A stretch of 64,000 bases of DNA. Origin: Picosynechococcus sp. PCC 7117 (GTDB lineage: Bacteria; Cyanobacteriota; Cyanobacteriia; Cyanobacteriales; MRBY01). This document shows positions 1 through 64,000 of the stretch, piece by piece (the first letter of the stretch is position 1; each line of letters begins with the position of its first letter). Under the pieces are notes generated by a model. It was not told where the DNA came from and did not search any database. It saw nothing but the letters and a program-made list of their open reading frames with translations. Position numbers and translations under genes: made by a program. The stretch is taken from contig NZ_CP016477.1 in assembly GCF_001693275.1 (NCBI RefSeq), positions 1,922,001 through 1,986,000 on the forward strand. The letters are read 5' to 3'.

Positions 1-1157
1 AGAGCAGGCATGTGCCATACGTGGATACCACCGGAAGCCACAGGCATGGTGCCGGGGAGAGAAGCGTAGTCTTGGGTGAAGAATACACCGCGAGAACGAT
101 CTTCTTCAACGTAGTCTTCACGCATCAGGTCTACGAAACCGAGGGTTGCGGCGCGATCGCCTTCGAGTTTACCCACAACGGTACCGGAGTGGAGGTGGTC
201 ACCACCAGAGAGGCGGAGACACTTGGCGAGAACCCGGAAGTGAATACCGTGGTTCTTCTGACGGTCAATTACCGCGTGCATTGCCCGGTGAATGTGGAGC
301 AGAACACCGTTGTCACGGCACCACTTCGCCAGGGTAGTGTTCGCAGTGAAACCACCGGTTAAGAAGTCGTGCATGATGATGGGCGTGCCGATTTCCTTCG
401 CGAATTCAGCCCGCTTGAGCATTTCTTCGCAAGTGCCAGCGGTTACGTTGAGGTAGTGACCCTTAACTTCGTTGGTTTCAGCTTGGGATTTTTCGATAGC
501 TTCTTGAACGAACAGGAAGCGATCGCGCCAACGCATGAAAGGCTGAGAGTTGATGTTTTCGTCATCTTTGGTGAAGTCAAGACCACCACGGAGACATTCA
601 TAAACCGCACGACCGTAGTTCTTCGCAGACAGACCGAGCTTCGGCTTAATCGTACAACCGAGGAGAGGACGACCATACTTGTTGAGGAGGTCACGCTCTA
701 CAGTGATCCCGTGGGGAGGCCCTTGGTAAGTTTTGATTAACGCAACGGGGAAGCGGATATCTTCGAGGCGCAGGGCACGCAGCGCTTTAAAACCGAATAC
801 GTTACCAACCAAGGAAGTCAAAACGTTGGTTACAGAACCTTCTTCAAACAGATCGAGGGGGTAAGCAACGAAACAGAAATATTGGTTGTCTTCACCGGGA
901 ACGGGTTCAACGTTGTAGCAACGACCCTTGTAGCGGTCGAGGTCAGTTAAACCATCGGTCCATACAGTGGTCCAAGTACCGGTAGAAGATTCAGCCGCAA
1001 CAGCCGCAGCACATTCTTCGGGGGGGACTCCAGGTTGGGGAGTCATCCGGAAACAAGCGAGTAAGTCGGTATCTTTCGGGGTGTAATCGGGGGTGTAGTA
1101 AGTCAGGCGGTAGTCCTGTACACCGGCATTAAACCCAGCAGATTTGGTCTGAACCAT
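1..1157 (-). CDS. rbcL: Rubisco large subunit (partial, 3' end outside window)
   Basis: Ribulose-1,5-bisphosphate carboxylase/oxygenase large chain, the CO2-fixing enzyme packed inside the carboxysome. The reverse-strand translation begins [20 protein letters not shown] and continues with form IB landmarks: TIKPKLGL (first catalytic Lys), [11 protein letters not shown] (carbamylated Lys and metal ligands) and HRAMHAV. About 385 of the usual ~470 residues are visible; the C-terminus lies beyond position 1. The ATG at 1157 has a GGAGG ribosome site 8 nt upstream. It lies downstream of ccmN on the same strand but 470 bp away, so it probably has its own promoter. rbcX and rbcS are expected just outside the window. 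Confidence 0.98.
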
Positions 1158-1629
1158 GCGGTTTTCCTCCAGCAAAAATGCTTATCTTTAACAGACAAAT
1201 ACCAGTAACGGTATCGTTGGTCGAAAACTTCAAAAATCTTACGTTGGCAAAACTGCTTTTTAAAATTCTGAAGATTCAAGTCTTATGACTTTCTTTAATC
1301 TGTGGGATATGTTACCACAGCCTCGACTTATTTTTATCTTTTAGCAACAAAAAAAGATTGCTTTTGTTTTTTGGGCTGATTAGCATTTCTAATGCTGTTT
1401 GATGGGCCTATTTTGCCCTTACAAAAATACCTAAAAAAGCCATAAAATCCCGCTCGAATTCAGCCATGCTACCTAATGAGACATTGGGCTAAAACCGTTT
1501 TCTGTCGGGATCTTTAGAGAGGGAAAGCGTTCAGGTGAGATGAATTAAGTATTTATGTTTCTCAACAATCTCCTTTAAGAACTTTAAACATTTAATTTTC
1601 ATTCAAAAAATCATGAAAGCTTTGTGGGG
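1158..1629. other. rbcL-ccmN intergenic region (rbcL leader and promoter)
   Basis: A gene-free, AT-rich stretch of 472 bp between ccmN and rbcL. It contains the GGAGG ribosome site of rbcL and the RbcR-type palindrome at 1379-1393. I see no convincing terminator for the ccm operon and no small gene. Its length fits a separate rbcL promoter with a long 5' leader. Confidence 0.6.
1379..1393. promoter_or_regulatory. Candidate RbcR (LysR-type) binding site upstream of rbcL
   Basis: The 15-mer ATTAGcatttCTAAT is a perfect inverted repeat. It fits the consensus reported for the CbbR-family regulator RbcR of cyanobacteria and plastids, ATTA(G/A)-N5-(C/T)TAAT. It lies about 220 bp upstream of the rbcL start in an otherwise AT-rich region. 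RbcR is known to control Rubisco genes in other cyanobacteria; binding here is inferred from the motif alone. Confidence 0.6.
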
Positions 1630-2337
1630 CTAGGGCTTATCTGGTGGATTTGGGGTATTGAGAGAATTTTGGTGAGGGAATAGGGTCATTAATAGTTGAT
1701 TGATATAAACTTGCCCGACAACTGGTGTTTTTTCGCCCGATTCTAGGGATTCCTTTGATTCTGGAACCGTCGGCATCACTTCGGTGTTTGGTGTTTCAGT
1801 TGGAGAGGATCCTGCTTCTGGTGGGGGCTGAACATTGGGACGGCTACCGCTGCTAGTGGGCGATCGCCCTGGTGGCGAAAAAGTTGTGGCAGTCTGGTTG
1901 GTTGTGTCCTCTGCCTGCCAAGGATCGAGGGGTTGGCTTGTCGATTGATTCGCGGGTTTTGACGGTTGAGTCTGGTAAGAAGCGGTAGTTTCTTGGCGGG
2001 ACGGATCGCCAATGAGGCTTTGGGGCGGGAGAATTGCGGCGGCGGCGATCGCCGCTTGAAATAGGGTGGAGCCATAGCCTAAGCAGGCATTTTCTCCCAC
2101 TGAGCATTGGCCAATGATCAGGCAGCCTGCCCCGATAATCGCGCCGGCATGGATCTCGATGTTGCCGCCATGGGCCTGGATAATCGCACCTGAACCAATA
2201 CAAGCACCAGCGGCGATCGCCACATAATTGCCTTCGGTTGCTTGCAGAATAACACCGGGGGCAATAACCGCACGAGGATGAATCCTTACATCGCCATTAA
2301 TTTGAATATCTGGATGGGTAATTGCCTGGAAAGTCAC
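1630..2337 (-). CDS. ccmN: Carboxysome assembly protein CcmN
   Basis: CcmN bridges the CcmM-Rubisco core to the shell of the beta-carboxysome. The 235 residues show a left-handed beta-helix (hexapeptide repeats, about residues 5-115, IHPRAVIAPG and IGAGCLIIGQCSVGENA). A Pro/Ser/Thr-rich linker follows (about 120-200), then a C-terminal amphipathic segment VVGQVYINQLLMTLFPH, the encapsulation peptide known to bind CcmK. The start codon is GTG at 2337 with no obvious ribosome site, which suggests coupling to ccmM 102 bp upstream. It is the last ccm gene of the run before rbcL. Confidence 0.95.
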   Translation of the reverse strand: MTFQAITHPDIQINGDVRIHPRAVIAPGVILQATEGNYVAIAAGACIGSGAIIQAHGGNIEIHAGAIIGAGCLIIGQCSVGENACLGYGSTLFQAAIAAAAILPPQSLIGDPSRQETTASYQTQPSKPANQSTSQPLDPWQAEDTTNQTATTFSPPGRSPTSSGSRPNVQPPPEAGSSPTETPNTEVMPTVPESKESLESGEKTPVVGQVYINQLLMTLFPHQNSLNTPNPPDKP

Positions 2338-2439
2338 AATGATTTTGTCAACGGTGATTCAATTAATCACAGGTGGGGTAAGGGTTGGGGGATAGACATT
2401 CGTTTTCTCCCCCATAACGAAGTGGTCGCGTTACACAAC

Positions 2440-4431
<1,992 letters not shown>

Positions 4432-4562
4432 TCAATCCCTCCTCTCAATGTCATTGATTGCTTCTCTCGCTAGCTTTTAACCATCCGCCATAAATTGCTT
4501 GAGATTACCAAACGAGCCACGCATTGACTTTGGGTAGTCCGGCTGGAAAGGATTCAGACCAT

Positions 4563-4862
4563 TTAGCCTGCATCTTTCTTGCTGTAAAGGGAACGATTAT
4601 CGACGTTGACCGTATCAATGATGCCAATGACCATCGCATCTAGGGGTCTTCCCTCCATTCCCGTTTCGGTACGGGCAGCACCACCACGACTGACCAAAAC
4701 CCATTCATTGACGCCAGCGCCTACGAGATCTCCTGCCACTTCATATTTAGGAAGGGGCTGACCCTGTTCATCTATAAATTGAACGAGCAAAAATTTAATC
4801 CCCCGGAGGCTTTCTGCTTTGTAGGTGCTGACGACAGTGCCACGTACTTTGGCAATTTGCAT
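4563..4862 (-). CDS. ccmL: Carboxysome vertex pentamer protein CcmL
   Basis: A 99-residue EutN/CcmL-family protein whose pentamers close the vertices of the icosahedral carboxysome shell. It begins MQIAKVRGTVVSTYK, with the family core VGAGVNEWVLVSRGGAAR and a C-terminal VIGIIDTVNVD strand. Length matches the family. It lies between ccmK1 (35 bp upstream) and ccmM (134 bp downstream) in the ccmK2-K1-L-M-N order usual for beta-cyanobacteria. No good ribosome site precedes the ATG, so translational coupling to ccmK1 is likely. Confidence 0.97.
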   Translation of the reverse strand: MQIAKVRGTVVSTYKAESLRGIKFLLVQFIDEQGQPLPKYEVAGDLVGAGVNEWVLVSRGGAARTETGMEGRPLDAMVIGIIDTVNVDNRSLYSKKDAG

Positions 4863-4897
4863 GAAAATTTATAACTAAAAATTTTTTTATTAAAAAA

Positions 4898-5236
4898 TTA
4901 CACTCTTCTCAGAGGCTGGGGATTCACGCTTTCACGAAACTGTTCTACGGCTTCGGTGTACCGGATCGGCAGAACGTATTCGAGGTTCTCGTGGGGACGG
5001 GCGATGATGTGGGTAGAAAGCACTTGGCCACCGTTAACGCGGCTGACATTATCAGTACCGGCAGAAACGGACGCTTGGACTTCGGAAACATCACCACGGA
5101 CAATCACAGTAACGCGGCCACTACCGATTTTTTCGTAACCAACGAGGGTTACACGGGCGGCTTTTACCATCGCGTCAGCAGCTTCTACAACTGCGGGGAA
5201 ACCGAGGGTTTCTACCATTCCGACTGCAATAGACAT
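4898..5236 (-). CDS. ccmK1: Carboxysome shell hexamer protein CcmK1
   Basis: A single-BMC-domain shell protein whose hexamers tile the facets of the carboxysome and form charged pores for bicarbonate and sugar phosphates. It has 112 residues. The BMC core [13 protein letters not shown]-type start and [15 protein letters not shown] end are intact, and a C-terminal tail ([11 protein letters not shown]) distinguishes CcmK1 from the shorter CcmK2 next door. An AGAGGAG ribosome site precedes the ATG. A 120-bp stretch (5085-5204) is identical at the DNA level to ccmK2, discussed under findings. Confidence 0.96.
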
Positions 5237-5612
5237 TGAGTTTTTCTCCTCTTGCTTTTAATTAATGGGTTCTGGGAATCACAGAGGATGCGTGACCGAA
5301 AAAAGAATGGCGATCGCCCCTCTGTCCCAGGGTTAATAGGTTCTGAATTGTTCTACTTCTTCGGTGTAGCGAATCGGCAAGACGTATTCGAGGTTTTCGT
5401 GGGGACGGGCGATGATGTGGGTAGAAAGCACTTCACCACCATTGACACGGTTGGCGCTCTCAATGCCAGCGGAAACGGAGGCTTGGACTTCAGAAACATC
5501 ACCACGGACAATCACAGTAACGCGGCCACTACCGATTTTTTCGTAACCAACGAGGGTTACACGGGCGGCTTTTACCATCGCGTCAGCAGCTTCTACAACT
5601 GCGGGGAAACCG
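5085..5612 (-). repeat. 120-bp perfect duplicate shared by ccmK1 and ccmK2
   Basis: Bases 5085-5204 (ccmK1) and 5493-5612 (ccmK2) are identical over 120 bp, in the same orientation at an offset of 408 bp, equal to the distance between the two start codons. The flanks diverge at synonymous and non-synonymous sites. Perfect identity including wobble positions points to recent gene conversion between the tandem paralogues; this is inference. Confidence 0.85.
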
Positions 5613-5644
5613 CGGGTTTCAATCATTCCAACTGCAATAGGCAT
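5333..5644 (-). CDS. ccmK2: Carboxysome shell hexamer protein CcmK2
   Basis: First gene of the ccm cluster: 103 residues, one BMC domain, no C-terminal extension (ends EEVEQFRTY), the usual CcmK2 length. It is nearly identical to CcmK1 except in the loop [14 protein letters not shown] and at the C-terminus. A GAGGA ribosome site precedes the ATG. The operon promoter is expected in the 354 bp upstream. CcmK1 and CcmK2 are the major facet proteins and can form layers together. Confidence 0.96.
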
Positions 5645-5998
5645 CTAATTTATCCTCGCTTATCAAGCTTAATGTCTTAAAAATACTAAGGAACAGGCGT
5701 CCCCCTGGGAGTTTGGTCTGCTTCTAGTTGGGATAACGGAAGCGGCATAAGACCGACCACTTGCCTCTGCGCAGGGGTTAGGGTCCTTTACAGGCTTTAT
5801 AGTGGACAAGGCGATCGCCAGGAATCGCGTTTGTTACTAATTTTGATTTTGGCAAGCTATGAAGAGCATAAGCAACAATGGCACCTTTGACAACATAAAC
5901 TGCAATGATATTTCGTAATACCAAGGTTAAGTAGAGTCAATGCTTCATCGTTTAAATAGACAGGGGTTTCTAGAAGAAGTTGCCCAAAGGTCAGAGGA
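5645..5998. other. Intergenic region carrying the ccm operon promoter
   Basis: A stretch of 354 bp between sulP and ccmK2. It must hold the promoter of ccmK2KLMN. I find no perfect copy of the RbcR palindrome seen before rbcL; the nearest, cTTATcaagcTTAAT just upstream of the ccmK2 start, has two mismatches. A short minus-strand frame here ends in a cysteine-rich run, but it overlaps the sulP end and looks fortuitous. Confidence 0.5.
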
Positions 5999-7732
5999 CT
6001 AAGCTTTTCGCTGCTGAATGAAGGCGATCGCCTGTTGGAGGGCATCTAAACGATTTGTTACACGATTGCGGGGTGGCAGCAACTTTAACACTTCTAATTT
6101 CCTCAGGCGATCGCGCACCTGGCCCCTGGCCCCCACTAAAAACACTTCCCGTCCCCGACCGTGGGCATCCCGGATCATCGTCTCCACCGCCAGGGAGGCC
6201 GTCACTCCCATCCGGGGTACCTCACTGAGGTCTAAAATCAAAACCTCGTATTTTTCAACAATGGCCATCCGTTGGGCAATCCCTTTAGCCGCCCCAAAGC
6301 TCATGGGGCCACCTAAACAAAAAAGAATAATGTGTCCCTGGGCCTGGTGTAACAGTTCCCGTTCGCGCTCATTTAACGTACTTGTATCGGCCCCAGCAGT
6401 GATGGTTTCTAGCCGCTGCATTTGCAAATCTGTGAGGCTTTTGACCGTCAGGAGATTCGCCACAAAAACCCCCGCTGCCACCGCCGTGATCAAATCGACA
6501 AAGACGGTTAGTAATAAAACACCATACATTAATCCCGTCGCTTTCCAGGAAATTTTGTGGGCCCGTTTCAAGAAACTCCAATCAATAATGTCAATGCCCA
6601 CCTTAATCAAAATGCCCGCTAAGACGGCATGGGGGATAGGGGCCGTGAGGGGGGCCGCCCCAAGTAAAATCACCAATAACACCAAAGCATGGAGCATACC
6701 TGCAAGGTTGCTTTTGCCCCCAGAGCGCACATTGATCACTGTCCGCATCGTTGCCCCAGCCCCCGGTAGTCCTCCCACAAAGCCGGAGAGAAAATTGCCA
6801 ATGCCTTGGCCGATTAATTCTTGGTCGGAGTCGTGCTGGGTACGGGTGATATTGTCCGCAACTAAAGAGGTCAGAAGGGAATCAATGGCGCCTAGGGTAC
6901 CGAGAATCACGCCATAACCGAGCATTTGACGCAACAGAGGCAGGCTGAAGTAGGGCCAATGGAGGGTCGGAAAACCCTGGGGAATGTCACCAATGCGTGC
7001 CAAGTCAGGATTGGGAATTAACAGAGATAAAATCGTGCAGATGACCAGAGCAAGGAGGGGAGAGGGGACCAGACGATTGAGTCGGGCCGGTGAAGCAAAT
7101 ACAATCGCCAAAGTCAGAAGGCCCAGGGCCGTGGCCCCGAGGTAAGGATGGGTTAGATCGTAGGGAATTTCTTGAACGGCCCCCAAAATATTGGCGCCGC
7201 CGGGATAACCAAGCAAGGGGCCAAACTGAAGCACAATAATGATCACACCAATCCCAGACATAAACCCAGAAATGACGGTGTAGGGAATCAGGGTGATGTA
7301 TTTTCCCAGGCGCAGGATGCCTAGAAGGATCTGAAAGAGACCCCCCAGCATAACCACGGTGAAGGCGATCGCCAGGCCTGTGGCCGGATCATCAGCGGTC
7401 TTCGCGGCGGCGGTAAAAACCGTTGCCATCACCACCGTCATCGGCCCCGTAGGTCCCGTGATCTGAGCGGGAGTTCCCCCAAACAACGCGGCAAAAAATC
7501 CAGTACAAATGGCCCCATACATTCCGGCGATCGCCCCGGCTCCGGAAGAAACCCCAAAGGCAAGGGCAAGGGGGAGTGCGACAATGGCCGCCGTTAGCCC
7601 CCCAAAAAAATCACCACGCCAATGTCTAAAGGTTGGGCGGGAGATCCAATGCCCGATATTTGCGATTGATGCCATGGAGAGTTTACTCCAACGAATGAGT
7701 TGGTGACGGGAAAGCGGCCCGCTGGGCATCAA
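5999..7732 (-). CDS. SulP-family anion transporter, BicA-like (probable Na+/HCO3- symporter)
   Basis: Integral membrane protein of about 560-577 residues with the SulP signature GDFFGGLTAAIVALPLALAF, the FGGTPAQITGPTGPMTVVM segment, 10-14 hydrophobic helices and a C-terminal cytoplasmic STAS domain (about residues 440-577, ILDLSEVPRMGVTASL). In cyanobacteria this family includes BicA, a low-affinity, high-flux bicarbonate importer. The location between ccm and CO2-uptake NDH-1 genes supports a bicarbonate role, but sulphate or another anion cannot be excluded, and the N-terminus differs from the PCC 7002 BicA I remember. The start is uncertain: TTG at 7732, ATG at 7729, or ATG at 7675, which has GGAG 12 nt upstream. 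Confidence 0.85.
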   Translation of the reverse strand: MMPSGPLSRHQLIRWSKLSMASIANIGHWISRPTFRHWRGDFFGGLTAAIVALPLALAFGVSSGAGAIAGMYGAICTGFFAALFGGTPAQITGPTGPMTVVMATVFTAAAKTADDPATGLAIAFTVVMLGGLFQILLGILRLGKYITLIPYTVISGFMSGIGVIIIVLQFGPLLGYPGGANILGAVQEIPYDLTHPYLGATALGLLTLAIVFASPARLNRLVPSPLLALVICTILSLLIPNPDLARIGDIPQGFPTLHWPYFSLPLLRQMLGYGVILGTLGAIDSLLTSLVADNITRTQHDSDQELIGQGIGNFLSGFVGGLPGAGATMRTVINVRSGGKSNLAGMLHALVLLVILLGAAPLTAPIPHAVLAGILIKVGIDIIDWSFLKRAHKISWKATGLMYGVLLLTVFVDLITAVAAGVFVANLLTVKSLTDLQMQRLETITAGADTSTLNERERELLHQAQGHIILFCLGGPMSFGAAKGIAQRMAIVEKYEVLILDLSEVPRMGVTASLAVETMIRDAHGRGREVFLVGARGQVRDRLRKLEVLKLLPPRNRVTNRLDALQQAIAFIQQRKA

Positions 7733-8080
7733 CTCAAAGTCATCTTTTTAGAATTTCAAATTGACGGTCAACAGCCACTACGCCAATCATAGGAGTGGTT
7801 CCCCTCGGCTGAATTTTAAGAAACATCAAAGGGTCGGCAAAGGCTGACATTTCGACTTAATAATTAACAAAACCATGTAGGTGATCGCCAAATTATTATT
7901 TCTTAACGCTATGCCAATTAAGCATCGCTATCACCACAAAAAAGCCTCAAACCTTTGGGAAATCGCCATCTAATCGATTACACTCTCTTACAAAGACTGT
8001 AGACCGACGATTTGAAATATTTTCTGGCCAATCCACCCAATGCCAACCAACCTTCTGTTGTGATTTTCTAGACACCCTCC
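7733..8080. other. Divergent control region between the SulP gene and ndhF4
   Basis: A 348-bp AT-rich gap between two divergent transport loci, so it must hold both promoters. Several T-N11-A type half-palindromes occur (for example around ATTATTATTTCTTAA near 7890), as expected for LysR-type carbon regulators. None is a perfect consensus and I do not assign an operator. No small gene is seen. Confidence 0.4.
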
Positions 8081-9979
8081 ATGAGTGAATTTCTTTTACA
8101 AAGCGTATGGCTAGTTCCAGTCTACGGAATTACGGGGGCACTCTTGACCTTGCCTTGGTCCCTCGGGTTAATTCGGCGCACCGGGCCTCGACCTGCCGCC
8201 TACCTCAACCTGATCATGACCTTTTTGGGTCTTTTACACGGTTCCTTTGCCTTCGCTTCCCTTTGGAACATGCCCCCCCAACAACTATCACTGGAGTGGC
8301 TCCAGGTTGCCGATCTAAATCTTTCCCTGGTTATTGAAATTTCTCCGGTTAACCTCGGTGCAATGGAACTGGTCACTGGCATTTGTTTCATGGCTCAACT
8401 CTACGGCCTTGGGTATTTAGAAAAGGATTGGTCTATTGCCCGCTTCTATGGCTTGATGGGCTTTTTTGAGGCGGCCCTATCGGGTTTGGCCATTAGCGAC
8501 TCGCTGCTCTTGAGCTATGGCCTGTTGGAAGTATTAACTCTTTCTACTTACTTATTAGTTGGTTTTTGGTATGCTCAACCCCTGGTCGTGACGGCGGCTA
8601 GGGATGCTTTTTTGACCAAACGGGTCGGCGATATCTTGCTCTTGATGGGCATTGTTGCTTTGTCTAGCTATGGTACGGGGCTCACGTTTAGTGAACTAGA
8701 AACTTGGGCGGCGAATCCCCCCTTGCCCCCCTGGGAAGCCAGTCTCGTGGGCCTTGCGCTCATTTCCGGGCCGATTGGTAAATGTGCCCAGTTCCCGTTG
8801 AACCTCTGGCTTGATGAAGCGATGGAAGGGCCAAACCCAGCGGGGATTATTCGTAATTCGGTGGTGGTTTCTGCGGGGGCCTACGTGCTGCTCAAAATGG
8901 AGCCTGTTTTTACGATTACGCCGATCACCTCCGACGCTTTGATTATTATCGGTACCGTAACTACGGTGGGGGCTTCGTTGGTTGCCCTAGCTCAAATTGA
9001 TATTAAGCGGGCCTTATCCCATTCCACCAGTGCTTACCTTGGTTTGGTGTTTATTGCGGTGGGGTTAAATCAAGTTGATATCGCCCTGTTGCTTTTGCTA
9101 ACCCATGCGATCGCCAAAGCGCTCTTATTCATGAGCATTGGTGCGGTTATTCTCAATACCCACGGTCAAAATATTACGGAAATGGGTGGCCTCTGGTCAC
9201 GGATGCCGGCAACCACTAGTGCCTTTGTGGTGGGGTCAGCGGGGCTTGTGTGCCTCTTTCCCCTGGGGACGTTTTGGACGATGCGCCGTTGGGTCGATGG
9301 TTTTTGGGATACACCCCCGTGGCTCGTGCTACTCCTTGTGGGCGTAAACTTCTGCTCCAGCTTTAATCTGACCAGGGTCTTTCGTTCTGTTTTCCTCGGT
9401 GCCCCCAAGCCAAAAACGCGGCGATCGCCTGAGGTGGTCTGGCAAATGGCTGTGCCTATGGTGAGTCTGATCCTAATGACCCTGATGGTGCCCTTCTTTT
9501 TGCACCAATGGCAATTGCTCTTTAATCCATCCCTGCCGACCCTTGTTGAACGGCCGCTCATCGTGACTTTAGCAATACCAGCACTGATGATCGCGGGAGG
9601 CCTCGGCTTAGTCGCTGGTCTAACGATTACTTTGAATCCTTCCCTGAGTCGCCCTCGACAGCTTTATCTGCGCTTTTTGCAGGATTTGCTGGCCTACGAT
9701 TTTTACATTGACCGCATTTACAACGTGACGGTGGTTTGGCTGGTTACAACCCTTTCAAAACTCGCCGCTTGGTTTGATCGCTACGTTGTCGATGGCTTCG
9801 TCAACTTAACAGGTTTGGCGACACTTTTTAGTGGAAGCGCTCTACGTTACAACGTTTCGGGACAGTCTCAATTCTATGTTTTGACGATTGTTTTAGGGAT
9901 GATCCTCGGCCTAGTCTGGTTTATGGCCACGGGTCAATGGACGATGATTACGGATTTTTGGTCGAATCAGTTGGCCTAA
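8081..9979 (+). CDS. ndhF4: NADH dehydrogenase-like subunit NdhF4 (CO2-uptake NDH-1)
   Basis: Antiporter-like membrane subunit of the thylakoid NDH-1 complex. At 632 residues it has about 16 hydrophobic helices and the proton-translocation core found in NdhF/NuoL: a charged-lysine helix (SGPIGKCAQFPLNLWLDEAM, where the canonical family has a histidine) and ALSHSTSAYLGL. The sequence is of the divergent NdhF3/F4 class used for CO2 hydration rather than respiration. The pairing with ndhD4 and cupB, and the absence of cupS, point to the constitutive low-affinity NDH-1MS' type. The ATG at 8081 has no strong ribosome site. ndhD4 starts 54 bp downstream. Confidence 0.9.
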   Translation: MSEFLLQSVWLVPVYGITGALLTLPWSLGLIRRTGPRPAAYLNLIMTFLGLLHGSFAFASLWNMPPQQLSLEWLQVADLNLSLVIEISPVNLGAMELVTGICFMAQLYGLGYLEKDWSIARFYGLMGFFEAALSGLAISDSLLLSYGLLEVLTLSTYLLVGFWYAQPLVVTAARDAFLTKRVGDILLLMGIVALSSYGTGLTFSELETWAANPPLPPWEASLVGLALISGPIGKCAQFPLNLWLDEAMEGPNPAGIIRNSVVVSAGAYVLLKMEPVFTITPITSDALIIIGTVTTVGASLVALAQIDIKRALSHSTSAYLGLVFIAVGLNQVDIALLLLLTHAIAKALLFMSIGAVILNTHGQNITEMGGLWSRMPATTSAFVVGSAGLVCLFPLGTFWTMRRWVDGFWDTPPWLVLLLVGVNFCSSFNLTRVFRSVFLGAPKPKTRRSPEVVWQMAVPMVSLILMTLMVPFFLHQWQLLFNPSLPTLVERPLIVTLAIPALMIAGGLGLVAGLTITLNPSLSRPRQLYLRFLQDLLAYDFYIDRIYNVTVVWLVTTLSKLAAWFDRYVVDGFVNLTGLATLFSGSALRYNVSGQSQFYVLTIVLGMILGLVWFMATGQWTMITDFWSNQLA

Positions 9980-10033
9980 GGAGTTTCCCCCTTTGTTGTT
10001 AAATCTGCTTTTTTGTGAATTTTGGAGGAAAGA

Positions 10034-11515
10034 ATGCTGAGTGCCTTAATTTGGCTGCCCTTGGCCGGAGCTCTGTTGGTAGCGATACTCCCCCAGGGAG
10101 AAAAAAATCAGTTTTCCCGGACGATGGCCCTGGGAGCGGCTGCCCTCGTTTTTGTTTGGACAGCTTGGTTGGGGTTCCATTATGATGTGGCGATCGCCGG
10201 CCTCCAATTTGTTGAACATTATCCTTGGATTGAGTGGTTGGGCCTGAACTACGATCTCGGTATTGATGGTTTATCGTTGCCCCTCCTTGCCCTCAATGCA
10301 TTGTTGACCCTAGTGGCCCTCTGGATTAGCCCCAAGGATCTGCACCGCCCCCGCTTTTATTACGCCCTCTTTTTGCTCTTGCAGGCGAGTGTCAATGGGG
10401 CATTTTTGGCCCAGGATGTGCTGCTCTTTTTTCTGTTCTACGAAATTGAAATTATTCCCCTATATTTTCTCATTGCGATTTGGGGCGGCAAAAAACGAGG
10501 CTATGCCGCCATTAAATTTTTGCTCTACACAGCCGTTTCCGGAATTTTAATTCTGGCTTCTTTCTTGGGTCTGGCCTTCCTCACAGAATCTAATACCTTT
10601 GCCTACAGTGCCCTCCACAGTGATTTGTTGCCCCTGACCACCCAATTAATTCTCCTCGGCGGCATTTTGGTGGGCTTTGGGATCAAAATTCCGTTTCTGC
10701 CTTTCCATACTTGGCTCCCGGATGCCCACGTCGAAGCGTCTACCCCTGTATCGGTGATTTTGGCGGGGGTGCTCCTCAAAGTTGGCACTTATGGTCTGCT
10801 GAAGTTTGGGATTGGCCTATTTCCCTTGGCTTGGGCTGTCGTGGCCCCTTGGCTAGCGATCTGGGCGGCGATCAGTGCCTTGTATGGGGCTTCCTGTGCG
10901 ATCGCCCAAAAAGACATGAAAAAAGTGGTGGCCTATTCTTCCATTGCCCACATGGCGTTTATTCTGCTGGCGGCGGCGGCGGCGACCCCCTTAAGTTTGG
11001 CAGCGGCAGAAATCCAGATGGTCAGCCATGGTTTAATCTCTGGGCTGCTCTTTTTGTTGGTGGGCATTGTCTACAAAAAAACGGGCAGTCGGGATGTCGA
11101 TTATCTACGGGGACTGCTCACCCCAGAACGGGGTCTGCCTTTGACGGGTAGTTTGATGATCCTGGGGGTCATGGCCAGTGCGGGTTTGCCGGGGATGGCG
11201 GGCTTTATCGCTGAATTCCTCATTTTTCGGGGCAGCTTTCCGGTGTATCCAGTGGCGACTCTCCTGTGTATGGTGGGGACAGGTCTCACGGCGGTGTATT
11301 TTCTGCTGATGATTAATAAGGTCTTTTTTGGCCGCTTGACCCCAGAACTCATTAATATGTCCCCGGTCAATTGGGCGGATCAGTTTCCGGCGGTTATGTT
11401 AGTGATATTGCTGTTCGTCTTTGGGTTGCAGCCCCAGTGGCTGGTGCGCTGGAGTGAGATCGACACAGCGGCCTTGGTGGCATCCCCGACGGCTATTGAA
11501 ATTTCTTTAAAGTAA
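10034..11515 (+). CDS. ndhD4: NADH dehydrogenase-like subunit NdhD4 (CO2-uptake NDH-1)
   Basis: NuoM/NdhD-type antiporter-like subunit, 493 residues, about 14 hydrophobic helices. Motifs include FFLFYEIEIIPLYFLIAIWG (conserved helix-5 glutamate), FLPFHTWLPDAHVEAST and KKVVAYSSIAHMAF. The longer open frame would start at a TTG at 10022, but GGAGGA at 10024-10029 is an evident ribosome site for the ATG at 10034, so I use that. Together with NdhF4 and CupB it forms the specialised arm that makes NDH-1 a CO2-hydrating pump. Confidence 0.92.
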   Translation: MLSALIWLPLAGALLVAILPQGEKNQFSRTMALGAAALVFVWTAWLGFHYDVAIAGLQFVEHYPWIEWLGLNYDLGIDGLSLPLLALNALLTLVALWISPKDLHRPRFYYALFLLLQASVNGAFLAQDVLLFFLFYEIEIIPLYFLIAIWGGKKRGYAAIKFLLYTAVSGILILASFLGLAFLTESNTFAYSALHSDLLPLTTQLILLGGILVGFGIKIPFLPFHTWLPDAHVEASTPVSVILAGVLLKVGTYGLLKFGIGLFPLAWAVVAPWLAIWAAISALYGASCAIAQKDMKKVVAYSSIAHMAFILLAAAAATPLSLAAAEIQMVSHGLISGLLFLLVGIVYKKTGSRDVDYLRGLLTPERGLPLTGSLMILGVMASAGLPGMAGFIAEFLIFRGSFPVYPVATLLCMVGTGLTAVYFLLMINKVFFGRLTPELINMSPVNWADQFPAVMLVILLFVFGLQPQWLVRWSEIDTAALVASPTAIEISLK

Positions 11516-11540
11516 AAGTAAGCGTTTAAGAATTGTGGAT

Positions 11541-12683
11541 ATGAATATGGTCACTGCTGTTTTAGAGCCTTCGCGGCATCCCCTTGCCCCTTTCATTCAT
11601 CGCCTTGAGCAAGGTTTACCGATGCTGGAAAATAGCGATCAAAATGTGATGGAAGTGGTGGGCATCCTCAAGAGTTATGGGGTGGTCTTAGATGCCTACT
11701 CGAATAATCTGAACTATGTGGCCGAATCGCAATTTCTCAATGTTTTTCCCTTTTTTAAGTATTTCAACGGCCAATTAACGGGCGATCGCCTCCTGAAACA
11801 CTGGTGGCATGACCGCATTAACTTTGAATATGCCGAATATTGCATGAAGTCGATGTTTTGGCATGGTGGTGGGGGTTTAGATGCCTACCTCGACACGCCA
11901 GAATTTATTGAGGCCGCCAAAAAGGCGATCGCCGCCCGCTGGAAAAATAATCCCTTCATGTTGGGTTTGAATAAACTCTTCCCCGATTTTCTCCTAGAGC
12001 AAACCCGCCAAATGGCCTACTACACAGGCTTAGGTCAGTTTTGGCGCGTCATGAGTGATATGTTTCTCGACTTGAGCGATCGCTACGATGCCGGCGAAAT
12101 CAAAACCACCGCCGACGTGACCAACCACGTCCTAGCCGGATTGGTAGCTGATGCCAGCCGTCCCATCACCTACAAGGTCGAAATCAAAGGGGAAGTGTAT
12201 GAGTTAATTCCAGAATCTGCGGGTTTAACTTTCCTGATGGATACCGCCGTTCCCTACGTCGAAGCGATTTTCTTCCGGGGAACCCCCTTTGCTGGCACCA
12301 TCTCCTACAATGCCCAGGCCGCCCAAGTCCCCGCCGAACAAGGGATCTTTACCTATGGGGCTCTCTATGCCGACCCATTACCCATTGGTGGTTCGGGGAT
12401 TCCGCCGACTCTGTTGATGCAAGATATGCGCCACTTCTTACCCGATTATCTCTGGGATTACTATATGGGCACCCTGCGCAAAGAGCAGGATTTGCGGGTC
12501 AAAATTTGCCAAACCTTCCAAAAATCGATGTTCTGTGTGACCAGTGCGGCTTTGATGGGGCTGGCTCCCCACGGGTTAGAACCCAAAACCCTCGCTGAGC
12601 AACAGGCAAACCGTGAATTTTTTGAACATTGGATGGATCGCCTCTTAAGTTCTCAAATTAAAGCTGTTAATAGCCAAGCATAG
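11541..12683 (+). CDS. cupB: CO2 hydration protein CupB (ChpX)
   Basis: Peripheral carbonic-anhydrase-like subunit that docks on the NdhF4/NdhD4 arm and converts CO2 to bicarbonate on the cytoplasmic side. About 380 residues; sequence blocks EPSRHPLAPFIHRLEQGLPM, KYFNGQLTGDRLLKHWWHDR and SFxxTPFAGTISYNAQ-like text are those of the CupA/CupB family. The length and the lack of a following cupS favour CupB over CupA. ATGs occur at 11541 and 11547, and a GTG at 11535; no good ribosome site separates them. It follows ndhD4 by 25 bp and faces speA. Confidence 0.9.
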   Translation: MNMVTAVLEPSRHPLAPFIHRLEQGLPMLENSDQNVMEVVGILKSYGVVLDAYSNNLNYVAESQFLNVFPFFKYFNGQLTGDRLLKHWWHDRINFEYAEYCMKSMFWHGGGGLDAYLDTPEFIEAAKKAIAARWKNNPFMLGLNKLFPDFLLEQTRQMAYYTGLGQFWRVMSDMFLDLSDRYDAGEIKTTADVTNHVLAGLVADASRPITYKVEIKGEVYELIPESAGLTFLMDTAVPYVEAIFFRGTPFAGTISYNAQAAQVPAEQGIFTYGALYADPLPIGGSGIPPTLLMQDMRHFLPDYLWDYYMGTLRKEQDLRVKICQTFQKSMFCVTSAALMGLAPHGLEPKTLAEQQANREFFEHWMDRLLSSQIKAVNSQA

Positions 12684-12779
12684 AGAGAACAGCTGCTTTT
12701 CTTGTCCTGTAGAAAAACAAGTCAATATTTGGGCTTGGAGTAAATACAGATTCCTTGTGAATTTGCGCTGATCGGATGA

Positions 12780-14714
12780 TTAGTGGAGGTAGGTGTAGCT
12801 TTCTAAGCTTTGACGATAATGGTTAATCAAAAGTTGTGACTGCTGGAGGGTTAGGCGCTTTTCACTCAGGGCTTTCTCTGTGCGACACCGCATTGTTTCG
12901 AGGAGATCGGCCACGTCATATTGCACATACTGCAAAACTTCTTTGATCGTGTCCCCTTCTACGAGGTGTTCGAGATGGTAACCGTCATCGGTCAGGCGCA
13001 CGTGTACTACATGGGTATCGCCAAACAGGTTGTGGAGGTTGCCCATAATTTCTTGGTAAGCGCCCATCAAAAAGAGACCCAGATAGTAAGGCTGACCATT
13101 GGGAGGGTGCAGTTCAAGAAGATTTTTACTTTCGGCCTTGGTATCAATAAAACGGTTAATACGTCCGTCGCTATCACAGGTTAAATCTGCCAGGATGCCT
13201 TTTTTTGTCGGTTCTTCGTGGAGTCGGTGGATCGGCATAATCGGAAAAAGCTGATCAATGGCCCAACTGTCTGGCACCGATTGAAACACAGACAAATTCA
13301 CATAGTAGAGAGCGGCCATATTTTGCCAAAGTTCTTCAAAGTCTTCGGGGATGCTGGCTTGCCCTTGGATAATCGAAAAAATCTTTTGGCAACAAGACCA
13401 GTACAATTCTTCGGCATTGGCGCGATCGCCTAAGCTGAGATAGCCCAAATTAAACAGGCTGATGGCTTCGTCTTTGAATTGCACGGCATCGTGATAGTTT
13501 TCCTGGTAATTTTCTGGGGTAATGGTGTCGTAGGTTTCCCGCAAATTACGCAGCACCAAATGCTCTTTATAGTCGGGCTTCGGGGGCAAGATTGGGTCAA
13601 CTTCACTACTGCCGAGGACATCAAAAATTAACACGGCCTGGTGGGAGGCGATCGCCCGCCCACTTTCACTTACCAGCACGGGCACGGGCACGTTGGTTTC
13701 ATCGCAAGTATCCTGCACCGTCGCCACCACGTCGTTGGCGTAGTTTTGCATATTGTAGTTCTTCGAGGAGGGGAAATTGTTCTTGGAGCCGCTGTAGTCC
13801 ACCGCGAGACCGCCGCCCACATCCAAAAAGCCCATGGGAGCGCCGAGTTTTACCAGTTCCACATAGATTTGTGAGGCTTCTCGGATGGCAGACTTAACAA
13901 CACTGATCGAGGAAAGTTGGGAACCGATGTGGTAGTGCAACAATTGCAGGCAATCGAGCATTTCCTCTGCCTGTAGTTTTTCCACGAGCCGCAAAATCTG
14001 CGGAATAGTTAGCCCAAATTTAGCGCGATCGCCAGAGGAGCCCCCCCAACGACCAATGCCGCGACTGGCAAGCTTGGCGCGAATGCCCAACATCGGCCGG
14101 ATGCCCAAACTTTGACTCGCCCGAATCACCAAGTCTAATTCTTCCGGCTGTTCGATCACGATCAAGGCGCGGTGTCCCAATTGGGTCGCCAGGAGGGCCG
14201 TTTCAATGTAATGCTGGTCTTTATAACCGTTGCAAATGAGCAGTCGCTCTTGATCGGCCTCTGGTTCTAACAGAGCGATCGCAATCATGAGTTCTGGCTT
14301 AGAACCCGCTTCTAGGCCCAGGTGGTGGGTGCGCCCCAACTCCACAAGATCTTCTACCAAATGGCGCTGCTGATTGCATTTGACCGGATACACACCCCGG
14401 TAATGGTTCGGATAGTCATACCGGGCGATCGCCGTCGCAAAACAGTCCTGGAGCCGTTCAATGCGATCGCGGAGAATATCCGGAAAACGAATTAAGAAGG
14501 GTAAACCAATGTTTCGCTGTTTGAGGGATTCTACCAGCTCAAATAGATCAATACTCGTCCCTGCGTCCCCAAGGGGAGACACCTGCACATGACCCTGGTT
14601 GTTAATCGAAAAATATGGTTCCCCCCACCCTGCCACTTGGTATAACGTCTCGCTATCCGCCACTGTCCAACGGGTATTCACTGACTGCTCCAAACAACCA
14701 AGGGCTTTGTTCAT
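12780..14714 (-). CDS. speA: Biosynthetic arginine decarboxylase
   Basis: PLP enzyme converting arginine to agmatine, the entry to polyamine synthesis and a route for arginine breakdown. At 644 residues it matches the SpeA family. The PLP lysine is K112 in HYRGVYPVKCNQ; glycine-rich LGIRAKLASRGIGRWGGSSG and GFLDVGGGLAVDYSG are also present, and the C-terminal half carries SEVDPILPPKPDYKEH and LADLTCDSDGR. Start ATG 14714. It is monocistronic and convergent with cupB. Confidence 0.96.
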   Translation of the reverse strand: MNKALGCLEQSVNTRWTVADSETLYQVAGWGEPYFSINNQGHVQVSPLGDAGTSIDLFELVESLKQRNIGLPFLIRFPDILRDRIERLQDCFATAIARYDYPNHYRGVYPVKCNQQRHLVEDLVELGRTHHLGLEAGSKPELMIAIALLEPEADQERLLICNGYKDQHYIETALLATQLGHRALIVIEQPEELDLVIRASQSLGIRPMLGIRAKLASRGIGRWGGSSGDRAKFGLTIPQILRLVEKLQAEEMLDCLQLLHYHIGSQLSSISVVKSAIREASQIYVELVKLGAPMGFLDVGGGLAVDYSGSKNNFPSSKNYNMQNYANDVVATVQDTCDETNVPVPVLVSESGRAIASHQAVLIFDVLGSSEVDPILPPKPDYKEHLVLRNLRETYDTITPENYQENYHDAVQFKDEAISLFNLGYLSLGDRANAEELYWSCCQKIFSIIQGQASIPEDFEELWQNMAALYYVNLSVFQSVPDSWAIDQLFPIMPIHRLHEEPTKKGILADLTCDSDGRINRFIDTKAESKNLLELHPPNGQPYYLGLFLMGAYQEIMGNLHNLFGDTHVVHVRLTDDGYHLEHLVEGDTIKEVLQYVQYDVADLLETMRCRTEKALSEKRLTLQQSQLLINHYRQSLESYTYLH

Positions 14715-14996
14715 CGTGGGTTTGCAACCTATTCCATTAAATTTTTGCCGGGCCTGGACAATTTTTGAAAATTGCCACTCTCTTATTTTCCCAGAGACGC
14801 CTCATCATACACAATGTTTTTGTGAAAATGCTGGGGAATGATTCGGCGATCGCCCCGCCGCCAATTGTGGCCGATGAACTCTCCATGGTTCTAAATTTTT
14901 TCTATACTTCTGGAAACAGACCCTACCGACCCTTGTTAATCTGTTAATAACTTCTGGCCATACCTTCATCCTAAAATTTTCCGTTTATCCTTGCAT

Positions 14997-15755
14997 ATGC
15001 CGCCAATCCTCCCTTCCACAAAGCCGATCATCGCGCAACAGCCCACACCGATTACAACCTTAGATCGCCCGACCTTTGGTGGCATTGCCCTATGGATTGC
15101 CCTTGCTTCGGCCTTCTTCTGCACTACCCTAGGTCTTTTGTTCTATATTCGTGGCATTAATCAAAAGCACAAAAAAGAAGCCAAGCTCAATCGTTACAAA
15201 ATTAACGATCTCAAGAAAAAACTCAAACTGGCCCTGAACACCATCAAGAAAATGGAAAGTAACCCGGATTTAGTACACTCCCGGGAGTTTAACCTCGATT
15301 ACCTCCGGATGCGGATGGAAGAAGATCAGTTCCACTACGTGATTGTGAACCAGCTTAAAATTAAGGTACGTCTCATCATCAGCGTTGCTCTACGTCCCAG
15401 CACCGCCGATGTAGCTACCGTCGGTATTGCCACCAGTGGTCGCCCCGTGGATGAAATTTTTGACGTTTATTACGACACGATTAATCGAGAAGGTCAACGT
15501 CAAGAGGGGGTTTTATTTCGGGTAAATATTAGCCTTACAAAACTTCCCGCCCAAGCTAGCAGCATCACCGTTGAACAAATTATTGATTGTCTTGAAAAGT
15601 TCCTCAATCCCAGTGAAGCCCCGGACTATTGGCAGCCCACGGTGCAAGGGCGTGTCGTCACTATTGAATGGGATCAAAAAGCAAAACCCACACCGCTACT
15701 CCTCTTTAAACAGTCAGAAGAAGGAGACAATGTGAGTTTTCGTAGTATTGCCTGA
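14997..15755 (+). CDS. Conserved-looking membrane-anchored protein of unknown function
   Basis: I do not recognise a characterised family. The 252 residues have a short Pro-rich N-terminus and one strong transmembrane helix (about residues 29-51, GIALWIALASAFFCTTLGLLF). A highly basic, probably coiled segment follows (about 55-85, KHKKEAKLNRYKINDLKKK), then a soluble alpha/beta domain containing VIVNQLKIKVRLIISVALRP and ITVEQIIDCLEKFLNP. The layout suggests a protein anchored with a large cytoplasmic domain. A TTG at 14991 opens the frame; the ATG at 14997 is more likely. It lies alone between divergent speA and convergent sufS. Confidence 0.75.
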   Translation: MPPILPSTKPIIAQQPTPITTLDRPTFGGIALWIALASAFFCTTLGLLFYIRGINQKHKKEAKLNRYKINDLKKKLKLALNTIKKMESNPDLVHSREFNLDYLRMRMEEDQFHYVIVNQLKIKVRLIISVALRPSTADVATVGIATSGRPVDEIFDVYYDTINREGQRQEGVLFRVNISLTKLPAQASSITVEQIIDCLEKFLNPSEAPDYWQPTVQGRVVTIEWDQKAKPTPLLLFKQSEEGDNVSFRSIA

Positions 15756-15805
15756 TGATCTCTAGCAATTAGCGAAAATTAGGGAGATTTGAAAAATATT
15801 TGTCA

Positions 15806-17068
15806 TTAACTACCCATGCTGGTAAAGAAATCAATGGTGTCCTTCAGGGCAGCAATAAATTGATCGATTTCAGCGGTGGTGTTGTAAAAATAGAGGCTGG
15901 CGCGGGCACTACCAGAGGCATCGAACAGACGGTGGAGGGGTTGGGTACAGTGGTGGCCGGAACGAATGGCAACGCCGTCGTGGTCGAGGAGGGTCGCTAA
16001 GTCATTGGCATGGACACCAGCAACGTTAAAGGCCGCGAGGGCCGCCCGACCTTCCCCCTGGGTATCGGGTTGTTTGCCATAAATTTTTAGGTTCGGGATG
16101 TCCCGGAGTCCCTTAAAAAGATAGGCAGTGAGTTCAGCTTCGTAGGCGTGGATGCGATCCATCCCAATTTGAGAGAGATAATCCACCGCCGCTCCAAGGG
16201 CGGTCGCCTCACCGATGGCTGGGGTTCCCGCTTCAAATTTGTGGGGCAGTTCACCGTAGGTAGAATGATCAAAGAAGACCTCGGCGATCATTTCTCCACC
16301 GCCTAAGAAGGGAGGCATCGCTTCGAGAATGTCCCGTTTTCCATAGAGAAAACCAATGCCCGTGGGCGCACACATTTTGTGACCAGAGCCGACGAGCCAG
16401 TCACAGTCCATTTGCTGCACATCAACGGGCATATGGGGCAAACTCTGGCAGGCATCAATGAGAATTTTTGCGCCATATTTGCGGGCCGCTTGGATGATCT
16501 CCGTCACCGGATTCACATTGCCCAAGGTATTGGAGACATGAACCACTGTGACTAGCTTCGTTTTGTCGCTAAGTAGCGCTTGGTATTGCTCAAAATCAAA
16601 GGTTTCATCCTGGGTTAACGGTACATACTTCAAGACAGCCCCAGTTTTCGCCGCGATCATTTGCCAAGGCACAATGTTGCTGTGGTGTTCCATCACCGAC
16701 AGGATAATTTCATCCCCCGGCCCCAGATTACTCAACCCCCAACTGTAGGCGACAAGATTAATCGCTTCACTGGCATTGCGGGTGTAAACGATTTCATCAC
16801 GATTGGCCGCATTGATAAACCGGGCGACTTTATCCCGTGCCCCTTCGTAGCCATCCGTTGCCCGGGCACTCAGGCTATGGATCCCCCGGTGAACATTGGC
16901 ATTATCTTGTTGGTAATAATGCAGCAACGCATCGAGGACGGCCTTGGGCTTTTGGGAGGTGGCAGCGTTATCGAAGTAGATCAGTGGCTTTCCGTGCACA
17001 GTTTGGTGCAGGATGGGAAAGTCGTCACGAACCTGTTCGGCAAGGGGTTTCGGTTGGGTTGTGATCAT
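15806..17068 (-). CDS. sufS: Cysteine desulfurase SufS
   Basis: PLP-dependent enzyme that takes sulfur from cysteine for Fe-S cluster assembly on SufBCD. The 420 residues carry the PLP lysine K231 ([11 protein letters not shown]) and the group II catalytic cysteine C374 in [11 protein letters not shown], with [17 protein letters not shown] near the N-terminus. It is the last gene of sufBCDS, 57 bp after sufD. SufE is not seen in the window. Confidence 0.97.
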
Positions 17069-17125
17069 AGGGGATTCACTGGGTCGGATGGGTGAGCGGG
17101 AACAGTTGGGGCGGCAATTTACAAG

Positions 17126-18484
17126 TTAGTCAACGGTGCGACAGGCAACACAACCCGTAAGGGCCTGCTGTAAATGGGCGATCGCCACGGTATCGAGAAT
17201 TTCCGCAGCAAAGGCATCAATCAGCAAATGGCGCGCATCATAGTCATTGAGACCGCGACTGCGGAGGTAGAAAATTTCCTCGGCTTCCAGTTGGCTGACG
17301 GTGGCGCCGTGGGCACATTTCACGTTATCGGCGGTAATTTGCAGTTCGGGTTTGGTATCGACTTTGGCCTTGGGAGACAGCAGCAAATTACGGTTCAGTT
17401 GGGCCGCGTTGGTCATTTGCGCTTTCTGGGGCACATGGATTTGGCCGTTGAAAACAGACCGGGCCGCATCGTCAATAATGCATTTATGGAGTTGATCAAC
17501 GCTGCCGTAGGGATGCTGGAGATAAACGGCGGTGTGGGTGTCGCTGAGTTGTTCGGCGCCAACCATGGTTAACCCCTTGAGAATGGTTTCTGTTTGGGGG
17601 CCGTTTTGGGTCAGGGTCAGGGTATGGCGACTCAGTTGGGCACCAAAATTAACTTCTGTGAGTTGGTAATGGCTGTCTTGGGCTTGGGCGATCGCCGTAT
17701 TACCGAGATGAATCGCGCCCCCAGCTTCCCGTTGTACCCGCACATGGTTAAGGCGGGCATTGGCCTGCACCCAAATTTCCGTTAAAGCATTGTTGAAATA
17801 GCGGTGGGTATCTTGATCGGTGCAACCCTGGGCGATCGCCCCGTAATATTCCACCACATTGGCCTGGGCTCCCGTTTCCGCAATCACGAGACAGCGGGAC
17901 TGCATAGCCGTCGGTTGATCCGCACCGTTGCCCAGAAATAGCAGTTGGATTGGCTGTTCAACAACGGTATTTTTCGGCACCCAAACAATGGCGAGATCCC
18001 CAAGACCTGCATCATTGAGGGCGGCAAACACATCCAGTTGCTCGGTCTGCTGGCCAAGATATTTGGCGATCGCCACTTTTTGAGCCGTCGCTAATGCCGT
18101 GAAGTTGCCGACAAAAACGCCGTCAGGTAATCCCGAAACGCAGGACTGGTCAGGGGCATAGTGGCCATTCACAAATACCAAACGACTGTTGGTTGTTTCC
18201 GGTAGGGCGAAAACTTCCAAATCTGCTGCCGTTGGGGTTGTCGGTTGCGCCGCCTGAAAAGCCGTATTTTTGAGCACCGATAAATCCGTTACCCGCCAGG
18301 CCTCATCCCGTCGGCTTGGGAATTTTCCTTGGCGAACTTTTTCAAGGCCTTGATCGCGAATGGCTTGAAATTCCGCTGATTGGTTTCGGTCGAGTAATCC
18401 GAGAAATTTTTCCAGATTGGGATCGACTTCTGTGGGTTGACTCTGGGAAAAGGCGATCGCCGCTGTCATGGTACCGCTAGACAT
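17126..18484 (-). CDS. sufD: Fe-S cluster assembly protein SufD
   Basis: SufB paralogue that pairs with SufB and the ATPase SufC to form the cluster scaffold. The 452 residues include the C-terminal SufBD core: HVPQKAQMTNAAQLNRNLLL, KPELQITADNVKCAHGATV and FYLRSRGLNDYDARHLLIDAF. The N-terminal half is more variable, as usual. Only 2 bp separate its ATG (18484) from the sufC stop, so translation is coupled. A second ATG five codons in is possible. Confidence 0.96.
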   Translation of the reverse strand: MSSGTMTAAIAFSQSQPTEVDPNLEKFLGLLDRNQSAEFQAIRDQGLEKVRQGKFPSRRDEAWRVTDLSVLKNTAFQAAQPTTPTAADLEVFALPETTNSRLVFVNGHYAPDQSCVSGLPDGVFVGNFTALATAQKVAIAKYLGQQTEQLDVFAALNDAGLGDLAIVWVPKNTVVEQPIQLLFLGNGADQPTAMQSRCLVIAETGAQANVVEYYGAIAQGCTDQDTHRYFNNALTEIWVQANARLNHVRVQREAGGAIHLGNTAIAQAQDSHYQLTEVNFGAQLSRHTLTLTQNGPQTETILKGLTMVGAEQLSDTHTAVYLQHPYGSVDQLHKCIIDDAARSVFNGQIHVPQKAQMTNAAQLNRNLLLSPKAKVDTKPELQITADNVKCAHGATVSQLEAEEIFYLRSRGLNDYDARHLLIDAFAAEILDTVAIAHLQQALTGCVACRTVD

Positions 18485-18486
18485 AG

Positions 18487-19260
18487 TTACACAACCCCCG
18501 CAGCCAGTTCTTGATCGAGGAAATCATAGCCCGTTGCTTCTAATTCCAGGGCAAGTTCCTTGCCGCCACTCTTCACAATCCGGCCATCGTACATCACATG
18601 GACAAACTGGGGCGTGATGTAATCCAATAAGCGTTGGTAGTGGGTGATTAAAAGAAACGCATTATCGGGTGTTGCCAATTGATTAACCCCTTCCGCCACA
18701 ATTCGCAGCGCATCAATATCGAGGCCAGAATCAATCTCATCTAAAATGCCTAGGCTCGGCTCTAGTAGGGCCATTTGTAAAATTTCGTTGCGCTTTTTCT
18801 CGCCTCCAGAAAACCCTTCGTTCAAGCTTCTTTCGAGGAAACTGGGGTTCATTTTGACCACTTCGAGTTTTTCTTCGATCAAATCCTCAAAATCAAAGGC
18901 ATCAATCTCCTCTTTACCCTGATGCTTGAGCTTGGCATTGTAGGCAACCCGCAGGAAATCAAGGTTGCTCACCCCAGGAATCTCTAACGGATATTGGAAG
19001 GCGAGGAAAATACCATCTAAAGCCCGTTCTTCGGCTTCCTTCTCCAAGAGGTTTTCGCCCTTGTAGATAATTTCGCCACCAGTGACTTCATACTCAGGGT
19101 GGCCCGCAATAATTTTTGACAGGGTGCTTTTTCCTGAACCATTCCGGCCCATAATTGCGTGGATTTCTCCTGCTTTGATCTCTAGATCAACGCCCTTGAG
19201 GATCGGCTGACCATCGACGGTCGCGGTCAAATTTTTAATCGCTAAAATAACGTCACTCAT
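18487..19260 (-). CDS. sufC: Fe-S assembly ATPase SufC
   Basis: ABC-type ATPase that drives conformational change of SufB-SufD. Walker A is GRNGSGKST, the signature is [17 protein letters not shown] and Walker B is [12 protein letters not shown], all complete. The longer frame starts at TTG 19269, but GAAGG directly precedes the ATG at 19260, giving 257 residues starting [11 protein letters not shown]. It sits between sufB and sufD in the standard order. Confidence 0.97.
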
Positions 19261-19326
19261 TGCCTTCAATTGCTTATTTCTGAACTAAAAAACGAATACT
19301 TATTTGCTGATAATTGAGGTTTGAAG

Positions 19327-20766
19327 CTACCCAACAGTGCCTTCGAGTTTGAGGCTGAGAAGTTTATCTGCTTCAGCCGCAAATTCCATCGGTAACTCAC
19401 TGAGCACATCCTTACAGAAGCCACTAACAAGCATTGAAATGGCGTCCTCTTCGGCGATACCCCGCTGGGCAAAGTAAAAGAGCTGCTCCTCGCCAATTTT
19501 TGCAGTGGAAGCTTCATGTTCCACCTTGGCATTTTGATTATCCACTTGGATGTAGGGGAAAGTATTGGCTTCCGCCGTATCGCCAATGAGCATCGAATCA
19601 CATTGGGAATAGTTACGCGCTCCGTCAGCTTTGGGGTGCATTTTCACCAAGCCCCGGTAGCTATTTTTCGATTTGCCCGCCGAAATGCCTTTAGAAATGA
19701 TTGTGCTACGGCTGTTTTTACCGATGTGGATCATTTTGGTGCCTGTGTCGGCCTGCTGGTGATTATTCGTTAAAGCAATGGAATAAAATTCACCCACGGA
19801 GTTATCGCCGAGCAAGACACAACTGGGGTATTTCCAGGTGATCGCCGAGCCGGTTTCTACCTGAGTCCAGGAAATCTTAGAATTGATACCTTTACAGAGG
19901 CCCCGCTTCGTCACGAAGTTGTAGATACCGCCTTTGCCCTCTTCGTCCCCCGCAAACCAGTTTTGGACGGTGGAATATTTGATGTCAGCGTTGTCAAGGG
20001 CCACCAGTTCGACCACAGCAGCATGGAGCTGATTGGTGTCAAACATTGGTGCGGTACAACCTTCAAGATAGCTCACGGAGGCACCTTCTTCGGCGATAAT
20101 CAGCGTCCGCTCGAATTGACCTGTTTCCCCATCATTGATCCGAAAATAGGTGGATAACTCCATCGGGCATTTCACGCCTTTGGGAATAAAGACGAAGGAA
20201 CCGTCACTAAACACGGCGGAGTTGAGCGCCGCAAAGTAGTTGTCAGAAGTGGGCACAACGGTACCGAGATATTTTTTGACCAGGTCTGGATATTCCTGCA
20301 GTGCTTCGGAAATGGAGCAGAAAATTACACCGTGCTTGGCGAGGTCTTTTTTAAAGGTGGTCGCAATGGAAACGCTATCAAAAACGGCATCTACAGCGAC
20401 ATTGGATAGACGCTTTTGTTCTGAAAGGGGGATGCCTAGCTTCTCGAACGTTTCTAGGAGGGCCGGATCAATTTCGTCCAGGCTCTCGATTTTTTTAGTT
20501 TCTTTTTTAGGGGCAGCGTAGTAAACGATGTCCTGGTAGTCGATGGGGGGATATTTAACGTGGGCCCATTCTGGCTCAGCCATTTTAAGCCACTGGTGGT
20601 AAGCCTTGAGACGAAACTCCAGCATAAAGTCCGGTTCGTTTTTCTTGGCGGAAATTAAGCGAACGACATCTTCGCTGAGGCCACGGGGAATTTTTTCCGT
20701 CTCGATATCTGTGACGAAACCATATTTATAGGGCTGATTGACAAGGGTTTTGACAGTCGCACTCAT
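19327..20766 (-). CDS. sufB: Fe-S cluster scaffold protein SufB
   Basis: Main scaffold on which Fe-S clusters form. The 479 residues show typical SufB blocks: [20 protein letters not shown]-like N-terminus, [59 protein letters not shown] and [20 protein letters not shown]. It is the first gene of the operon, transcribed away from sufR from a region carrying two SufR operators. Confidence 0.98.
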
Positions 20767-20849
20767 GCTGGGGTCAGTCTCTCTACAGAATGGGTAATGC
20801 TTTCTGGGTTTGGCGTTGTCGGATTAAGAAAACGCGATATGATTAGTTT

Positions 20850-20867
20850 AACAACTGTTTGGTTGTT
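20850..20867. promoter_or_regulatory. SufR operator 1
   Basis: CAAC-tgtttg-GTTG, an exact CAAC-N6-GTTG palindrome with arms extending to AACAAC/GTTGTT, in the sufB-sufR divergent region. In Synechocystis the repressor SufR binds two such sites to repress sufBCDS and control its own gene. The motif and context match exactly; binding is inferred. Confidence 0.88.
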
Positions 20868-20891
20868 TTAGTTTCTATTCAAGGTACTTTA

Positions 20892-20907
20892 ACAACAAAA
20901 AAGTTGT
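20892..20907. promoter_or_regulatory. SufR operator 2
   Basis: CAAC-aaaaaa-GTTG with arms ACAAC/GTTGT, the second CAAC-N6-GTTG palindrome. It lies 27 bp from the first when counted between the four-base arms, close to the ~26 bp spacing known for the Synechocystis pair, and 38 bp upstream of the sufR ATG. Confidence 0.88.
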
Positions 20908-20944
20908 CAAATATTTGTGGTAGATCTTGTCTAACGGCTTATCC

Positions 20945-21601
20945 ATGACCCTTTCTGACACCCGCGCCGAAACCCGTTCAACGAAGCATGACATTTTGGA
21001 ATATTTATTGAAACATGGTCAAGTTAAGGCTGTGCAGTTGGCGAAATCTTTACAAATTAGCCCCCAGGCGGTGCGACGCCACCTGAAAGATCTAGAAGAA
21101 GAAGGCCTCATTGAACACCGGGTAAAGCAGGAAGGTTTGGGGCGTCCTAATTATTTTTATGGTCTGAGTCGGGCCGGCCGCGATCGCTTTCCGAACCGCT
21201 ATAACGATTTTGCGGTGTCTTTTTTGGATACCTTAGCAGAGACGGCGGGGGAAGAGCAGGTCAAGGAAGTGCTCCGCAAACAATGGCAAAAGAAAGCCCA
21301 TAGCTACCGCGATCGCCTTGGGGATGGTTCCTTACCAGAGCGTTTAGCCCGTTTGGTCAATTTACGCAAAGAAGAAGGCTACATGGCGGAGGTCATTCCG
21401 GCGACAGACCATGGTCATGACGGTTTTTTATTGACGGAACATCATTGTGCGATCGCCGATGTGGCCGAATCCTTTCCGATGGTCTGTGGTAACGAACTGG
21501 AGATGTTTGAAGAAGTTTTACCCGACTGCACCGTAACCCGCACCCAGTGGATCAACGAAGGGGAACACCAGTGCGGCTACATCATCCAAGCCAAAGATTA
21601 A
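20945..21601 (+). CDS. sufR: Iron-sulfur-binding transcriptional repressor SufR
   Basis: DeoR/ArsR-like winged-helix regulator that represses the suf operon when it holds an Fe-S cluster. The N-terminal helix-turn-helix (AVQLAKSLQISPQAVRRHLK) is followed by a C-terminal cluster-binding domain with four cysteines: HHCAIADVAESFPMVCG, then LPDCTVTRTQW and EHQCGYII. The frame opens at TTG 20927; the ATG at 20945 gives 218 residues, the expected size. It is divergent from sufB with both operators in between, so it probably also regulates itself. Confidence 0.96.
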   Translation: MTLSDTRAETRSTKHDILEYLLKHGQVKAVQLAKSLQISPQAVRRHLKDLEEEGLIEHRVKQEGLGRPNYFYGLSRAGRDRFPNRYNDFAVSFLDTLAETAGEEQVKEVLRKQWQKKAHSYRDRLGDGSLPERLARLVNLRKEEGYMAEVIPATDHGHDGFLLTEHHCAIADVAESFPMVCGNELEMFEEVLPDCTVTRTQWINEGEHQCGYIIQAKD

Positions 21602-21614
21602 TCAAACAAACACA

Positions 21615-22448
21615 TTAGCCCTGACATTGGGGACAAAAATGGGTTGATCGTCCACCGAGCTTGATCCGTTCGATGGGATGACTGCAAACGCGACAAGGTT
21701 CCCCCGTGCGCCCGTAGGTGAGGGCCATACCGCCATAGTTGCCGTTGGTGCCCGTGGTGCTGACAAAATCGCTAAAGGTAGTGCCGCCTTGGGAAATAGA
21801 AGTTTCCAGCACTTCAACAATTGCTTTATGTAGCCTCTCGATTTCTGGTCTCTTTAAGCTGCTAGCCTTGCGGGTGGGATGAATACCCGATTTAAACAGC
21901 GCTTCGTCAGCATAGATATTGCCCAAGCCAGTCACGATGCTTTGGTCAAGTAAAAACGTTTTCATTGGCCGCTGGCGTTTGTTGCAGAAATTGGCCAGCA
22001 TATCCGCCGTAAAATCTGGGGAAAGCGGTTCCACACCCAAGCGTGTCAATCCCGTAATTACAGATTCCACAATAGTTCCTGCTGGTACCCACCAAATTTG
22101 CCCAAAGGTGCGCAGGTCAACAAATCTCAGTTCGCGATCGCCTGCCAGGAAAAACCGTAATCGTGTGTGTTTTTGCACAGGCACATCCGGGGTTGTCCAG
22201 AGAAATTTCCCCGTCATCCGCAGGTGAATCCCAAGGGTTGAGCCATCCGATAATTTTCCGAGTAAATACTTGCCACGCCGTTGCCAATCTTGAATGACCA
22301 AGCCTTGGATTGCCCCTAGAAAATGATCCGGATCCACAGGATGGGCTAGGGTTTTCCGGAGGAGAATTTTTGCCCCTGTAAACCGCTGATTTACACTAAT
22401 CTGCATTAAACCGCGACGAACGGTTTCCACCTCTGGTAGTTCTGGCAT
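21615..22448 (-). CDS. mutM: Formamidopyrimidine-DNA glycosylase
   Basis: Base-excision repair enzyme removing 8-oxoguanine and related lesions. The mature N-terminus PELPEVETVRRGL holds the catalytic Pro1/Glu2, so the start must be the ATG at 22448 (AGGGGA ribosome site); the frame stays open 57 codons upstream without meaning. The C-terminus has the C4 zinc finger CRVCSHPIERI...FCPQCQG. 277 residues, normal for the family. It lies downstream of the vapBC-type pair on the same strand. Confidence 0.97.
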   Translation of the reverse strand: MPELPEVETVRRGLMQISVNQRFTGAKILLRKTLAHPVDPDHFLGAIQGLVIQDWQRRGKYLLGKLSDGSTLGIHLRMTGKFLWTTPDVPVQKHTRLRFFLAGDRELRFVDLRTFGQIWWVPAGTIVESVITGLTRLGVEPLSPDFTADMLANFCNKRQRPMKTFLLDQSIVTGLGNIYADEALFKSGIHPTRKASSLKRPEIERLHKAIVEVLETSISQGGTTFSDFVSTTGTNGNYGGMALTYGRTGEPCRVCSHPIERIKLGGRSTHFCPQCQG

Positions 22449-22554
22449 GGATTCCCCTGAACGATGTTGCCTTTGCCGATTGAAGCAGTTTTTTAGGGAT
22501 GGAGCAACTTGGACGAGCCTTGCGTTACAGAATGAAGAATTAATTCTGCATTTT

Positions 22555-22965
22555 TTAGGAAAGGATGATTTTAAATTTTTTTCGGCCCTTAATCCGATAA
22601 ATAGAAAAATCGCGGTCAATGGTAGCGACGGTGTCTAAATTTAATTTTTCTGCGAGAAGCACTAAGCAAGAATCCGCAAAATCCATGGGTAAATCACGGT
22701 TCTTTTCTGTCAGTTCCCGTAGCCGCTGAAAATCATGGTTTTCAATTTGACAAATTTCTACACCACCTCTACTAATCCACTCCAGAAAATCAATTTGCGC
22801 ATTGCGATTGAAATCTAGGAGATGGAGGGTTTCTGTGATTGAGGCAATCGTTGTGATCAGCGGCAGATTATTGTTTCTAATGAATTCCAAGGCTTTTGGA
22901 TGATATTTATCCGACGCATCAAACAGGGCAATCAGCGGCCCAGAGTCAATCAGAATCTTTTTCAT
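22555..22965 (-). CDS. PIN-domain toxin, VapC type
   Basis: A 136-residue PIN ribonuclease. Candidate acidic metal-binding residues are D7 (ILIDSGPLIALFD), E45 (SITETLHLL), D95/D98 (PMDFADSC) and D117 (TIDRDF). Such toxins cleave RNA when released from their antitoxin. The ATG overlaps the stop of the upstream ribbon-helix-helix gene by 4 bp (ATGA), the classic toxin-antitoxin arrangement. Length and overlap support a complete module; the target is unknown. Confidence 0.85.
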   Translation of the reverse strand: MKKILIDSGPLIALFDASDKYHPKALEFIRNNNLPLITTIASITETLHLLDFNRNAQIDFLEWISRGGVEICQIENHDFQRLRELTEKNRDLPMDFADSCLVLLAEKLNLDTVATIDRDFSIYRIKGRKKFKIILS

Positions 22966-23204
22966 GCTCGCTTCGCTTTAAGCTTTTCTTTTAGGAGCAT
23001 TTTTCGACAGGAAGATAAATCATCTCTACCACTGCTATATTTGCCAAACAAATCTTTGCCAGTTTCCCAAGCATTTTGTTGGTCGAGATTGTGAATGTAT
23101 TCAACTAGGCTTCTGCGGATTAGTTCAGATTTTGTGATGCCTAAATTTTTGGCCGTATTACTAACTATTTTGTCTAGGTCTGGGTCAAGTCTTAGGGTAA
23201 TCAT
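22962..23204 (-). CDS. Ribbon-helix-helix antitoxin, VapB-like
   Basis: An 80-residue protein starting MITLRLDPDLDKIVSNTAK, with the helix GITKSELIRRSLVEYI typical of MetJ/CopG ribbon-helix-helix DNA-binding domains, and a basic C-terminal tail that probably wraps the toxin. An upstream in-frame ATG at 23216 would add four residues; family members usually begin at the beta-strand, so I prefer 23204. It is coupled to the PIN gene by the ATGA overlap. Confidence 0.82.
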   Translation of the reverse strand: MITLRLDPDLDKIVSNTAKNLGITKSELIRRSLVEYIHNLDQQNAWETGKDLFGKYSSGRDDLSSCRKMLLKEKLKAKRA

Positions 23205-23220
23205 TAACAACACCATTGTC

Positions 23221-23239
23221 GTATTGCATATTGTAATAC
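23221..23239. promoter_or_regulatory. Inverted repeat, possible vapBC-type autoregulatory operator
   Basis: GTATTgcatattgtAATAC, arms of 5 bp, ends just upstream of the antitoxin start and overlaps a TACAAT -10-like element on the minus strand. VapB-type antitoxins commonly bind such palindromes to repress their own operon. The assignment rests on position and symmetry only. Confidence 0.35.
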
Positions 23240-23341
23240 AACAAAATTGGGGGAGTGCTAATGGCTGAAAAAAACTTTGCGATCGCCTAACCCCATCCTC
23301 TATTTTGGAAACATCAAATTTTTTCTCCCCCGAACATCATC

Positions 23342-24289
23342 ATGTCGAAGGTCATTGTCACAGGCGCTGCGGGATTTATTGGCTCTAGCCTCGCAGAAAC
23401 CCTACTCCAGCAGGGGATTACAGTGGTGGGTGTTGATCAGGTGAATGACTATTACGACACAACCCTCAAGCGTAAAAACCTAGCCACCCTCGCTCAGTAC
23501 CAAAATTTCCAACTTATCGAAGCAGATATCCAGCACCTCAACTGGGAAGATCTGCTGAAAGGTGTGAGTGTGGTTTACCATCAGGCAGCCCAAGCCGGGG
23601 TACGGGCCAGTTGGGGCATCGGCTTTCGGGACTACACCGAACGAAATATTAATTCCACCCAGGTAATGCTCGAAGCGGCGAAAAAGGTCGGTACTTTAGA
23701 ACGTTTTGTCTATGCGGGTACATCCTCGGTTTATGGCGATGCGGAAACCATGCCCACCCCAGAAACCATTTGTCCCCAGCCCGTTTCTCCCTATGGCATT
23801 ACAAAATTAGCGGCGGAACGGCTCTGCTGGCTTTATTTAAAAAATTACGCTGTCCCGGTCACATCCCTGCGTTACTTCACCGTGTATGGCCCCCGACAAC
23901 GGCCCGATATGGCTTTCCATAAGTTTTTCCGGGCGGCAATTCTGGGTGAAAGTATTGGTATTTATGGCGATGGAAAACAAACCCGTGATTTTACCCATAT
24001 CAGCGATGCGGTACAGGCGAACCTTTTGGCAGCCCAGGAACCAAAGGCGATTGGCGAAATTTTCAATATCGGCGGTGGCAGTCGGGTGATTTTAAATGAT
24101 GTGCTCGATGAAATTGACCAGATCGTTGGCAAACCAATTCCACGGAACTATGGCGATCGCGCCCGGGGAGATGCCAGACATACCAGCGCCGATGTGACCA
24201 AGGCGAAAACGATTTTGGGTTATGACCCCCAGGTGAAACTCAGCGAGGGCCTGCGGCGAGAATGGGACTGGATTCAAAGCCTGTATTAA
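23342..24289 (+). CDS. NAD-dependent epimerase/dehydratase (UDP-glucuronate epimerase-like)
   Basis: Extended short-chain dehydrogenase acting on nucleotide sugars. The N-terminal Rossmann motif is VTGAAGFIGSSLAE, the catalytic Tyr/Lys pair is in YGITK with TSSVYGD upstream, and RARGDARHTSADVTKAKTILGY is the sugar-nucleotide end of the UDP-glucuronate/UDP-galactose epimerase type. 315 residues, full length. The precise substrate cannot be fixed from sequence. It is probably used for surface polysaccharide. The half-length Tab2-like gene follows 34 bp downstream. Confidence 0.88.
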   Translation: MSKVIVTGAAGFIGSSLAETLLQQGITVVGVDQVNDYYDTTLKRKNLATLAQYQNFQLIEADIQHLNWEDLLKGVSVVYHQAAQAGVRASWGIGFRDYTERNINSTQVMLEAAKKVGTLERFVYAGTSSVYGDAETMPTPETICPQPVSPYGITKLAAERLCWLYLKNYAVPVTSLRYFTVYGPRQRPDMAFHKFFRAAILGESIGIYGDGKQTRDFTHISDAVQANLLAAQEPKAIGEIFNIGGGSRVILNDVLDEIDQIVGKPIPRNYGDRARGDARHTSADVTKAKTILGYDPQVKLSEGLRREWDWIQSLY

Positions 24290-24323
24290 TTTGTATGAAA
24301 ACAATCCCTGAGGCACATTGATT

Positions 24324-24806
24324 ATGGCGCAAAATTTACCCGCTCCCCCCCAACCTTTGCCCGATGAACTTTGGGGCGAAAATTGGCGTTTTGGCAGCAT
24401 TCCCGCTGGAGATTTTTGGGATTTGTTTGGCGATCGCCCGATCCCGATTGTGTCCTTGCCGGAGGAGTTACAGCCGGTGAAATTGGGGTTGGCCTCTAAT
24501 GTGCTGATTCCGGGAACGATTATTTATGGCGGCAGGCGGTCGATGCAGTTGGCCCAGTGGCTCCAGGAGCAGCAACCCCAAACGGTTTTTTACCAGGAAA
24601 CGGAGGCCAACCTCGCGGGCGGACTTGTCCTTACCGGGGCCGATACCCAACGGTGGGTGATCATGACTTTCCATGACCAGGCGATCGCCAGCGCCGGACA
24701 ACGTTACCAACAACGGCTCCAGCAGGCCCAAGGGTTACATTTTCTCTTGATCCAACCGGACGATTCCGATGTGACCCACACTGCCCTTTGGCTCCTAAAA
24801 GCTTAG
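24324..24806 (+). CDS. Half-length Tab2/Atab2-like (DUF1092) protein
   Basis: The 160 residues resemble the C-terminal half of Tab2/Atab2 RNA-binding proteins, which help translate photosystem I and II mRNAs: PQPLPDELWGENWRFGSIPA, PIPIVSLPEEL, GGRRSMQLAQWLQE and GLHFLLIQPDDS. Full-length family members are around 280 residues. A stop at 24309, 15 bp before the ATG, rules out a longer frame, and the N-terminal half is not nearby. The ATG at 24324 is preferred over TTG 24318. The family call rests on remembered motifs. Confidence 0.6.
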   Translation: MAQNLPAPPQPLPDELWGENWRFGSIPAGDFWDLFGDRPIPIVSLPEELQPVKLGLASNVLIPGTIIYGGRRSMQLAQWLQEQQPQTVFYQETEANLAGGLVLTGADTQRWVIMTFHDQAIASAGQRYQQRLQQAQGLHFLLIQPDDSDVTHTALWLLKA

Positions 24807-24929
24807 GGATTAGCAAAAATTTGCCCACAAAAAATCCCAATAAAAAGCGATCGCCACCTGAGAGGAATAGGAGAAGGGCGATCGCCGACAGTTTTTTTCA
24901 ATACTATTTCTAGACACCTAAACCTGGGT

Positions 24930-25094
24930 CTAGCTTTCCGTTAACTTGGTGAACAGGTTGTCTTTCACCAGCATTTGCCGAAACATTTCCATTAAAAATT
25001 CTTGGGCTTGCTCCAGGCTCAGGTCTTGGGTACGGGTTTCAAAGATTTGCACCTGTAGCCTTTGTTCGAGGGTCAAATTGGTTTCCGGGGACAT
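24930..25094 (-). CDS. nblA: Phycobilisome degradation protein NblA
   Basis: Small adaptor that delivers phycobilisomes to Clp protease during nutrient starvation, causing bleaching. At 54 residues it has the family pattern LTLEQRLQVQIFETRTQDLS followed by LEQAQEFLMEMFRQMLVKDNLF. An AAGGAG ribosome site 8 nt before the ATG at 25094 fixes the start; the frame extends 35 codons further upstream without support. It is divergent from cpcS, with 228 bp between the start codons. Confidence 0.93.
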   Translation of the reverse strand: MSPETNLTLEQRLQVQIFETRTQDLSLEQAQEFLMEMFRQMLVKDNLFTKLTES

Positions 25095-25322
25095 GGGCAG
25101 CTCCTTGCCAATAGCTCTGGCGAATATTGCGAATGTCTCTACTGCATTTAATCTAACCTCTGTCAATCGTTCTGTCAAAATTGAAACAAAAAGAAACAAT
25201 GGGGCGATCGCCTATTTTCCAGGGAGCGGCCCGAAATTCGTTAAGCTGAAAGATGTTTTTAACAAACACCGATAAAACGATATTTTTGTAATCAGCCAAG
25301 ACCCAGAGGACAATTTTTCGAT

Positions 25323-25919
25323 ATGCAAAGCTTTGCGGATGCCAAGGAATTTTTCCAATACAGTGCCGGACAATGGCAGTCTCGACGCGTTACCCACCAT
25401 CTCCCCTTCCGGCGCGCCGAATCCGGTGGTTCTAATATCCAAGTCGAAACCCTCGAAAAAGACGACCCCCGCATCATTGAAATTTGCCAGATGCACGACA
25501 TGGACGCTAGCCTCAGCGTCGGCGGCTCCTATGTCACCTGGGCTGGCACGATGCAATGGGACAAAGACGATGAAAACCACGAAGGTAGCACGGTTTTTGC
25601 CCTCATCCCCGATGCTGACAACCCCCGCCAAGGAAAACTGTTGCGGGAGCGCGGCTATGCGGAAATCGTCCCCGTCGCTGGTGAATATCATCTAGATCAC
25701 GAAGATGGCCTCGTTCTGACCACCGAATACGAAACCATGACGATCTACGAACGGTTTTGGTTCGCCAACCCAGACCTACGCCTGCGCACTAGCACCGTAA
25801 AACGCTTTGGGGGCTTTAACACAACGACTTTTTGTATGGAAGAGCGTATCCAGACCTCCTCGGCAACGGCGACTGCGGCTGCGGAAACCAATCCCCTTTA
25901 CGCTATTAGCGGTTGGTAG
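25323..25919 (+). CDS. cpcS: Phycobiliprotein chromophore lyase CpcS
   Basis: CpcS/CpeS-type bilin lyase that attaches phycocyanobilin to the Cys-82-type site of phycobiliprotein beta subunits and allophycocyanin. At 198 residues it shows the lipocalin-like fold text FFQYSAGQWQSRRVTHHLPF, SLSVGGSYVTWAGTMQWD and YERFWFANPDLRLRTSTVKR. In the PCC 7002 type this protein works as a heterodimer with CpcU, whose gene is not in the window. Confidence 0.93.
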   Translation: MQSFADAKEFFQYSAGQWQSRRVTHHLPFRRAESGGSNIQVETLEKDDPRIIEICQMHDMDASLSVGGSYVTWAGTMQWDKDDENHEGSTVFALIPDADNPRQGKLLRERGYAEIVPVAGEYHLDHEDGLVLTTEYETMTIYERFWFANPDLRLRTSTVKRFGGFNTTTFCMEERIQTSSATATAAAETNPLYAISGW

Positions 25920-26064
25920 TGGGGAATTTTTGGCCATTTTGCCCCCCAGGGATATCCGTGTTACTACAGTCAAAAAGATTCCGCCTGTCCATAGGCTTTC
26001 GGAGCAAACAGTGTTAGCATAATAGACTGCAATATTTGTATTTTATTTTCTACAAAAACAGATT

Positions 26065-26334
26065 ATGGCTTTAACGCAAGAGCGTAAACAGGAACTCATG
26101 GGCGAGTATCAGGTACACGAAACTGATACTGGGTCTGCGGATCTCCAAGTGGCCTTCCTCACGGAGCGCATTAACCAACTGACCGAACACCTCAAGGTCA
26201 ACAAAAAAGACCATTCCTCCCGGCGTGGTTTGTTAAAAATGATTGGGAAACGGAAGCGCCTTTTGCAATTTATTAAATCCAACGACCAAGAACGTTATCA
26301 AACCTTGATTGGTCGCCTCGGAATTCGTCGTTAA
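26065..26334 (+). CDS. rpsO: 30S ribosomal protein S15
   Basis: Primary 16S rRNA-binding protein of the small-subunit platform. 89 residues, the standard length, with HETDTGSADLQVAFLTERIN, LTEHLKVNKKDHSSRRGLL and LQFIKSNDQERYQTLIGRLG. pam68 follows 15 bp after its stop, so the two are probably cotranscribed. Confidence 0.98.
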   Translation: MALTQERKQELMGEYQVHETDTGSADLQVAFLTERINQLTEHLKVNKKDHSSRRGLLKMIGKRKRLLQFIKSNDQERYQTLIGRLGIRR

Positions 26335-26349
26335 GTTTTTACCCAACCC

Positions 26350-26829
26350 ATGTCCTCTGAACCGAAGCGAGATCGACTCCCCTTCGAGCCAAAGCAAACG
26401 AAGCAAAAGGCTCCCAAAAAGCCCCCAGCAACGGCAACGACCCAGTCTAGTTCAGGATCAAATGCACCTAGGCGATCGCCAAAGGATGAGGCCAGTTTAT
26501 CGGCGATCCCCGATGCAGTAAGCAAACGGATGATTCGTCGGATGGCCTTATTCTCCGGGATTCCCACGGCTATGGGGATCACATCTTTTGTGGTGTCCTA
26601 CTATATTGTTTCCCGCGAACTGCTGGAGTTGCCCACCATCGCTGTTCTCCTAGTGAGCCTGGGTTGTTTCGGTTTGGGGGTTGTGGGGCTGAGCTACGGC
26701 ATTCTCTCCACATCCTGGGATGAAAATCGTCCGGGGAGCCGTCTCGGTTGGGAGGAATTTAGTCTGAACCTCGGCCGGATGGTTCAAGCCTGGCGTGCCA
26801 GTCGCCGGGAAGCCCGCAGCAAATCTTAA
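26350..26829 (+). CDS. pam68: PAM68-like photosystem II assembly protein
   Basis: A 159-residue thylakoid protein with a basic, Pro/Ser-rich N-terminus (1-60) and two transmembrane helices (about 75-95 and 102-122), then GILSTSWDENRPGSRLGWEEF, the signature of the PAM68/DUF3464 family. In Synechocystis and plants PAM68 promotes chlorophyll insertion into CP47 and associates with ribosomes. Its place directly after rpsO agrees with that link. Confidence 0.93.
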   Translation: MSSEPKRDRLPFEPKQTKQKAPKKPPATATTQSSSGSNAPRRSPKDEASLSAIPDAVSKRMIRRMALFSGIPTAMGITSFVVSYYIVSRELLELPTIAVLLVSLGCFGLGVVGLSYGILSTSWDENRPGSRLGWEEFSLNLGRMVQAWRASRREARSKS

Positions 26830-27053
26830 AGTTTAGACCCTTGGTTTTTCAGGGTTTCCGAGCTTAAATATCACGTATGCAGCCTTGTCGGTTATCAAAA
26901 TTTTCTCAGGTGAATGTGTCAAGATAAGACTGGGAGGGTGGCGATCGCCGACAACTTAGTTTTTAAGAACGTTATCCATAAAAAACGCCCTATTACATCG
27001 TTATTCCATAAATAAAATTTCTTTTACCTGTCGTAAATCTTCGAGGAAATACC

Positions 27054-28109
27054 ATGATCGTAGTCATGAAAGTTGGCACTCCTGAAGCCGAAATCAACCG
27101 TTTAGGGAGTGAGCTTAAAGAGTTAGGCCTGACCCCCGAAAAAATTGTTGGGGCCCACAAAGTGGTCATTGGCTTGGTGGGAGACACCGCCACTTTTAAC
27201 ATTGAACTGATCCAAGAAATGAGCCCCTGGATCGAAAATGTACTCCGGGTCGAAAAGCCCTTTAAGCGGGTCAGTCTTGAGTACCGTCATGGTCAATACA
27301 GCGAGGTCGTTGTGCCCACTCCGAACGGGGATGTCACCTTCGGCCCCAATCATCCGGTGGTCGTCGTCGCTGGCCCTTGCTCCGTTGAAAATGAAGAAAT
27401 GATCGTTGAAACTGCCCTCCGGGTCAAAGCAGCTGGGGCAAAATTCCTCCGGGGTGGGGCATACAAGCCGAGAACTTCTCCTTATGCGTTCCAGGGTCAC
27501 GGCGAAAGTGCTTTAGAATTGTTGGCGGCAGCACGGGAAGCCTCCGGTCTAGGGATTATCACAGAAGTAATGGATACGGCGGACGTAGAAAAGATTGCTG
27601 AGGTTGCCGATGTGCTTCAAATCGGCGCGCGCAATATGCAAAACTTTGCCCTCTTGAAGAAGGTAGGAGCTCAGAATAAGCCGGTGTTGTTGAAGCGTGG
27701 GATGGCCGCCACCATCGACGACTGGTTAATGGCTGCAGAATATATTTTGGCGGAAGGAAATTCCCAGGTGATCCTCTGTGAACGGGGGATTCGCACCTTC
27801 GATAGTAAGTACACGCGCAATGTTTTGGATCTATCGGTGATTCCGGTGTTGCGCAGTTTGACCCACTTACCGATGATGATCGATCCGAGCCACGGTACAG
27901 GGAAGTCTGAATTTGTTCTCTCGCTGGCTAAAGGGGCGATCGCCATTGGCACTGATTCGCTGATGATCGAAGTTCACCCCAACCCGAAAAAAGCCCTTTC
28001 CGATGGCCCCCAATCCCTGACCCCAGAAGCTTTCGACCAGGTGATGCAAGAACTGGCAGAGGTTGAAAAATTAACGGGACGTGGCCAAAAGGAATTGGCA
28101 ACAGTTTAA
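27054..28109 (+). CDS. aroF: 3-deoxy-7-phosphoheptulonate synthase (type I beta DAHP synthase)
   Basis: First enzyme of the shikimate pathway, joining phosphoenolpyruvate and erythrose 4-phosphate. It has an N-terminal ferredoxin-like regulatory domain (about 1-75, starting MIVVMKVGTPEAEIN) and a TIM barrel with VVVAGPCSVENEEMI, FLRGGAYKPRTSPYAFQG, IGARNMQNFALL, ILCERGIRTFD and MIDPSHGTGK. 351 residues, complete. A GAGGAAA ribosome site precedes the ATG. Confidence 0.96.
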   Translation: MIVVMKVGTPEAEINRLGSELKELGLTPEKIVGAHKVVIGLVGDTATFNIELIQEMSPWIENVLRVEKPFKRVSLEYRHGQYSEVVVPTPNGDVTFGPNHPVVVVAGPCSVENEEMIVETALRVKAAGAKFLRGGAYKPRTSPYAFQGHGESALELLAAAREASGLGIITEVMDTADVEKIAEVADVLQIGARNMQNFALLKKVGAQNKPVLLKRGMAATIDDWLMAAEYILAEGNSQVILCERGIRTFDSKYTRNVLDLSVIPVLRSLTHLPMMIDPSHGTGKSEFVLSLAKGAIAIGTDSLMIEVHPNPKKALSDGPQSLTPEAFDQVMQELAEVEKLTGRGQKELATV

Positions 28110-28151
28110 AGCCCCTGTGATGGCTGGTTAATGTCAGTACCCTAACGTGAT

Positions 28152-28180
28152 ATCCCTGCTACTTGGAGTGGGGATTTTTT
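28152..28180 (+). terminator. Probable terminator after aroF
   Basis: ATCCC...GGGAT arms with an inner ACT/AGT pairing around a TGG loop, followed by TTTTTT. The stem is interrupted, so strength is uncertain. It sits 42 bp after the aroF stop and before thiO-thiG. Confidence 0.55.
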
Positions 28181-28255
28181 ATTTACAAGTCAAGGTTGCC
28201 GCAAAAATCTTGGCCGTTGTAGCTTAAAGGAAGGCACCGGAAGGAATTTAAGGTG

Positions 28256-30238
28256 ATGGAAAAAATGGCACAGCAAGCGGACGTTTTAATTTTAGGAGGC
28301 GGGATCATTGGTTTGGCGATCGCCGTCGAATTGCAACAACAGGGTTGTGCCGTGACAATCCTGAATCGAAACTTTACCGAGGCTGCCTGCCATGCCGCTG
28401 CCGGAATGCTTGCCCCGGAGGCCGAAGGGTTAACGGGGACAATGCTCGAATTGGGGCAGCGATCACGCAATATGTACGCCGACTGGTGCCGCAAAATTGA
28501 ACAACTCAGCGGCGTCGATGTGGGTTATTTGCCCTGTGGTATTTTTGCTCCCAAATCCGTTGCGCCGAACCAAACCGTGACCGATAGCGCTTCTGTTTGG
28601 CTAAACCGCGCCCAACTGACCCACCATGAACCGGGTTTTGGTGATGGGGTAGTGGGAGCCTGGTGGCACCCTGAAGATGGCCAAGTGGACAACCGTCGTC
28701 TGAGCCAAGCCCTACTCCAAGCAGCGCGGGGTCTGGGGGTGGTGATTAAAGAAGGCGTTACTGTTTTGGGTCTCCAACAAATCCAAGGACAGGTGCAAGC
28801 GGTGCAGACCGATCAAGGGCTATTCCAAGCGGGCCATTATGTCTTAGCCGCAGGTTCCTGGTCGAGTCAGATTACGCCCCTGCCCGTTTATCCGATTAAA
28901 GGGGAAATGATGTCCCTGAGGATGCCGAATCCTGAGGCCCTCCGGCGGGTGATTTTTGGTGATAATCTGTACCTCGTGCCGCGCACCAATGGCACCCTAA
29001 TCATTGGGGCCACCGCAGAAACTGTACAGTGGCAACCCAACAATACCCCCCAAGGGATCCAAACCCTGCTGAATAAAGCGATTCAACTGTTGCCGAAACT
29101 CAAAGATTGGGAAATCACGGAACTCTGGTGGGGTTTTCGGCCCGCAACCCCCGATGAAAAACCGATTCTGGGGGCATCCCCTTGTGAAAATCTTACCTAT
29201 GCCACGGGCCATTATCGCAATGGCATTTTATTGGCTCCCATCACGGCGAAACTCATTGGCGATCGCCTAATCCGCAACCAAGCAGATCCCCTCCTCCAAC
29301 ATTTTTCTTACCAACGCTTTTTAGATAACCCAACCCATCAACCCATGCAAAACGGTCACAACAGTCAGAATGGTCAAAACGGTTCAATGCCGAGCTTTTT
29401 TATCAGCCCCAAAACCACAACTGCAACGCCAAACCCCACGGAAACCCCTGATCAGCTGGTCATTGCCGGTCGTCGCTTTACCTCGCGTTTGATGACAGGA
29501 ACGGGGAAATATCCCTCAATTGCCGCAATGCAAGCAAGCGTTGAAGCCAGCGGTTGCGAAATTGTCACGGTGGCAGTGCGTCGCGTCCAAACCAAAGCCC
29601 CAGGCCATGAAGGACTTGCCGAAGCCCTCGACTGGCAAAAAATTTGGATGTTGCCTAATACGGCGGGCTGTAAAACTGCCGAAGAAGCGATTCGGGTGGC
29701 CCGTTTAGGTCGGGAAATGGCCCGTCTGTTAGGCCAAGAAGATAACAACTTTGTCAAATTAGAAGTGATCCCCGATGCCCGCTACCTGCTACCGGATCCC
29801 ATCGGTACCCTCGAAGCCGCAGCACAATTGGTCAAAGAAGGGTTTGCGGTGCTGCCCTATATCAATGCCGATCCTCTGTTGGCGAAACGCCTAGAGGAAG
29901 TGGGCTGTGCCACGGTGATGCCCCTCGGTTCTCCCATTGGGTCTGGCCAGGGGATTCAAAATGAAGCCAACATCAAAATTATTATTGAACAGAGCAAGGT
30001 TCCCGTGGTGATTGATGCAGGGATTGGCTCCCCTAGTGAAGCGGCCTACGGGATGGAATTAGGAGCCGATGCGCTACTGGTCAATTCGGCGATCGCCCTC
30101 GCTAAAGATCCCGTACAAATGGGTCGAGCCATGGGGTTAGCCACCACTGCCGGCCGCCTCGCTCACCTGGCCGGGCGCATTCCAGTTCAACATATTGCCA
30201 GTGCCAGTTCTCCCCAAACTGGACTGGTTAGCACCTAA
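28256..30238 (+). CDS. thiO/thiG: Glycine oxidase-thiazole synthase fusion (ThiO-ThiG)
   Basis: A two-enzyme fusion for the thiazole half of thiamine. Residues about 1-365 are a FAD-dependent glycine oxidase (dinucleotide-binding [21 protein letters not shown]-terminal [20 protein letters not shown]) making iminoglycine. A Asn/Gln/Gly-rich linker follows (about 368-400, [12 protein letters not shown]). Residues about 405-660 are ThiG ([68 protein letters not shown]). Such fusions are known in cyanobacteria. ATG 28256 is preferred over GTG 28253; a third ATG at 28265 is possible. Confidence 0.95.
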
Positions 30239-30308
30239 ATTCCTCTTGTCAATTGAATGCGGCGATCGCATCACCAATATTCTGATTTCGCAAAAGCGAG
30301 CCAGGCCC

Positions 30309-30322
30309 GTAGTTAACACTAC
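30309..30322 (+). promoter_or_regulatory. NtcA binding site of nirA
   Basis: GTA-gttaacac-TAC is an exact GTA-N8-TAC NtcA site. TACCTT at 30345-30350 matches the -10 form TAN3T 22 nt downstream, the spacing expected for an NtcA-activated (class II) promoter. The nirA ATG is about 70 bp further on. This predicts nitrogen-controlled transcription, repressed by ammonium. Confidence 0.92.
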
Positions 30323-30344
30323 AAAATCTCCCTGACTGAATGTT

Positions 30345-30350
30345 TACCTT
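30345..30350 (+). promoter_or_regulatory. -10 element of the NtcA-dependent nirA promoter
   Basis: TACCTT fits TAN3T and lies 22 nt after the NtcA half-site TAC, replacing the need for a -35 box. Transcription should start about 6-8 nt downstream, leaving a leader of roughly 60 nt before nirA. Confidence 0.75.
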
Positions 30351-30418
30351 GGTCAAATCACCCTGGATATCCAGCCGACGCCCATAGCAACATCAGTATT
30401 GAAATCAGGATTAACTCC

Positions 30419-31978
30419 ATGACTGACGCCGCCACAATCCAAAAAATCAAACTCACAAAAATCGAACAAGCCAAACAAGCCAAACCCGGCTTAGCGATTA
30501 AAGATGAGTTGGCAACCCTGGCCCAGGCTGGCTGGGAAGCCATGGATCAAGATGACTTAATCATTCGTCTTAAATTTCTGGGACTTTTTCACCGACCGGT
30601 GACCCCAGGCAAATTTATGCTGCGTCTGCGGACTCCCCACGGCATCCTCAACAGTGCCCAAGTGCGCGCCCTAGCAGAAATTGTGCAACGCTACGGCGAA
30701 GACGGGAGTGCCGACATTACAACCCGCCAAAACATCCAATTACGCGGCATTCGACTGGAAGACACCCCAGAGATTTTGACGAAATTAAAGCAAGTGGGCC
30801 TCACCACGGTACAGTCTGGCCACGATAACGTGCGCAACATTACAGGGTCTCCCGTCGCCGGTATCGACCCCGAAGAATATTTTGATACCCGAGAACTCGC
30901 GGCCCAACTCCAAAATATGATCACCAATTACGGTGAAGGCAGCCTCGAATTTAGTGACCTCCCCCGGAAGTTTAATATCTGCCTAGAAGGAGCGCCGGAT
31001 AATTCTTCCCACGTAGAAATCAATGACATTGGCTTTGTCCCGGCCTTTAAGGATGGGCAATTTGGTTTCAATGTTCTTGTCGGCGGATATTTTTCTGCCC
31101 AGCGACAAGCCGAAGGGATTTCGATTAATGTTTGGGTTCCCCCCAATGAGGCTGTCCTTGCGGTCAGTCGTGGCATTTTAGCGCTATATACCCGCCACAG
31201 TGCCGAGGAGGGTCTCCGGGGAAATCGGGCCAAAGCGCGGGTGTTGTGGCTGGTTGAAGCGTGGGGTGTCGATGCTTTCCGGGCGAGATTAGAAGCAGAA
31301 ATTGGCCAATCTTTAGAACCGGCAGTCCCAGAACACGCCTTAACCATGGATAAGCGAGATCACATCGGTGTCTATGCCCAAAAACAAGCAGGTTATCACT
31401 ATGTGGGCTTGCATGTCCCCGCCGGACGCTTGACCGCAGAAGACATGTTCGAGGTGGCACGCCTCGCAGAAACCTATGGCAATGGCGAAATTCGGGCCAC
31501 AGTAGAAGAGAATTTCATTATTCCCTACGTCAAAAGCGAAAACGTTGAGGCGCTACTCCAGGAACCGTTACTAGAAAAATTCTCGGTGAATCCTTCGACC
31601 TTGGTACGTTCCTTTGTGTCCTGCACAGGGAATCGCTACTGCAATTTTGCCCTTGTGGAGACGAAGGAACAGGGGTTAGCTTTGGCCCGTGAATTGGATG
31701 CCGAATTAGATATTCCCCAACGGGTACGGATGCACTGGACTGGCTGCCCAAATTCCTGTGGTCAAGCCCAGGTGGGTGATATCGGCTTTATCGGGTCTAA
31801 AGCGAAAGTTGATGGGGCAATTGTCGAAGCGGTCAATGTGCTCACTGGGGGAACGGTCGGTAACCAGGCGAGCCTCGGTGCGCCGGTAGCTCAGAAAGTG
31901 CCTTGTGGGGACACCCTCAAGGCAACTGTGAAGAATATTTTAATCGAACAGTTTGGAGCAACGCCGAAGTCGGAGTAG
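30419..31978 (+). CDS. nirA: Ferredoxin-nitrite reductase
   Basis: Six-electron reduction of nitrite to ammonium using reduced ferredoxin. At 519 residues it has two ferredoxin-like half-domains (LGLFHRPVTPGKFMLRLRTP; GYHYVGLHVPAGRLTAEDM). The siroheme/4Fe-4S ligands are C-x5-C in SCTGNRYCNFA and C-x3-C in TGCPNSCGQAQ. Sulfite reductase has the same fold, but the N-terminal blocks and the NtcA promoter favour nitrite reductase. No nitrate transporter or narB follows; a strong terminator does. Confidence 0.95.
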   Translation: MTDAATIQKIKLTKIEQAKQAKPGLAIKDELATLAQAGWEAMDQDDLIIRLKFLGLFHRPVTPGKFMLRLRTPHGILNSAQVRALAEIVQRYGEDGSADITTRQNIQLRGIRLEDTPEILTKLKQVGLTTVQSGHDNVRNITGSPVAGIDPEEYFDTRELAAQLQNMITNYGEGSLEFSDLPRKFNICLEGAPDNSSHVEINDIGFVPAFKDGQFGFNVLVGGYFSAQRQAEGISINVWVPPNEAVLAVSRGILALYTRHSAEEGLRGNRAKARVLWLVEAWGVDAFRARLEAEIGQSLEPAVPEHALTMDKRDHIGVYAQKQAGYHYVGLHVPAGRLTAEDMFEVARLAETYGNGEIRATVEENFIIPYVKSENVEALLQEPLLEKFSVNPSTLVRSFVSCTGNRYCNFALVETKEQGLALARELDAELDIPQRVRMHWTGCPNSCGQAQVGDIGFIGSKAKVDGAIVEAVNVLTGGTVGNQASLGAPVAQKVPCGDTLKATVKNILIEQFGATPKSE

Positions 31979-32019
31979 GCTGAAGTCCTTCTAATTTTGC
32001 TTTAATCTTAAAAACTTAC

Positions 32020-32060
32020 AAAAATCCCACAGAGTCACTGACGGATTCTGTGGGATTTTT
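32020..32060 (+). terminator. Strong intrinsic terminator after nirA
   Basis: AAAAATCCCACAGA pairs perfectly with TCTGTGGGATTTTT across a 13-nt loop; the right arm ends in TTTTT. The symmetric A- and T-tracts make it bidirectional, so it can also end the small minus-strand gene at 32090-32239. Confidence 0.93.
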
Positions 32061-32089
32061 GCTGGATGGAATTTGTTGGAACGAGGAGA

Positions 32090-32239
32090 CTAAATTTTTT
32101 CACTGACCCAGATTCGATAGAGCTTACCATTCGCATCTGTTAACCAGTGGGCCACGAGGCGGGTCGGCACATTTCGATCTGTTTTGAGGGGAAAAGGGAT
32201 CGAAGTTTGGGGGGTGGTTGGATTAGCAACATGATGCAT
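32090..32239 (-). CDS. Small protein of 49 residues, function unknown
   Basis: The minus-strand frame from ATG 32239 to TAG 32090 encodes MHHVANPTTPQTSIPFPLK..., then VPTRLVAHWLTDANGKLYRI and WVSEKI. AGGAG lies 8-10 nt before the ATG, a good ribosome site, and the shared terminator follows the stop. The compact segment LVAHWLTDANGKLYRIW looks like a folded beta-hairpin motif and reads as real coding sequence. It faces nirA. I do not recognise a characterised family; several short cyanobacterial regulators are this size, but I see no specific link. Confidence 0.65.
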   Translation of the reverse strand: MHHVANPTTPQTSIPFPLKTDRNVPTRLVAHWLTDANGKLYRIWVSEKI

Positions 32240-32298
32240 TGTTCAAATCTCCTGGACACGCCAATAGGTAATGAAAGGATTAAGTCATAATTTACTTT

Positions 32299-32409
32299 TT
32301 CTTAACCTTAGTTTTAGTATACACCGAAGCTTTTGGGAGATTTCCTTTGTATCAGGGTTTTAAAACGGAAAAGTCCGTAAGGATATAGTTAATCTATTCT
32401 TAACCTTAG
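32299..32409. repeat. 13-bp direct repeat TTCTTAACCTTAG, two copies
   Basis: TTCTTAACCTTAG occurs at 32299-32311 and again at 32397-32409, 98 bp apart in the same orientation, in the non-coding stretch between the 49-residue gene and hemF. Each contains CTTAACCT, which resembles one Pho-box half (PyTTAAPyPy(T/A)), but the tight tandem array typical of Pho boxes is absent. Confidence 0.5.
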
Positions 32410-32656
32410 AGCGGGATTGGGGGCGATCGCCTTGCCTCTGGGGATAGCCTCAGGCGACGAATTCACGGGAGGCAGCTTTTTAATTATTCGTTACAAACTT
32501 CATGAAAAATCACATTCACCGAGGCCGAAAACGTGCCAATTCAGGTTAGTCTGGAATACTAGTTTGACCTGTGTCGACCTAAAGAAGCCTTGTAACATCA
32601 GCCTTTGGGCCATCAGGTAAACCCTTTTAATAAATAAAACTTCTTCCCACGCAACC

Positions 32657-33691
32657 ATGACAGCTTTGCAAACAGAATCCACCAATGCCAGCCTCGCTAA
32701 GCCTGTGCCCCCTAGTGATTCCAAAGAACGGGTGAGCCAGTTTATGCAGCAAATCCAGGACAAAATTTGTCAGGGATTAGAGGTGGCCGATGGAAAAGGA
32801 AAATTCCAGGAAGATTCTTGGCAGCGCCAGGAGGGCGGCGGCGGTCGTTCCCGGGTAATGCGTGAGGGGAATGTCCTCGAACAGGGAGGGGTCAACTTCT
32901 CTGAGGTGTGGGGCGATCAATTGCCGCCTTCGATTTTGAAGCAGCGCCCTGAAGCCGCAGGCCACGGGTTTTATGCCACAGGCACATCAATGGTTTTGCA
33001 TCCCCGAAATCCTTATATCCCAACGGTTCACCTCAACTATCGCTATTTTGAAGCTGGCCCCGTCTGGTGGTTTGGCGGTGGTGCAGATTTGACGCCCTAC
33101 TATCCTTTTGCTGAGGATGCGGCTCATTTCCACAAAACCTACCAAGCCGCCTGCGATCGCCACCACAAGGAGTATTACAACGTCTTTAAGCGCTGGTGTG
33201 ATGAATATTTCTACCTGAAGCACCGGGACGAAACCCGTGGGGTCGGTGGTTTGTTCTTCGACTATCAAGATGGTACCGGAGAACTGTATAAAGGCCCCCA
33301 TCCCGATAAAGCTGCCGCTGCCTACAGTAAGGATTTAGGGGAACAGCCCCAGCGCAGTTGGGAAGATCTTTTTGCGTTTGTGCAAGACTGTGGTGGTTCC
33401 TTCCTCGATTCCTATGTGCCGATCATTGAACGGCGACGCAACACAGAATATGGCGATCGCGAACGGCAATTCCAGCTTTACCGCCGGGGCCGCTACGTCG
33501 AATTTAACCTCGTCTATGACCGGGGGACTATTTTTGGCTTGCAGACCAATGGCCGTACCGAATCGATTTTGATGTCTTTACCGCCCCTAGTGCGTTGGGA
33601 ATATAGCTACAGTCCTGAGCCTGGTACCCCAGAGGCAGAACTCTATGAACGGTTCCTCAAGCCCCAAGACTGGGCCAACTGGCAAGCTTAA
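32657..33691 (+). CDS. hemF: Oxygen-dependent coproporphyrinogen III oxidase
   Basis: Converts coproporphyrinogen III to protoporphyrinogen IX with O2 in the haem and chlorophyll pathway. The 344 residues show family blocks [67 protein letters not shown] and [20 protein letters not shown]. It appears monocistronic. The upstream 400 bp is non-coding apart from the 49-residue gene on the other strand. Confidence 0.97.
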
Positions 33692-33823
33692 ATAGATCTC
33701 TTATAAAAAGATCTAAGGCGAAAATTGAAACGATCGCCGGGGAAAATCTGGGGTCATGGACGCCGGAATTTCCCCAGAATTTTGATTTGGGGCATAATAG
33801 CTCAGGTATTACCGGAAAAGTCC

Positions 33824-33863
33824 CAACACCATCGGCTGTAGCTAAAGCTGCTTTGGGGTGTTG
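33824..33863 (+). promoter_or_regulatory. Inverted repeat in the panB leader
   Basis: CAACACC (33824-33830) pairs with GGTGTTG (33857-33863) around a 26-nt interior that contains AGCT-rich self-complementary text. A CATAAT -10-like box precedes it at about 33793, so it could lie in a transcribed leader about 45 nt before the panB ATG. It could be an attenuator or leader structure; it does not match any riboswitch I know in cyanobacteria. Confidence 0.35.
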
Positions 33864-33906
33864 TTCACTAGCCCGGTCAGCTTTATTGTGCCCTAGAGAA
33901 CGATTG

Positions 33907-34695
33907 ATGCGGGTTACACCGAGAACACTACAAAACTATAAAAAAACGGCACGACCCATCGTGACCCTGACAGCCTGGGACTATGTGATCGCCCGCTTAG
34001 TCGATCAAGCTGGGGTCGATGTCATTCTAGTGGGGGACTCCCTCGCGATGGTGGCCCTCGGCTATGAAAATACGCTGCCTGTGACCTTAGAGGCGATGAT
34101 TCACCATACCCAGGCCGTTTGTCGGGGGGTTAAAAATGCCCTCGTGGTCAGTGATCTTCCTTTTTTAACCTACCAAGAAAGCCTCTCCCAGGCGATCCAT
34201 ACGGCGGGTCGAATTCTCAAGGAAACCACCGCCCAGGCGATCAAACTGGAAGGGGGACACCCAGCGATGGCCGAAACGGTGGAACGTCTCACTCGCTTAG
34301 GCGTACCGGTGATGGGTCATGTGGGTCTCACTCCCCAATCGGTGCATACCCTGGGTTATCGGCAACAGGGCAATACGGAACTAGAAGCGACACGGGTAAT
34401 CCAAGAGGCGATCGCCCTCGAACAGGCCGGGGCCTTTGCGGTGGTCTTAGAACATATTCCAGCAACCCTGGCACAGACGATTACCGAAAAACTGACAATT
34501 CCGACCATTGGCATCGGCGCGGGACGCCATTGTGATGGGCAAGTGCTGGTAACGGCGGATCTTTTGGGCCTCAGTGAAAAAGCGCCCCCCTTTGCCAAAC
34601 AATATTTAGACTTAGACAATCTGATTACCAACGCAGTCCAACGCTATAGCGATGATGTTCGTACGCAGCAGTTTCCGCCCCATCTGGGCTCTTAG
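33907..34695 (+). CDS. panB: 3-methyl-2-oxobutanoate hydroxymethyltransferase
   Basis: First step of pantothenate (coenzyme A) synthesis: makes ketopantoate from alpha-ketoisovalerate. 262 residues from ATG 33907, the family length, beginning [20 protein letters not shown]. Landmarks are [20 protein letters not shown] (Mg2+ site), [24 protein letters not shown] and TIGIGAG. The frame is open a further 40 codons upstream, but that text is not family-like. The 3' end overlaps lnt by 44 bp. Confidence 0.95.
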
Positions 34696-36316
34696 ATTTC
34701 TCGTATTAGGGGCAGGGGTACTGATGGGCATGGCCTCGGCCCCCGTCGAAGCTTGGTATCTCGCTTGGATCGCCCTGATCCCCCTCTGGATCTATCTTGG
34801 GCGATCGCCCCAAAGGACTAAGTCATCCCCGTCTGCTCAAGGTCGTAAAGGTCTACGGGCGATGCGTAATTTTTACCAGAGATACAAACAGCCCCTCTGG
34901 TTGAGTTTTTATTGGGGTTTGGGGTACCAGGGTTTTACGCTGTTTTGGATTACGGGGATTCACCCGATGACCTGGATGGGGGTTCCTTGGTTGTGGAGTT
35001 TGGCGATCGCCATTCTTTGCTGGATCATAATCACCCTGTGGGGGGCGGGCATCCCGGTGCTCTGGGCGTTAGGGATGGTTTGTTTCGAGGAATTTCGTGC
35101 TTCCTTCGGGCCTTTAAGCTTTGCCGGGCGACTTTACCGGGTTGTTTATGGGGCGTCCTTGTGGTGTGTGATCGAATATCTCTGGAGCCAGAGTGATCTC
35201 TTTTGGCATTTCCTCGCCTTTAGCCAGAGTCCCCATAATTTAGCGATTTTACAATTGGCTCAACTGTCGGGATTTACCACCATTTCTTGGCTCATTGTGT
35301 TGGTGAATGGCTGTCTTGCGGAGGCCTGTTTCGATGCGACTGGGACTGTGCGCTTCCACCGTTGCAGTGGTCTGTTGGGGGGACTCACCCTAATTCTTCT
35401 GGGTAGTGCTCACCTGATTGGCTGGTCGCTACTGCAGACAACGCCCGTTACCAGCGATCGCCCTGCCCAAATCGGCATTATTCAGGGGAATATTCCCAAC
35501 GAAATTAAACTTTACCAAGATGGTAATCAGTTGGCGATCGCCAATTATCGCGCGGGCTATGAAACCCTTGCCCAACAGCCCCTAGACTTGATTATCACCC
35601 CGGAGACAGCCTTACCCTTTCGCATTGAACAAATTCTCCAGGCAACCTTTTGGCCCCGCCTGATCCGCACAGAAAACGTCCCCCTTGTCCTGGGGGCTTT
35701 TGGTAGTGAAGCAAATAACTTTACCAACAGCCTATTTACCCTGAATCGCCAAGGCTACGTATTCAGCCGCTACAACAAACAGCGCCTCGTGCCCCTGGGG
35801 GAATATATTCCCTTTGAAGCTGTCCTGGGGAAGATTATTAACCGCCTGTCGCCCCTTGATGCTCACCTGGTGCGGGGCCAAAACCCAGCAGTGATGCAAA
35901 CCCCCCTCGGCCCAGCCACCGTCGCTATTTGTTATGAATCTGCCTATCCAGAACATTTCCGTCGCCAAACCGCCGCCGGGGGAGAATTTATCATTGTGGC
36001 CTCCAATGACGCCCACTACAGTGAAACCATGCCAGCCCAACACCATGCCCTCGATGTGATGCAGGCGATCGCCAATGGTCGCTGGTTAGTGCGGGCTAAC
36101 AATACGGGTCATTCGGGCGTGATTGACCCCACCGGAAAAACTTTGTGGTTATCTTCCCTAAATGAATTTGTCACCTACAGCGCACAAATATATTTAAGCG
36201 ATAAAAAAACACCCTATGTCCACTGGGGAAATTGGCTCGTTAAAGGCCAAGGTTTATTTCTATTAGGAACGGGTTTGTCTGGATATATTAGCTACGCTCA
36301 CAGAGCCAGGGTTTAA
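34652..36316 (+). CDS. lnt: Apolipoprotein N-acyltransferase
   Basis: Membrane enzyme adding the third acyl chain to lipoproteins. An N-terminal multi-helix membrane part (about 1-260) is followed by a nitrilase-fold domain with the Glu-Lys-Cys triad: E in [11 protein letters not shown] in [14 protein letters not shown] and C in [13 protein letters not shown]. 554 residues. The start lies inside panB in another frame (tandem ATGs at 34652 and 34655), implying coupled translation. A 26-residue basic stretch between helices 2 and 3 ([16 protein letters not shown]) is unusual but small. Confidence 0.94.
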
Positions 36317-36342
36317 ATTACTTATGCAGATAAATAAACAAT

Positions 36343-36365
36343 AAAAAAGGGGAGGCTTTCCCCTT
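36343..36365 (-). terminator. Terminator of the DUF760 gene
   Basis: On the minus strand AAGGGGA-aagcc-TCCCCTT is followed directly by TTTTATT. A seven-pair stem with a five-base loop and a T-tract 48 bp after the DUF760 stop. On the plus strand the T-tract is missing, so it acts mainly on the minus strand. Confidence 0.8.
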
Positions 36366-36412
36366 GAAGTTTCCTGAATTTTACAGCCTAAATTATTGCC
36401 AGAGAATAAACT

Positions 36413-36754
36413 TTAATCGGGTAAATTAAGGTCTTGCTCCTGGAGCGCTTTTTCGATCTGAAACCGTTGCTCGGCGTTACGGATAAAGTAGCCGCCCATC
36501 ATTGCCGAGGCCAACAGTTGACCAAGCTGTTCGCGACTCATATTGACCGATACGTTAAATCCATCGGCGTGGGATAAAACCCCCAATAACCCAACAATAT
36601 TACGCTCAATCACTTGATTAACCGCCGGAGATTGGGGCTTTGACATATGGGCAATCATTTCTGGAGACAAAGACTGGACATAATGCCAAAGCTCGTCTGA
36701 ACCTTGTTGTTTGTTACCTGTGAGACCATAAAAACTTTGGGCTTCGTTATTCAC
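36413..36754 (-). CDS. DUF760 family protein
   Basis: A 113-residue soluble helical protein of the DUF760 family shared by cyanobacteria and chloroplasts: LWHYVQSLSPEMIAHMSKP, VIERNIVGLLGVL and REQLGQLLASAMMGGYFIRNAEQRFQIEK. In plants one or more members are chloroplast Clp substrates; a bacterial role is not established. The start is GTG 36754 with a strong AGGAGG site 8 nt upstream. It is monocistronic. Confidence 0.85.
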   Translation of the reverse strand: MNNEAQSFYGLTGNKQQGSDELWHYVQSLSPEMIAHMSKPQSPAVNQVIERNIVGLLGVLSHADGFNVSVNMSREQLGQLLASAMMGGYFIRNAEQRFQIEKALQEQDLNLPD

Positions 36755-36940
36755 CAGTCTTTCCTCCTAGATGCTCAATGGAAGTGATGGGTTGAATCAC
36801 TGTGTTTTGATGCAATACTAACTAAGGCTAATGTAACAACTTATTGACAACCTAGAGGGGAGTGTAACCGAACTTTTGCGGTGGCATTTTTACGATTTTC
36901 TCCCCCTAGGTGATCGCCAAATTATCCTTTGACTGGGAAA

Positions 36941-37897
36941 TCAACTGGCTAAATATTCACCCATTTCCGCTTTTCGTTTGCGGAGTTTCGCAAGGGCTTC
37001 CCGTTCAATTTGACGTACCCGCTCCCGGCTGATGCTCAGGTGTTCGCCGATTTTTGCGAGGGTGTGGGGCGTCCCATCCCGGAGACCAAAGCGGAGGGTT
37101 AAAACTTCCTGTTGTTGGGCGGTCAAATCATTTAGCATCCGCGCCAAATCCCGTTTTAGAGCCGCATGGGTCGCGTAGTCGTCGGGGGTTAAGCCATCGT
37201 CTTCGAGGAGCTCGATCAGTTCCGTGTCGTTGTTATCGCCAACCCGCAGGTCTAGGGAAAGGGGCTGGCGGGATTTTTCGAGGTAGTCCCTGACTTGCTT
37301 GGTGGTTAAACCTAGTTCATCGGCTAGTTCTGGGATTGAGGCAGAACGTCCGTTAGCTTGGGCCAGTTGGCGCTGGGCTTTCTTAATTTTATTGAGCTTT
37401 TCGGTGATATGAATCGGGAGGCGAATCGTGCGACTCTTTTCGGCGATCGCCCGGGTGATCGCCTGCCGGATCCACCAGTAAGCATAGGTCGAGAAACGAT
37501 AACCCTTGGTCGGGTCAAACTTTTCTACCCCCCGTTGCATGCCGATGGTGCCCTCTTGAATCAAATCGAGGAGATCCATATTGCGCTTAATATATTTTTT
37601 CGCCACTGAGACCACAAGGCGGAGGTTCGCTTCGACCATTTTTTGTTTTGCCTGCTTCCCTAGGAGGAGTTGCTTTTTCAGCTCCCGCTGGGAAAGGTTC
37701 GCTGCCTGGGCCCATTCCTTGAGGCTCGGCTCTTGATCCTGCTTCTCTGCTAATTCGGCTTTAAGCTTCTCTAGGTTGACCATTTTCTGGACACGGCGAG
37801 AATAAAGAACTTCCTCTTCGTGGGTTAAAAGGGGAACTCTTCCAATTTCTTTGAGATAGGTACGGACAGGATCGGCGGAGTATTTGGCAGTTTTCAT
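36941..37897 (-). CDS. sigD: Group 2 sigma-70 family RNA polymerase sigma factor, SigD-like
   Basis: Non-essential primary-like sigma factor for stress or light-dependent promoters. The 318 residues start with region 1.2 ([21 protein letters not shown]). Region 2 has [20 protein letters not shown] and [19 protein letters not shown], region 3 is [19 protein letters not shown], and region 4 ends in the helix-turn-helix [20 protein letters not shown]. There is no long region 1.1. Length equals that of Synechocystis SigD, which is why I suggest that member; SigB or SigC-type cannot be excluded. Confidence 0.85.
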
Positions 37898-38204
37898 AGG
37901 TCAACTCGGCTAGAAAGGACGAAATTTAAAAAATGAAAATAAGAAGCTACTCCCTAGACTGGATTCGCCAGGGCTGCGGAAAAAGTGAGTTGTCCACTAA
38001 AGGAAACAGGCAAGGTCTGTACTGACGGAGCAGCGATTTAACCTTGGTGAAAAAACGAGAATCGAAATGCTTAATTTTTATTTATGAATTTATTTTACCA
38101 AAAAAATAGAGTTTTATTAAGTTTATTTAATAAATGTAAAGTTGCTGAGAATGACAAATGGGCCGTAGGGGAAACTACGGCGGACTAAGGGATCCAGGCA
38201 CAAA
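37898..38204. other. Intergenic region between sigD and terC
   Basis: A 307-bp gap containing the sigD promoter region, which is very AT-rich around 38070-38140, and the hairpin at 38162-38181 that follows terC. No small gene or RNA is evident. Confidence 0.5.
38162..38181 (-). terminator. Hairpin after terC
   Basis: GCCGTAG-gggaaa-CTACGGC is a perfect seven-pair stem 24 bp after the terC stop (minus strand). The following minus-strand bases are only moderately T-rich, so it may be a terminator or a 3' stabilising hairpin. Confidence 0.6.
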
Positions 38205-38912
38205 TTAGGGCGATGGCGAGTCCTCTTGGGGGACAAAATCAGGGTTGCGTTTAGAAAATCCCCAAATAAACATGGCGGCGATCGCCGTGATCATCAGCCA
38301 TTCAGGCATCACAAAACTGGGATAAACCGCCTTAAGGAGGAGACGAACCCCCACAAAGCCCACGGTCACAAAACCCGCATCTTCTAAGTTGGTAAATTCA
38401 TCGAGCCAGCGGATAAACAGCCCCGCCAGAAAGCGGAGGGTCAGAACGCCAATGGTGCCCCCAAGCACAATCAACCAAATGTCTTCCGCGACGGCGATCG
38501 CCGTTGTGACGCTATCGAGGGAAAAGGCTAAATCCGTGACCGCAATCATCGGGATCGCTTGCCAGAGGGACTTGAACTCTAGGCTATGGTGGTGATTTTT
38601 ATCATCTTCAGGGGAGGTAAAGTAGCGAAAAACCAGCCACAGCAAATACAATGCCCCCAAAAGTTCTACTTGCCAATAATGGATCACCCAGGTTGCCGTG
38701 AAAATAAGGGTGATTCTGAGAATGTAAGCCACCATCAAACCAATGTTGAGGGCTTTGCGTTGTTGGGTCGGACTGGCTAACCCCTGGGCGATCGCCGCGA
38801 GGGCAATGGCATTATCGGCTGAAAGAACAGCTTCTAGGGCCACCAAAATCACGAGAATGAAAGACGTTTCTAAGCTGAAATGCAACTGGGGATGAAGAAT
38901 TTGCTCGAGCAT
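38205..38912 (-). CDS. TerC family integral membrane protein
   Basis: A 235-residue protein with about seven transmembrane helices and the TerC acidic motifs LEAVLSADNAIALAAIAQGL and TDLAFSLDSVTTAIAVAEDI, which form a metal-binding site within the membrane. TerC proteins are linked to metal efflux (often manganese) and, in chloroplasts, to thylakoid membrane-protein insertion. It stands alone, divergent from psaM. Which role applies here cannot be told from sequence. Confidence 0.9.
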   Translation of the reverse strand: MLEQILHPQLHFSLETSFILVILVALEAVLSADNAIALAAIAQGLASPTQQRKALNIGLMVAYILRITLIFTATWVIHYWQVELLGALYLLWLVFRYFTSPEDDKNHHHSLEFKSLWQAIPMIAVTDLAFSLDSVTTAIAVAEDIWLIVLGGTIGVLTLRFLAGLFIRWLDEFTNLEDAGFVTVGFVGVRLLLKAVYPSFVMPEWLMITAIAAMFIWGFSKRNPDFVPQEDSPSP

Positions 38913-39195
38913 GGGAAAAATTCGACACAGTAAACTTTTGAGAACAATTCAAGACAAAAAAAGACCGCCCGTCGGGTTGCTGTGGCGGCAAATGGGTCAC
39001 CTTAAGGCCATTGTAAACAAACTATCCAGTCAACGGCAGAAACTTCTCAGAATCAAGGTTAAAGCGACGCATTTTTGGTGAATGGGTGAAGGTTGGGGTG
39101 ATATGTTGCGTCTTGTTACAAAACCTTGGGGAAACCAGAGGCAATATCGCAAATTAAGGGATAAACCTCAGTTTATATTCGGAGTTTTTAAAATT

Positions 39196-39291
39196 ATGGG
39201 AATTTCTGATACCCAAGTGTTAGTGGCCCTTGCCATTGCCCTCATTCCTGGTGTTTTGGCTTTCCGGCTCTCCACTGAGCTTTATAAGTAA
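39196..39291 (+). CDS. psaM: Photosystem I reaction centre subunit XII
   Basis: A 31-residue single-helix subunit of photosystem I, MGISDTQVLVALAIALIPG then VLAFRLSTELYK, which matches PsaM closely. GGAG lies 11 nt upstream of the ATG at 39196. A strong terminator follows 34 bp after the stop, so it is a monocistronic unit. Confidence 0.96.
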   Translation: MGISDTQVLVALAIALIPGVLAFRLSTELYK

Positions 39292-39324
39292 ATTTGTCTA
39301 AATCTGCCACAGAAGCAGACTTGG

Positions 39325-39348
39325 GGGTTCCGTGCGGAACCCTTTTTT
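39325..39348 (+). terminator. Intrinsic terminator of psaM
   Basis: GGGTTCC-gtgc-GGAACCC followed by TTTTTT: a seven-pair stem, tetraloop and T-tract. It also lies 11 bp from the end of the convergent comB gene. Confidence 0.93.
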
Positions 39349-39358
39349 CATGGCTCCC

Positions 39359-40096
39359 TTAATTTTTTTTAGTGGCGAAGGCTTTGAGAACACCCGGCTC
39401 TGTTTGAATCGGTAAAACCGCCAGGGTATCACTTTGGGCACAGTAACGAATATCAATTTCATTGTCTAAGCGCAGGAGACGCTGGCCGTGGCTCGCGAGC
39501 TTAAAGAGGCCAAATAAATCTTGCTGCCACTGTTGATAAAGGGAAATTGCCCCAATCACTTCGTCATTCCCTAACTGGTCACTGTCTCCATTCCACAGGG
39601 CCTTGGCGATCGCCCCAGCACAGACGGTATCTTCGAGGGAATAATCCCCCTGCCAACCGGAACCAACGAACCAAACGGTTTCTGGCTGTTCTGTCTGGAG
39701 AAACTTCACCACGCTCTGGCGATTCACTTGGGCTGCGGTAATCACTGTGGACGCTTGCTCAACGCGCTTGAGGGCCCTCGTGCCGTTGGTGGTTGTTAAG
39801 AAGAGGCGCTTCCCAGCCACCATTTCTGGGGTGCAACTGCGAGGAGAATTGCCAAGCTCACAACCTTCTACCTGTTGCCCGCCCCGTTCCCCGGCCCGGA
39901 GAAAGGGGGTTTGCTGCCAAGTTTCACTAAATTGAAACAGCTCATCGAGGTCAGCAAAGGTTTGTACTGCTTCTGCTCCAGCGTGGAGCGCCGTAGCGAT
40001 GGTCGTGGTGGCCCGCAGTACGTCAATAACCACAGCACAATCGGGGAGTTGATCCGTTGGCGTCGCCTCAGGCGTGTGATACACAAAAAGTTTCAC
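39359..40096 (-). CDS. comB: Probable 2-phosphosulfolactate phosphatase (ComB family)
   Basis: A 245-residue Mg2+-dependent acid phosphatase of the ComB fold: [52 protein letters not shown], and [20 protein letters not shown]. ComB makes sulfolactate on the way to coenzyme M in archaea. Cyanobacteria lack coenzyme M, so the true substrate here is uncertain although the family is widespread in them. Convergent with psaM. Confidence 0.88.
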
Positions 40097-40259
40097 GCAA
40101 TAAAATCCTTCCTAACAATCCAGTCTAGATTCCAAAATACCTGATTTGGCGATCGCCCCGGACAAAACCTTCATGAGGTTAAGGGTTCTGACCAAGGCTG
40201 CCAAACAGCAAGGATCAACCCAAGCTGGCCGAGGCGAAATCCCAGATTATTTAAACAAG

Positions 40260-40685
40260 TTAAGCACGGCAGTCCGCACAGAGTCCCTTAACGGTTACTT
40301 CATAGCTCTCGGCGGTAACTTGCGTCGCAAACTGACCCAAATCAAAACAACTAAAGGCTTGCCAAGGCAGATCCTGGATGGCCCCGCAGTCTCGACAGAC
40401 GAAATGGTGGTGCGGATTAACATTGGCGTCATACCGAGTTACGCCTTCATCTAAGAGCACCTCTCGCACAAGATTCACTTCCCGCAAGACCGTCAGGGCA
40501 CTGTAAACACTGGCCTTAGAAGCAATGGGCAAATCCGCATTCACATCCTCTAGGATCTGTTCTACCGTGGGATGATCCTGCCGACCGAGTAGATTGGCAT
40601 AAACCGCAAACCGCTGGGGCGTGATGCGCAACCCCTCTTGCTTCATCGTGTTACGAATTTCTGTGGCACTAAAGGCTTGGGACAT
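40260..40685 (-). CDS. perR: Fur-family regulator, PerR-like
   Basis: A 141-residue metal-dependent repressor: winged helix (LRITPQRFAVYANLLGRQDHPTVEQI, VYSALTVLREVNLVREV) and the metal-sensing region YDANVNPHHHFVCRDCGAIQ, with structural zinc cysteines CRDC and CADC. The PHHHFVC text and aspartate-bearing YDAN favour the peroxide sensor PerR over Fur. The start is ATG 40685 (MSQAFSATEIR); the frame opens 24 codons earlier without support. Its targets and own operator were not located. Confidence 0.85.
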   Translation of the reverse strand: MSQAFSATEIRNTMKQEGLRITPQRFAVYANLLGRQDHPTVEQILEDVNADLPIASKASVYSALTVLREVNLVREVLLDEGVTRYDANVNPHHHFVCRDCGAIQDLPWQAFSCFDLGQFATQVTAESYEVTVKGLCADCRA

Positions 40686-41130
40686 GGTTTTGGGGGAAGA
40701 ACAGACGACAAGGAAATAATGGGGGCTATTCTGACGAATGGGCCAAGGTGAAATCAAGGCTTGTTCGTTGCAAAATCAGCGATAAAAGCAATTCTTAAGA
40801 ATTTTTTCGGATTACGGATAAGAAAAAAATATAGGTTAATAGTTCTTTAATGATCTTAGCACCTTAAATTAAGCTTTACGCCTATCTAGGAGAAAGTTCT
40901 ATCTTATACCTTTCCCTAAGTAAGAATGAATCCAATCAGATCGAAAACGAATTGACGGCATTCTTTGGTCTCATTATTTGGCTTTGATGACATTTAACGG
41001 GCTAAATCTCTACCTCCAGTGATTTCCCTTGGGGCCAAGGGTGGGCAAACAGCACTTGAGTATTTATACTTAATAACAAGCAAAATCGATATTTCTTCGT
41101 TGCATATTTTGCTAGTGGAGCTGTCAAACC
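40686..41130. other. Divergent region between perR and the 30-residue gene
   Basis: A 445-bp AT-rich gap with promoters for both flanking genes. It contains a perfect CCCTTGG-gg-CCAAGGG palindrome at 41026-41041, not followed by a T-tract, so it is more likely an operator or structural element than a terminator. I see no other gene. Confidence 0.5.
41026..41041. repeat. 16-bp palindrome CCCTTGGGGCCAAGGG
   Basis: Seven-base arms around GG, 90 bp upstream of the 30-residue gene. GC-rich in an AT-rich gap. Possible protein-binding site; no known cyanobacterial regulator consensus comes to mind. Confidence 0.5.
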
Positions 41131-41223
41131 ATGGAACTCAAAAAAGAAATTCAAGAAATCGGGATCATTTCGGGGCTAGCGTTATTGGTGTCTAGTTTTT
41201 TCACGGCCCTCGTCTGCCTGTAA
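41131..41223 (+). CDS. Putative 30-residue single-helix membrane peptide
   Basis: ATG 41131 to TAA 41221-41223. A short charged head (MELKKEIQEIG) is followed by one hydrophobic helix (IISGLALLVSSFFTALVCL) reaching the C-terminus. GGAG lies 10 nt upstream. The size and layout match the many tiny thylakoid subunits of photosystems, cytochrome b6f and NDH-1, but I cannot match it to PsaM, PetL, PetN, PsbX, Ycf12, NdhP or NdhQ. It sits between perR and a binding-protein gene. Confidence 0.5.
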   Translation: MELKKEIQEIGIISGLALLVSSFFTALVCL

Positions 41224-41331
41224 CGATTCATTAGGAGTTACTGATTCCCCATCGCTGCCAATCAGTTGAAGGAGCATCGAGCTTCGCAGTATTCTGGATG
41301 TCTGTTATATGAAGACTCTATAGAAATTTTT

Positions 41332-42549
41332 ATGTTTAAATATCGACGCTTGCTCCAGGGGGCGATCGCCTTTTTGACGGCAGTGCTGGTGATTGCCTGT
41401 AATGCCCCATCTCCTCCTACGGATGCCGGTAATAATAATGGCAATCTGGCAGAAATTCCTCTGGGAGTCGCCGTCGCCCAGACCAGTAATGTTGCCCTGT
41501 TTGGCCAAGAGCAGATCCTCGGCACCCAGATTGCGGAAACCTACTTCAACGAAAACGGCGGGATCAACGGTAAACCCCTAAAAATCATTCTCCAGGATGT
41601 GGCCGCCGATGAGCAGGGCGCCATCAACGCCTTTAATACCCTGATCAACCAAGATAAAGTGGTCGGTATCGTTGGCCCGACCCTTTCCCAACAAGCCTTT
41701 GCCGCCGATCCGATCGCCGACCGGGCCCAAGTTCCCGTCCTTGGCCCTTCCAATACCGCCGAAGGAATCCCGCAGATTGGTACATTTATTGGCCGAGTTT
41801 CTGCCCCTGTCTCGGTGGTTGCTCCCAATGCCGTAGCCCAAGCCCTGAAGCTCAACCCAGAACTACAGCGCGTTGCGGTTTTCTTCGCCCAAAATGATGC
41901 CTTTAGTAAATCAGAGACAGAAACCTTCCAGACGGCTGTGCAAGATTTTGGTCTGGAATTAGTCACGGTACAAAGGTTTCAAACCACCGACACTGATTTT
42001 CAAGCCCAGGTGACTGCCGCCCTCAATGTTCAACCAGATCTAGTGATTATTTCGGGGTTAGCAGCCGATGCGGGCAACCTGGTGAAGCAACTGCGAGAAT
42101 TAGGTTACAACGGCATTATTGTTGGGGGGAACGGCTTAAATACTTCTAATATTTTCCCCGTCTGCCAAGCAAAATGTGATGGGGTGTTGGTGGCCCAAGC
42201 CTACAGTGCCGAGTTAGATAATGAGATTAACCGCGCGTTTCGGGACGCCTATTTTCAACAAAACCAAAAAGAGCCGCCCCAATTTAGTGCCCAGGCTTTT
42301 ACGGCGATCCAAGTTTTTGTTGAAGCCCTCAGCAGCCTCGACGAAAAAACGCCCCTAGAAACTCTTGCTCTACCGGACTTGCGACGACAACTGCGGGACG
42401 AAATTTTTGCAGGTACCTACGTCACGCCTTTGGGTGAAATTTCCTTCACAGAGGAAGGGGAAATTGTCCAGAAGGAATTTTTTGTGGCCCAAATTGAAAT
42501 GGATGAATCGGGTCAACAGGGGCGTTTCGCCTTTATCGAAGGGAACTAG
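41332..42549 (+). CDS. Branched-chain-amino-acid-type ABC transporter substrate-binding lipoprotein
   Basis: Periplasmic binding protein of the LivJ/LivK-NatB-UrtA superfamily. A lipoprotein signal ends in LTAVLVIAC (lipobox cysteine), followed by a Pro/Asn-rich linker and the two-lobed fold: EIPLGVAVAQTSNVALFGQE, INGKPLKIILQDVAADEQGA, GIVGPTLSQQAF and ELGYNGIIVGGNGL. The start is ATG 41332 (405 residues); the frame is open 22 codons further up but without a signal peptide. No permease or ATPase gene is adjacent, so it must partner with proteins encoded elsewhere, or act as an orphan sensor. Confidence 0.87.
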   Translation: MFKYRRLLQGAIAFLTAVLVIACNAPSPPTDAGNNNGNLAEIPLGVAVAQTSNVALFGQEQILGTQIAETYFNENGGINGKPLKIILQDVAADEQGAINAFNTLINQDKVVGIVGPTLSQQAFAADPIADRAQVPVLGPSNTAEGIPQIGTFIGRVSAPVSVVAPNAVAQALKLNPELQRVAVFFAQNDAFSKSETETFQTAVQDFGLELVTVQRFQTTDTDFQAQVTAALNVQPDLVIISGLAADAGNLVKQLRELGYNGIIVGGNGLNTSNIFPVCQAKCDGVLVAQAYSAELDNEINRAFRDAYFQQNQKEPPQFSAQAFTAIQVFVEALSSLDEKTPLETLALPDLRRQLRDEIFAGTYVTPLGEISFTEEGEIVQKEFFVAQIEMDESGQQGRFAFIEGN

Positions 42550-42600
42550 GTCAAAGCAAGCATTCGGAGGGACACCTAATGGAAATTTTCCCTCCGACTC

Positions 42601-42833
42601 CCCTCAAGAGAAGATACCCTCTGCCCTCTGGACATCTCCCTCAAGGGAAGACACCCTCTGTCCTTTGGACATCTCCCTCAAGGGAAGACACCCTCTGTCC
42701 TTTGGACATCTCCCTCAAGGGAAGACACCCTCTGTCCTTTGGACATCTCCCTCAAGGGAAGACACCCTCTGTCCTCTGGACATCTCCCTCAAGGGAAGAC
42801 ACCCTCTGTCCTCTGGACATCTCCCTCAAGGGA
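42601..42833. repeat. 37-bp tandem repeat array (six units plus a partial)
   Basis: Six head-to-tail 37-bp units start at 42601, 42638, 42675, 42712, 42749 and 42786, then 11 bp of a seventh. Units 2-4 appear identical; units 5-6 share a T-to-C change (TCCTTTGG to TCCTCTGG); unit 1 is more diverged. Each boundary forms TCCCT-ca-AGGGA, a short hairpin. There are no spacers, so this is not CRISPR. The array fills the gap between the convergent binding-protein gene and acs and ends 10 bp from the acs stop. 37 bp is also the unit length of the LTRR repeats of heterocystous cyanobacteria; sequence relation is unknown. Confidence 0.95.
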
Positions 42834-42843
42834 GAATGGGGGG

Positions 42844-44808
42844 TTAGCCCCGGAGTTGATCGAGGACGCTGCGGTCTTCGAGGGTAGAAGTATCGCCCAC
42901 AATTTCCTGTCCTGCGGCTAGGTTTCGCAACAAACGCCGCATGATTTTCCCAGAACGGGTTTTGGGCATTACATCGGCAAAACGGATTTCTCCCGGACGG
43001 GCGATCGCCCCGATTTCCTTCACCACATGGGCCTTCAGTTCCGTGACCAGATCATCACTGGGACTGTAGGTTCCCTCAAGGGTAACAAAGGCAAATACCT
43101 CTTCTCCCTTGACTGGATCCGGCTTCCCAACCACTGCCGCTTCGGCGACGGCTGGGTGAGAAACGAGGGCCGATTCTACTTCCATGGTGCCGAGGCGGTG
43201 ACCAGAAACATTTAGGACATCATCAACACGCCCCATAATCCAGAAATAGCCATCCTGATCCCGGCGTGCCCCATCCCCTGCAAAGTAGAGGTATTGTCCA
43301 TCTTTTGGGGCGATGTGCTCCCAATAGGTAGACCGGAAACGTTCGGGATTGCCATAAACGGTGCGCATCATCCCAGGCCAGGGTTGTTTCACCACCAGAT
43401 AGCCGCCCTCGTTGTCGCCGACAGGATTGCCATCGAGATCGACCACTTCCGCCACAATACCGGGGAAGGGGAAAGTTGCGGAACCGGGTTTGGTAGGGGT
43501 TGCACCGGGTAAAGGCGTAATCATCACGCCGCCAGTCTCAGTTTGCCACCAAGTATCAACGATGGGACAACGCTCGCCCCCAATCACTCGGTGGTACCAC
43601 ATCCACGCTTCTGGGTTAATCGGTTCACCCACAGTCCCTAAGAGGCGCAGGGAGCTCATATCGTATTGGTTGGGGATGTCTTCGCCCATTTTGATAAAGG
43701 CCCGGATCGCCGTGGGAGCTGTGTAGAAAATGGTGACGCCATATTTCTGGATAATTTCCCAATAGCAACCGGGATTAGACGGACGGGGCGCACCTTCGTA
43801 CATCAAGACCGTTGCGCCGTTAGATAGGGGGCCATAGGTAATGTAACTGTGGCCTGTGATCCAGCCCACATCGGCACCACACCAGTACACATCTTCATCT
43901 TTAAGATCAAAAATCCACTTGGTAGTCATGTGAGTGTAGAGGTTATAACCGCCCGTAGTGTGGACAACGCCCTTGGGTTTACCCGTGGTGCCGCTGGTAT
44001 AGAGGATAAAGAGCATATCTTCAGCATCCATCGGCTCGGCGGGACAGTCAGCGGAGACTTCTTTTTGCAGCTCGTGCCACCAGTGATCCCGCCCGGCTTC
44101 CATGTGGACAGGCTCTTTGGTGCGTTGAACGACCAAAACATTCTCAACGCTGGGGGCATGGTGATCGGCGATCGCCGCATCTACTTGATCCTTGAGGGGC
44201 ACTGCTTTATCTTTGCGGAAGCCCCCGTCGGCGGTGATTACCAGTTTGGCTTCAGCGTCTTCGAGGCGACTGCGGAGGGCTTCGGCACTAAAGCCACCAA
44301 ATACCACGGTGTGGGGCGCACCAATGCGAGCACAGGCGAGGAGGGCAACAACGGCTTCCGGGATCATTGGCATATAAATCCCGACGCGATCGCCTTTTTT
44401 GACGCCCAACTTTTTCATCGCATTGGCAAACTGGCAGACCTCGTGGTGTAGCTGGGCATAGGTGAGGGTACGGGAGTCACCGGGTTCCCCTTCCCAGATG
44501 AGGGCGGCTTTATTTTTGCGCCAGGTTTTGAGATGACGGTCGAGGCAATTGTAGGAAATGTTAATTTTCCCGTTGACAAACCATTTGGCGAAGGGCGGTT
44601 GCCAATCGAGCACCTTGTCCCATTTCTCAAACCATTCCAATTCCTGCTCGGCGAGTTCCCCCCAAAAGCCTTCGGGGTCATTTTTCGCCCGGTCGTAGAG
44701 GGCTTGGTACTGGTCTAAGCTCTTGATGTGGGCCTCGGCAGCAAAGTCTGGTGCAGGCGAAAAAAGGCGCTGCTCCTGGAGGATGGATTCAATGTTTTGT
44801 TCGGACAT
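42844..44808 (-). CDS. acs: Acetyl-CoA synthetase
   Basis: AMP-forming acetate-CoA ligase: acetate + ATP + CoA to acetyl-CoA. The 654 residues carry [20 protein letters not shown] (P-loop), [16 protein letters not shown], and the C-terminal lysine motif [14 protein letters not shown], whose lysine is a known acetylation control site. It is convergent with the repeat array and the binding-protein gene. Confidence 0.97.
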
Positions 44809-44945
44809 AACAGGGTTATTATCATGGGATTTATTTCACCCCATTGTCCCCCAAGTCCGCCCCATCAGGGGGTCTCGTGCTTAAGCCGTAATGGTTTGCA
44901 AGATTTTTGCGCTCAAGTTGATCGAATGTACGCCCCGGATATGAC

Positions 44946-46295
44946 CTAGGGAGATTCTTCTAAAGCGAGCAGGGTTTGCCAAGTGGCGATCGCCTCAGGG
45001 AACCATAACCAACTTTGTTCGAGGCGGCGGGGGTTGAGCTGGGAACGATCGAGATCTAGGGCGATCGCCCGGAGTTTTTCGGCTTTCCCCACAAGAATTT
45101 CCTGGTCAACGTCGGTGGGTTGCCCTTGGGCCAAATCGTACATACTAATCGCCAGGCCCGCATAAATCTCCGCCTGGAGGACTGGGGGGAAATCCTGGGT
45201 CGTTGCCGCTGCTAAGGCTTCATACCAACGATCATTGGCGGCTTCGTAATCTGCATTGAGGTAATGGACAAAACCCAGGGCCATCAAAATTTCGGGGTCG
45301 TTGGGCTGTTGGGCTAGGGCCATGTCCCAATTTTCTTGCACCGTGGCGATCGCCGTTGCTTGGGTTGGCGATGGTGGGACGGCAGCCAAGGTTGTTTGCC
45401 AAATATAGCGTCCCCGCAAAAAAGCAATGGTTTCATTCTCCGGGGCGATCGCCGGATCAAACAGTAATGGTTGCACCGCACCAAAGGCTTGGCGATCGAG
45501 GAGTTCACCGAGGATCATTTCAGCGTTACCCCAATTGTCTTGGTCAATATCTGCCTGGGCCAACTGCACCAAGTCTGCATCAGTGAGCTTTTCTAATTCC
45601 TTTTCTGTCAGGCGCGTGATCCCCTCCGTGGTGGTCGGCGTTACAGAAATGTTTTGTAAATGTCGGCCCAATAGAATGCCCCCCAGGGTGAGCATGATGA
45701 TCAAACCTAACCCTAGGAGGCTACGGGGAAAAGCCAATAGGGAGCGCCAGGAGGGAATCAAGAGCATTCCCCGATGGTCATTCTCAGTATCCGTCTCCGT
45801 CTCGGACGGTTCGGGCATATTCGCAAAAATATCTTGGATAAAGGCAACATCCTCTTCGGGTTCTGTTTCTCTCAGCCAAGACAAATCAACCGCTGTATCT
45901 AAATTTTCAGAATTGTCGGCACCAATGGCCCTGTCCCGTTGCCGAGAAAAGTGGACTGTGTAATTCTGCGGTTCGATAAACATCGCCTCCCATGGCAGAA
46001 ACCACAAAATCCCATCCGGTAAGCCCAAATAAACGTGAATGGGAAGATTATCCACTTTGGCGATCGCCACCATGTCCTGCCAATGCTCGTAAATCTCTCC
46101 CGTAAAAAGGGCCGTAAACAGCATTTTCCCCCAGGTCTCTAGGGGGTAATTGGCCCAGGTTGCCAGCCAAGCTTCCGGTTGCCAAGTGACCACTGCCACG
46201 ATGGGTTCCGCACCAGGGGTGATCGCCGAACTCAAACGCAATTGATACTGGTCATGGCCCAGGGCCAAGATAGACAATTGAAAATCGTGGAGCAT
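44946..46295 (-). CDS. Membrane protein with a CHAT-like N-terminus and C-terminal TPR-like repeats, function unknown
   Basis: 449 residues. The N-terminal ~130 residues are soluble and include IHVYLGLPDGILWFLPWEAM, reminiscent of the LPxELLPWE strand of CHAT proteases but without a visible His-Cys pair. An acidic segment (about 130-180) is followed by one transmembrane helix (about 196-215, LLGLGLIIMLTLGGILLG). A helical C-terminal half then has tetratricopeptide-like units (WDMALAQQPNDPEILMALGF, ANDRWYEALAAA). Probably a membrane-tethered assembly or scaffold protein. It is followed by acs after 137 bp and preceded by the NERD gene. Confidence 0.7.
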   Translation of the reverse strand: MLHDFQLSILALGHDQYQLRLSSAITPGAEPIVAVVTWQPEAWLATWANYPLETWGKMLFTALFTGEIYEHWQDMVAIAKVDNLPIHVYLGLPDGILWFLPWEAMFIEPQNYTVHFSRQRDRAIGADNSENLDTAVDLSWLRETEPEEDVAFIQDIFANMPEPSETETDTENDHRGMLLIPSWRSLLAFPRSLLGLGLIIMLTLGGILLGRHLQNISVTPTTTEGITRLTEKELEKLTDADLVQLAQADIDQDNWGNAEMILGELLDRQAFGAVQPLLFDPAIAPENETIAFLRGRYIWQTTLAAVPPSPTQATAIATVQENWDMALAQQPNDPEILMALGFVHYLNADYEAANDRWYEALAAATTQDFPPVLQAEIYAGLAISMYDLAQGQPTDVDQEILVGKAEKLRAIALDLDRSQLNPRRLEQSWLWFPEAIATWQTLLALEESP

Positions 46296-46424
46296 AAAAA
46301 ATCTGTCGTGTCCAGGGAGATGCTGTTACCTTGATCGTAAGCGAGTCTGAATTGTTTCTCGATCAAATTTTTGGGAAATGATGTAATTCGCCACCGCCTT
46401 GAACGACCACAGCTACCCCAGCGC

Positions 46425-47090
46425 TCAACCCAATTCCTGCAACTTTGCCACCAAATCCGCTTGGCCAATGACATAAACCCCGCGAATTTTTTTGTGGGAG
46501 ACGGCCAACTGGGCACGGGTGAATACTAGCAACGGTGTGACAAAATCAAGCTTTTTTTTATCTCGTACCTGGAGCGCCTGCTTCATCACAATTTGTAAGA
46601 AATCCTTCTTAAAGCCATAGATCGTGCGTCCCATGCGGCGATGGAGCCGATGATCCTGGAAAATCACCGTGCCTTTATGGGATTTGACATCAATGACGTA
46701 GGTTTTTTGCTGGGGCGAAAAGCAAATCACATCGGCATCCCCCAGGCCATCATCAAGGCGCATCCCATATTCAAAAGACCACCCCTGGGGCTCTAGTTCC
46801 TGGAGAATTTTGGCGACATTTTCCTCGGCTTTAGCCCCCTGAACGGCACGGTTTGCGGCTTGCCAAAGATCTAAACCCCGGAAAATAAAACCCATTGCCC
46901 CAAAGGCGGCGATCGCCACAATGACGATGGCTGCAATAAACCCCAGACCAATCGCCAAGACCGGAAACATGAACACCACCAAGACCGGGAGTCCTCCCGC
47001 CGCCAAGAAAGCCCGCCAGGACTGGAGGCGACGTCTAAAGGCTAAGCGACGTACATTTTGACCCGCTGTTCTAGGGGAAGAGGCAACCAT
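46425..47090 (-). CDS. Membrane protein with nuclease-related (NERD) domain
   Basis: 221 residues. A basic N-terminus is followed by two transmembrane helices (about 31-50 and 52-72). A cytoplasmic NERD domain starts at QGAKAEENVAKILQEL and contains GDADVICFSPQQKTYVIDVK, whose Asp, Asp and Lys match the PD-(D/E)xK-like active pattern, and SHKGTVIF. NERD proteins are thought to process DNA or RNA, but few are characterised. It precedes the CHAT-like/TPR membrane protein by 129 bp on the same strand, so the two may be cotranscribed. Confidence 0.8.
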   Translation of the reverse strand: MVASSPRTAGQNVRRLAFRRRLQSWRAFLAAGGLPVLVVFMFPVLAIGLGFIAAIVIVAIAAFGAMGFIFRGLDLWQAANRAVQGAKAEENVAKILQELEPQGWSFEYGMRLDDGLGDADVICFSPQQKTYVIDVKSHKGTVIFQDHRLHRRMGRTIYGFKKDFLQIVMKQALQVRDKKKLDFVTPLLVFTRAQLAVSHKKIRGVYVIGQADLVAKLQELG

Positions 47091-47209
47091 AACTAGCCCA
47101 GATAAAAGTTAATCCATCAATAATCCACCAAACATCCAACCCAAAAGTCGTTATCCTAAAGCTGGAATTTAGTTTTCTTTCTATTGCCCATTATTCTGTC
47201 GTAAGTTCC

Positions 47210-47806
47210 ATGGAAAAACCCGCCCAAACTCAATATCCAATTCACCCCCTACTGCGTCAACGGTTTAGTACGGTCATCTTTGATGGCGATCGCCCCGTCG
47301 AAGCAGAAAAAATTGGGAGCTTATTAGAAGCCGCCCGGTGGGCTGCCTCTTGTTTTAATGAACAGCCTTGGCGGTTTTTGGTGGCCACAAAAGCTGATGC
47401 TGCTGCCTATGGCAAAATGTTGGACTGCCTGATGGAAACAAACCAGACCTGGGCAAAAAACGCATACATTCTGATGATTTCTGTCGGAAAACAGCGATTT
47501 ACCCGCAATGATAACCCGAATCCCTACGGAATGTATGATGTGGGCCAAGCCTTGACCAGTTTAACGATCCAAGCTGAAGCCCTCGGTCTGCGGGTACACC
47601 AAATGGGCGGTTTCGATAAAGACAAAGCCCGTGACCGCTACAAAATTCCCGCTGGCTTTGAACCGGCCGCTGCCGTGGCCATTGGCTATCCGGGTGATAT
47701 TACCACAGCACCAGAAGCCCTCCAGGAACGGGAACAGACCCCCCGTAGCCGCAAACCCTTCGCGGAAATTGTCTTTACTGGAACTTGGGAAAATCCCTAT
47801 TTCTAA
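47210..47806 (+). CDS. Nitroreductase family protein
   Basis: FMN-dependent NAD(P)H oxidoreductase, 198 residues: FDGDRPVEAEKIGSLLEAAR, AASCFNEQPWRFLVATK, YDVGQALTSLTIQAEALGL and the C-terminal AVAIGYPGD. Family members reduce nitro compounds, quinones or flavins; the physiological substrate is unknown. Its stop codon overlaps, tail to tail by 4 bp, the stop of the cytochrome b561-like gene. Confidence 0.9.
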   Translation: MEKPAQTQYPIHPLLRQRFSTVIFDGDRPVEAEKIGSLLEAARWAASCFNEQPWRFLVATKADAAAYGKMLDCLMETNQTWAKNAYILMISVGKQRFTRNDNPNPYGMYDVGQALTSLTIQAEALGLRVHQMGGFDKDKARDRYKIPAGFEPAAAVAIGYPGDITTAPEALQEREQTPRSRKPFAEIVFTGTWENPYF

Positions 47807-48468
47807 AAATTAAACAGGGGCACAACCAAGGCAAAAAGCACCCCTAAACCCACAATGATTTCTAGGGATTTCAGTAACAAGCTCTGTTGCTGCTGGAATC
47901 CCTGTAACCAGTTTTTGGGGCGATCGCCTTCCCGTTGCCCCAGACTAACCATCGAAGTTAATAGGGGGACACCTCCAACTTTAATGCCCAAAAGTAAGTG
48001 CAGAGCCAGCGCCCCAAACATGACCCCCCAGGCCAACAGATGACCAAGGTAGGCGAAATGATTGAGTTCTCCTGCCGGTAGCCATTCTTCCTTCATCATC
48101 CGGCCTGTAATGACGGCTAAGGTTCCCGCCAGCAGCATGCCTGTATTAATCAGTCGATGGGCCGAAACCCACCAAATCGGTTTTCCCAGTTGCTTTAATT
48201 GCGTCAGGGAATTCGGCTGCAACAAACGGCGATCGCCCAGACGAAAACTGTACACCGCAAAGAACGGTAGCAATAAAAAGAATGTTAAGGCGATCGTTCC
48301 ATGGATGCCCTGCATCGCTTCAATCTGCGGCAGACCCAAACGGCCCCAGCGACCATCATAAATGTCGTAAACCCAAAACCCCGTATCTAAAGCCAGCAAT
48401 ACCAGAATCGCCGTTAAACCATGGAGCAAGCGCAATAAAATAGGTTGATACGGTTTAGATTGTGCCAT
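47803..48468 (-). CDS. Cytochrome b561-like membrane protein
   Basis: 221 residues with four to five transmembrane helices and histidines placed as in the cytochrome b561/b-N family: LLRLLHGLTAILVLLALDTG, QGIHGTIALTFFLLLPF, SAHRLINTGMLLAGT and HLLAWGVMFGALALHLLLG. These are probably haem b ligands. A membrane electron carrier is likely; the partner is not known. Nothing in the neighbourhood fixes its role. Confidence 0.8.
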   Translation of the reverse strand: MAQSKPYQPILLRLLHGLTAILVLLALDTGFWVYDIYDGRWGRLGLPQIEAMQGIHGTIALTFFLLLPFFAVYSFRLGDRRLLQPNSLTQLKQLGKPIWWVSAHRLINTGMLLAGTLAVITGRMMKEEWLPAGELNHFAYLGHLLAWGVMFGALALHLLLGIKVGGVPLLTSMVSLGQREGDRPKNWLQGFQQQQSLLLKSLEIIVGLGVLFALVVPLFNF

Positions 48469-48542
48469 GGCCCCACAATGTCTTTGAGATTGCTAATACT
48501 TACTCAATTTTACGCAAAAAAGCAACCCATTTCCCTAAGACA

Positions 48543-50513
48543 TTACCGTAACGCAGACTTTGGCAGCGGCAGAGACCCAGGATAACGGATCACCTCCCGC
48601 TGACGAGTCTTATCTCCGTTGGGATCGGCCAACAAAACATTACGGATGAAACGGGCGGCAATGCGCTGCAAGAGTCCCTCAGCGATTTTCTGACCTAATT
48701 GTTGCGTTTCCGGCTTAATGAGCACTTTAGGAATCAAAGGCAAAATAAACATCGGGTCAAAATCAGGGGTTTCCTGGAGGATACGCCAAATATTTTGAAT
48801 GTGCACCAGGTTCGCCCGGTCTTCTGCACTCATCCCCCTAGTCTGGTTGTGGGTCGGCTTTTGGCCCAACTGCTCTTGTACCAAACTGGTAATGTTTTGG
48901 AAGGTATTACGTCCGAGGATATCCACCGATTGAATAATTTCTTCGGCAAGGCGCTCCCGGATAAATTCACCCCGTTCTGAAAAGATATAGTCAATGGCTT
49001 GATTAACCGCCCCTTTAAGATCGTAGTCAGTAGAATCCTTCGCATTGTTCAGTAAATTTTCGAGGCGATTCCAGCGAAAACTGCCTTCTTTAAACAATAA
49101 ATCCTTCAGAGAATGACGCAATTCCGGAGAATTATCGGTCAACAAGCGTTTTGCAACATAGGGATAAGCTTTACTCAAGACTTTAAATTCTGGATCAACA
49201 CCAATGGCAATCCCTTCGAGGGTCACCATCGAACGAATAATCAAAGCATAGTAGGCAGGCACCTTAAACGGAAATTCGTACATAATGCCCGACATTTGAT
49301 CCGTGATGCTCTTGAAATTAAGTTCCGCCACACTAGCCCCCAAAGCATTATTAAAAACGGTGCTTAGGGCGGGTACGATGGGCGCAAGATCAGTATCTGG
49401 CTTGAGAAAATCTAATTTGACATAGTCATGGGCCAGGGCTTCAAAATCGCGGTTAACTAGGTGCACCACAGCTTCGATTAACCCATAACGTTGGTAGGGT
49501 TCGATCATGCTCATCATGCCAAAGTCTAGATAAGCGAGGCGACCATCATCGAGGGCTAAAAGATTACCGGGGTGGGGATCAGCATGGAAAAAGCCAAATT
49601 CCAGGAGTTGGCGGAGGGAACATTCCACCCCGACTTCGACTAAATGGGTGGCATCAATCCCTTTGGCGGCGACTTCCTTGAGGTTAGTTAGCTTCGTGCC
49701 ATCGAGCCACTCCATGGTGAGGACGCGCTTACCGGTATATTTCCAGTAAATTTTTGGCACATAGATTTCTGCCATGCCGCCGTAGAGTTTTTTGAATTTT
49801 TCTGCGTTACGTCCTTCCTGGGCATAGTTCATTTCTTCGAAAATACGCGCCGCAAATTCGTCGGTAATGCCAATCAGGTCGGAGCGGACTTGTTTAACAT
49901 TATTTTGGAGCCAGCGGGCAATGCGCCGCATGATAAAAATATCGAGGTTGATGCGCTGTTGCAGGTCAGGGCGCTGAACTTTTACGGCAACTTTTTCGCC
50001 GGTTTTGAGGCGAGCTTGATAGACTTGGCCGAGGGAGGCGGCAGCAAGGGGATGATCTGAGATCTCGGCGTAGATTTTTTCGGGGGGTTGTCCTAATTCT
50101 TCTTCAATGAAGCGAAAGGCAATTTCATTCGGAAAGGAAGGGAGTTGATCCTGAAGACTGGTTAGCTCTGTCAGATAGACGGGAGGGACGAGGTCAGGAC
50201 GGGTAGAGAGGGCTTGGCCAATTTTGATGTAGGTGGGGCCTAATTTCGTCAGAATCGCCTTGAGGTGATCGGCTTGTTTCTGTTGGGCTTTAGGATTGTT
50301 GTTGTTTCCAGTGGCCTTAGCCCACCAAATTCTGAGTAGCAGGCCACTAAAGCTGGAAATAATGGTGAGGAGGCGTCCCAGAACAGCAAAGGGACGATTG
50401 CGGTATTTGGCTTCGATCGCCTCTGGATTGTAACGCCACAGCTCGGACTCCTGGGCGGGCTGTTCGATGACCGAATTGACCGGGGTCGCGGGGGTACGGG
50501 TCTGGTATGGCAT
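48543..50513 (-). CDS. ABC1/AarF/UbiB-family atypical kinase
   Basis: 656 residues. An N-terminal KxGQ motif (TYIKIGQALSTRPDLVP), an Ala-rich nucleotide loop (PLAAASLGQVYQA), catalytic EWLDGTKL, HADPHPGNLLAL and DFGMMSMI are all present. Cyanobacterial members are homologous to plastid plastoglobule ABC1 kinases and to UbiB, and are linked to prenylquinone (plastoquinone, tocopherol) metabolism. Which of several paralogues this is cannot be told. The C-terminal 150 residues are a helical extension. Confidence 0.92.
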   Translation of the reverse strand: MPYQTRTPATPVNSVIEQPAQESELWRYNPEAIEAKYRNRPFAVLGRLLTIISSFSGLLLRIWWAKATGNNNNPKAQQKQADHLKAILTKLGPTYIKIGQALSTRPDLVPPVYLTELTSLQDQLPSFPNEIAFRFIEEELGQPPEKIYAEISDHPLAAASLGQVYQARLKTGEKVAVKVQRPDLQQRINLDIFIMRRIARWLQNNVKQVRSDLIGITDEFAARIFEEMNYAQEGRNAEKFKKLYGGMAEIYVPKIYWKYTGKRVLTMEWLDGTKLTNLKEVAAKGIDATHLVEVGVECSLRQLLEFGFFHADPHPGNLLALDDGRLAYLDFGMMSMIEPYQRYGLIEAVVHLVNRDFEALAHDYVKLDFLKPDTDLAPIVPALSTVFNNALGASVAELNFKSITDQMSGIMYEFPFKVPAYYALIIRSMVTLEGIAIGVDPEFKVLSKAYPYVAKRLLTDNSPELRHSLKDLLFKEGSFRWNRLENLLNNAKDSTDYDLKGAVNQAIDYIFSERGEFIRERLAEEIIQSVDILGRNTFQNITSLVQEQLGQKPTHNQTRGMSAEDRANLVHIQNIWRILQETPDFDPMFILPLIPKVLIKPETQQLGQKIAEGLLQRIAARFIRNVLLADPNGDKTRQREVIRYPGSLPLPKSALR

Positions 50514-50629
50514 AGTTTATCCGATGCGATCGCCTACAGTTGAATGGGTTGCATTGTAAATGATTGTAACAAATGTTTCTGGGTTACTCATCTACGGGAA
50601 CTGCAGACGATCAAAGCGGCGGGAGGTGC

Positions 50630-51967
50630 TTAATTAGAGATGGCACCAGATGAGCGGGCGCTGAGGGGGGCTTGTTTGCCTGGAGTTTCACTAAGGCGCT
50701 GGTTCTGGAGAATATTGACTGCCTTGAGAAACTGAGGATCAGCACTCGTCCCGATCAAACTCGGATCGAGACGCAGTTGCGTGAACTGTTCATTATCCAG
50801 TTCTACGGTAATGTCAGGACTAACCCCATTCATATTGATACTCATGCCACTGGGGGGATAGTACCGGGAGATTGTGACTGCCAGGCCCGCACCGTTGGAT
50901 AATTCATGGACTGATTGGACGGTGCCCTTGCCGTAAGTACGAGTCCCTACCAGGGTTGCCCGTTGGTTGTCCTTGAGGGCCGCCGCTAAGATTTCGCTGG
51001 CACTGGCGGAGTTTTCATCCACAAGCACCACGAGGGGTAAATCGGTAATCGCTGTTTGGTTGGCGCTAAATTGGCGATCGCCCCCTTTGCGATCCACCGT
51101 GCGAACGATTGCCCCTTCTTCCATCCACATCCGGGCAATATCAACGCTGGAGTAGAGTAAGCCCCCAGGATTTCCCCGGAGATCCAGTACAAAACCCGTA
51201 ACCGTTTCTGCCTTTAGGTCTTGGATCGCGTTATACATTTGCTCAGCGGCATGGGAACTAAACTCATCAAGGCGAATGTAGCCAACTTTTTCGTCCCCGA
51301 TGGTTTGTACCCCGTAGTTCACCGTGGCCAATTCAATTTTTGCCCGCGTAATCGCAAGATCTAGGGAAGACTGGTCGCGGCGACGAATTTTTAAATTCAC
51401 TTCAGTCCCTTCTAGGCCCCGAATCAGTTCCGAAGACTGCTCTAGGCTCAAAAGAGCGGTCACCTGACCATCAATTTGCATAATCTGATCTTCCGCTTGG
51501 ACTCCCGCCGCCTCTGCCGGAGAATCCGGGAGGACATCGACCACCGTCAAGATCCCAGTTTCCGCATTAATTTCCATGCGGATGCCAATGCCAGATAGTT
51601 CTCCGGTGGTTTGGCTGGTTAGGGTTTCAAACTCCTCTGGATCAAGGAATCGAGTGTAGGGATCTCCCAAGCTTCTGAGGGCACCACGAATTTGACGATA
51701 GGCCGTGTCATAGGTATCGTAGTTCTGGCTTAATAAATCTTCGCGGAGCTTTAGCCAAGATTCCGGCTCAAAATTTTTGGCAACGGATTCTGTGTAGACG
51801 ATCTGCCACATCTCATCAACGATGGCTTTCGGACTATCTTCCATCGCGGCGATCGCCGGACGAGACAAACTGGGCACAGTCAACAAAACTAAAACAGATA
51901 ACGTTCTGAGGGCACCCTTTACAAAAGTATCTGGGCAACGAGGCAAAGACAGAGCAATCTTTTTCAT
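50630..51967 (-). CDS. Carboxyl-terminal processing protease (S41 family)
   Basis: Secreted or lumenal serine protease of 445 residues. A signal peptide (MKKIALSLPRCPDTFVKGAL..., cut near RPAIAA), a PDZ domain (about 125-205, GIGIRMEINAETGILTVVDV) and the S41 core follow, with GFVLDLRGNPGGLL, nucleophile Ser in DENSASASEIL and Lys in GTRTYGKGTVQS. One family member, CtpA, matures photosystem II D1; this could be CtpB or CtpC instead. Start ATG 51967; the frame opens 25 codons earlier, but that text precedes the signal peptide. Confidence 0.92.
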   Translation of the reverse strand: MKKIALSLPRCPDTFVKGALRTLSVLVLLTVPSLSRPAIAAMEDSPKAIVDEMWQIVYTESVAKNFEPESWLKLREDLLSQNYDTYDTAYRQIRGALRSLGDPYTRFLDPEEFETLTSQTTGELSGIGIRMEINAETGILTVVDVLPDSPAEAAGVQAEDQIMQIDGQVTALLSLEQSSELIRGLEGTEVNLKIRRRDQSSLDLAITRAKIELATVNYGVQTIGDEKVGYIRLDEFSSHAAEQMYNAIQDLKAETVTGFVLDLRGNPGGLLYSSVDIARMWMEEGAIVRTVDRKGGDRQFSANQTAITDLPLVVLVDENSASASEILAAALKDNQRATLVGTRTYGKGTVQSVHELSNGAGLAVTISRYYPPSGMSINMNGVSPDITVELDNEQFTQLRLDPSLIGTSADPQFLKAVNILQNQRLSETPGKQAPLSARSSGAISN

Positions 51968-52705
51968 GGAGATCTGAAGGCGAAAGAAAAAGGGGGGAGG
52001 AATGGCGCAAATCACCCCATTGGGACAGGTCAAAGTCAACAATCTACTTTCCTTCTGACTTCCCCACCGGAAAAACGGTTGGAAAAAGTTCCCTGGAAAC
52101 CCCTGGGCTTGACCCTAAAAACGCTGTGGGCGAGAAATTTGCAAGTCTCGTACGCTTTTAGATCAGCTTAGAGGGGAGATTGACTCGACCGAATCTTGTG
52201 CGGTTGCCCTCCATTGTAATCAATTCAGTTTTGCTTTTATCGGGTACGACAGCACATTCTTACAAAGGGCTTAACGGGTCGCTGAAGCCATGGGACATCT
52301 GTATCTCAATTACTCCACCAATTAGCCCCAATTTTCAGCAATTATGCTGGGGTAGTAATCCGCTATTCCACAGAAGTCGAGGTGATTCTGTTACTATCTG
52401 CCGCTGAGCATCTTAGGGATCAAGAGATACCACGTTGCCACCCCGACTAATGAATCTGCGGAGAAGCTAGATCTCCGTAATAAATCTATGCAATGTAGGG
52501 CAAGAATGGTGCTTTTGCTTTAAGATAGGCGAGATTTTTCGTCCCATGGGTAAACAACTGTAAAAATCAAGAAATTTATATTATTTTTGCCCTTAAATCG
52601 TTGTATCTCCGATTTTTTCTCGCTACCATTGGACTTGAGTTATAAGTGCTCGATCAACCATCTGTAACCTTAACTGGCTGCTGCTAGTGAAAGCTCAAGC
52701 GACCT
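51968..52705. other. 738-bp gene-poor region with a candidate structured RNA
   Basis: The largest gap in the window, between divergent ctp and remA. I find no good coding frame, tRNA, tmRNA or RNase P RNA signature. It contains a nested structure at 52309-52359 and a second hairpin near 52459-52477 (CGGAGA-agctag-TCTCCG type), so an uncharacterised small RNA or a long remA leader is possible. Confidence 0.5.
52309..52359. ncRNA. Candidate structured RNA element
   Basis: Three nested complementary pairs: outer ATTACT (52309-52314)/AGTAAT (52354-52359), middle CCCC (52326-52329)/GGGG, and inner CAGCA-atta-TGCTG (52336-52349). Nesting of three arms within 51 bp is more than expected by chance in such a sequence. 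Strand and function unknown; it could be part of a small RNA or a protein-binding site. Confidence 0.35.
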
Positions 52706-52978
52706 ATGGAAATACAATTAATTAATATCGGTTTCGGTAATATTGTCTCTGCCAATCGTGTCATTGCGATTGTGAGTCCTGAGTCTGCACCGATCAAACG
52801 GATCATTAGCGATGCGCGCGATCGCGGCCAATTAATTGATGCCACCTATGGTAGACGTACCCGAGCAGTGATTATTACAGATTCCAGCCATGTGGTACTA
52901 TCAGCGATCCAACCAGAGACAGTGGCCCATCGCTTTGTTGTGCAAAAAGATCCCGCCATGGCGATGACCAAAGTTTAA
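52706..52978 (+). CDS. remA: RemA-like regulatory protein (DUF370)
   Basis: 90 residues starting [20 protein letters not shown], with [20 protein letters not shown] and [20 protein letters not shown], the DUF370/RemA signature. RemA activates biofilm matrix genes in Bacillus as a ring-shaped DNA-binding protein; cyanobacterial function is not established. It lies 35 bp before gmk, a pairing conserved in many bacteria. Confidence 0.9.
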
Positions 52979-53013
52979 CGGTTGAGTTATCATCTCCCGT
53001 CGCCGTCGAATCC

Positions 53014-53568
53014 ATGACCACCCCCGGAAAATTAATTGTCCTCACAGGGCCCAGTGGTGTTGGTAAAGGAACCTTAGTTCGTTCTTTACTGCCGCGCCAC
53101 CAAAATTTATTTCTCTCGATCTCAGCAACAACCCGTCAGCCCCGCCCCGGAGAAGTGGATGGGCAAGACTATTTTTTCAAAACCCGTGAACAATTTGAGG
53201 CGATGATTGCTGCGGGGGAGCTCCTCGAATGGGCCGAGTATGCGGGAAATTACTATGGCACCCCTCTGCCTCCGATGAAAACACAAATTCAACAGGGAAA
53301 CTTTGTCATCCTCGAAATCGAGGTCATTGGGGCCAACCAAGTTAAAGACATCTATGCAGATGCCCTCAGAATCTTTATTTTGCCACCGTCCTTTGAAGAA
53401 TTAGAACAGCGGCTGCGGGGACGGGGCAATGATCCAGAAGCGGCGATCGCCAAACGGCTCGTCCGGGCAAAAGAAGAACTGGCCATGAGCCACGAGTTCG
53501 ACCATGAAATTGTCAATGACGACCTAGAAACAGCCTTAACAGAACTCGAAAAAGTGATTTTCAGCTAG
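53014..53568 (+). CDS. gmk: Guanylate kinase
   Basis: Phosphorylates GMP to GDP. 184 residues with the P-loop LTGPSGVGKGTLVRSLL, the GMP-binding segment SATTRQPRPGEVDGQDYFF and the lid RLRGRGNDPEAAIAKRL. Full length. It follows remA closely and precedes clpP1 by 78 bp. Confidence 0.97.
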   Translation: MTTPGKLIVLTGPSGVGKGTLVRSLLPRHQNLFLSISATTRQPRPGEVDGQDYFFKTREQFEAMIAAGELLEWAEYAGNYYGTPLPPMKTQIQQGNFVILEIEVIGANQVKDIYADALRIFILPPSFEELEQRLRGRGNDPEAAIAKRLVRAKEELAMSHEFDHEIVNDDLETALTELEKVIFS

Positions 53569-53646
53569 CCGAAACGCCACCGCTGCCAACTGAATCCATT
53601 ACAATCAAACAAATAAGACATAAACAACAACGAGCTTACAGACCCC

Positions 53647-54243
53647 ATGATTCCAACCGTTATCGAAAGTTCTGGTCGGGGCGAACGTGCCTTTGATATT
53701 TACTCTCGTCTACTCCGGGAACGCATTGTGTTTCTCGGCACCCAAGTCAACGACGAAATTGCCAATCTCATCGTGGCACAGTTGTTATTCCTCGAAGCCG
53801 ATGATCCCGAAAAGGATATTTACCTCTACATCAATTCTCCGGGTGGTTCTGTCTCAGCCGGCATGGGGATCTTCGATACGATGAACCAAGTGCGTCCGGA
53901 TGTTTGTACGATCTGTATTGGTCTAGCGGCCAGTATGGGGGCGTTTCTGCTGAGTGCTGGGGCCAAAGGGAAGCGCATGAGCTTACCCAACTCCCGGATT
54001 ATGATCCACCAACCCCTAGGCGGCGCCCAGGGTCAGGCGACGGATATTGAAATTCAAGCCAAAGAAATTCTTTATCTCAAAGGCAAGCTCAACCAACACC
54101 TGGCTGACCACACAGGCCAACCTTTAGAAAAGATTGAGATTGATACAGACCGCGATTTCTTCATGTCTGCGGCGGAAGCAAAGGATTATGGCCTCATTGA
54201 TCAGGTCATTGAGAGAAGTCCTTCGGCCACAAATCCAGCTTAG
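53647..54243 (+). CDS. clpP1: ATP-dependent Clp protease proteolytic subunit, ClpP1-like
   Basis: 198-residue serine protease. The catalytic triad is visible: Ser in [14 protein letters not shown], His in [10 protein letters not shown] and Asp in [27 protein letters not shown] is the oxyanion region. Cyanobacteria have three ClpP and one ClpR; the active triad rules out ClpR. A solitary gene without clpX and the length of 198 favour ClpP1. A terminator follows. Confidence 0.92.
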
Positions 54244-54270
54244 ATTTTTTTCTGTGGTGAATGATCGATC

Positions 54271-54297
54271 ATCCTCCTATTCCTAGGGGGATTTTTT
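54271..54297 (+). terminator. Intrinsic terminator of clpP1
   Basis: ATCCTCCTA-ttcc-TAGGGGGAT followed by TTTTTT: nine pairs including one G-T wobble. It abuts the end of the convergent methyltransferase gene. Confidence 0.9.
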
Positions 54298-55108
54298 ATG
54301 ATAGGGGTTTGTCACCTGTGGCGCGATAAATGGTCAGGGTAATTGCGCCGTGGGGATGTTGCGGCACTTGGCGGAAGTGAATCAAGCCGTTTTCGAGGCG
54401 GTCTTGATTTTTGCCTAATTTCTCTACCATCTGGGGGATCATCAGTTTGATCCAGGTGTCGAGATGATCGACTAAGCCTTTTAGGTCTTGATTTTGGGGA
54501 CTGTGCCAATGGTGAACGGCGATCGCCTCATTTTTAATCCCAGTAAAGCCTGCCTGTTCTAAATATCCCCCTAAGCTGCGACCAACGTAGGGATTGCCGT
54601 CTGCAACTTGAAATAATTCACAAAGAGCCTGCTGAAAATAGTCAAAATCAGGATGGGGCGGATAGATTAAAAGATTTTGGTAATCGGTTTCTGTTAGGCA
54701 AATTGTGCCCCCTGGTCGTAAAACCCGCAACGCTTCAGCAATAATTCCCGCTGGATCGGGTACGTGCTCTAGCAACCAAACCGTCAGGGCAAAATCAAAG
54801 GTATTTTCTGCCCAGGGCAAAGCGTAGGCATCTCCCACCTGGAGGTCAGTCTTGAACCCCAGGCGACGTAAATATTCTGTGGCATAGGCAATTTGACGGG
54901 GTTGGTGATCGATACCCGCAAAGGTTAGGGTGGGAAACTTTTCACCGATGATCCCAAGGACAGCGCCGACGCCGCAACCGATGTCTAAAATTTTCGCCTT
55001 GGGGTCAAATGCGAGATCTTTTAACAACAGGCGATCGCCCCAGTAGCATGCTTGATCAACGAGACGTTGTTGTTCCTCTGGATCATACCCGTGGATATAT
55101 TCAGCCAT
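54296..55108 (-). CDS. Class I SAM-dependent methyltransferase
   Basis: 270 residues. Motif I AKILDIGCGVGAVLGIIGE binds S-adenosylmethionine; FAGIDHQPRQIAYA, LQVGDAYALPWAENTFDFAL and EALRVLRPGGTICLTE are the later core motifs. It is of the small-molecule methyltransferase 11 type. The substrate is unknown. It is divergent from the lexA region and ends at the clpP1 terminator. Confidence 0.88.
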   Translation of the reverse strand: MAEYIHGYDPEEQQRLVDQACYWGDRLLLKDLAFDPKAKILDIGCGVGAVLGIIGEKFPTLTFAGIDHQPRQIAYATEYLRRLGFKTDLQVGDAYALPWAENTFDFALTVWLLEHVPDPAGIIAEALRVLRPGGTICLTETDYQNLLIYPPHPDFDYFQQALCELFQVADGNPYVGRSLGGYLEQAGFTGIKNEAIAVHHWHSPQNQDLKGLVDHLDTWIKLMIPQMVEKLGKNQDRLENGLIHFRQVPQHPHGAITLTIYRATGDKPLS

Positions 55109-55130
55109 ATCCTTATTTTCTACCCAAAAT

Positions 55131-55292
55131 ATGCCTGCTCAACAATCTAACGCACTTAATCACCCTTTCTCTGTCATTGTGGCTTGTTTTTGGCGGATTC
55201 AAGTCAGGGTTGCGAGGGAGATCAAACGCGATAAAGCTCAAAAAATATTACAGATTGGCCGCGAAGTTGTTGCCATTGGGAACATAGTTTAG
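55131..55292 (+). CDS. Possible small protein of 53 residues upstream of lexA
   Basis: An ATG-to-TAG frame encoding MPAQQSNALNHPFSVIVACF then a basic helical part with VAREIKRDKAQKILQIGREV and a hydrophobic end VVAIGNIV. The last part would make a plausible amphipathic helix, and residue choice looks protein-like. There is no ribosome site, and I know no homologue. It runs from the divergent methyltransferase start to the edge of the lexA operator-like repeat. Treat as tentative. Confidence 0.3.
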   Translation: MPAQQSNALNHPFSVIVACFWRIQVRVAREIKRDKAQKILQIGREVVAIGNIV

Positions 55293-55324
55293 TACAAATC
55301 ATCTTAAGATCATGTGTTTTGTAC
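55292..55324. promoter_or_regulatory. Inverted repeat upstream of lexA, possible operator
   Basis: GTACAAA at 55292-55298 and TTTGTAC at 55318-55324 flank a central ten-base palindrome ATCTTAAGAT at 55301-55310. It lies about 90 bp before the lexA ATG. Cyanobacterial LexA boxes contain GTAC half-sites, but the usual close spacing (RGTACNNNDGTWCB) is not met, so autoregulation is only a possibility. Confidence 0.4.
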
Positions 55325-55411
55325 CATGGCACCATAAACATTCAACGCCTTCACGCCCCTGGCTTGTCTATTGAAGTGATTAGCTCGCGGCACTGGCGCA
55401 ATATTTCGACT

Positions 55412-56029
55412 ATGCAAAAATTAACCGTCGCCCAACAAGAACTCTACGATTGGCTTGTTTACTACATCCAGACAAACCAACATGCCCCATCCATTCGCCA
55501 GATGATGGTCGCGATGAATTTGCGATCGCCAGCACCAATCCAAAGCCGTTTAGAACGACTGCGCAAGAAAAAATACATCGACTGGATCGATGGCAAAGCC
55601 CGTACTCTCAAGATTTTGCGCCCCCAACAACAGCGAGAAGGTCTGCCGATTCTGGGGACAATTACCGCTGGTGGCCTGGTTGAACCTTTTACGGATGATC
55701 AAAGTGAGACCCTGATCCTCAATCAAGTCGTCAACCAACCCAATTGTTATGCCCTCAAAGTCACCGGTGACAGCATGATTGAAGCCTTCATTACCGAAGG
55801 GGACTACGCGATTATGCAAAAAGTATTTGACCCAGACCGTGTTAAAAATGGCACCATTGTTGCGGCGCGTGTGACAGGGGACGGCACAACCCTAAAGCAC
55901 TTTTATCGGGAAGGAAAAAAAGTTGTTCTTAAGCCCGCAAACCCCAAGTATGACGAAATAAAAACCGATGCGCTCAATGTCGATTTACAGGGAGTTTTAG
56001 TGGGAGTTTGGCGCGGCTACGGCCAATAG
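55412..56029 (+). CDS. lexA: LexA family transcriptional repressor
   Basis: 205 residues starting MQKLTVAQQELYDWLVYYIQ. The N-terminal winged helix has HAPSIRQMMVAMNLRSPAPIQ; the C-terminal S24 peptidase domain has the Ala86-Gly87 cleavage pair (GTITAGGLVEPF), Ser121 (VTGDSMIEAFI) and Lys162 (GTTLKHFY). All residues needed for RecA-stimulated self-cleavage seem present. Family alignment fixes the start at 55412; the frame stays open 31 codons upstream. Cyanobacterial LexA often regulates carbon or redox genes rather than a classic SOS response. Confidence 0.94.
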   Translation: MQKLTVAQQELYDWLVYYIQTNQHAPSIRQMMVAMNLRSPAPIQSRLERLRKKKYIDWIDGKARTLKILRPQQQREGLPILGTITAGGLVEPFTDDQSETLILNQVVNQPNCYALKVTGDSMIEAFITEGDYAIMQKVFDPDRVKNGTIVAARVTGDGTTLKHFYREGKKVVLKPANPKYDEIKTDALNVDLQGVLVGVWRGYGQ

Positions 56030-56122
56030 GCGACGATAAACTTCAATAGAAATAGAAAGTACAACCCCTAAATTGTTTGACTTGCAGAGATATTCATTCA
56101 GGTTACTGTTAATCTTTGTTAT

Positions 56123-56401
56123 TTATGCTTCTTCCGGACAAATGGTCAGTTGTGCCGGGGGCATCGTTTGATTTAAAACAACCTGGGTAATTGTGGCCTG
56201 TTCTCGTTCCAAGTCTTCTTGGTAACCCGCCAGATGACAGCGGGCTATTTTTTCACTGGAAAAAGGGCCAAAGTAGTAGACACAAAATGGATTCATGGTA
56301 GTCACTTTGAGCCACCAATCGCGGTTATAGGGTTGGTTGAGATAATAAAATACAGAACCCAGGGCTAGGGAATAAACCGCAAAAATAATTAAACCAGTCA
56401 T
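56123..56401 (-). CDS. DUF1816 family protein
   Basis: 92 residues. An N-terminal hydrophobic segment (MTGLIIFAVYSLALGSVFYY) is followed by the DUF1816 signature WWLKVTTMNPFCVYYFGPFS and AGYQEDLEREQATITQVVL. The family is restricted to cyanobacteria and is sometimes fused to phycobilisome linker (CpcD) domains; its function is unknown. The hydrophobic start suggests membrane attachment. Confidence 0.8.
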   Translation of the reverse strand: MTGLIIFAVYSLALGSVFYYLNQPYNRDWWLKVTTMNPFCVYYFGPFSSEKIARCHLAGYQEDLEREQATITQVVLNQTMPPAQLTICPEEA

Positions 56402-56680
56402 TGTTCAAACCTCACTACAGCAAAAGTCAATATTTATGTAGATGCTTCAGCAGACGAATTTCGCAATTTCGACCAGAAATCAATGGTTTTCGCCAATATT
56501 TGTTGCTAGGCACTGGACGAGGAGACTTTTGGTTGAAAAATTCTCCTAGGCGATCGCCCACTGAATAATATGACTCCTTAAATGCTAGCGAAGTTTCCAG
56601 GGCACAGACCCCAAGCAGTTGAGGAAATTCACGAAAGCGTACTATCGTATAAACAGTCCCATACACCAGAAAATACCGCG

Positions 56681-57040
56681 ATGACTGCTGAGAATAATGC
56701 TTCCGACAAGGCTTTAGAGTTGATGAAAAACTTTGCCGAAAAATACGCCCAACGCACAGGCACCTATTTTTGTGTCGATCCTTCGGTAACGGCAGTTGTG
56801 ATCGAAGGCCTCGCTAAACATAAAGAAGAATTGGGTGCACCCCTCTGTCCCTGTCGCCATTACGAAGACAAAAAAGCGGAAGTCGACAATGCCTTTTGGA
56901 ACTGCCCCTGTGTCCCCATGCGGGAGCGCAATGATTGTCACTGTATGCTCTTTATCACCGAAGACAACGATTTCGCTGGCGATAAGCAGGAAATTGAACT
57001 GGATTACGTCAAAGAAGTAGCGGCGAGCATGAAAGGATAG
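56681..57040 (+). CDS. ftrC: Ferredoxin:thioredoxin reductase catalytic subunit
   Basis: Transfers electrons from ferredoxin to thioredoxin through a 4Fe-4S cluster and a redox disulfide. The 119 residues carry all motif cysteines: FCVDP, LCPCRHYED, WNCPCVPMRERNDCHCML (CPC, CPC and CHC). The start is ATG 56681 (MTAENNASDKALELMKNF); the frame is open 33 codons earlier without support. The variable subunit ftrV is not in the window. A DUF309 gene follows after 5 bp. Confidence 0.96.
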   Translation: MTAENNASDKALELMKNFAEKYAQRTGTYFCVDPSVTAVVIEGLAKHKEELGAPLCPCRHYEDKKAEVDNAFWNCPCVPMRERNDCHCMLFITEDNDFAGDKQEIELDYVKEVAASMKG

Positions 57041-57045
57041 AGCCG

Positions 57046-57429
57046 ATGACAATTCCAGAGACTTTTTTCGTGGGGGTAGAGCAACTAAACACTCAACAGT
57101 TTTATGCGTGCCACGATACCCTTGAGGCTCTGTGGTTTGAGGCTATGGAGCCAGAAAAGTCTCTTTACCAAGGTATTTTGCAAATTGCCGTGGCTTGTTA
57201 TCACCTCAGTAATGATAATCTCAGGGGCGCGACAATTCTCATGGGAGAAGGGCTACGTCGCCTCCGCCAGACGGAAGAAGAAGTTTACGGTGGCCTGAAT
57301 CTCGTGGACTTTATTCAGCAGGGAGAGGTGCTGCTCGCCAGTTTGCAACAGTTACCCACGGCAGAGGTGACAACTTTTTATCAGGCGCTCCAAGCAGAGA
57401 ATCGTTTCCCACGCCTCAATCCCGTTTAG
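57046..57429 (+). CDS. DUF309 family protein
   Basis: 127 residues with the DUF309 pattern GVEQLNTQQFYACHDTLEAL and YQGILQIAVACYHLSNDNLRGATIL, a helical bundle with a conserved His-Asp region. The biochemical role is unknown. Only 5 bp separate it from ftrC, so it is cotranscribed and probably translationally coupled. Confidence 0.88.
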   Translation: MTIPETFFVGVEQLNTQQFYACHDTLEALWFEAMEPEKSLYQGILQIAVACYHLSNDNLRGATILMGEGLRRLRQTEEEVYGGLNLVDFIQQGEVLLASLQQLPTAEVTTFYQALQAENRFPRLNPV

Positions 57430-57448
57430 GTTGTTTCTTCTCTAAATA

Positions 57449-58687
57449 TTAAAGTGCCAAAAGATGACTAGCGATACGGTGGGCCGCCCCAGCCGTCCCC
57501 ATGCGCTCCTGGCCGTTGATGGCGATCGCCTGGAGTAAATCAGGATGACTCAGCAGAAAATCCACTTTGTCAGGAACGGCTTTGGGGCTAGAACAAAGAA
57601 GCACGGATTCTCCCAGGAGCCGGGTTTGGGCATCAGCGAAGGCCGGGGTAAATTGGGGGCCAGCACCGACGATGGTCAAAGCAGGCTTTCCAAGGCCAAC
57701 AAATTGTTCGGTGGCCGTACCCGCCATGGCGATCGCCAAATCAGCACAGTGCAAACTTTCGGCATAGCGATGTTGGGTGAAGACAAGCTGAGCTTTATTT
57801 TGCTGGAAAACCTGGGCTTCAGGATCACCAAACGTGAGTTCAGTGGGCTGAGAATCGAGTTTTTGCCAACCTAGAGAGGACAAACAGTCGAAGAATTCTC
57901 CTGGGTCGAGACTAGGGGCGATCGCCGCAATAAAATTCACCGCCTGGTACTTTTCCACAAATAATTGTGCGGCTTGAAGAATTTTTTGCCAATTGTGCAG
58001 GGCTTCCGGGGGGCGCGAACCGGGCAGTAAGACAAAAGTCAAAGTTTGTTTTGTTTCCTTCTGGGGCAAATTTTCAGGAGGTTCGAGACCATCCATCATG
58101 GGATTGCCTAAATTTACGGCGGGAATCTTGTAGGTTCTTAAAACATCGGTGGTGAGGCGATCGCGCGGATAAACAGCCACACATTTTTTCCGACTGAGCA
58201 GCCACCGTTCCCAAGGCAAATAAACTGACCCAAACCACTTTTCAAGGGCAGAGGTTTTCGGGAGCCAATTTCCCTGGCGATCGCGCAAATAATATTCTGA
58301 CTTTGCTGTCCCCACAAAAGCATATCGGCAACCACTGAGCCAAGCAAAAATGAGCGGGACAATATCACCCACCGCAAGAATTAAGGACTTTTCTTTTCCT
58401 TGATTTTTCCACCGTTTCACAGCCTGATATTGTTGCCAAGTGAGCTGCAGTAAACCCCCTTTAAGATCCCGCATTAATTGCCGATTATCCATATAAACAA
58501 AGCCCCCGGAAGGCATTTGCTGGGTACGACCAATGATCGGTATATCTAATTTTTGGTAGGCATGACCTGTACCAACAATAGGCAACGTAGCGAGGCTCAC
58601 CTCTGGGTTTTGGGCTTGGATGGCGCTGAGGATTTGGACGGCGATCGCATCTTCTCCGTGGCCATTACTGAGACATAAAATCCGCAT
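57449..58687 (-). CDS. Lipid-A-disaccharide synthase-related protein
   Basis: 412-residue GT-B-fold protein related to LpxB: LCLSNGHGEDAIAVQILSAI, GFVYMDNRQLMRDLKGGLLQ, LPGSRPPEALHNW and AMAGTATEQFVGLGKPALTI. This distinct LpxB-like family is conserved in cyanobacteria and plant plastids; its donor and acceptor are unknown and it is not the true LpxB. The 3' neighbour gene (YqiA-like esterase) lies upstream on the same strand with only 3 bp between them. Confidence 0.88.
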   Translation of the reverse strand: MRILCLSNGHGEDAIAVQILSAIQAQNPEVSLATLPIVGTGHAYQKLDIPIIGRTQQMPSGGFVYMDNRQLMRDLKGGLLQLTWQQYQAVKRWKNQGKEKSLILAVGDIVPLIFAWLSGCRYAFVGTAKSEYYLRDRQGNWLPKTSALEKWFGSVYLPWERWLLSRKKCVAVYPRDRLTTDVLRTYKIPAVNLGNPMMDGLEPPENLPQKETKQTLTFVLLPGSRPPEALHNWQKILQAAQLFVEKYQAVNFIAAIAPSLDPGEFFDCLSSLGWQKLDSQPTELTFGDPEAQVFQQNKAQLVFTQHRYAESLHCADLAIAMAGTATEQFVGLGKPALTIVGAGPQFTPAFADAQTRLLGESVLLCSSPKAVPDKVDFLLSHPDLLQAIAINGQERMGTAGAAHRIASHLLAL

Positions 58688-58690
58688 CGG

Positions 58691-59311
58691 TTAACCCCCA
58701 AATAAAAACTGTTTTGTTTCTTGCACAAGCGTGTCTAAGCAATTACCTAAACTGTGGTCACTGTCGAGGGAAATCAACGTTGTCCAGGGTCGATCTTTAC
58801 AATAATCTTCGCTCACTTGAATGGGTACTGTCTCATCGTGAATGCCGTGGAGAATTAACGTTGATGTTGTATTTTTAAATGAATAATTCGCGTAAGTTTC
58901 TGCATCTTGAAAAAAGTTGTAGTGGAGAGGAATTTCCCGCTGGTAGCTGTAGTGAAACACCGGACGATAAATTTCTTTTTGCCATTCTGCGATGCTAGTT
59001 TCGCCTAAGCGACGACGCCAATTGGTGGTGAATTGGAAAGCCGGGGCCAGCAAAACAATTTTTTTAATCAGTTCTGGACATTGTTCCGCCAGGATTGCCG
59101 CAGTGAGGCCCCCCAAACTTGAACCAATGATGTAACTGGGTTCTGTGAGCAGGGGTTTAAGCTGCGCCAGTTGTCGGGAAATAGTCAAGCCACCGAAATC
59201 GTCTTGATTAAGATCGGGAATAACGAGATCAGGGATATGTTCGGCAAAATATTGGGCTTTGCGGGATTGGGGACTAGAAGCGAAGCCGTGGAGATAGAGG
59301 GTGCGGGTCAT
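58691..59311 (-). CDS. YqiA/YcfP-type alpha/beta hydrolase (esterase)
   Basis: 206-residue small hydrolase: LYLHGFASSPQSRKAQYFAE, nucleophile elbow IGSSLGGLTAAILAE, acid LHGIHDETVP and His DSDHSLGN. All triad residues are present. Substrate unknown. Its stop is 3 bp from the start of the LpxB-related gene, so the two form an operon. Confidence 0.88.
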   Translation of the reverse strand: MTRTLYLHGFASSPQSRKAQYFAEHIPDLVIPDLNQDDFGGLTISRQLAQLKPLLTEPSYIIGSSLGGLTAAILAEQCPELIKKIVLLAPAFQFTTNWRRRLGETSIAEWQKEIYRPVFHYSYQREIPLHYNFFQDAETYANYSFKNTTSTLILHGIHDETVPIQVSEDYCKDRPWTTLISLDSDHSLGNCLDTLVQETKQFLFGG

Positions 59312-59382
59312 CAGCCAGGGAAACGGACAGCACAGACCATCATCTAATATTTTGGGTGTTTGGGCGAAGGGTGATCGCCTTT

Positions 59383-59769
59383 CTATTTGTCATCAAGAGT
59401 CTCAAGAATTGCATTTTCATAAAGATCAGCCACAGCACATTCAAATTCAATACTAGGGAGCCAAAAGGTTTCGTCGGGGCCGTAGTCGCTGTAGCCCCAC
59501 ATCCGGCCCGATTGCCGCTGGTAAAGGGCCACAGAAATTTGTTGACTGTCGATTAAAACATATTCCTGGAGGCTGGGGATTTGCCGATAGAGCTTTAGTT
59601 TACGGCTTTGGTCATAGTTGGCGGTGCTGGGAGAAAGGACTTCTACAACCACCGTGGGATGCTGAATCTCCTTTGCTGTGTGATTACCGTTTCCATTGCG
59701 GTACAGGCTTATTAGCAGATAAGGTTTAATGTTGGCAGAGGGGTTAGCCTGCGTTTTTTGTTTATGGTG
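59383..59769 (-). pseudogene. 5'-truncated Uma2-family (DUF820) endonuclease remnant
   Basis: The minus-strand frame is open from a stop at 59770-59772 down to TAG 59383 and matches the C-terminal half of Uma2-type PD-(D/E)xK proteins: TAKEIQHPTVVVEVLSPST, RKLKLYRQIPSLQEYVLIDS. Full-length members are about 190 residues; here only about 100 are recognisable, the N-terminal third is missing, and no ATG occurs in the open part (the first start is a GTG in mid-domain). The upstream stop coincides with the recG ATG on the other strand. Most likely a decayed gene. Confidence 0.7.
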
Positions 59770-59771
59770 TT

Positions 59772-62240
59772 ATGAATCAGCCGGATTTTTTGCGATTACA
59801 AAAAGCCTTATCCATCGAAGCGGAACGGGGCTTTCAGGATCTCCAGGGCCATCAGCATCGTTTTAGTGAATTTCTTTGCCTGAGTTTTGGCGCAGTTCCC
59901 CCGGCAGGCATTGATCCGGATCAGCGACGCCGGTGGCAAGCATTTGCCCAGAAATTTGCCGATTACCCCGTGGCAACGTTAGGCGATCGCCGTCTTTTGG
60001 TGGCTGGGGCGAGACGTTTTTTGCAGCAACTTAAACAAGAACTAGAACAGCCAAGCCAGATTGCTCCCAAAGCGAAAGTTCCCCGCACCCAATCGGTTTG
60101 TGAAAGTAATGTCAAAAGTTCAACCTATGGCAAGAGAATTTCCCTAGATCAACCGCTAATGTATTTGCCAGGCATCGGGCCGAAACGCAGCAACCAATTG
60201 GCAAAACTAGGTTTAGAGACGGTGCGAGATGCCCTCTTTTACTACCCCCGACAGCACATCGACTATGCCAAGCAGGTTAAAATCACTGACCTAGAAGCGG
60301 GAGAAACGGTGACTCTGGTGGGCCATGTGGTGCGTTGCAATATTTTTACCAGCCCGAAAAACCAGAAGCTCAGTATTTTCGAACTCTGGCTGCGGGATAG
60401 CAGTGGCCGCATTAAGCTCAGTCGTTTCTATGCGGGCACCCGTTACAGTAATCGGGGTTGGCAAGAAAAAATGAAACGGCAATATCCCCAGGGGGTGGCG
60501 ATCGCCGCGTCGGGATTGGTGAAAAAAAATAAATATGGCCTCACCCTCGACAACCCAGAAATTGAGGTGCTCGACAGCAGTGGCGCTGATATCAAATCCC
60601 TCAAAATTGGCCGAGTATTGCCCGTTTATCCCCTCACGGAAGGGGTTCCCGCTGACCTAATTCGGAAGGTGGTCATTAACTCTCTACCTGCCATTGCACA
60701 GCTTAAGGATGCCTTTCCCACCGCTTTTCGGGAGCAACATGGGCTGATGAAACTCCAAGAGGCGATCGCCAATATTCATTTCCCAGAAAATGCCGAAATT
60801 CTCCAACGGGCGCGGCAACGGCTGGTTTTCGATGAATTTTTCTACTTGCAACTGGGTTTCCTCCAACGGCGGCAACAGGAAAAAGCCAGTCAGAAAAGTG
60901 CTGTGTTTATTCCCCAGGGGGAACTCATTGAGCGTTTTGAAAAACTGCTGCCCTTCCAACTCACCAACGCCCAGCAACGGGTGATCACTGAAATTCTTGC
61001 GGATCTGGCCCAGTCAACGCCAATGAATCGCCTTGTCCAGGGGGATGTGGGGGCGGGGAAAACTGTGGTGGCAGTCTTTGCAATCCTCGCCGCGATCCAG
61101 TCCGGCTACCAAGCCGCTCTCATGGCGCCCACGGAAGTCCTTGCCGAGCAGCATTACCGGAAATTGGTGGGCTGGTTTAACCTGCTCCATCTGCCCGTAG
61201 AACTGCTCACGGGTTCGACAAAAACGAAAAAACGCCGGGAGATCCACAGCCAACTGCAAACAGGAGAGCTCAAAGTTCTGGTCGGTACCCACGCCCTGAT
61301 TGAAGATCCGGTGCAATTTCAAAATTTGGGTCTGGTGGTGATCGACGAACAACACCGCTTCGGCGTCCAACAACGGGGTAAACTCCTCGCCAAGGGGAAA
61401 GCGCCCCACGTCCTCACCATGACTGCGACCCCGATTCCCCGGAGTTTGGCCCTCACCCTCCATGGGGATTTGGATGTTAGTCAAATTGATGAGCTGCCCC
61501 CCGGTCGCCAACCCATTGATACGCGGGTGATCAAAGGAGGCGATCGCCACAAAGCCTACGAACTGATTAAGCGAGAAGTGGCCCAGGGTCGCCAAGCCTA
61601 CGTCATCTTTCCGCTAATTGAAGAATCCGAAAAACTCGAAGCCAAGGCCGCCGTCGCCGAACACCAAAGGCTTTCTGAGCAAGTGTTCAAGAGCTTTAAC
61701 GTGGGTCTGCTGCACGGCCGGATGAAATCCGAGGAAAAAGACGCCGCCCTCAATGCTTTCCGCGATAACCAAAACCACATTATTGTTTCCACCACCGTGA
61801 TCGAAGTGGGGGTTGATGTACCCAATGCGACGGTAATGCTGATCGAAAATGCCGAACGCTTTGGCCTCTCCCAGTTGCACCAGTTGCGGGGGCGCGTCGG
61901 TCGGGGTCAACATCAATCCCACTGTTTGCTCGTCACCAATAGTAAAAATCCTGATTCTCAAACTCGTCTCCGGGTGTTGGAGCAATCCACCGACGGTTTT
62001 TTTATCTCAGAAATGGATCTACGCCTGCGGGGGCCGGGGGAAGTGCTGGGGACGAAACAGTCGGGTCTCCCGGATTTTGCCCTAGCCAGTCTGACAGAAG
62101 ATCAAGAAGTGCTCCTCATCGCCCGACAAGCGGCAGAACAATTGCTCAAAATTGATCCTCTCCTCGAACAATATCCCTTGATGCAACAGGAACTCCAGCG
62201 CAAATACCAAAAATTGTTGGGGGCTGACGTCCTGACCTAG
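59772..62240 (+). CDS. recG: ATP-dependent DNA helicase RecG
   Basis: Remodels stalled replication forks and Holliday junctions. At 822 residues it has the cyanobacterial N-terminal extension (about 1-125), a wedge/OB domain (about 175-280, VTLVGHVVRCNIF), and superfamily 2 helicase motifs: VQGDVGAGKTVVA (Walker A), VIDEQHRFGVQQR (DEQH box), TMTATPIPRSL, VSTTVIEVGVDVPNATVM and QLRGRVGRG. It overlaps the EamA gene stop tail to tail. Confidence 0.97.
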   Translation: MNQPDFLRLQKALSIEAERGFQDLQGHQHRFSEFLCLSFGAVPPAGIDPDQRRRWQAFAQKFADYPVATLGDRRLLVAGARRFLQQLKQELEQPSQIAPKAKVPRTQSVCESNVKSSTYGKRISLDQPLMYLPGIGPKRSNQLAKLGLETVRDALFYYPRQHIDYAKQVKITDLEAGETVTLVGHVVRCNIFTSPKNQKLSIFELWLRDSSGRIKLSRFYAGTRYSNRGWQEKMKRQYPQGVAIAASGLVKKNKYGLTLDNPEIEVLDSSGADIKSLKIGRVLPVYPLTEGVPADLIRKVVINSLPAIAQLKDAFPTAFREQHGLMKLQEAIANIHFPENAEILQRARQRLVFDEFFYLQLGFLQRRQQEKASQKSAVFIPQGELIERFEKLLPFQLTNAQQRVITEILADLAQSTPMNRLVQGDVGAGKTVVAVFAILAAIQSGYQAALMAPTEVLAEQHYRKLVGWFNLLHLPVELLTGSTKTKKRREIHSQLQTGELKVLVGTHALIEDPVQFQNLGLVVIDEQHRFGVQQRGKLLAKGKAPHVLTMTATPIPRSLALTLHGDLDVSQIDELPPGRQPIDTRVIKGGDRHKAYELIKREVAQGRQAYVIFPLIEESEKLEAKAAVAEHQRLSEQVFKSFNVGLLHGRMKSEEKDAALNAFRDNQNHIIVSTTVIEVGVDVPNATVMLIENAERFGLSQLHQLRGRVGRGQHQSHCLLVTNSKNPDSQTRLRVLEQSTDGFFISEMDLRLRGPGEVLGTKQSGLPDFALASLTEDQEVLLIARQAAEQLLKIDPLLEQYPLMQQELQRKYQKLLGADVLT

Positions 62241-63082
62241 GGGGCAACATCGCCGGTTTTTTTCAGACAGAAACTCCCTCCTAAAATTAGGGAAGCGCCC
62301 AGAATAATATTTACGGAAAGCTCTTCTTGGAAAAAGACGATGCCACAGACAATAGTGCTTAAAATTTCGAGATAACAAAGTAGGGCTGTGGTCGAGGCTT
62401 TGAGTTTACTAAGGGCAGAAAAAAACAGCATAAAACCAATAATCCCGATGGAAATACCGTAAATCCCTCCCATGGTGAACTGAAATAGGCTGGGCCAAGG
62501 TTGAGTTCCCAGCAGAAAAGGAAAGGAAACGACGCCAGCCACAAGGTTTTGGTAAAAAATCAGCCGATATACCGAAAAATCAGCGGCTTTAACTTTGTAC
62601 ATCACCACGGTAGACGCCACCAAAACGGCAGCAATGAGAACGCTGGTAAGACCCAAGAAGCTCCGGCTCGATAGACTAATTTCCGCATCAGCGTAGATAA
62701 CGATGATCCCTAAAATGAAGCAGGGCAATAGCCACAGGTTACGGCGGGGAATCGTTTCTTTGAGAAAAATCCAACTCAATAGGGTCGTAAATAGGGGCCA
62801 GGTGTAGAGGATCACGACGGCACTGCTGAGGTCGGCATAGCTAAAGCCAATGATATAGCATAGTCCCCGCACAGCATCGAGAAAGGAGATAAGCAACAAA
62901 AAAGGAGTTGCGCCCCAAAAAAGGGGTTCCTGACGGTAGAGGAATAAACCTGAGACGAAGATTAGGGGAATGCCCGCCCGAAAAAAGGTCATCACGAGGG
63001 GAGACAAAGCGGCCAATTTGATAAAGACGCCGGAGGTCCCCAAAATCAGGGTGGCGATCGCCAATTGCAGTACAGGACTCAT
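62237..63082 (-). CDS. EamA/DMT family transporter
   Basis: About 281 residues with ten transmembrane helices in two EamA repeats; the first repeat begins LQLAIATLILGTSGVFIKLA, and repeat ends include SSAVVILYTWPLFTTLLSWI and ILSTIVCGIVFFQEELSVNI. Drug/metabolite exporters of this type move amino acids, nucleosides or other small metabolites; the substrate is unknown. TTG 63085 opens the frame; ATG 63082 is the likelier start. Confidence 0.9.
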   Translation of the reverse strand: MSPVLQLAIATLILGTSGVFIKLAALSPLVMTFFRAGIPLIFVSGLFLYRQEPLFWGATPFLLLISFLDAVRGLCYIIGFSYADLSSAVVILYTWPLFTTLLSWIFLKETIPRRNLWLLPCFILGIIVIYADAEISLSSRSFLGLTSVLIAAVLVASTVVMYKVKAADFSVYRLIFYQNLVAGVVSFPFLLGTQPWPSLFQFTMGGIYGISIGIIGFMLFFSALSKLKASTTALLCYLEILSTIVCGIVFFQEELSVNIILGASLILGGSFCLKKTGDVAP

Positions 63083-63321
63083 CAAAGGTTTTTAGACAGT
63101 GTAGAAAACAGGCCACAGAGACCGACCTATGTAAGGTAACCCTCAACAACTCCTAGCGCTAGCCCCTGACAAGATCAAAAACAACATGATCACCCAAAAA
63201 TAGTCAATTAAATTCTCAATAATATTGAAAAACTCTTTTATTAGTAGATTGTACTTAAATGAACCTGTTATCTTAGAAAAGTTGAAATAACAGTGATTAC
63301 ATGCAAGCGCTGGAGCACACT

Positions 63322-63960
63322 ATGACACAGACTCTCACCGCCCAGGATGCCTTTCGGGCTGCCTACGAAAACCGCTATACCTGGGATCAAGATTTTCCCG
63401 GCTTTACTGCCACCGTTACCTTTACCCATGGCGACCAGAGCTACACCGGCACAGTAGCCATCAAAGCCGATATGTCCTTTGAGGTCACAGGGATTGAAGC
63501 CGAAGCAGCAAAAAAAGAAATCGAAGGTCAACTGTGGGAAATCACTGTCCACCGAGTACGCCGCTCCTTTGAAGACAGCCACGGCAAAAATAGCTTTGAA
63601 TTTGGCGAAAAGTTTGCCGACGGTGCCCAGGAAATCCAAGTGACTGGCGCGTCCATGGGGAATTCCTACAAAATCAAAAATAATGTCGTTACCTTTGTGA
63701 ACCGCAAGATCCGCGACATCATCGTTAACATCAATACCTTTGACGTGCTCAATACCGACGAAGGCTATCTTTCTTTGGGCTATGATTCGGTCTACTTTGA
63801 TGCGGCCACCAAAGAACCTAAAGCGGGTAAAAGCCTTTTCCGAGATAGCTTCGAAAAAGTTAGCGGTTACTATGTCCTCACCCGTCGGGAAATTACTTAC
63901 CTAGAAAACGATCAAGAAGTTGATAAAAAAGTGTTTACTTTCACTGATATCCAATTTTAG
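63322..63960 (+). CDS. DUF3386 family protein
   Basis: 212 residues beginning MTQTLTAQDAFRAAYENRYT; text such as FPGFTATVTFTHGDQSYTGT, WEITVHRVRRSFEDSHGKN and YLSLGYDSVYFDAAT matches the cyanobacterial DUF3386 family, a predicted all-beta protein of unknown function. A GGAG 6 nt before ATG 63322 favours this start over the ATG at 63301. Soluble; no signal peptide. Confidence 0.82.
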   Translation: MTQTLTAQDAFRAAYENRYTWDQDFPGFTATVTFTHGDQSYTGTVAIKADMSFEVTGIEAEAAKKEIEGQLWEITVHRVRRSFEDSHGKNSFEFGEKFADGAQEIQVTGASMGNSYKIKNNVVTFVNRKIRDIIVNINTFDVLNTDEGYLSLGYDSVYFDAATKEPKAGKSLFRDSFEKVSGYYVLTRREITYLENDQEVDKKVFTFTDIQF

Positions 63961-64000
63961 AGTGTGATCTAGGACATCATGTCGTTCTATTTGTGGCAAA

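Follow-up and report, generated by a model that had tools for sequence, protein, structure and literature searches.

What is a head-to-tail array of short, near-identical units between the ends of two convergent genes, and how did it come to be there? We addressed this question for an array in the window, by which we mean the whole 64,000-nucleotide stretch of Picosynechococcus sp. PCC 7117 DNA analyzed here. The explanation that we regard as probable, taken as a whole, is that one module of a repeat dispersed between the genes of Picosynechococcus was locally amplified in tandem to give a non-coding array, and that this repeat folds back on itself and was expanded by slippage. Read in this manner, the array offers a way to study how unstable repeats emerge and spread, and is not a gene or a CRISPR-like repeat.

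The array and its units

TRF detected a period of 37 with 97% matches, and the unit comparison resolved the array into six 37-bp units and 11 further bases, corroborating the preliminary description of six near-identical units and a partial one between convergent genes (Table 1). The array begins 51 bp from the end of the binding-protein gene, on which side the divergent edge unit lies, and stops 10 bp from the end of the acetyl-CoA synthetase gene. A 23-bp core pattern with ≤ 3 mismatches matched the window six times, always in array units, and found nothing in 100 shuffles. The middle units are identical, as had been described; the change thought to be shared by the last two units alone is found in unit 1 as well, which also carries the TCT loop. 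Given TCT in unit 1 and TCC in the sister species, the derived state is more probably the T in the TTT loop of units 2-4. The small hairpin described at the unit junctions is present as TCCC-TCAA-GGGA with four pairs, and a second hairpin of five pairs, TGTCC-TYT-GGACA, lies inside the unit. The complete 6-bp form of the junction hairpin (hereafter hairpin 2) occurs, within the array, only in the last module.

Table 1 Features of the array locus and the RAYT-like ORF found elsewhere in the same genome.
Feature	Position	Strand	Basis or remarks
37-bp tandem array	42601..42833	+	6.3 copies; TRF, unit comparison
Unit 1, divergent edge unit	42601..42637	+	3 of 37 positions differ from the consensus, 3-4 from other units
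Units 2-4	42638..42748	+	identical, loop TTT
Units 5-6	42749..42822	+	identical, loop TCT
Last module (B)	42800..42838	+	arm 1 CCCTCT, mini-hairpin, arm 2 TCTCCC, loop TCAA, arm 3 GGGAGA
ABC-type periplasmic binding protein gene	41266..42549	+	Peripla_BP_6
Acetyl-CoA synthetase gene, convergent	42844..44808	-	ACAS_N / AMP-binding
RAYT-like transposase ORF	L050:1144-1725 = G000:C1:552240-552821		NF047646 57.5 bits (cut-off 80), PF01797 24.7 bits

Two identities suggested by the appearance of the array receive almost no credence from us. The array could be a repetitive protein-coding ORF, as all three forward frames are open, in agreement with the preliminary description, and ORFs of 160, 102 and 60 amino acids are listed over it. 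However, the unit simply lacks TAA, TAG and TGA on the + strand, and 27.5% of composition-shuffled 37-mers are likewise stop-free in all + frames, so that the open frames mean little and are an uninformative by-product. Moreover, 37 bp shifts the frame at each unit, and the unit belongs to a dispersed repeat located mostly between predicted ORFs. The - strand has one TGA per unit. The other identity, proposed earlier from the unit length, is a cyanobacterial repeat of the LTRR or CRISPR type. The LTRR of Nostoc/Anabaena PCC 7120 are 37 bp long, and they are CRISPR-type repeats set apart from each other, not placed head-to-tail. The LTRR (csR5) sequence of Nostoc, given in PMC2408588, shares a short CCCT/AGGG palindrome with the array unit, but the similarity ends at that palindrome and the sequences are otherwise different: the local alignment score of 14 compares with a 95th percentile of 13 and a maximum of 18 among shuffles. 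The array units are contiguous and head-to-tail, without the unique spacers of a CRISPR array, and sister arrays have units of 38 or 41 bp. An Rfam search of the array returned only matches far below the gathering scores (mir-1323, whalefall-1), and ten repeat-bearing loci gave no match at the gathering score.

A dispersed family and the anatomy of its module

The preliminary description had proposed looking for the unit elsewhere in the genome, and this search revealed a family. In the PCC 7117 assembly (G000; 3.43 Mb, 6 contigs), a DNA search with the array matched six further places at E ≤ 0.001. A covariance model (R1), built from alignment A1 of 34 members from three genomes, gave 37 matches at the same threshold, six in the array and 31 elsewhere. 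All of them are on the main contig; the five small contigs C2-C6, 10% of the assembly, have no R1 match, an outcome with a chance of ~0.04 for 31 elements. Two of these small contigs match, in part, Picosynechococcus plasmids (PCC 73109, 8807, 7002, 7003) at ~79-91%. The other five genomes of the genus contain 36, 8, 30, 10 and 20 matches, so that all six genomes examined are matched. Across the order, 14 of 148 genomes matched R1 at E ≤ 1e-5, namely the six of the genus and eight outside it, and the latter matches are weak (best E 3.5e-8), marking weaker relatives in other cyanobacterial families. We typed the genomic surroundings of 28 of the 37 G000 matches by a crude ORF method, the rest being array units or low scorers, and the element overlapped a predicted ORF in four of the 28 loci, including the array, and otherwise lay between ORFs or across ORF edges. 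The exact unit pattern and a degenerate family pattern had no match in the genome_contigs collection, a result of little weight because these scans may leave out near relatives. A search of the open-licence literature listed no description of the family in Picosynechococcus.

The elements are unevenly spaced: 12 of the 31 non-array elements of G000 fall within 30 kb (2985-3015 kb; binomial P 8e-17 for an interval picked post hoc). This dense stretch (L008/L009, C1:2985000-3020000) holds housekeeping-like genes, encoding a TPP enzyme, a CemA family protein, argininosuccinate synthase, PmbA/TldD and OprB, and the aligned region of the congeneric species G002 (L044/L045) is dense in elements as well. 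Other recurring modules (among them GACACCYCTCTAGCTCCCCTCATAGGGGAGAA and pieces containing CCCCTCTTGAGAGGGG) are often interspersed with the module, for example at L008:3043-3294, in a mosaic reminiscent of a BIME.

The module consists, in order, of arm 1 (CCCTCC), a mini-hairpin, arm 2 (CCTCCC), the loop TCAA, and arm 3 (GGGAGG), where arm 1 mirrors arm 2, to which arm 3 is complementary. The mini-hairpin takes the forms GGCC-TNNC-GGCC, GCCC-TTT-GGGC, GTCC-TYT-GGAC, GCC-TTC-GGC and others, and more distant congeners have the arms CCTTCC/CCTTCC/GGAAGG. Among 90 distinct sequences, the loop between arms 2 and 3 is 4 nt long in 86, and that between arms 1 and 2 spans 7-25 nt and is 10-13 nt long in 88.

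To examine the stems, we used a genus alignment (A3; 34 rows, 32 distinct, six genomes) in which arm 1 was left out of the stem structure and its mirror symmetry was tested separately. Six of the ten stem pairs showed double changes, in 40 cells compared with 11.8 after shuffling (none of 500 shuffles as high), and slid versions of the structure gave two such cells at most. Further standard pair types were not above shuffles (8 vs 9.3 in A3, and 7 vs 6.2 in another run). The mirror test covered the 90 distinct sequences, from 103 model matches in 44 selected sources, one of which (L274) is of another cyanobacterial family. Arm 1 matched the reverse of arm 2 in 518 of 540 cells (mean 466 and maximum 477 after shuffling), with 36 joint agreeing changes compared with 10 after shuffling (maximum 17), while the direct arrangement had no joint changes and slid mirrors had one or two, neither beyond shuffling. 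A single triad (columns 3/45/88; CCG in 56 and TTA in 28), which tracks two sequence subtypes, supplies 28 of the 36 joint changes. Without it, eight joint changes are left compared with 0.9 after shuffling (maximum 4), and most of these eight are in the triad of columns 6/42/92, where the window array and its orthologue carry bases other than those of the family consensus. All three arms of the last array module are changed in the manner that a triad demands (C to T, C to T and G to A). Few independent events thus lie behind the mirror changes, which slightly lowers our confidence in readings based on the mirror, and the shuffle counts overstate the significance of these results because the rows are related and alignment A4 was fitted to the model. 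In short, the stems covary, and the mirror symmetry does so more weakly. The stem covariation could also stem from quasi-palindrome correction.

Folding sets the last array unit apart from the others. Internal array units have only four pairs in hairpin 2, compared with six in the last unit and in most dispersed copies. They fold no better than shuffles (z -0.70 and -0.59 for two units in the module register, -0.65 in the TRF register), whereas the last unit does (z -2.26). Because its internal units keep the four-pair hairpin and fold no better than shuffles, the array is for the most part made of weakened modules. RNA folds of the whole array gave z-scores of -2.2 and -3.0, which are expected of any tandem repeat with complementary arms and were not used as evidence.

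Copy-number turnover and the 3'-end alternative

To see whether the array changes in copy number, as the preliminary description had proposed to check, we compared G000 with G002, one genome per species. The orthologous window site in G002 (L012) has 4.1 units of 37 bp compared with 6.3 in G000, with flanks ~88-90% identical. With the edge unit set aside, the units of G000 have 0-1 differences over 37 positions and those of G002 have none, compared with 2-3 between the two species; that is, the units are homogenized within species. These results bear out the recent expansion by unit duplication read earlier from the units, and the contrary outcome named at that time, a fixed copy number and a sequence unrelated to any repeat, was not seen: the copies differ and a repeat family was found. 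Tandem copies in G000/G002 differ at four more orthologous sites (545282, 1/2.9; 869446, 1/2.2; 3013229, 2.2/1; 1838054, 1/4.5), the five sites having been picked for a visible difference and not as a random sample. Of the other sites compared between the two species, some differ by entire modules and some, 753586 for example, carry a single module in each. In the window array, its G002 orthologue and two other 37-bp arrays (L041, L042), internal arm 3 ends at GGGA and the last unit alone is complete.

We infer a step from the fold to slippage as follows. A module exposed as a single strand in replication or repair would fold back and stall the polymerase; slippage or template switching would then duplicate it, and the duplications would break inside hairpin 2, as the truncated internal arm 3 might indicate. 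Slippage expansion of a fold-back repeat is, as part of the overall explanation given above, the origin of the array that we consider probable. In E. coli, loci with triplex motifs show more variability than control loci, and slippage has been put forward as one cause (PMC4666352). The same source reports that duplex and not triplex forms with the complementary strand present, and that no triplex footprint was seen in vivo, both of which may weaken the fold-driven slippage reading of the array.

Could the array instead be a functional 3'-end element, terminating or insulating convergent transcription or shielding both mRNA 3' ends with its hairpins? Its closeness to two gene ends favors this alternative, and so do several features of the dispersed copies. 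After the 28 typed loci were merged by hand into 23 sites, the window site among them, seven of the 22 others had a convergent setting, compared with 11.7% of the intergenic length (P 0.010) and 15% of the gaps (P 0.037), and nine of the 11 co-directional sites had the element in gene sense (hand count; P 0.033). A run of at least four T within 13 nt after the match core followed 12 of 27 dispersed copies, compared with 7.1% of background 13-mers, and in two of these 12 (L076, L079) it stands behind an extra inserted hairpin; some dispersed copies could therefore, judged by this pattern, be intrinsic terminators. The window array, however, has no T-run after its hairpins, the combination of GC hairpin and T-run expected of an intrinsic terminator is absent from it, and no terminator-like site was found in 42300-43000. 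A terminator scan of the repeat-rich region L008 found 25 sites compared with 24.7 in shuffles, i.e., no enrichment. Nor is the element a fixture of the acetyl-CoA synthetase end: by eye, G001 has only other repeat modules there, and the stretches inspected in G003-G005 have no module. According to earlier work cited in PMC4666352, motifs of the PIT/TM type, discussed below, showed neither promoter nor terminator activity. We therefore regard a 3'-end function as unlikely, and the barrier to transcription suggested in the preliminary description, though it may exist, gained no support. Most likely, the array has no role and is simply an unstable stretch that is tolerated between two gene ends, although it might give mild protection to 3' ends.

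Likeness to known repeats and possible spread

Bacterial VNTR or minisatellite loci consist of head-to-tail units of variable copy number that undergo homogenization. The array resembles them in each of these respects, including a copy number that differs between congeneric species, but its unit belongs to a dispersed, structured family of which several members have expanded at different sites. REP and BIME are small, dispersed, intergenic palindromes that sometimes form tandem clusters and occur in Cyanobacteria among other groups (PMC3733652). The module is likewise small, dispersed, intergenic and palindromic. Unlike REP, it has no GTAG/CGTC tag at the hairpin foot in the consensus of 34 members, and no copy lies by a RAYT-like gene. 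Mobilization by RAYT was considered and, for the sole RAYT-like ORF of G000, rejected: its flanks carry a palindrome of its own, which bears GTAG and differs from the module. An 87% identical copy of this ORF is present in G002.

The closest likeness in architecture is to the intrastrand-triplex (PIT/TM) motifs, described by Holder et al. (2015; PMC4666352) with TM_ECO of E. coli and with high motif counts in Cyanobacteria such as Microcystis. Both have two Watson-Crick arms and a mirror-symmetric third arm, and both are GC-rich, dispersed and intergenic. The ITxF search used there looks for a third arm that mirrors one hairpin arm, which the mirror test found in the module, and for a stem of at least 6 without mismatch at 6, a length reached by the last array unit and by most dispersed copies but not by the internal units. 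The two differ in the third-arm loop, which is limited to 1-6 nt in ITxF and is mostly 10-13 nt in the module, where it is closed by a covarying mini-hairpin. Because the loop exceeds the limit and a covarying hairpin is added, we treat the module as working like the ITxF set and not as a member of it; from its sequence, the module appears to be built like a PIT/TM motif in which a separate stem closes the crossing loop. The passages of PMC4666352 consulted do not mention that the motif occurs in tandem arrays.

A similar architecture is found in another phylum, which we consider the interesting part of the finding. RIME elements are mentioned in S. meliloti (PMC2573895), and RIME-like repeats of Sinorhizobium and Rhizobium share with the module the order of the parts and a close sequence, CCCCCTCTGNCC-TGCC-GGNCATCTCCCCC-loop-GGGGGGAGA. 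They differ in having 8-nt arms and in often occurring as two inverted copies ~120 bp apart. In these copies arm 1 mirrors arm 2 over 8 nt, after which the agreement ends, and the arms provide no covariation because they hardly vary. A model built from Picosynechococcus only (R2; E-values are rough owing to a shortened calibration) recognized both groups at E ≤ 0.01, with 39 matches in S. fredii pSF45436b (best 6e-7), a record reached through BLAST, and 11 in S. meliloti pSymB (best 2e-7), which was not chosen by similarity. Most of these matches are CTCTG...CATCTCCC, which is also the subtype at the window locus. The Cupriavidus CH34 megaplasmid, Rhodococcus pRHL1, Mesorhizobium pMLa and pAQ7 had no R2 match. 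A plasmid BLAST with the array found no match, and one with a dispersed copy found a single Sinorhizobium hit (E 0.4), weak alone.

Viral contigs carry related elements. A core variant of the window unit with a 4-nt loop occurs in at least 120 viral-contig stretches with at least 252 matches; among the matches listed, from contigs selected by pattern, the one free stem position forms a Watson-Crick pair in 244 of 252, and + and - copies are often 119-123 bp apart (45 pairs). A pattern of the more usual Picosynechococcus subtype matched only two viral-contig stretches. Because the contigs were picked by pattern, R2 is the cleaner test. A 181-bp piece of one viral contig matched 177 plasmid records, and the ten genera listed among them all belong to the Rhizobiales.

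These likenesses allow a reading in which the Picosynechococcus repeat and the rhizobial elements come from one family mobilized in trans and spread horizontally, of which one copy later expanded into the array. This reading concerns the origin of the repeat and can go together with slippage expansion of the array. The R2 matches in two Sinorhizobium megaplasmids next to none in four other plasmids, their shared subtype, and the restriction of R2 at E ≤ 1e-5 to five of 194 sampled cyanobacterial genomes, two of them Picosynechococcus, are consistent with it. On the other hand, we found no shared mobilizer: the one RAYT-like ORF sits beside another palindrome, and the IS200-type transposase locus L049 was scanned for a motif alone. 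The weaker cyanobacterial relatives detected by R1 and the empty Mesorhizobium plasmid also speak against it, and short, GC-rich mirror or palindrome architectures can converge. We consider such spread improbable as the origin of the family; common descent and convergence of the cyanobacterial and rhizobial elements are both possible.

Given the architecture shared with the rhizobial repeats, elements that have been catalogued apart, phylum by phylum, may belong to a single class, and such a class would escape the published triplex search owing to its loop-size limit. In its widest form, the proposal would be that elements with mirror arms bridged by a hairpin, and so capable of forming a triplex, make up a single widespread class of intergenic DNA in bacteria, found in Cyanobacteria, Rhizobiales and lineages of unknown host, with the fold and not the sequence conserved and with tandem arrays as footprints of fold-driven replication slippage at such sites; we put this forward tentatively, as a conjecture that is rather less than probable. 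If the mirror arm is truly selected or mutation-templated, Picosynechococcus, a genus with tractable laboratory strains, would offer natural, orthologous sites of variable copy number, and the long-standing question of whether triplex-capable DNA causes repeat expansion in bacteria would be directly testable.

Two further sets of sequences carry elements of related form. The cyanobacterial genome G181 (L275; 7% contamination) has seven matches of rhizobial length, possibly on foreign contigs, and was set aside. A third contig set (IMG/VR, L281-L304) carries CCCCCTCTGTCC-loop-GGACATCTCCC elements, which have the same parts and a few mirror changes; by eye, some of them begin within a few bases of a stop-like codon, and L286 has four.
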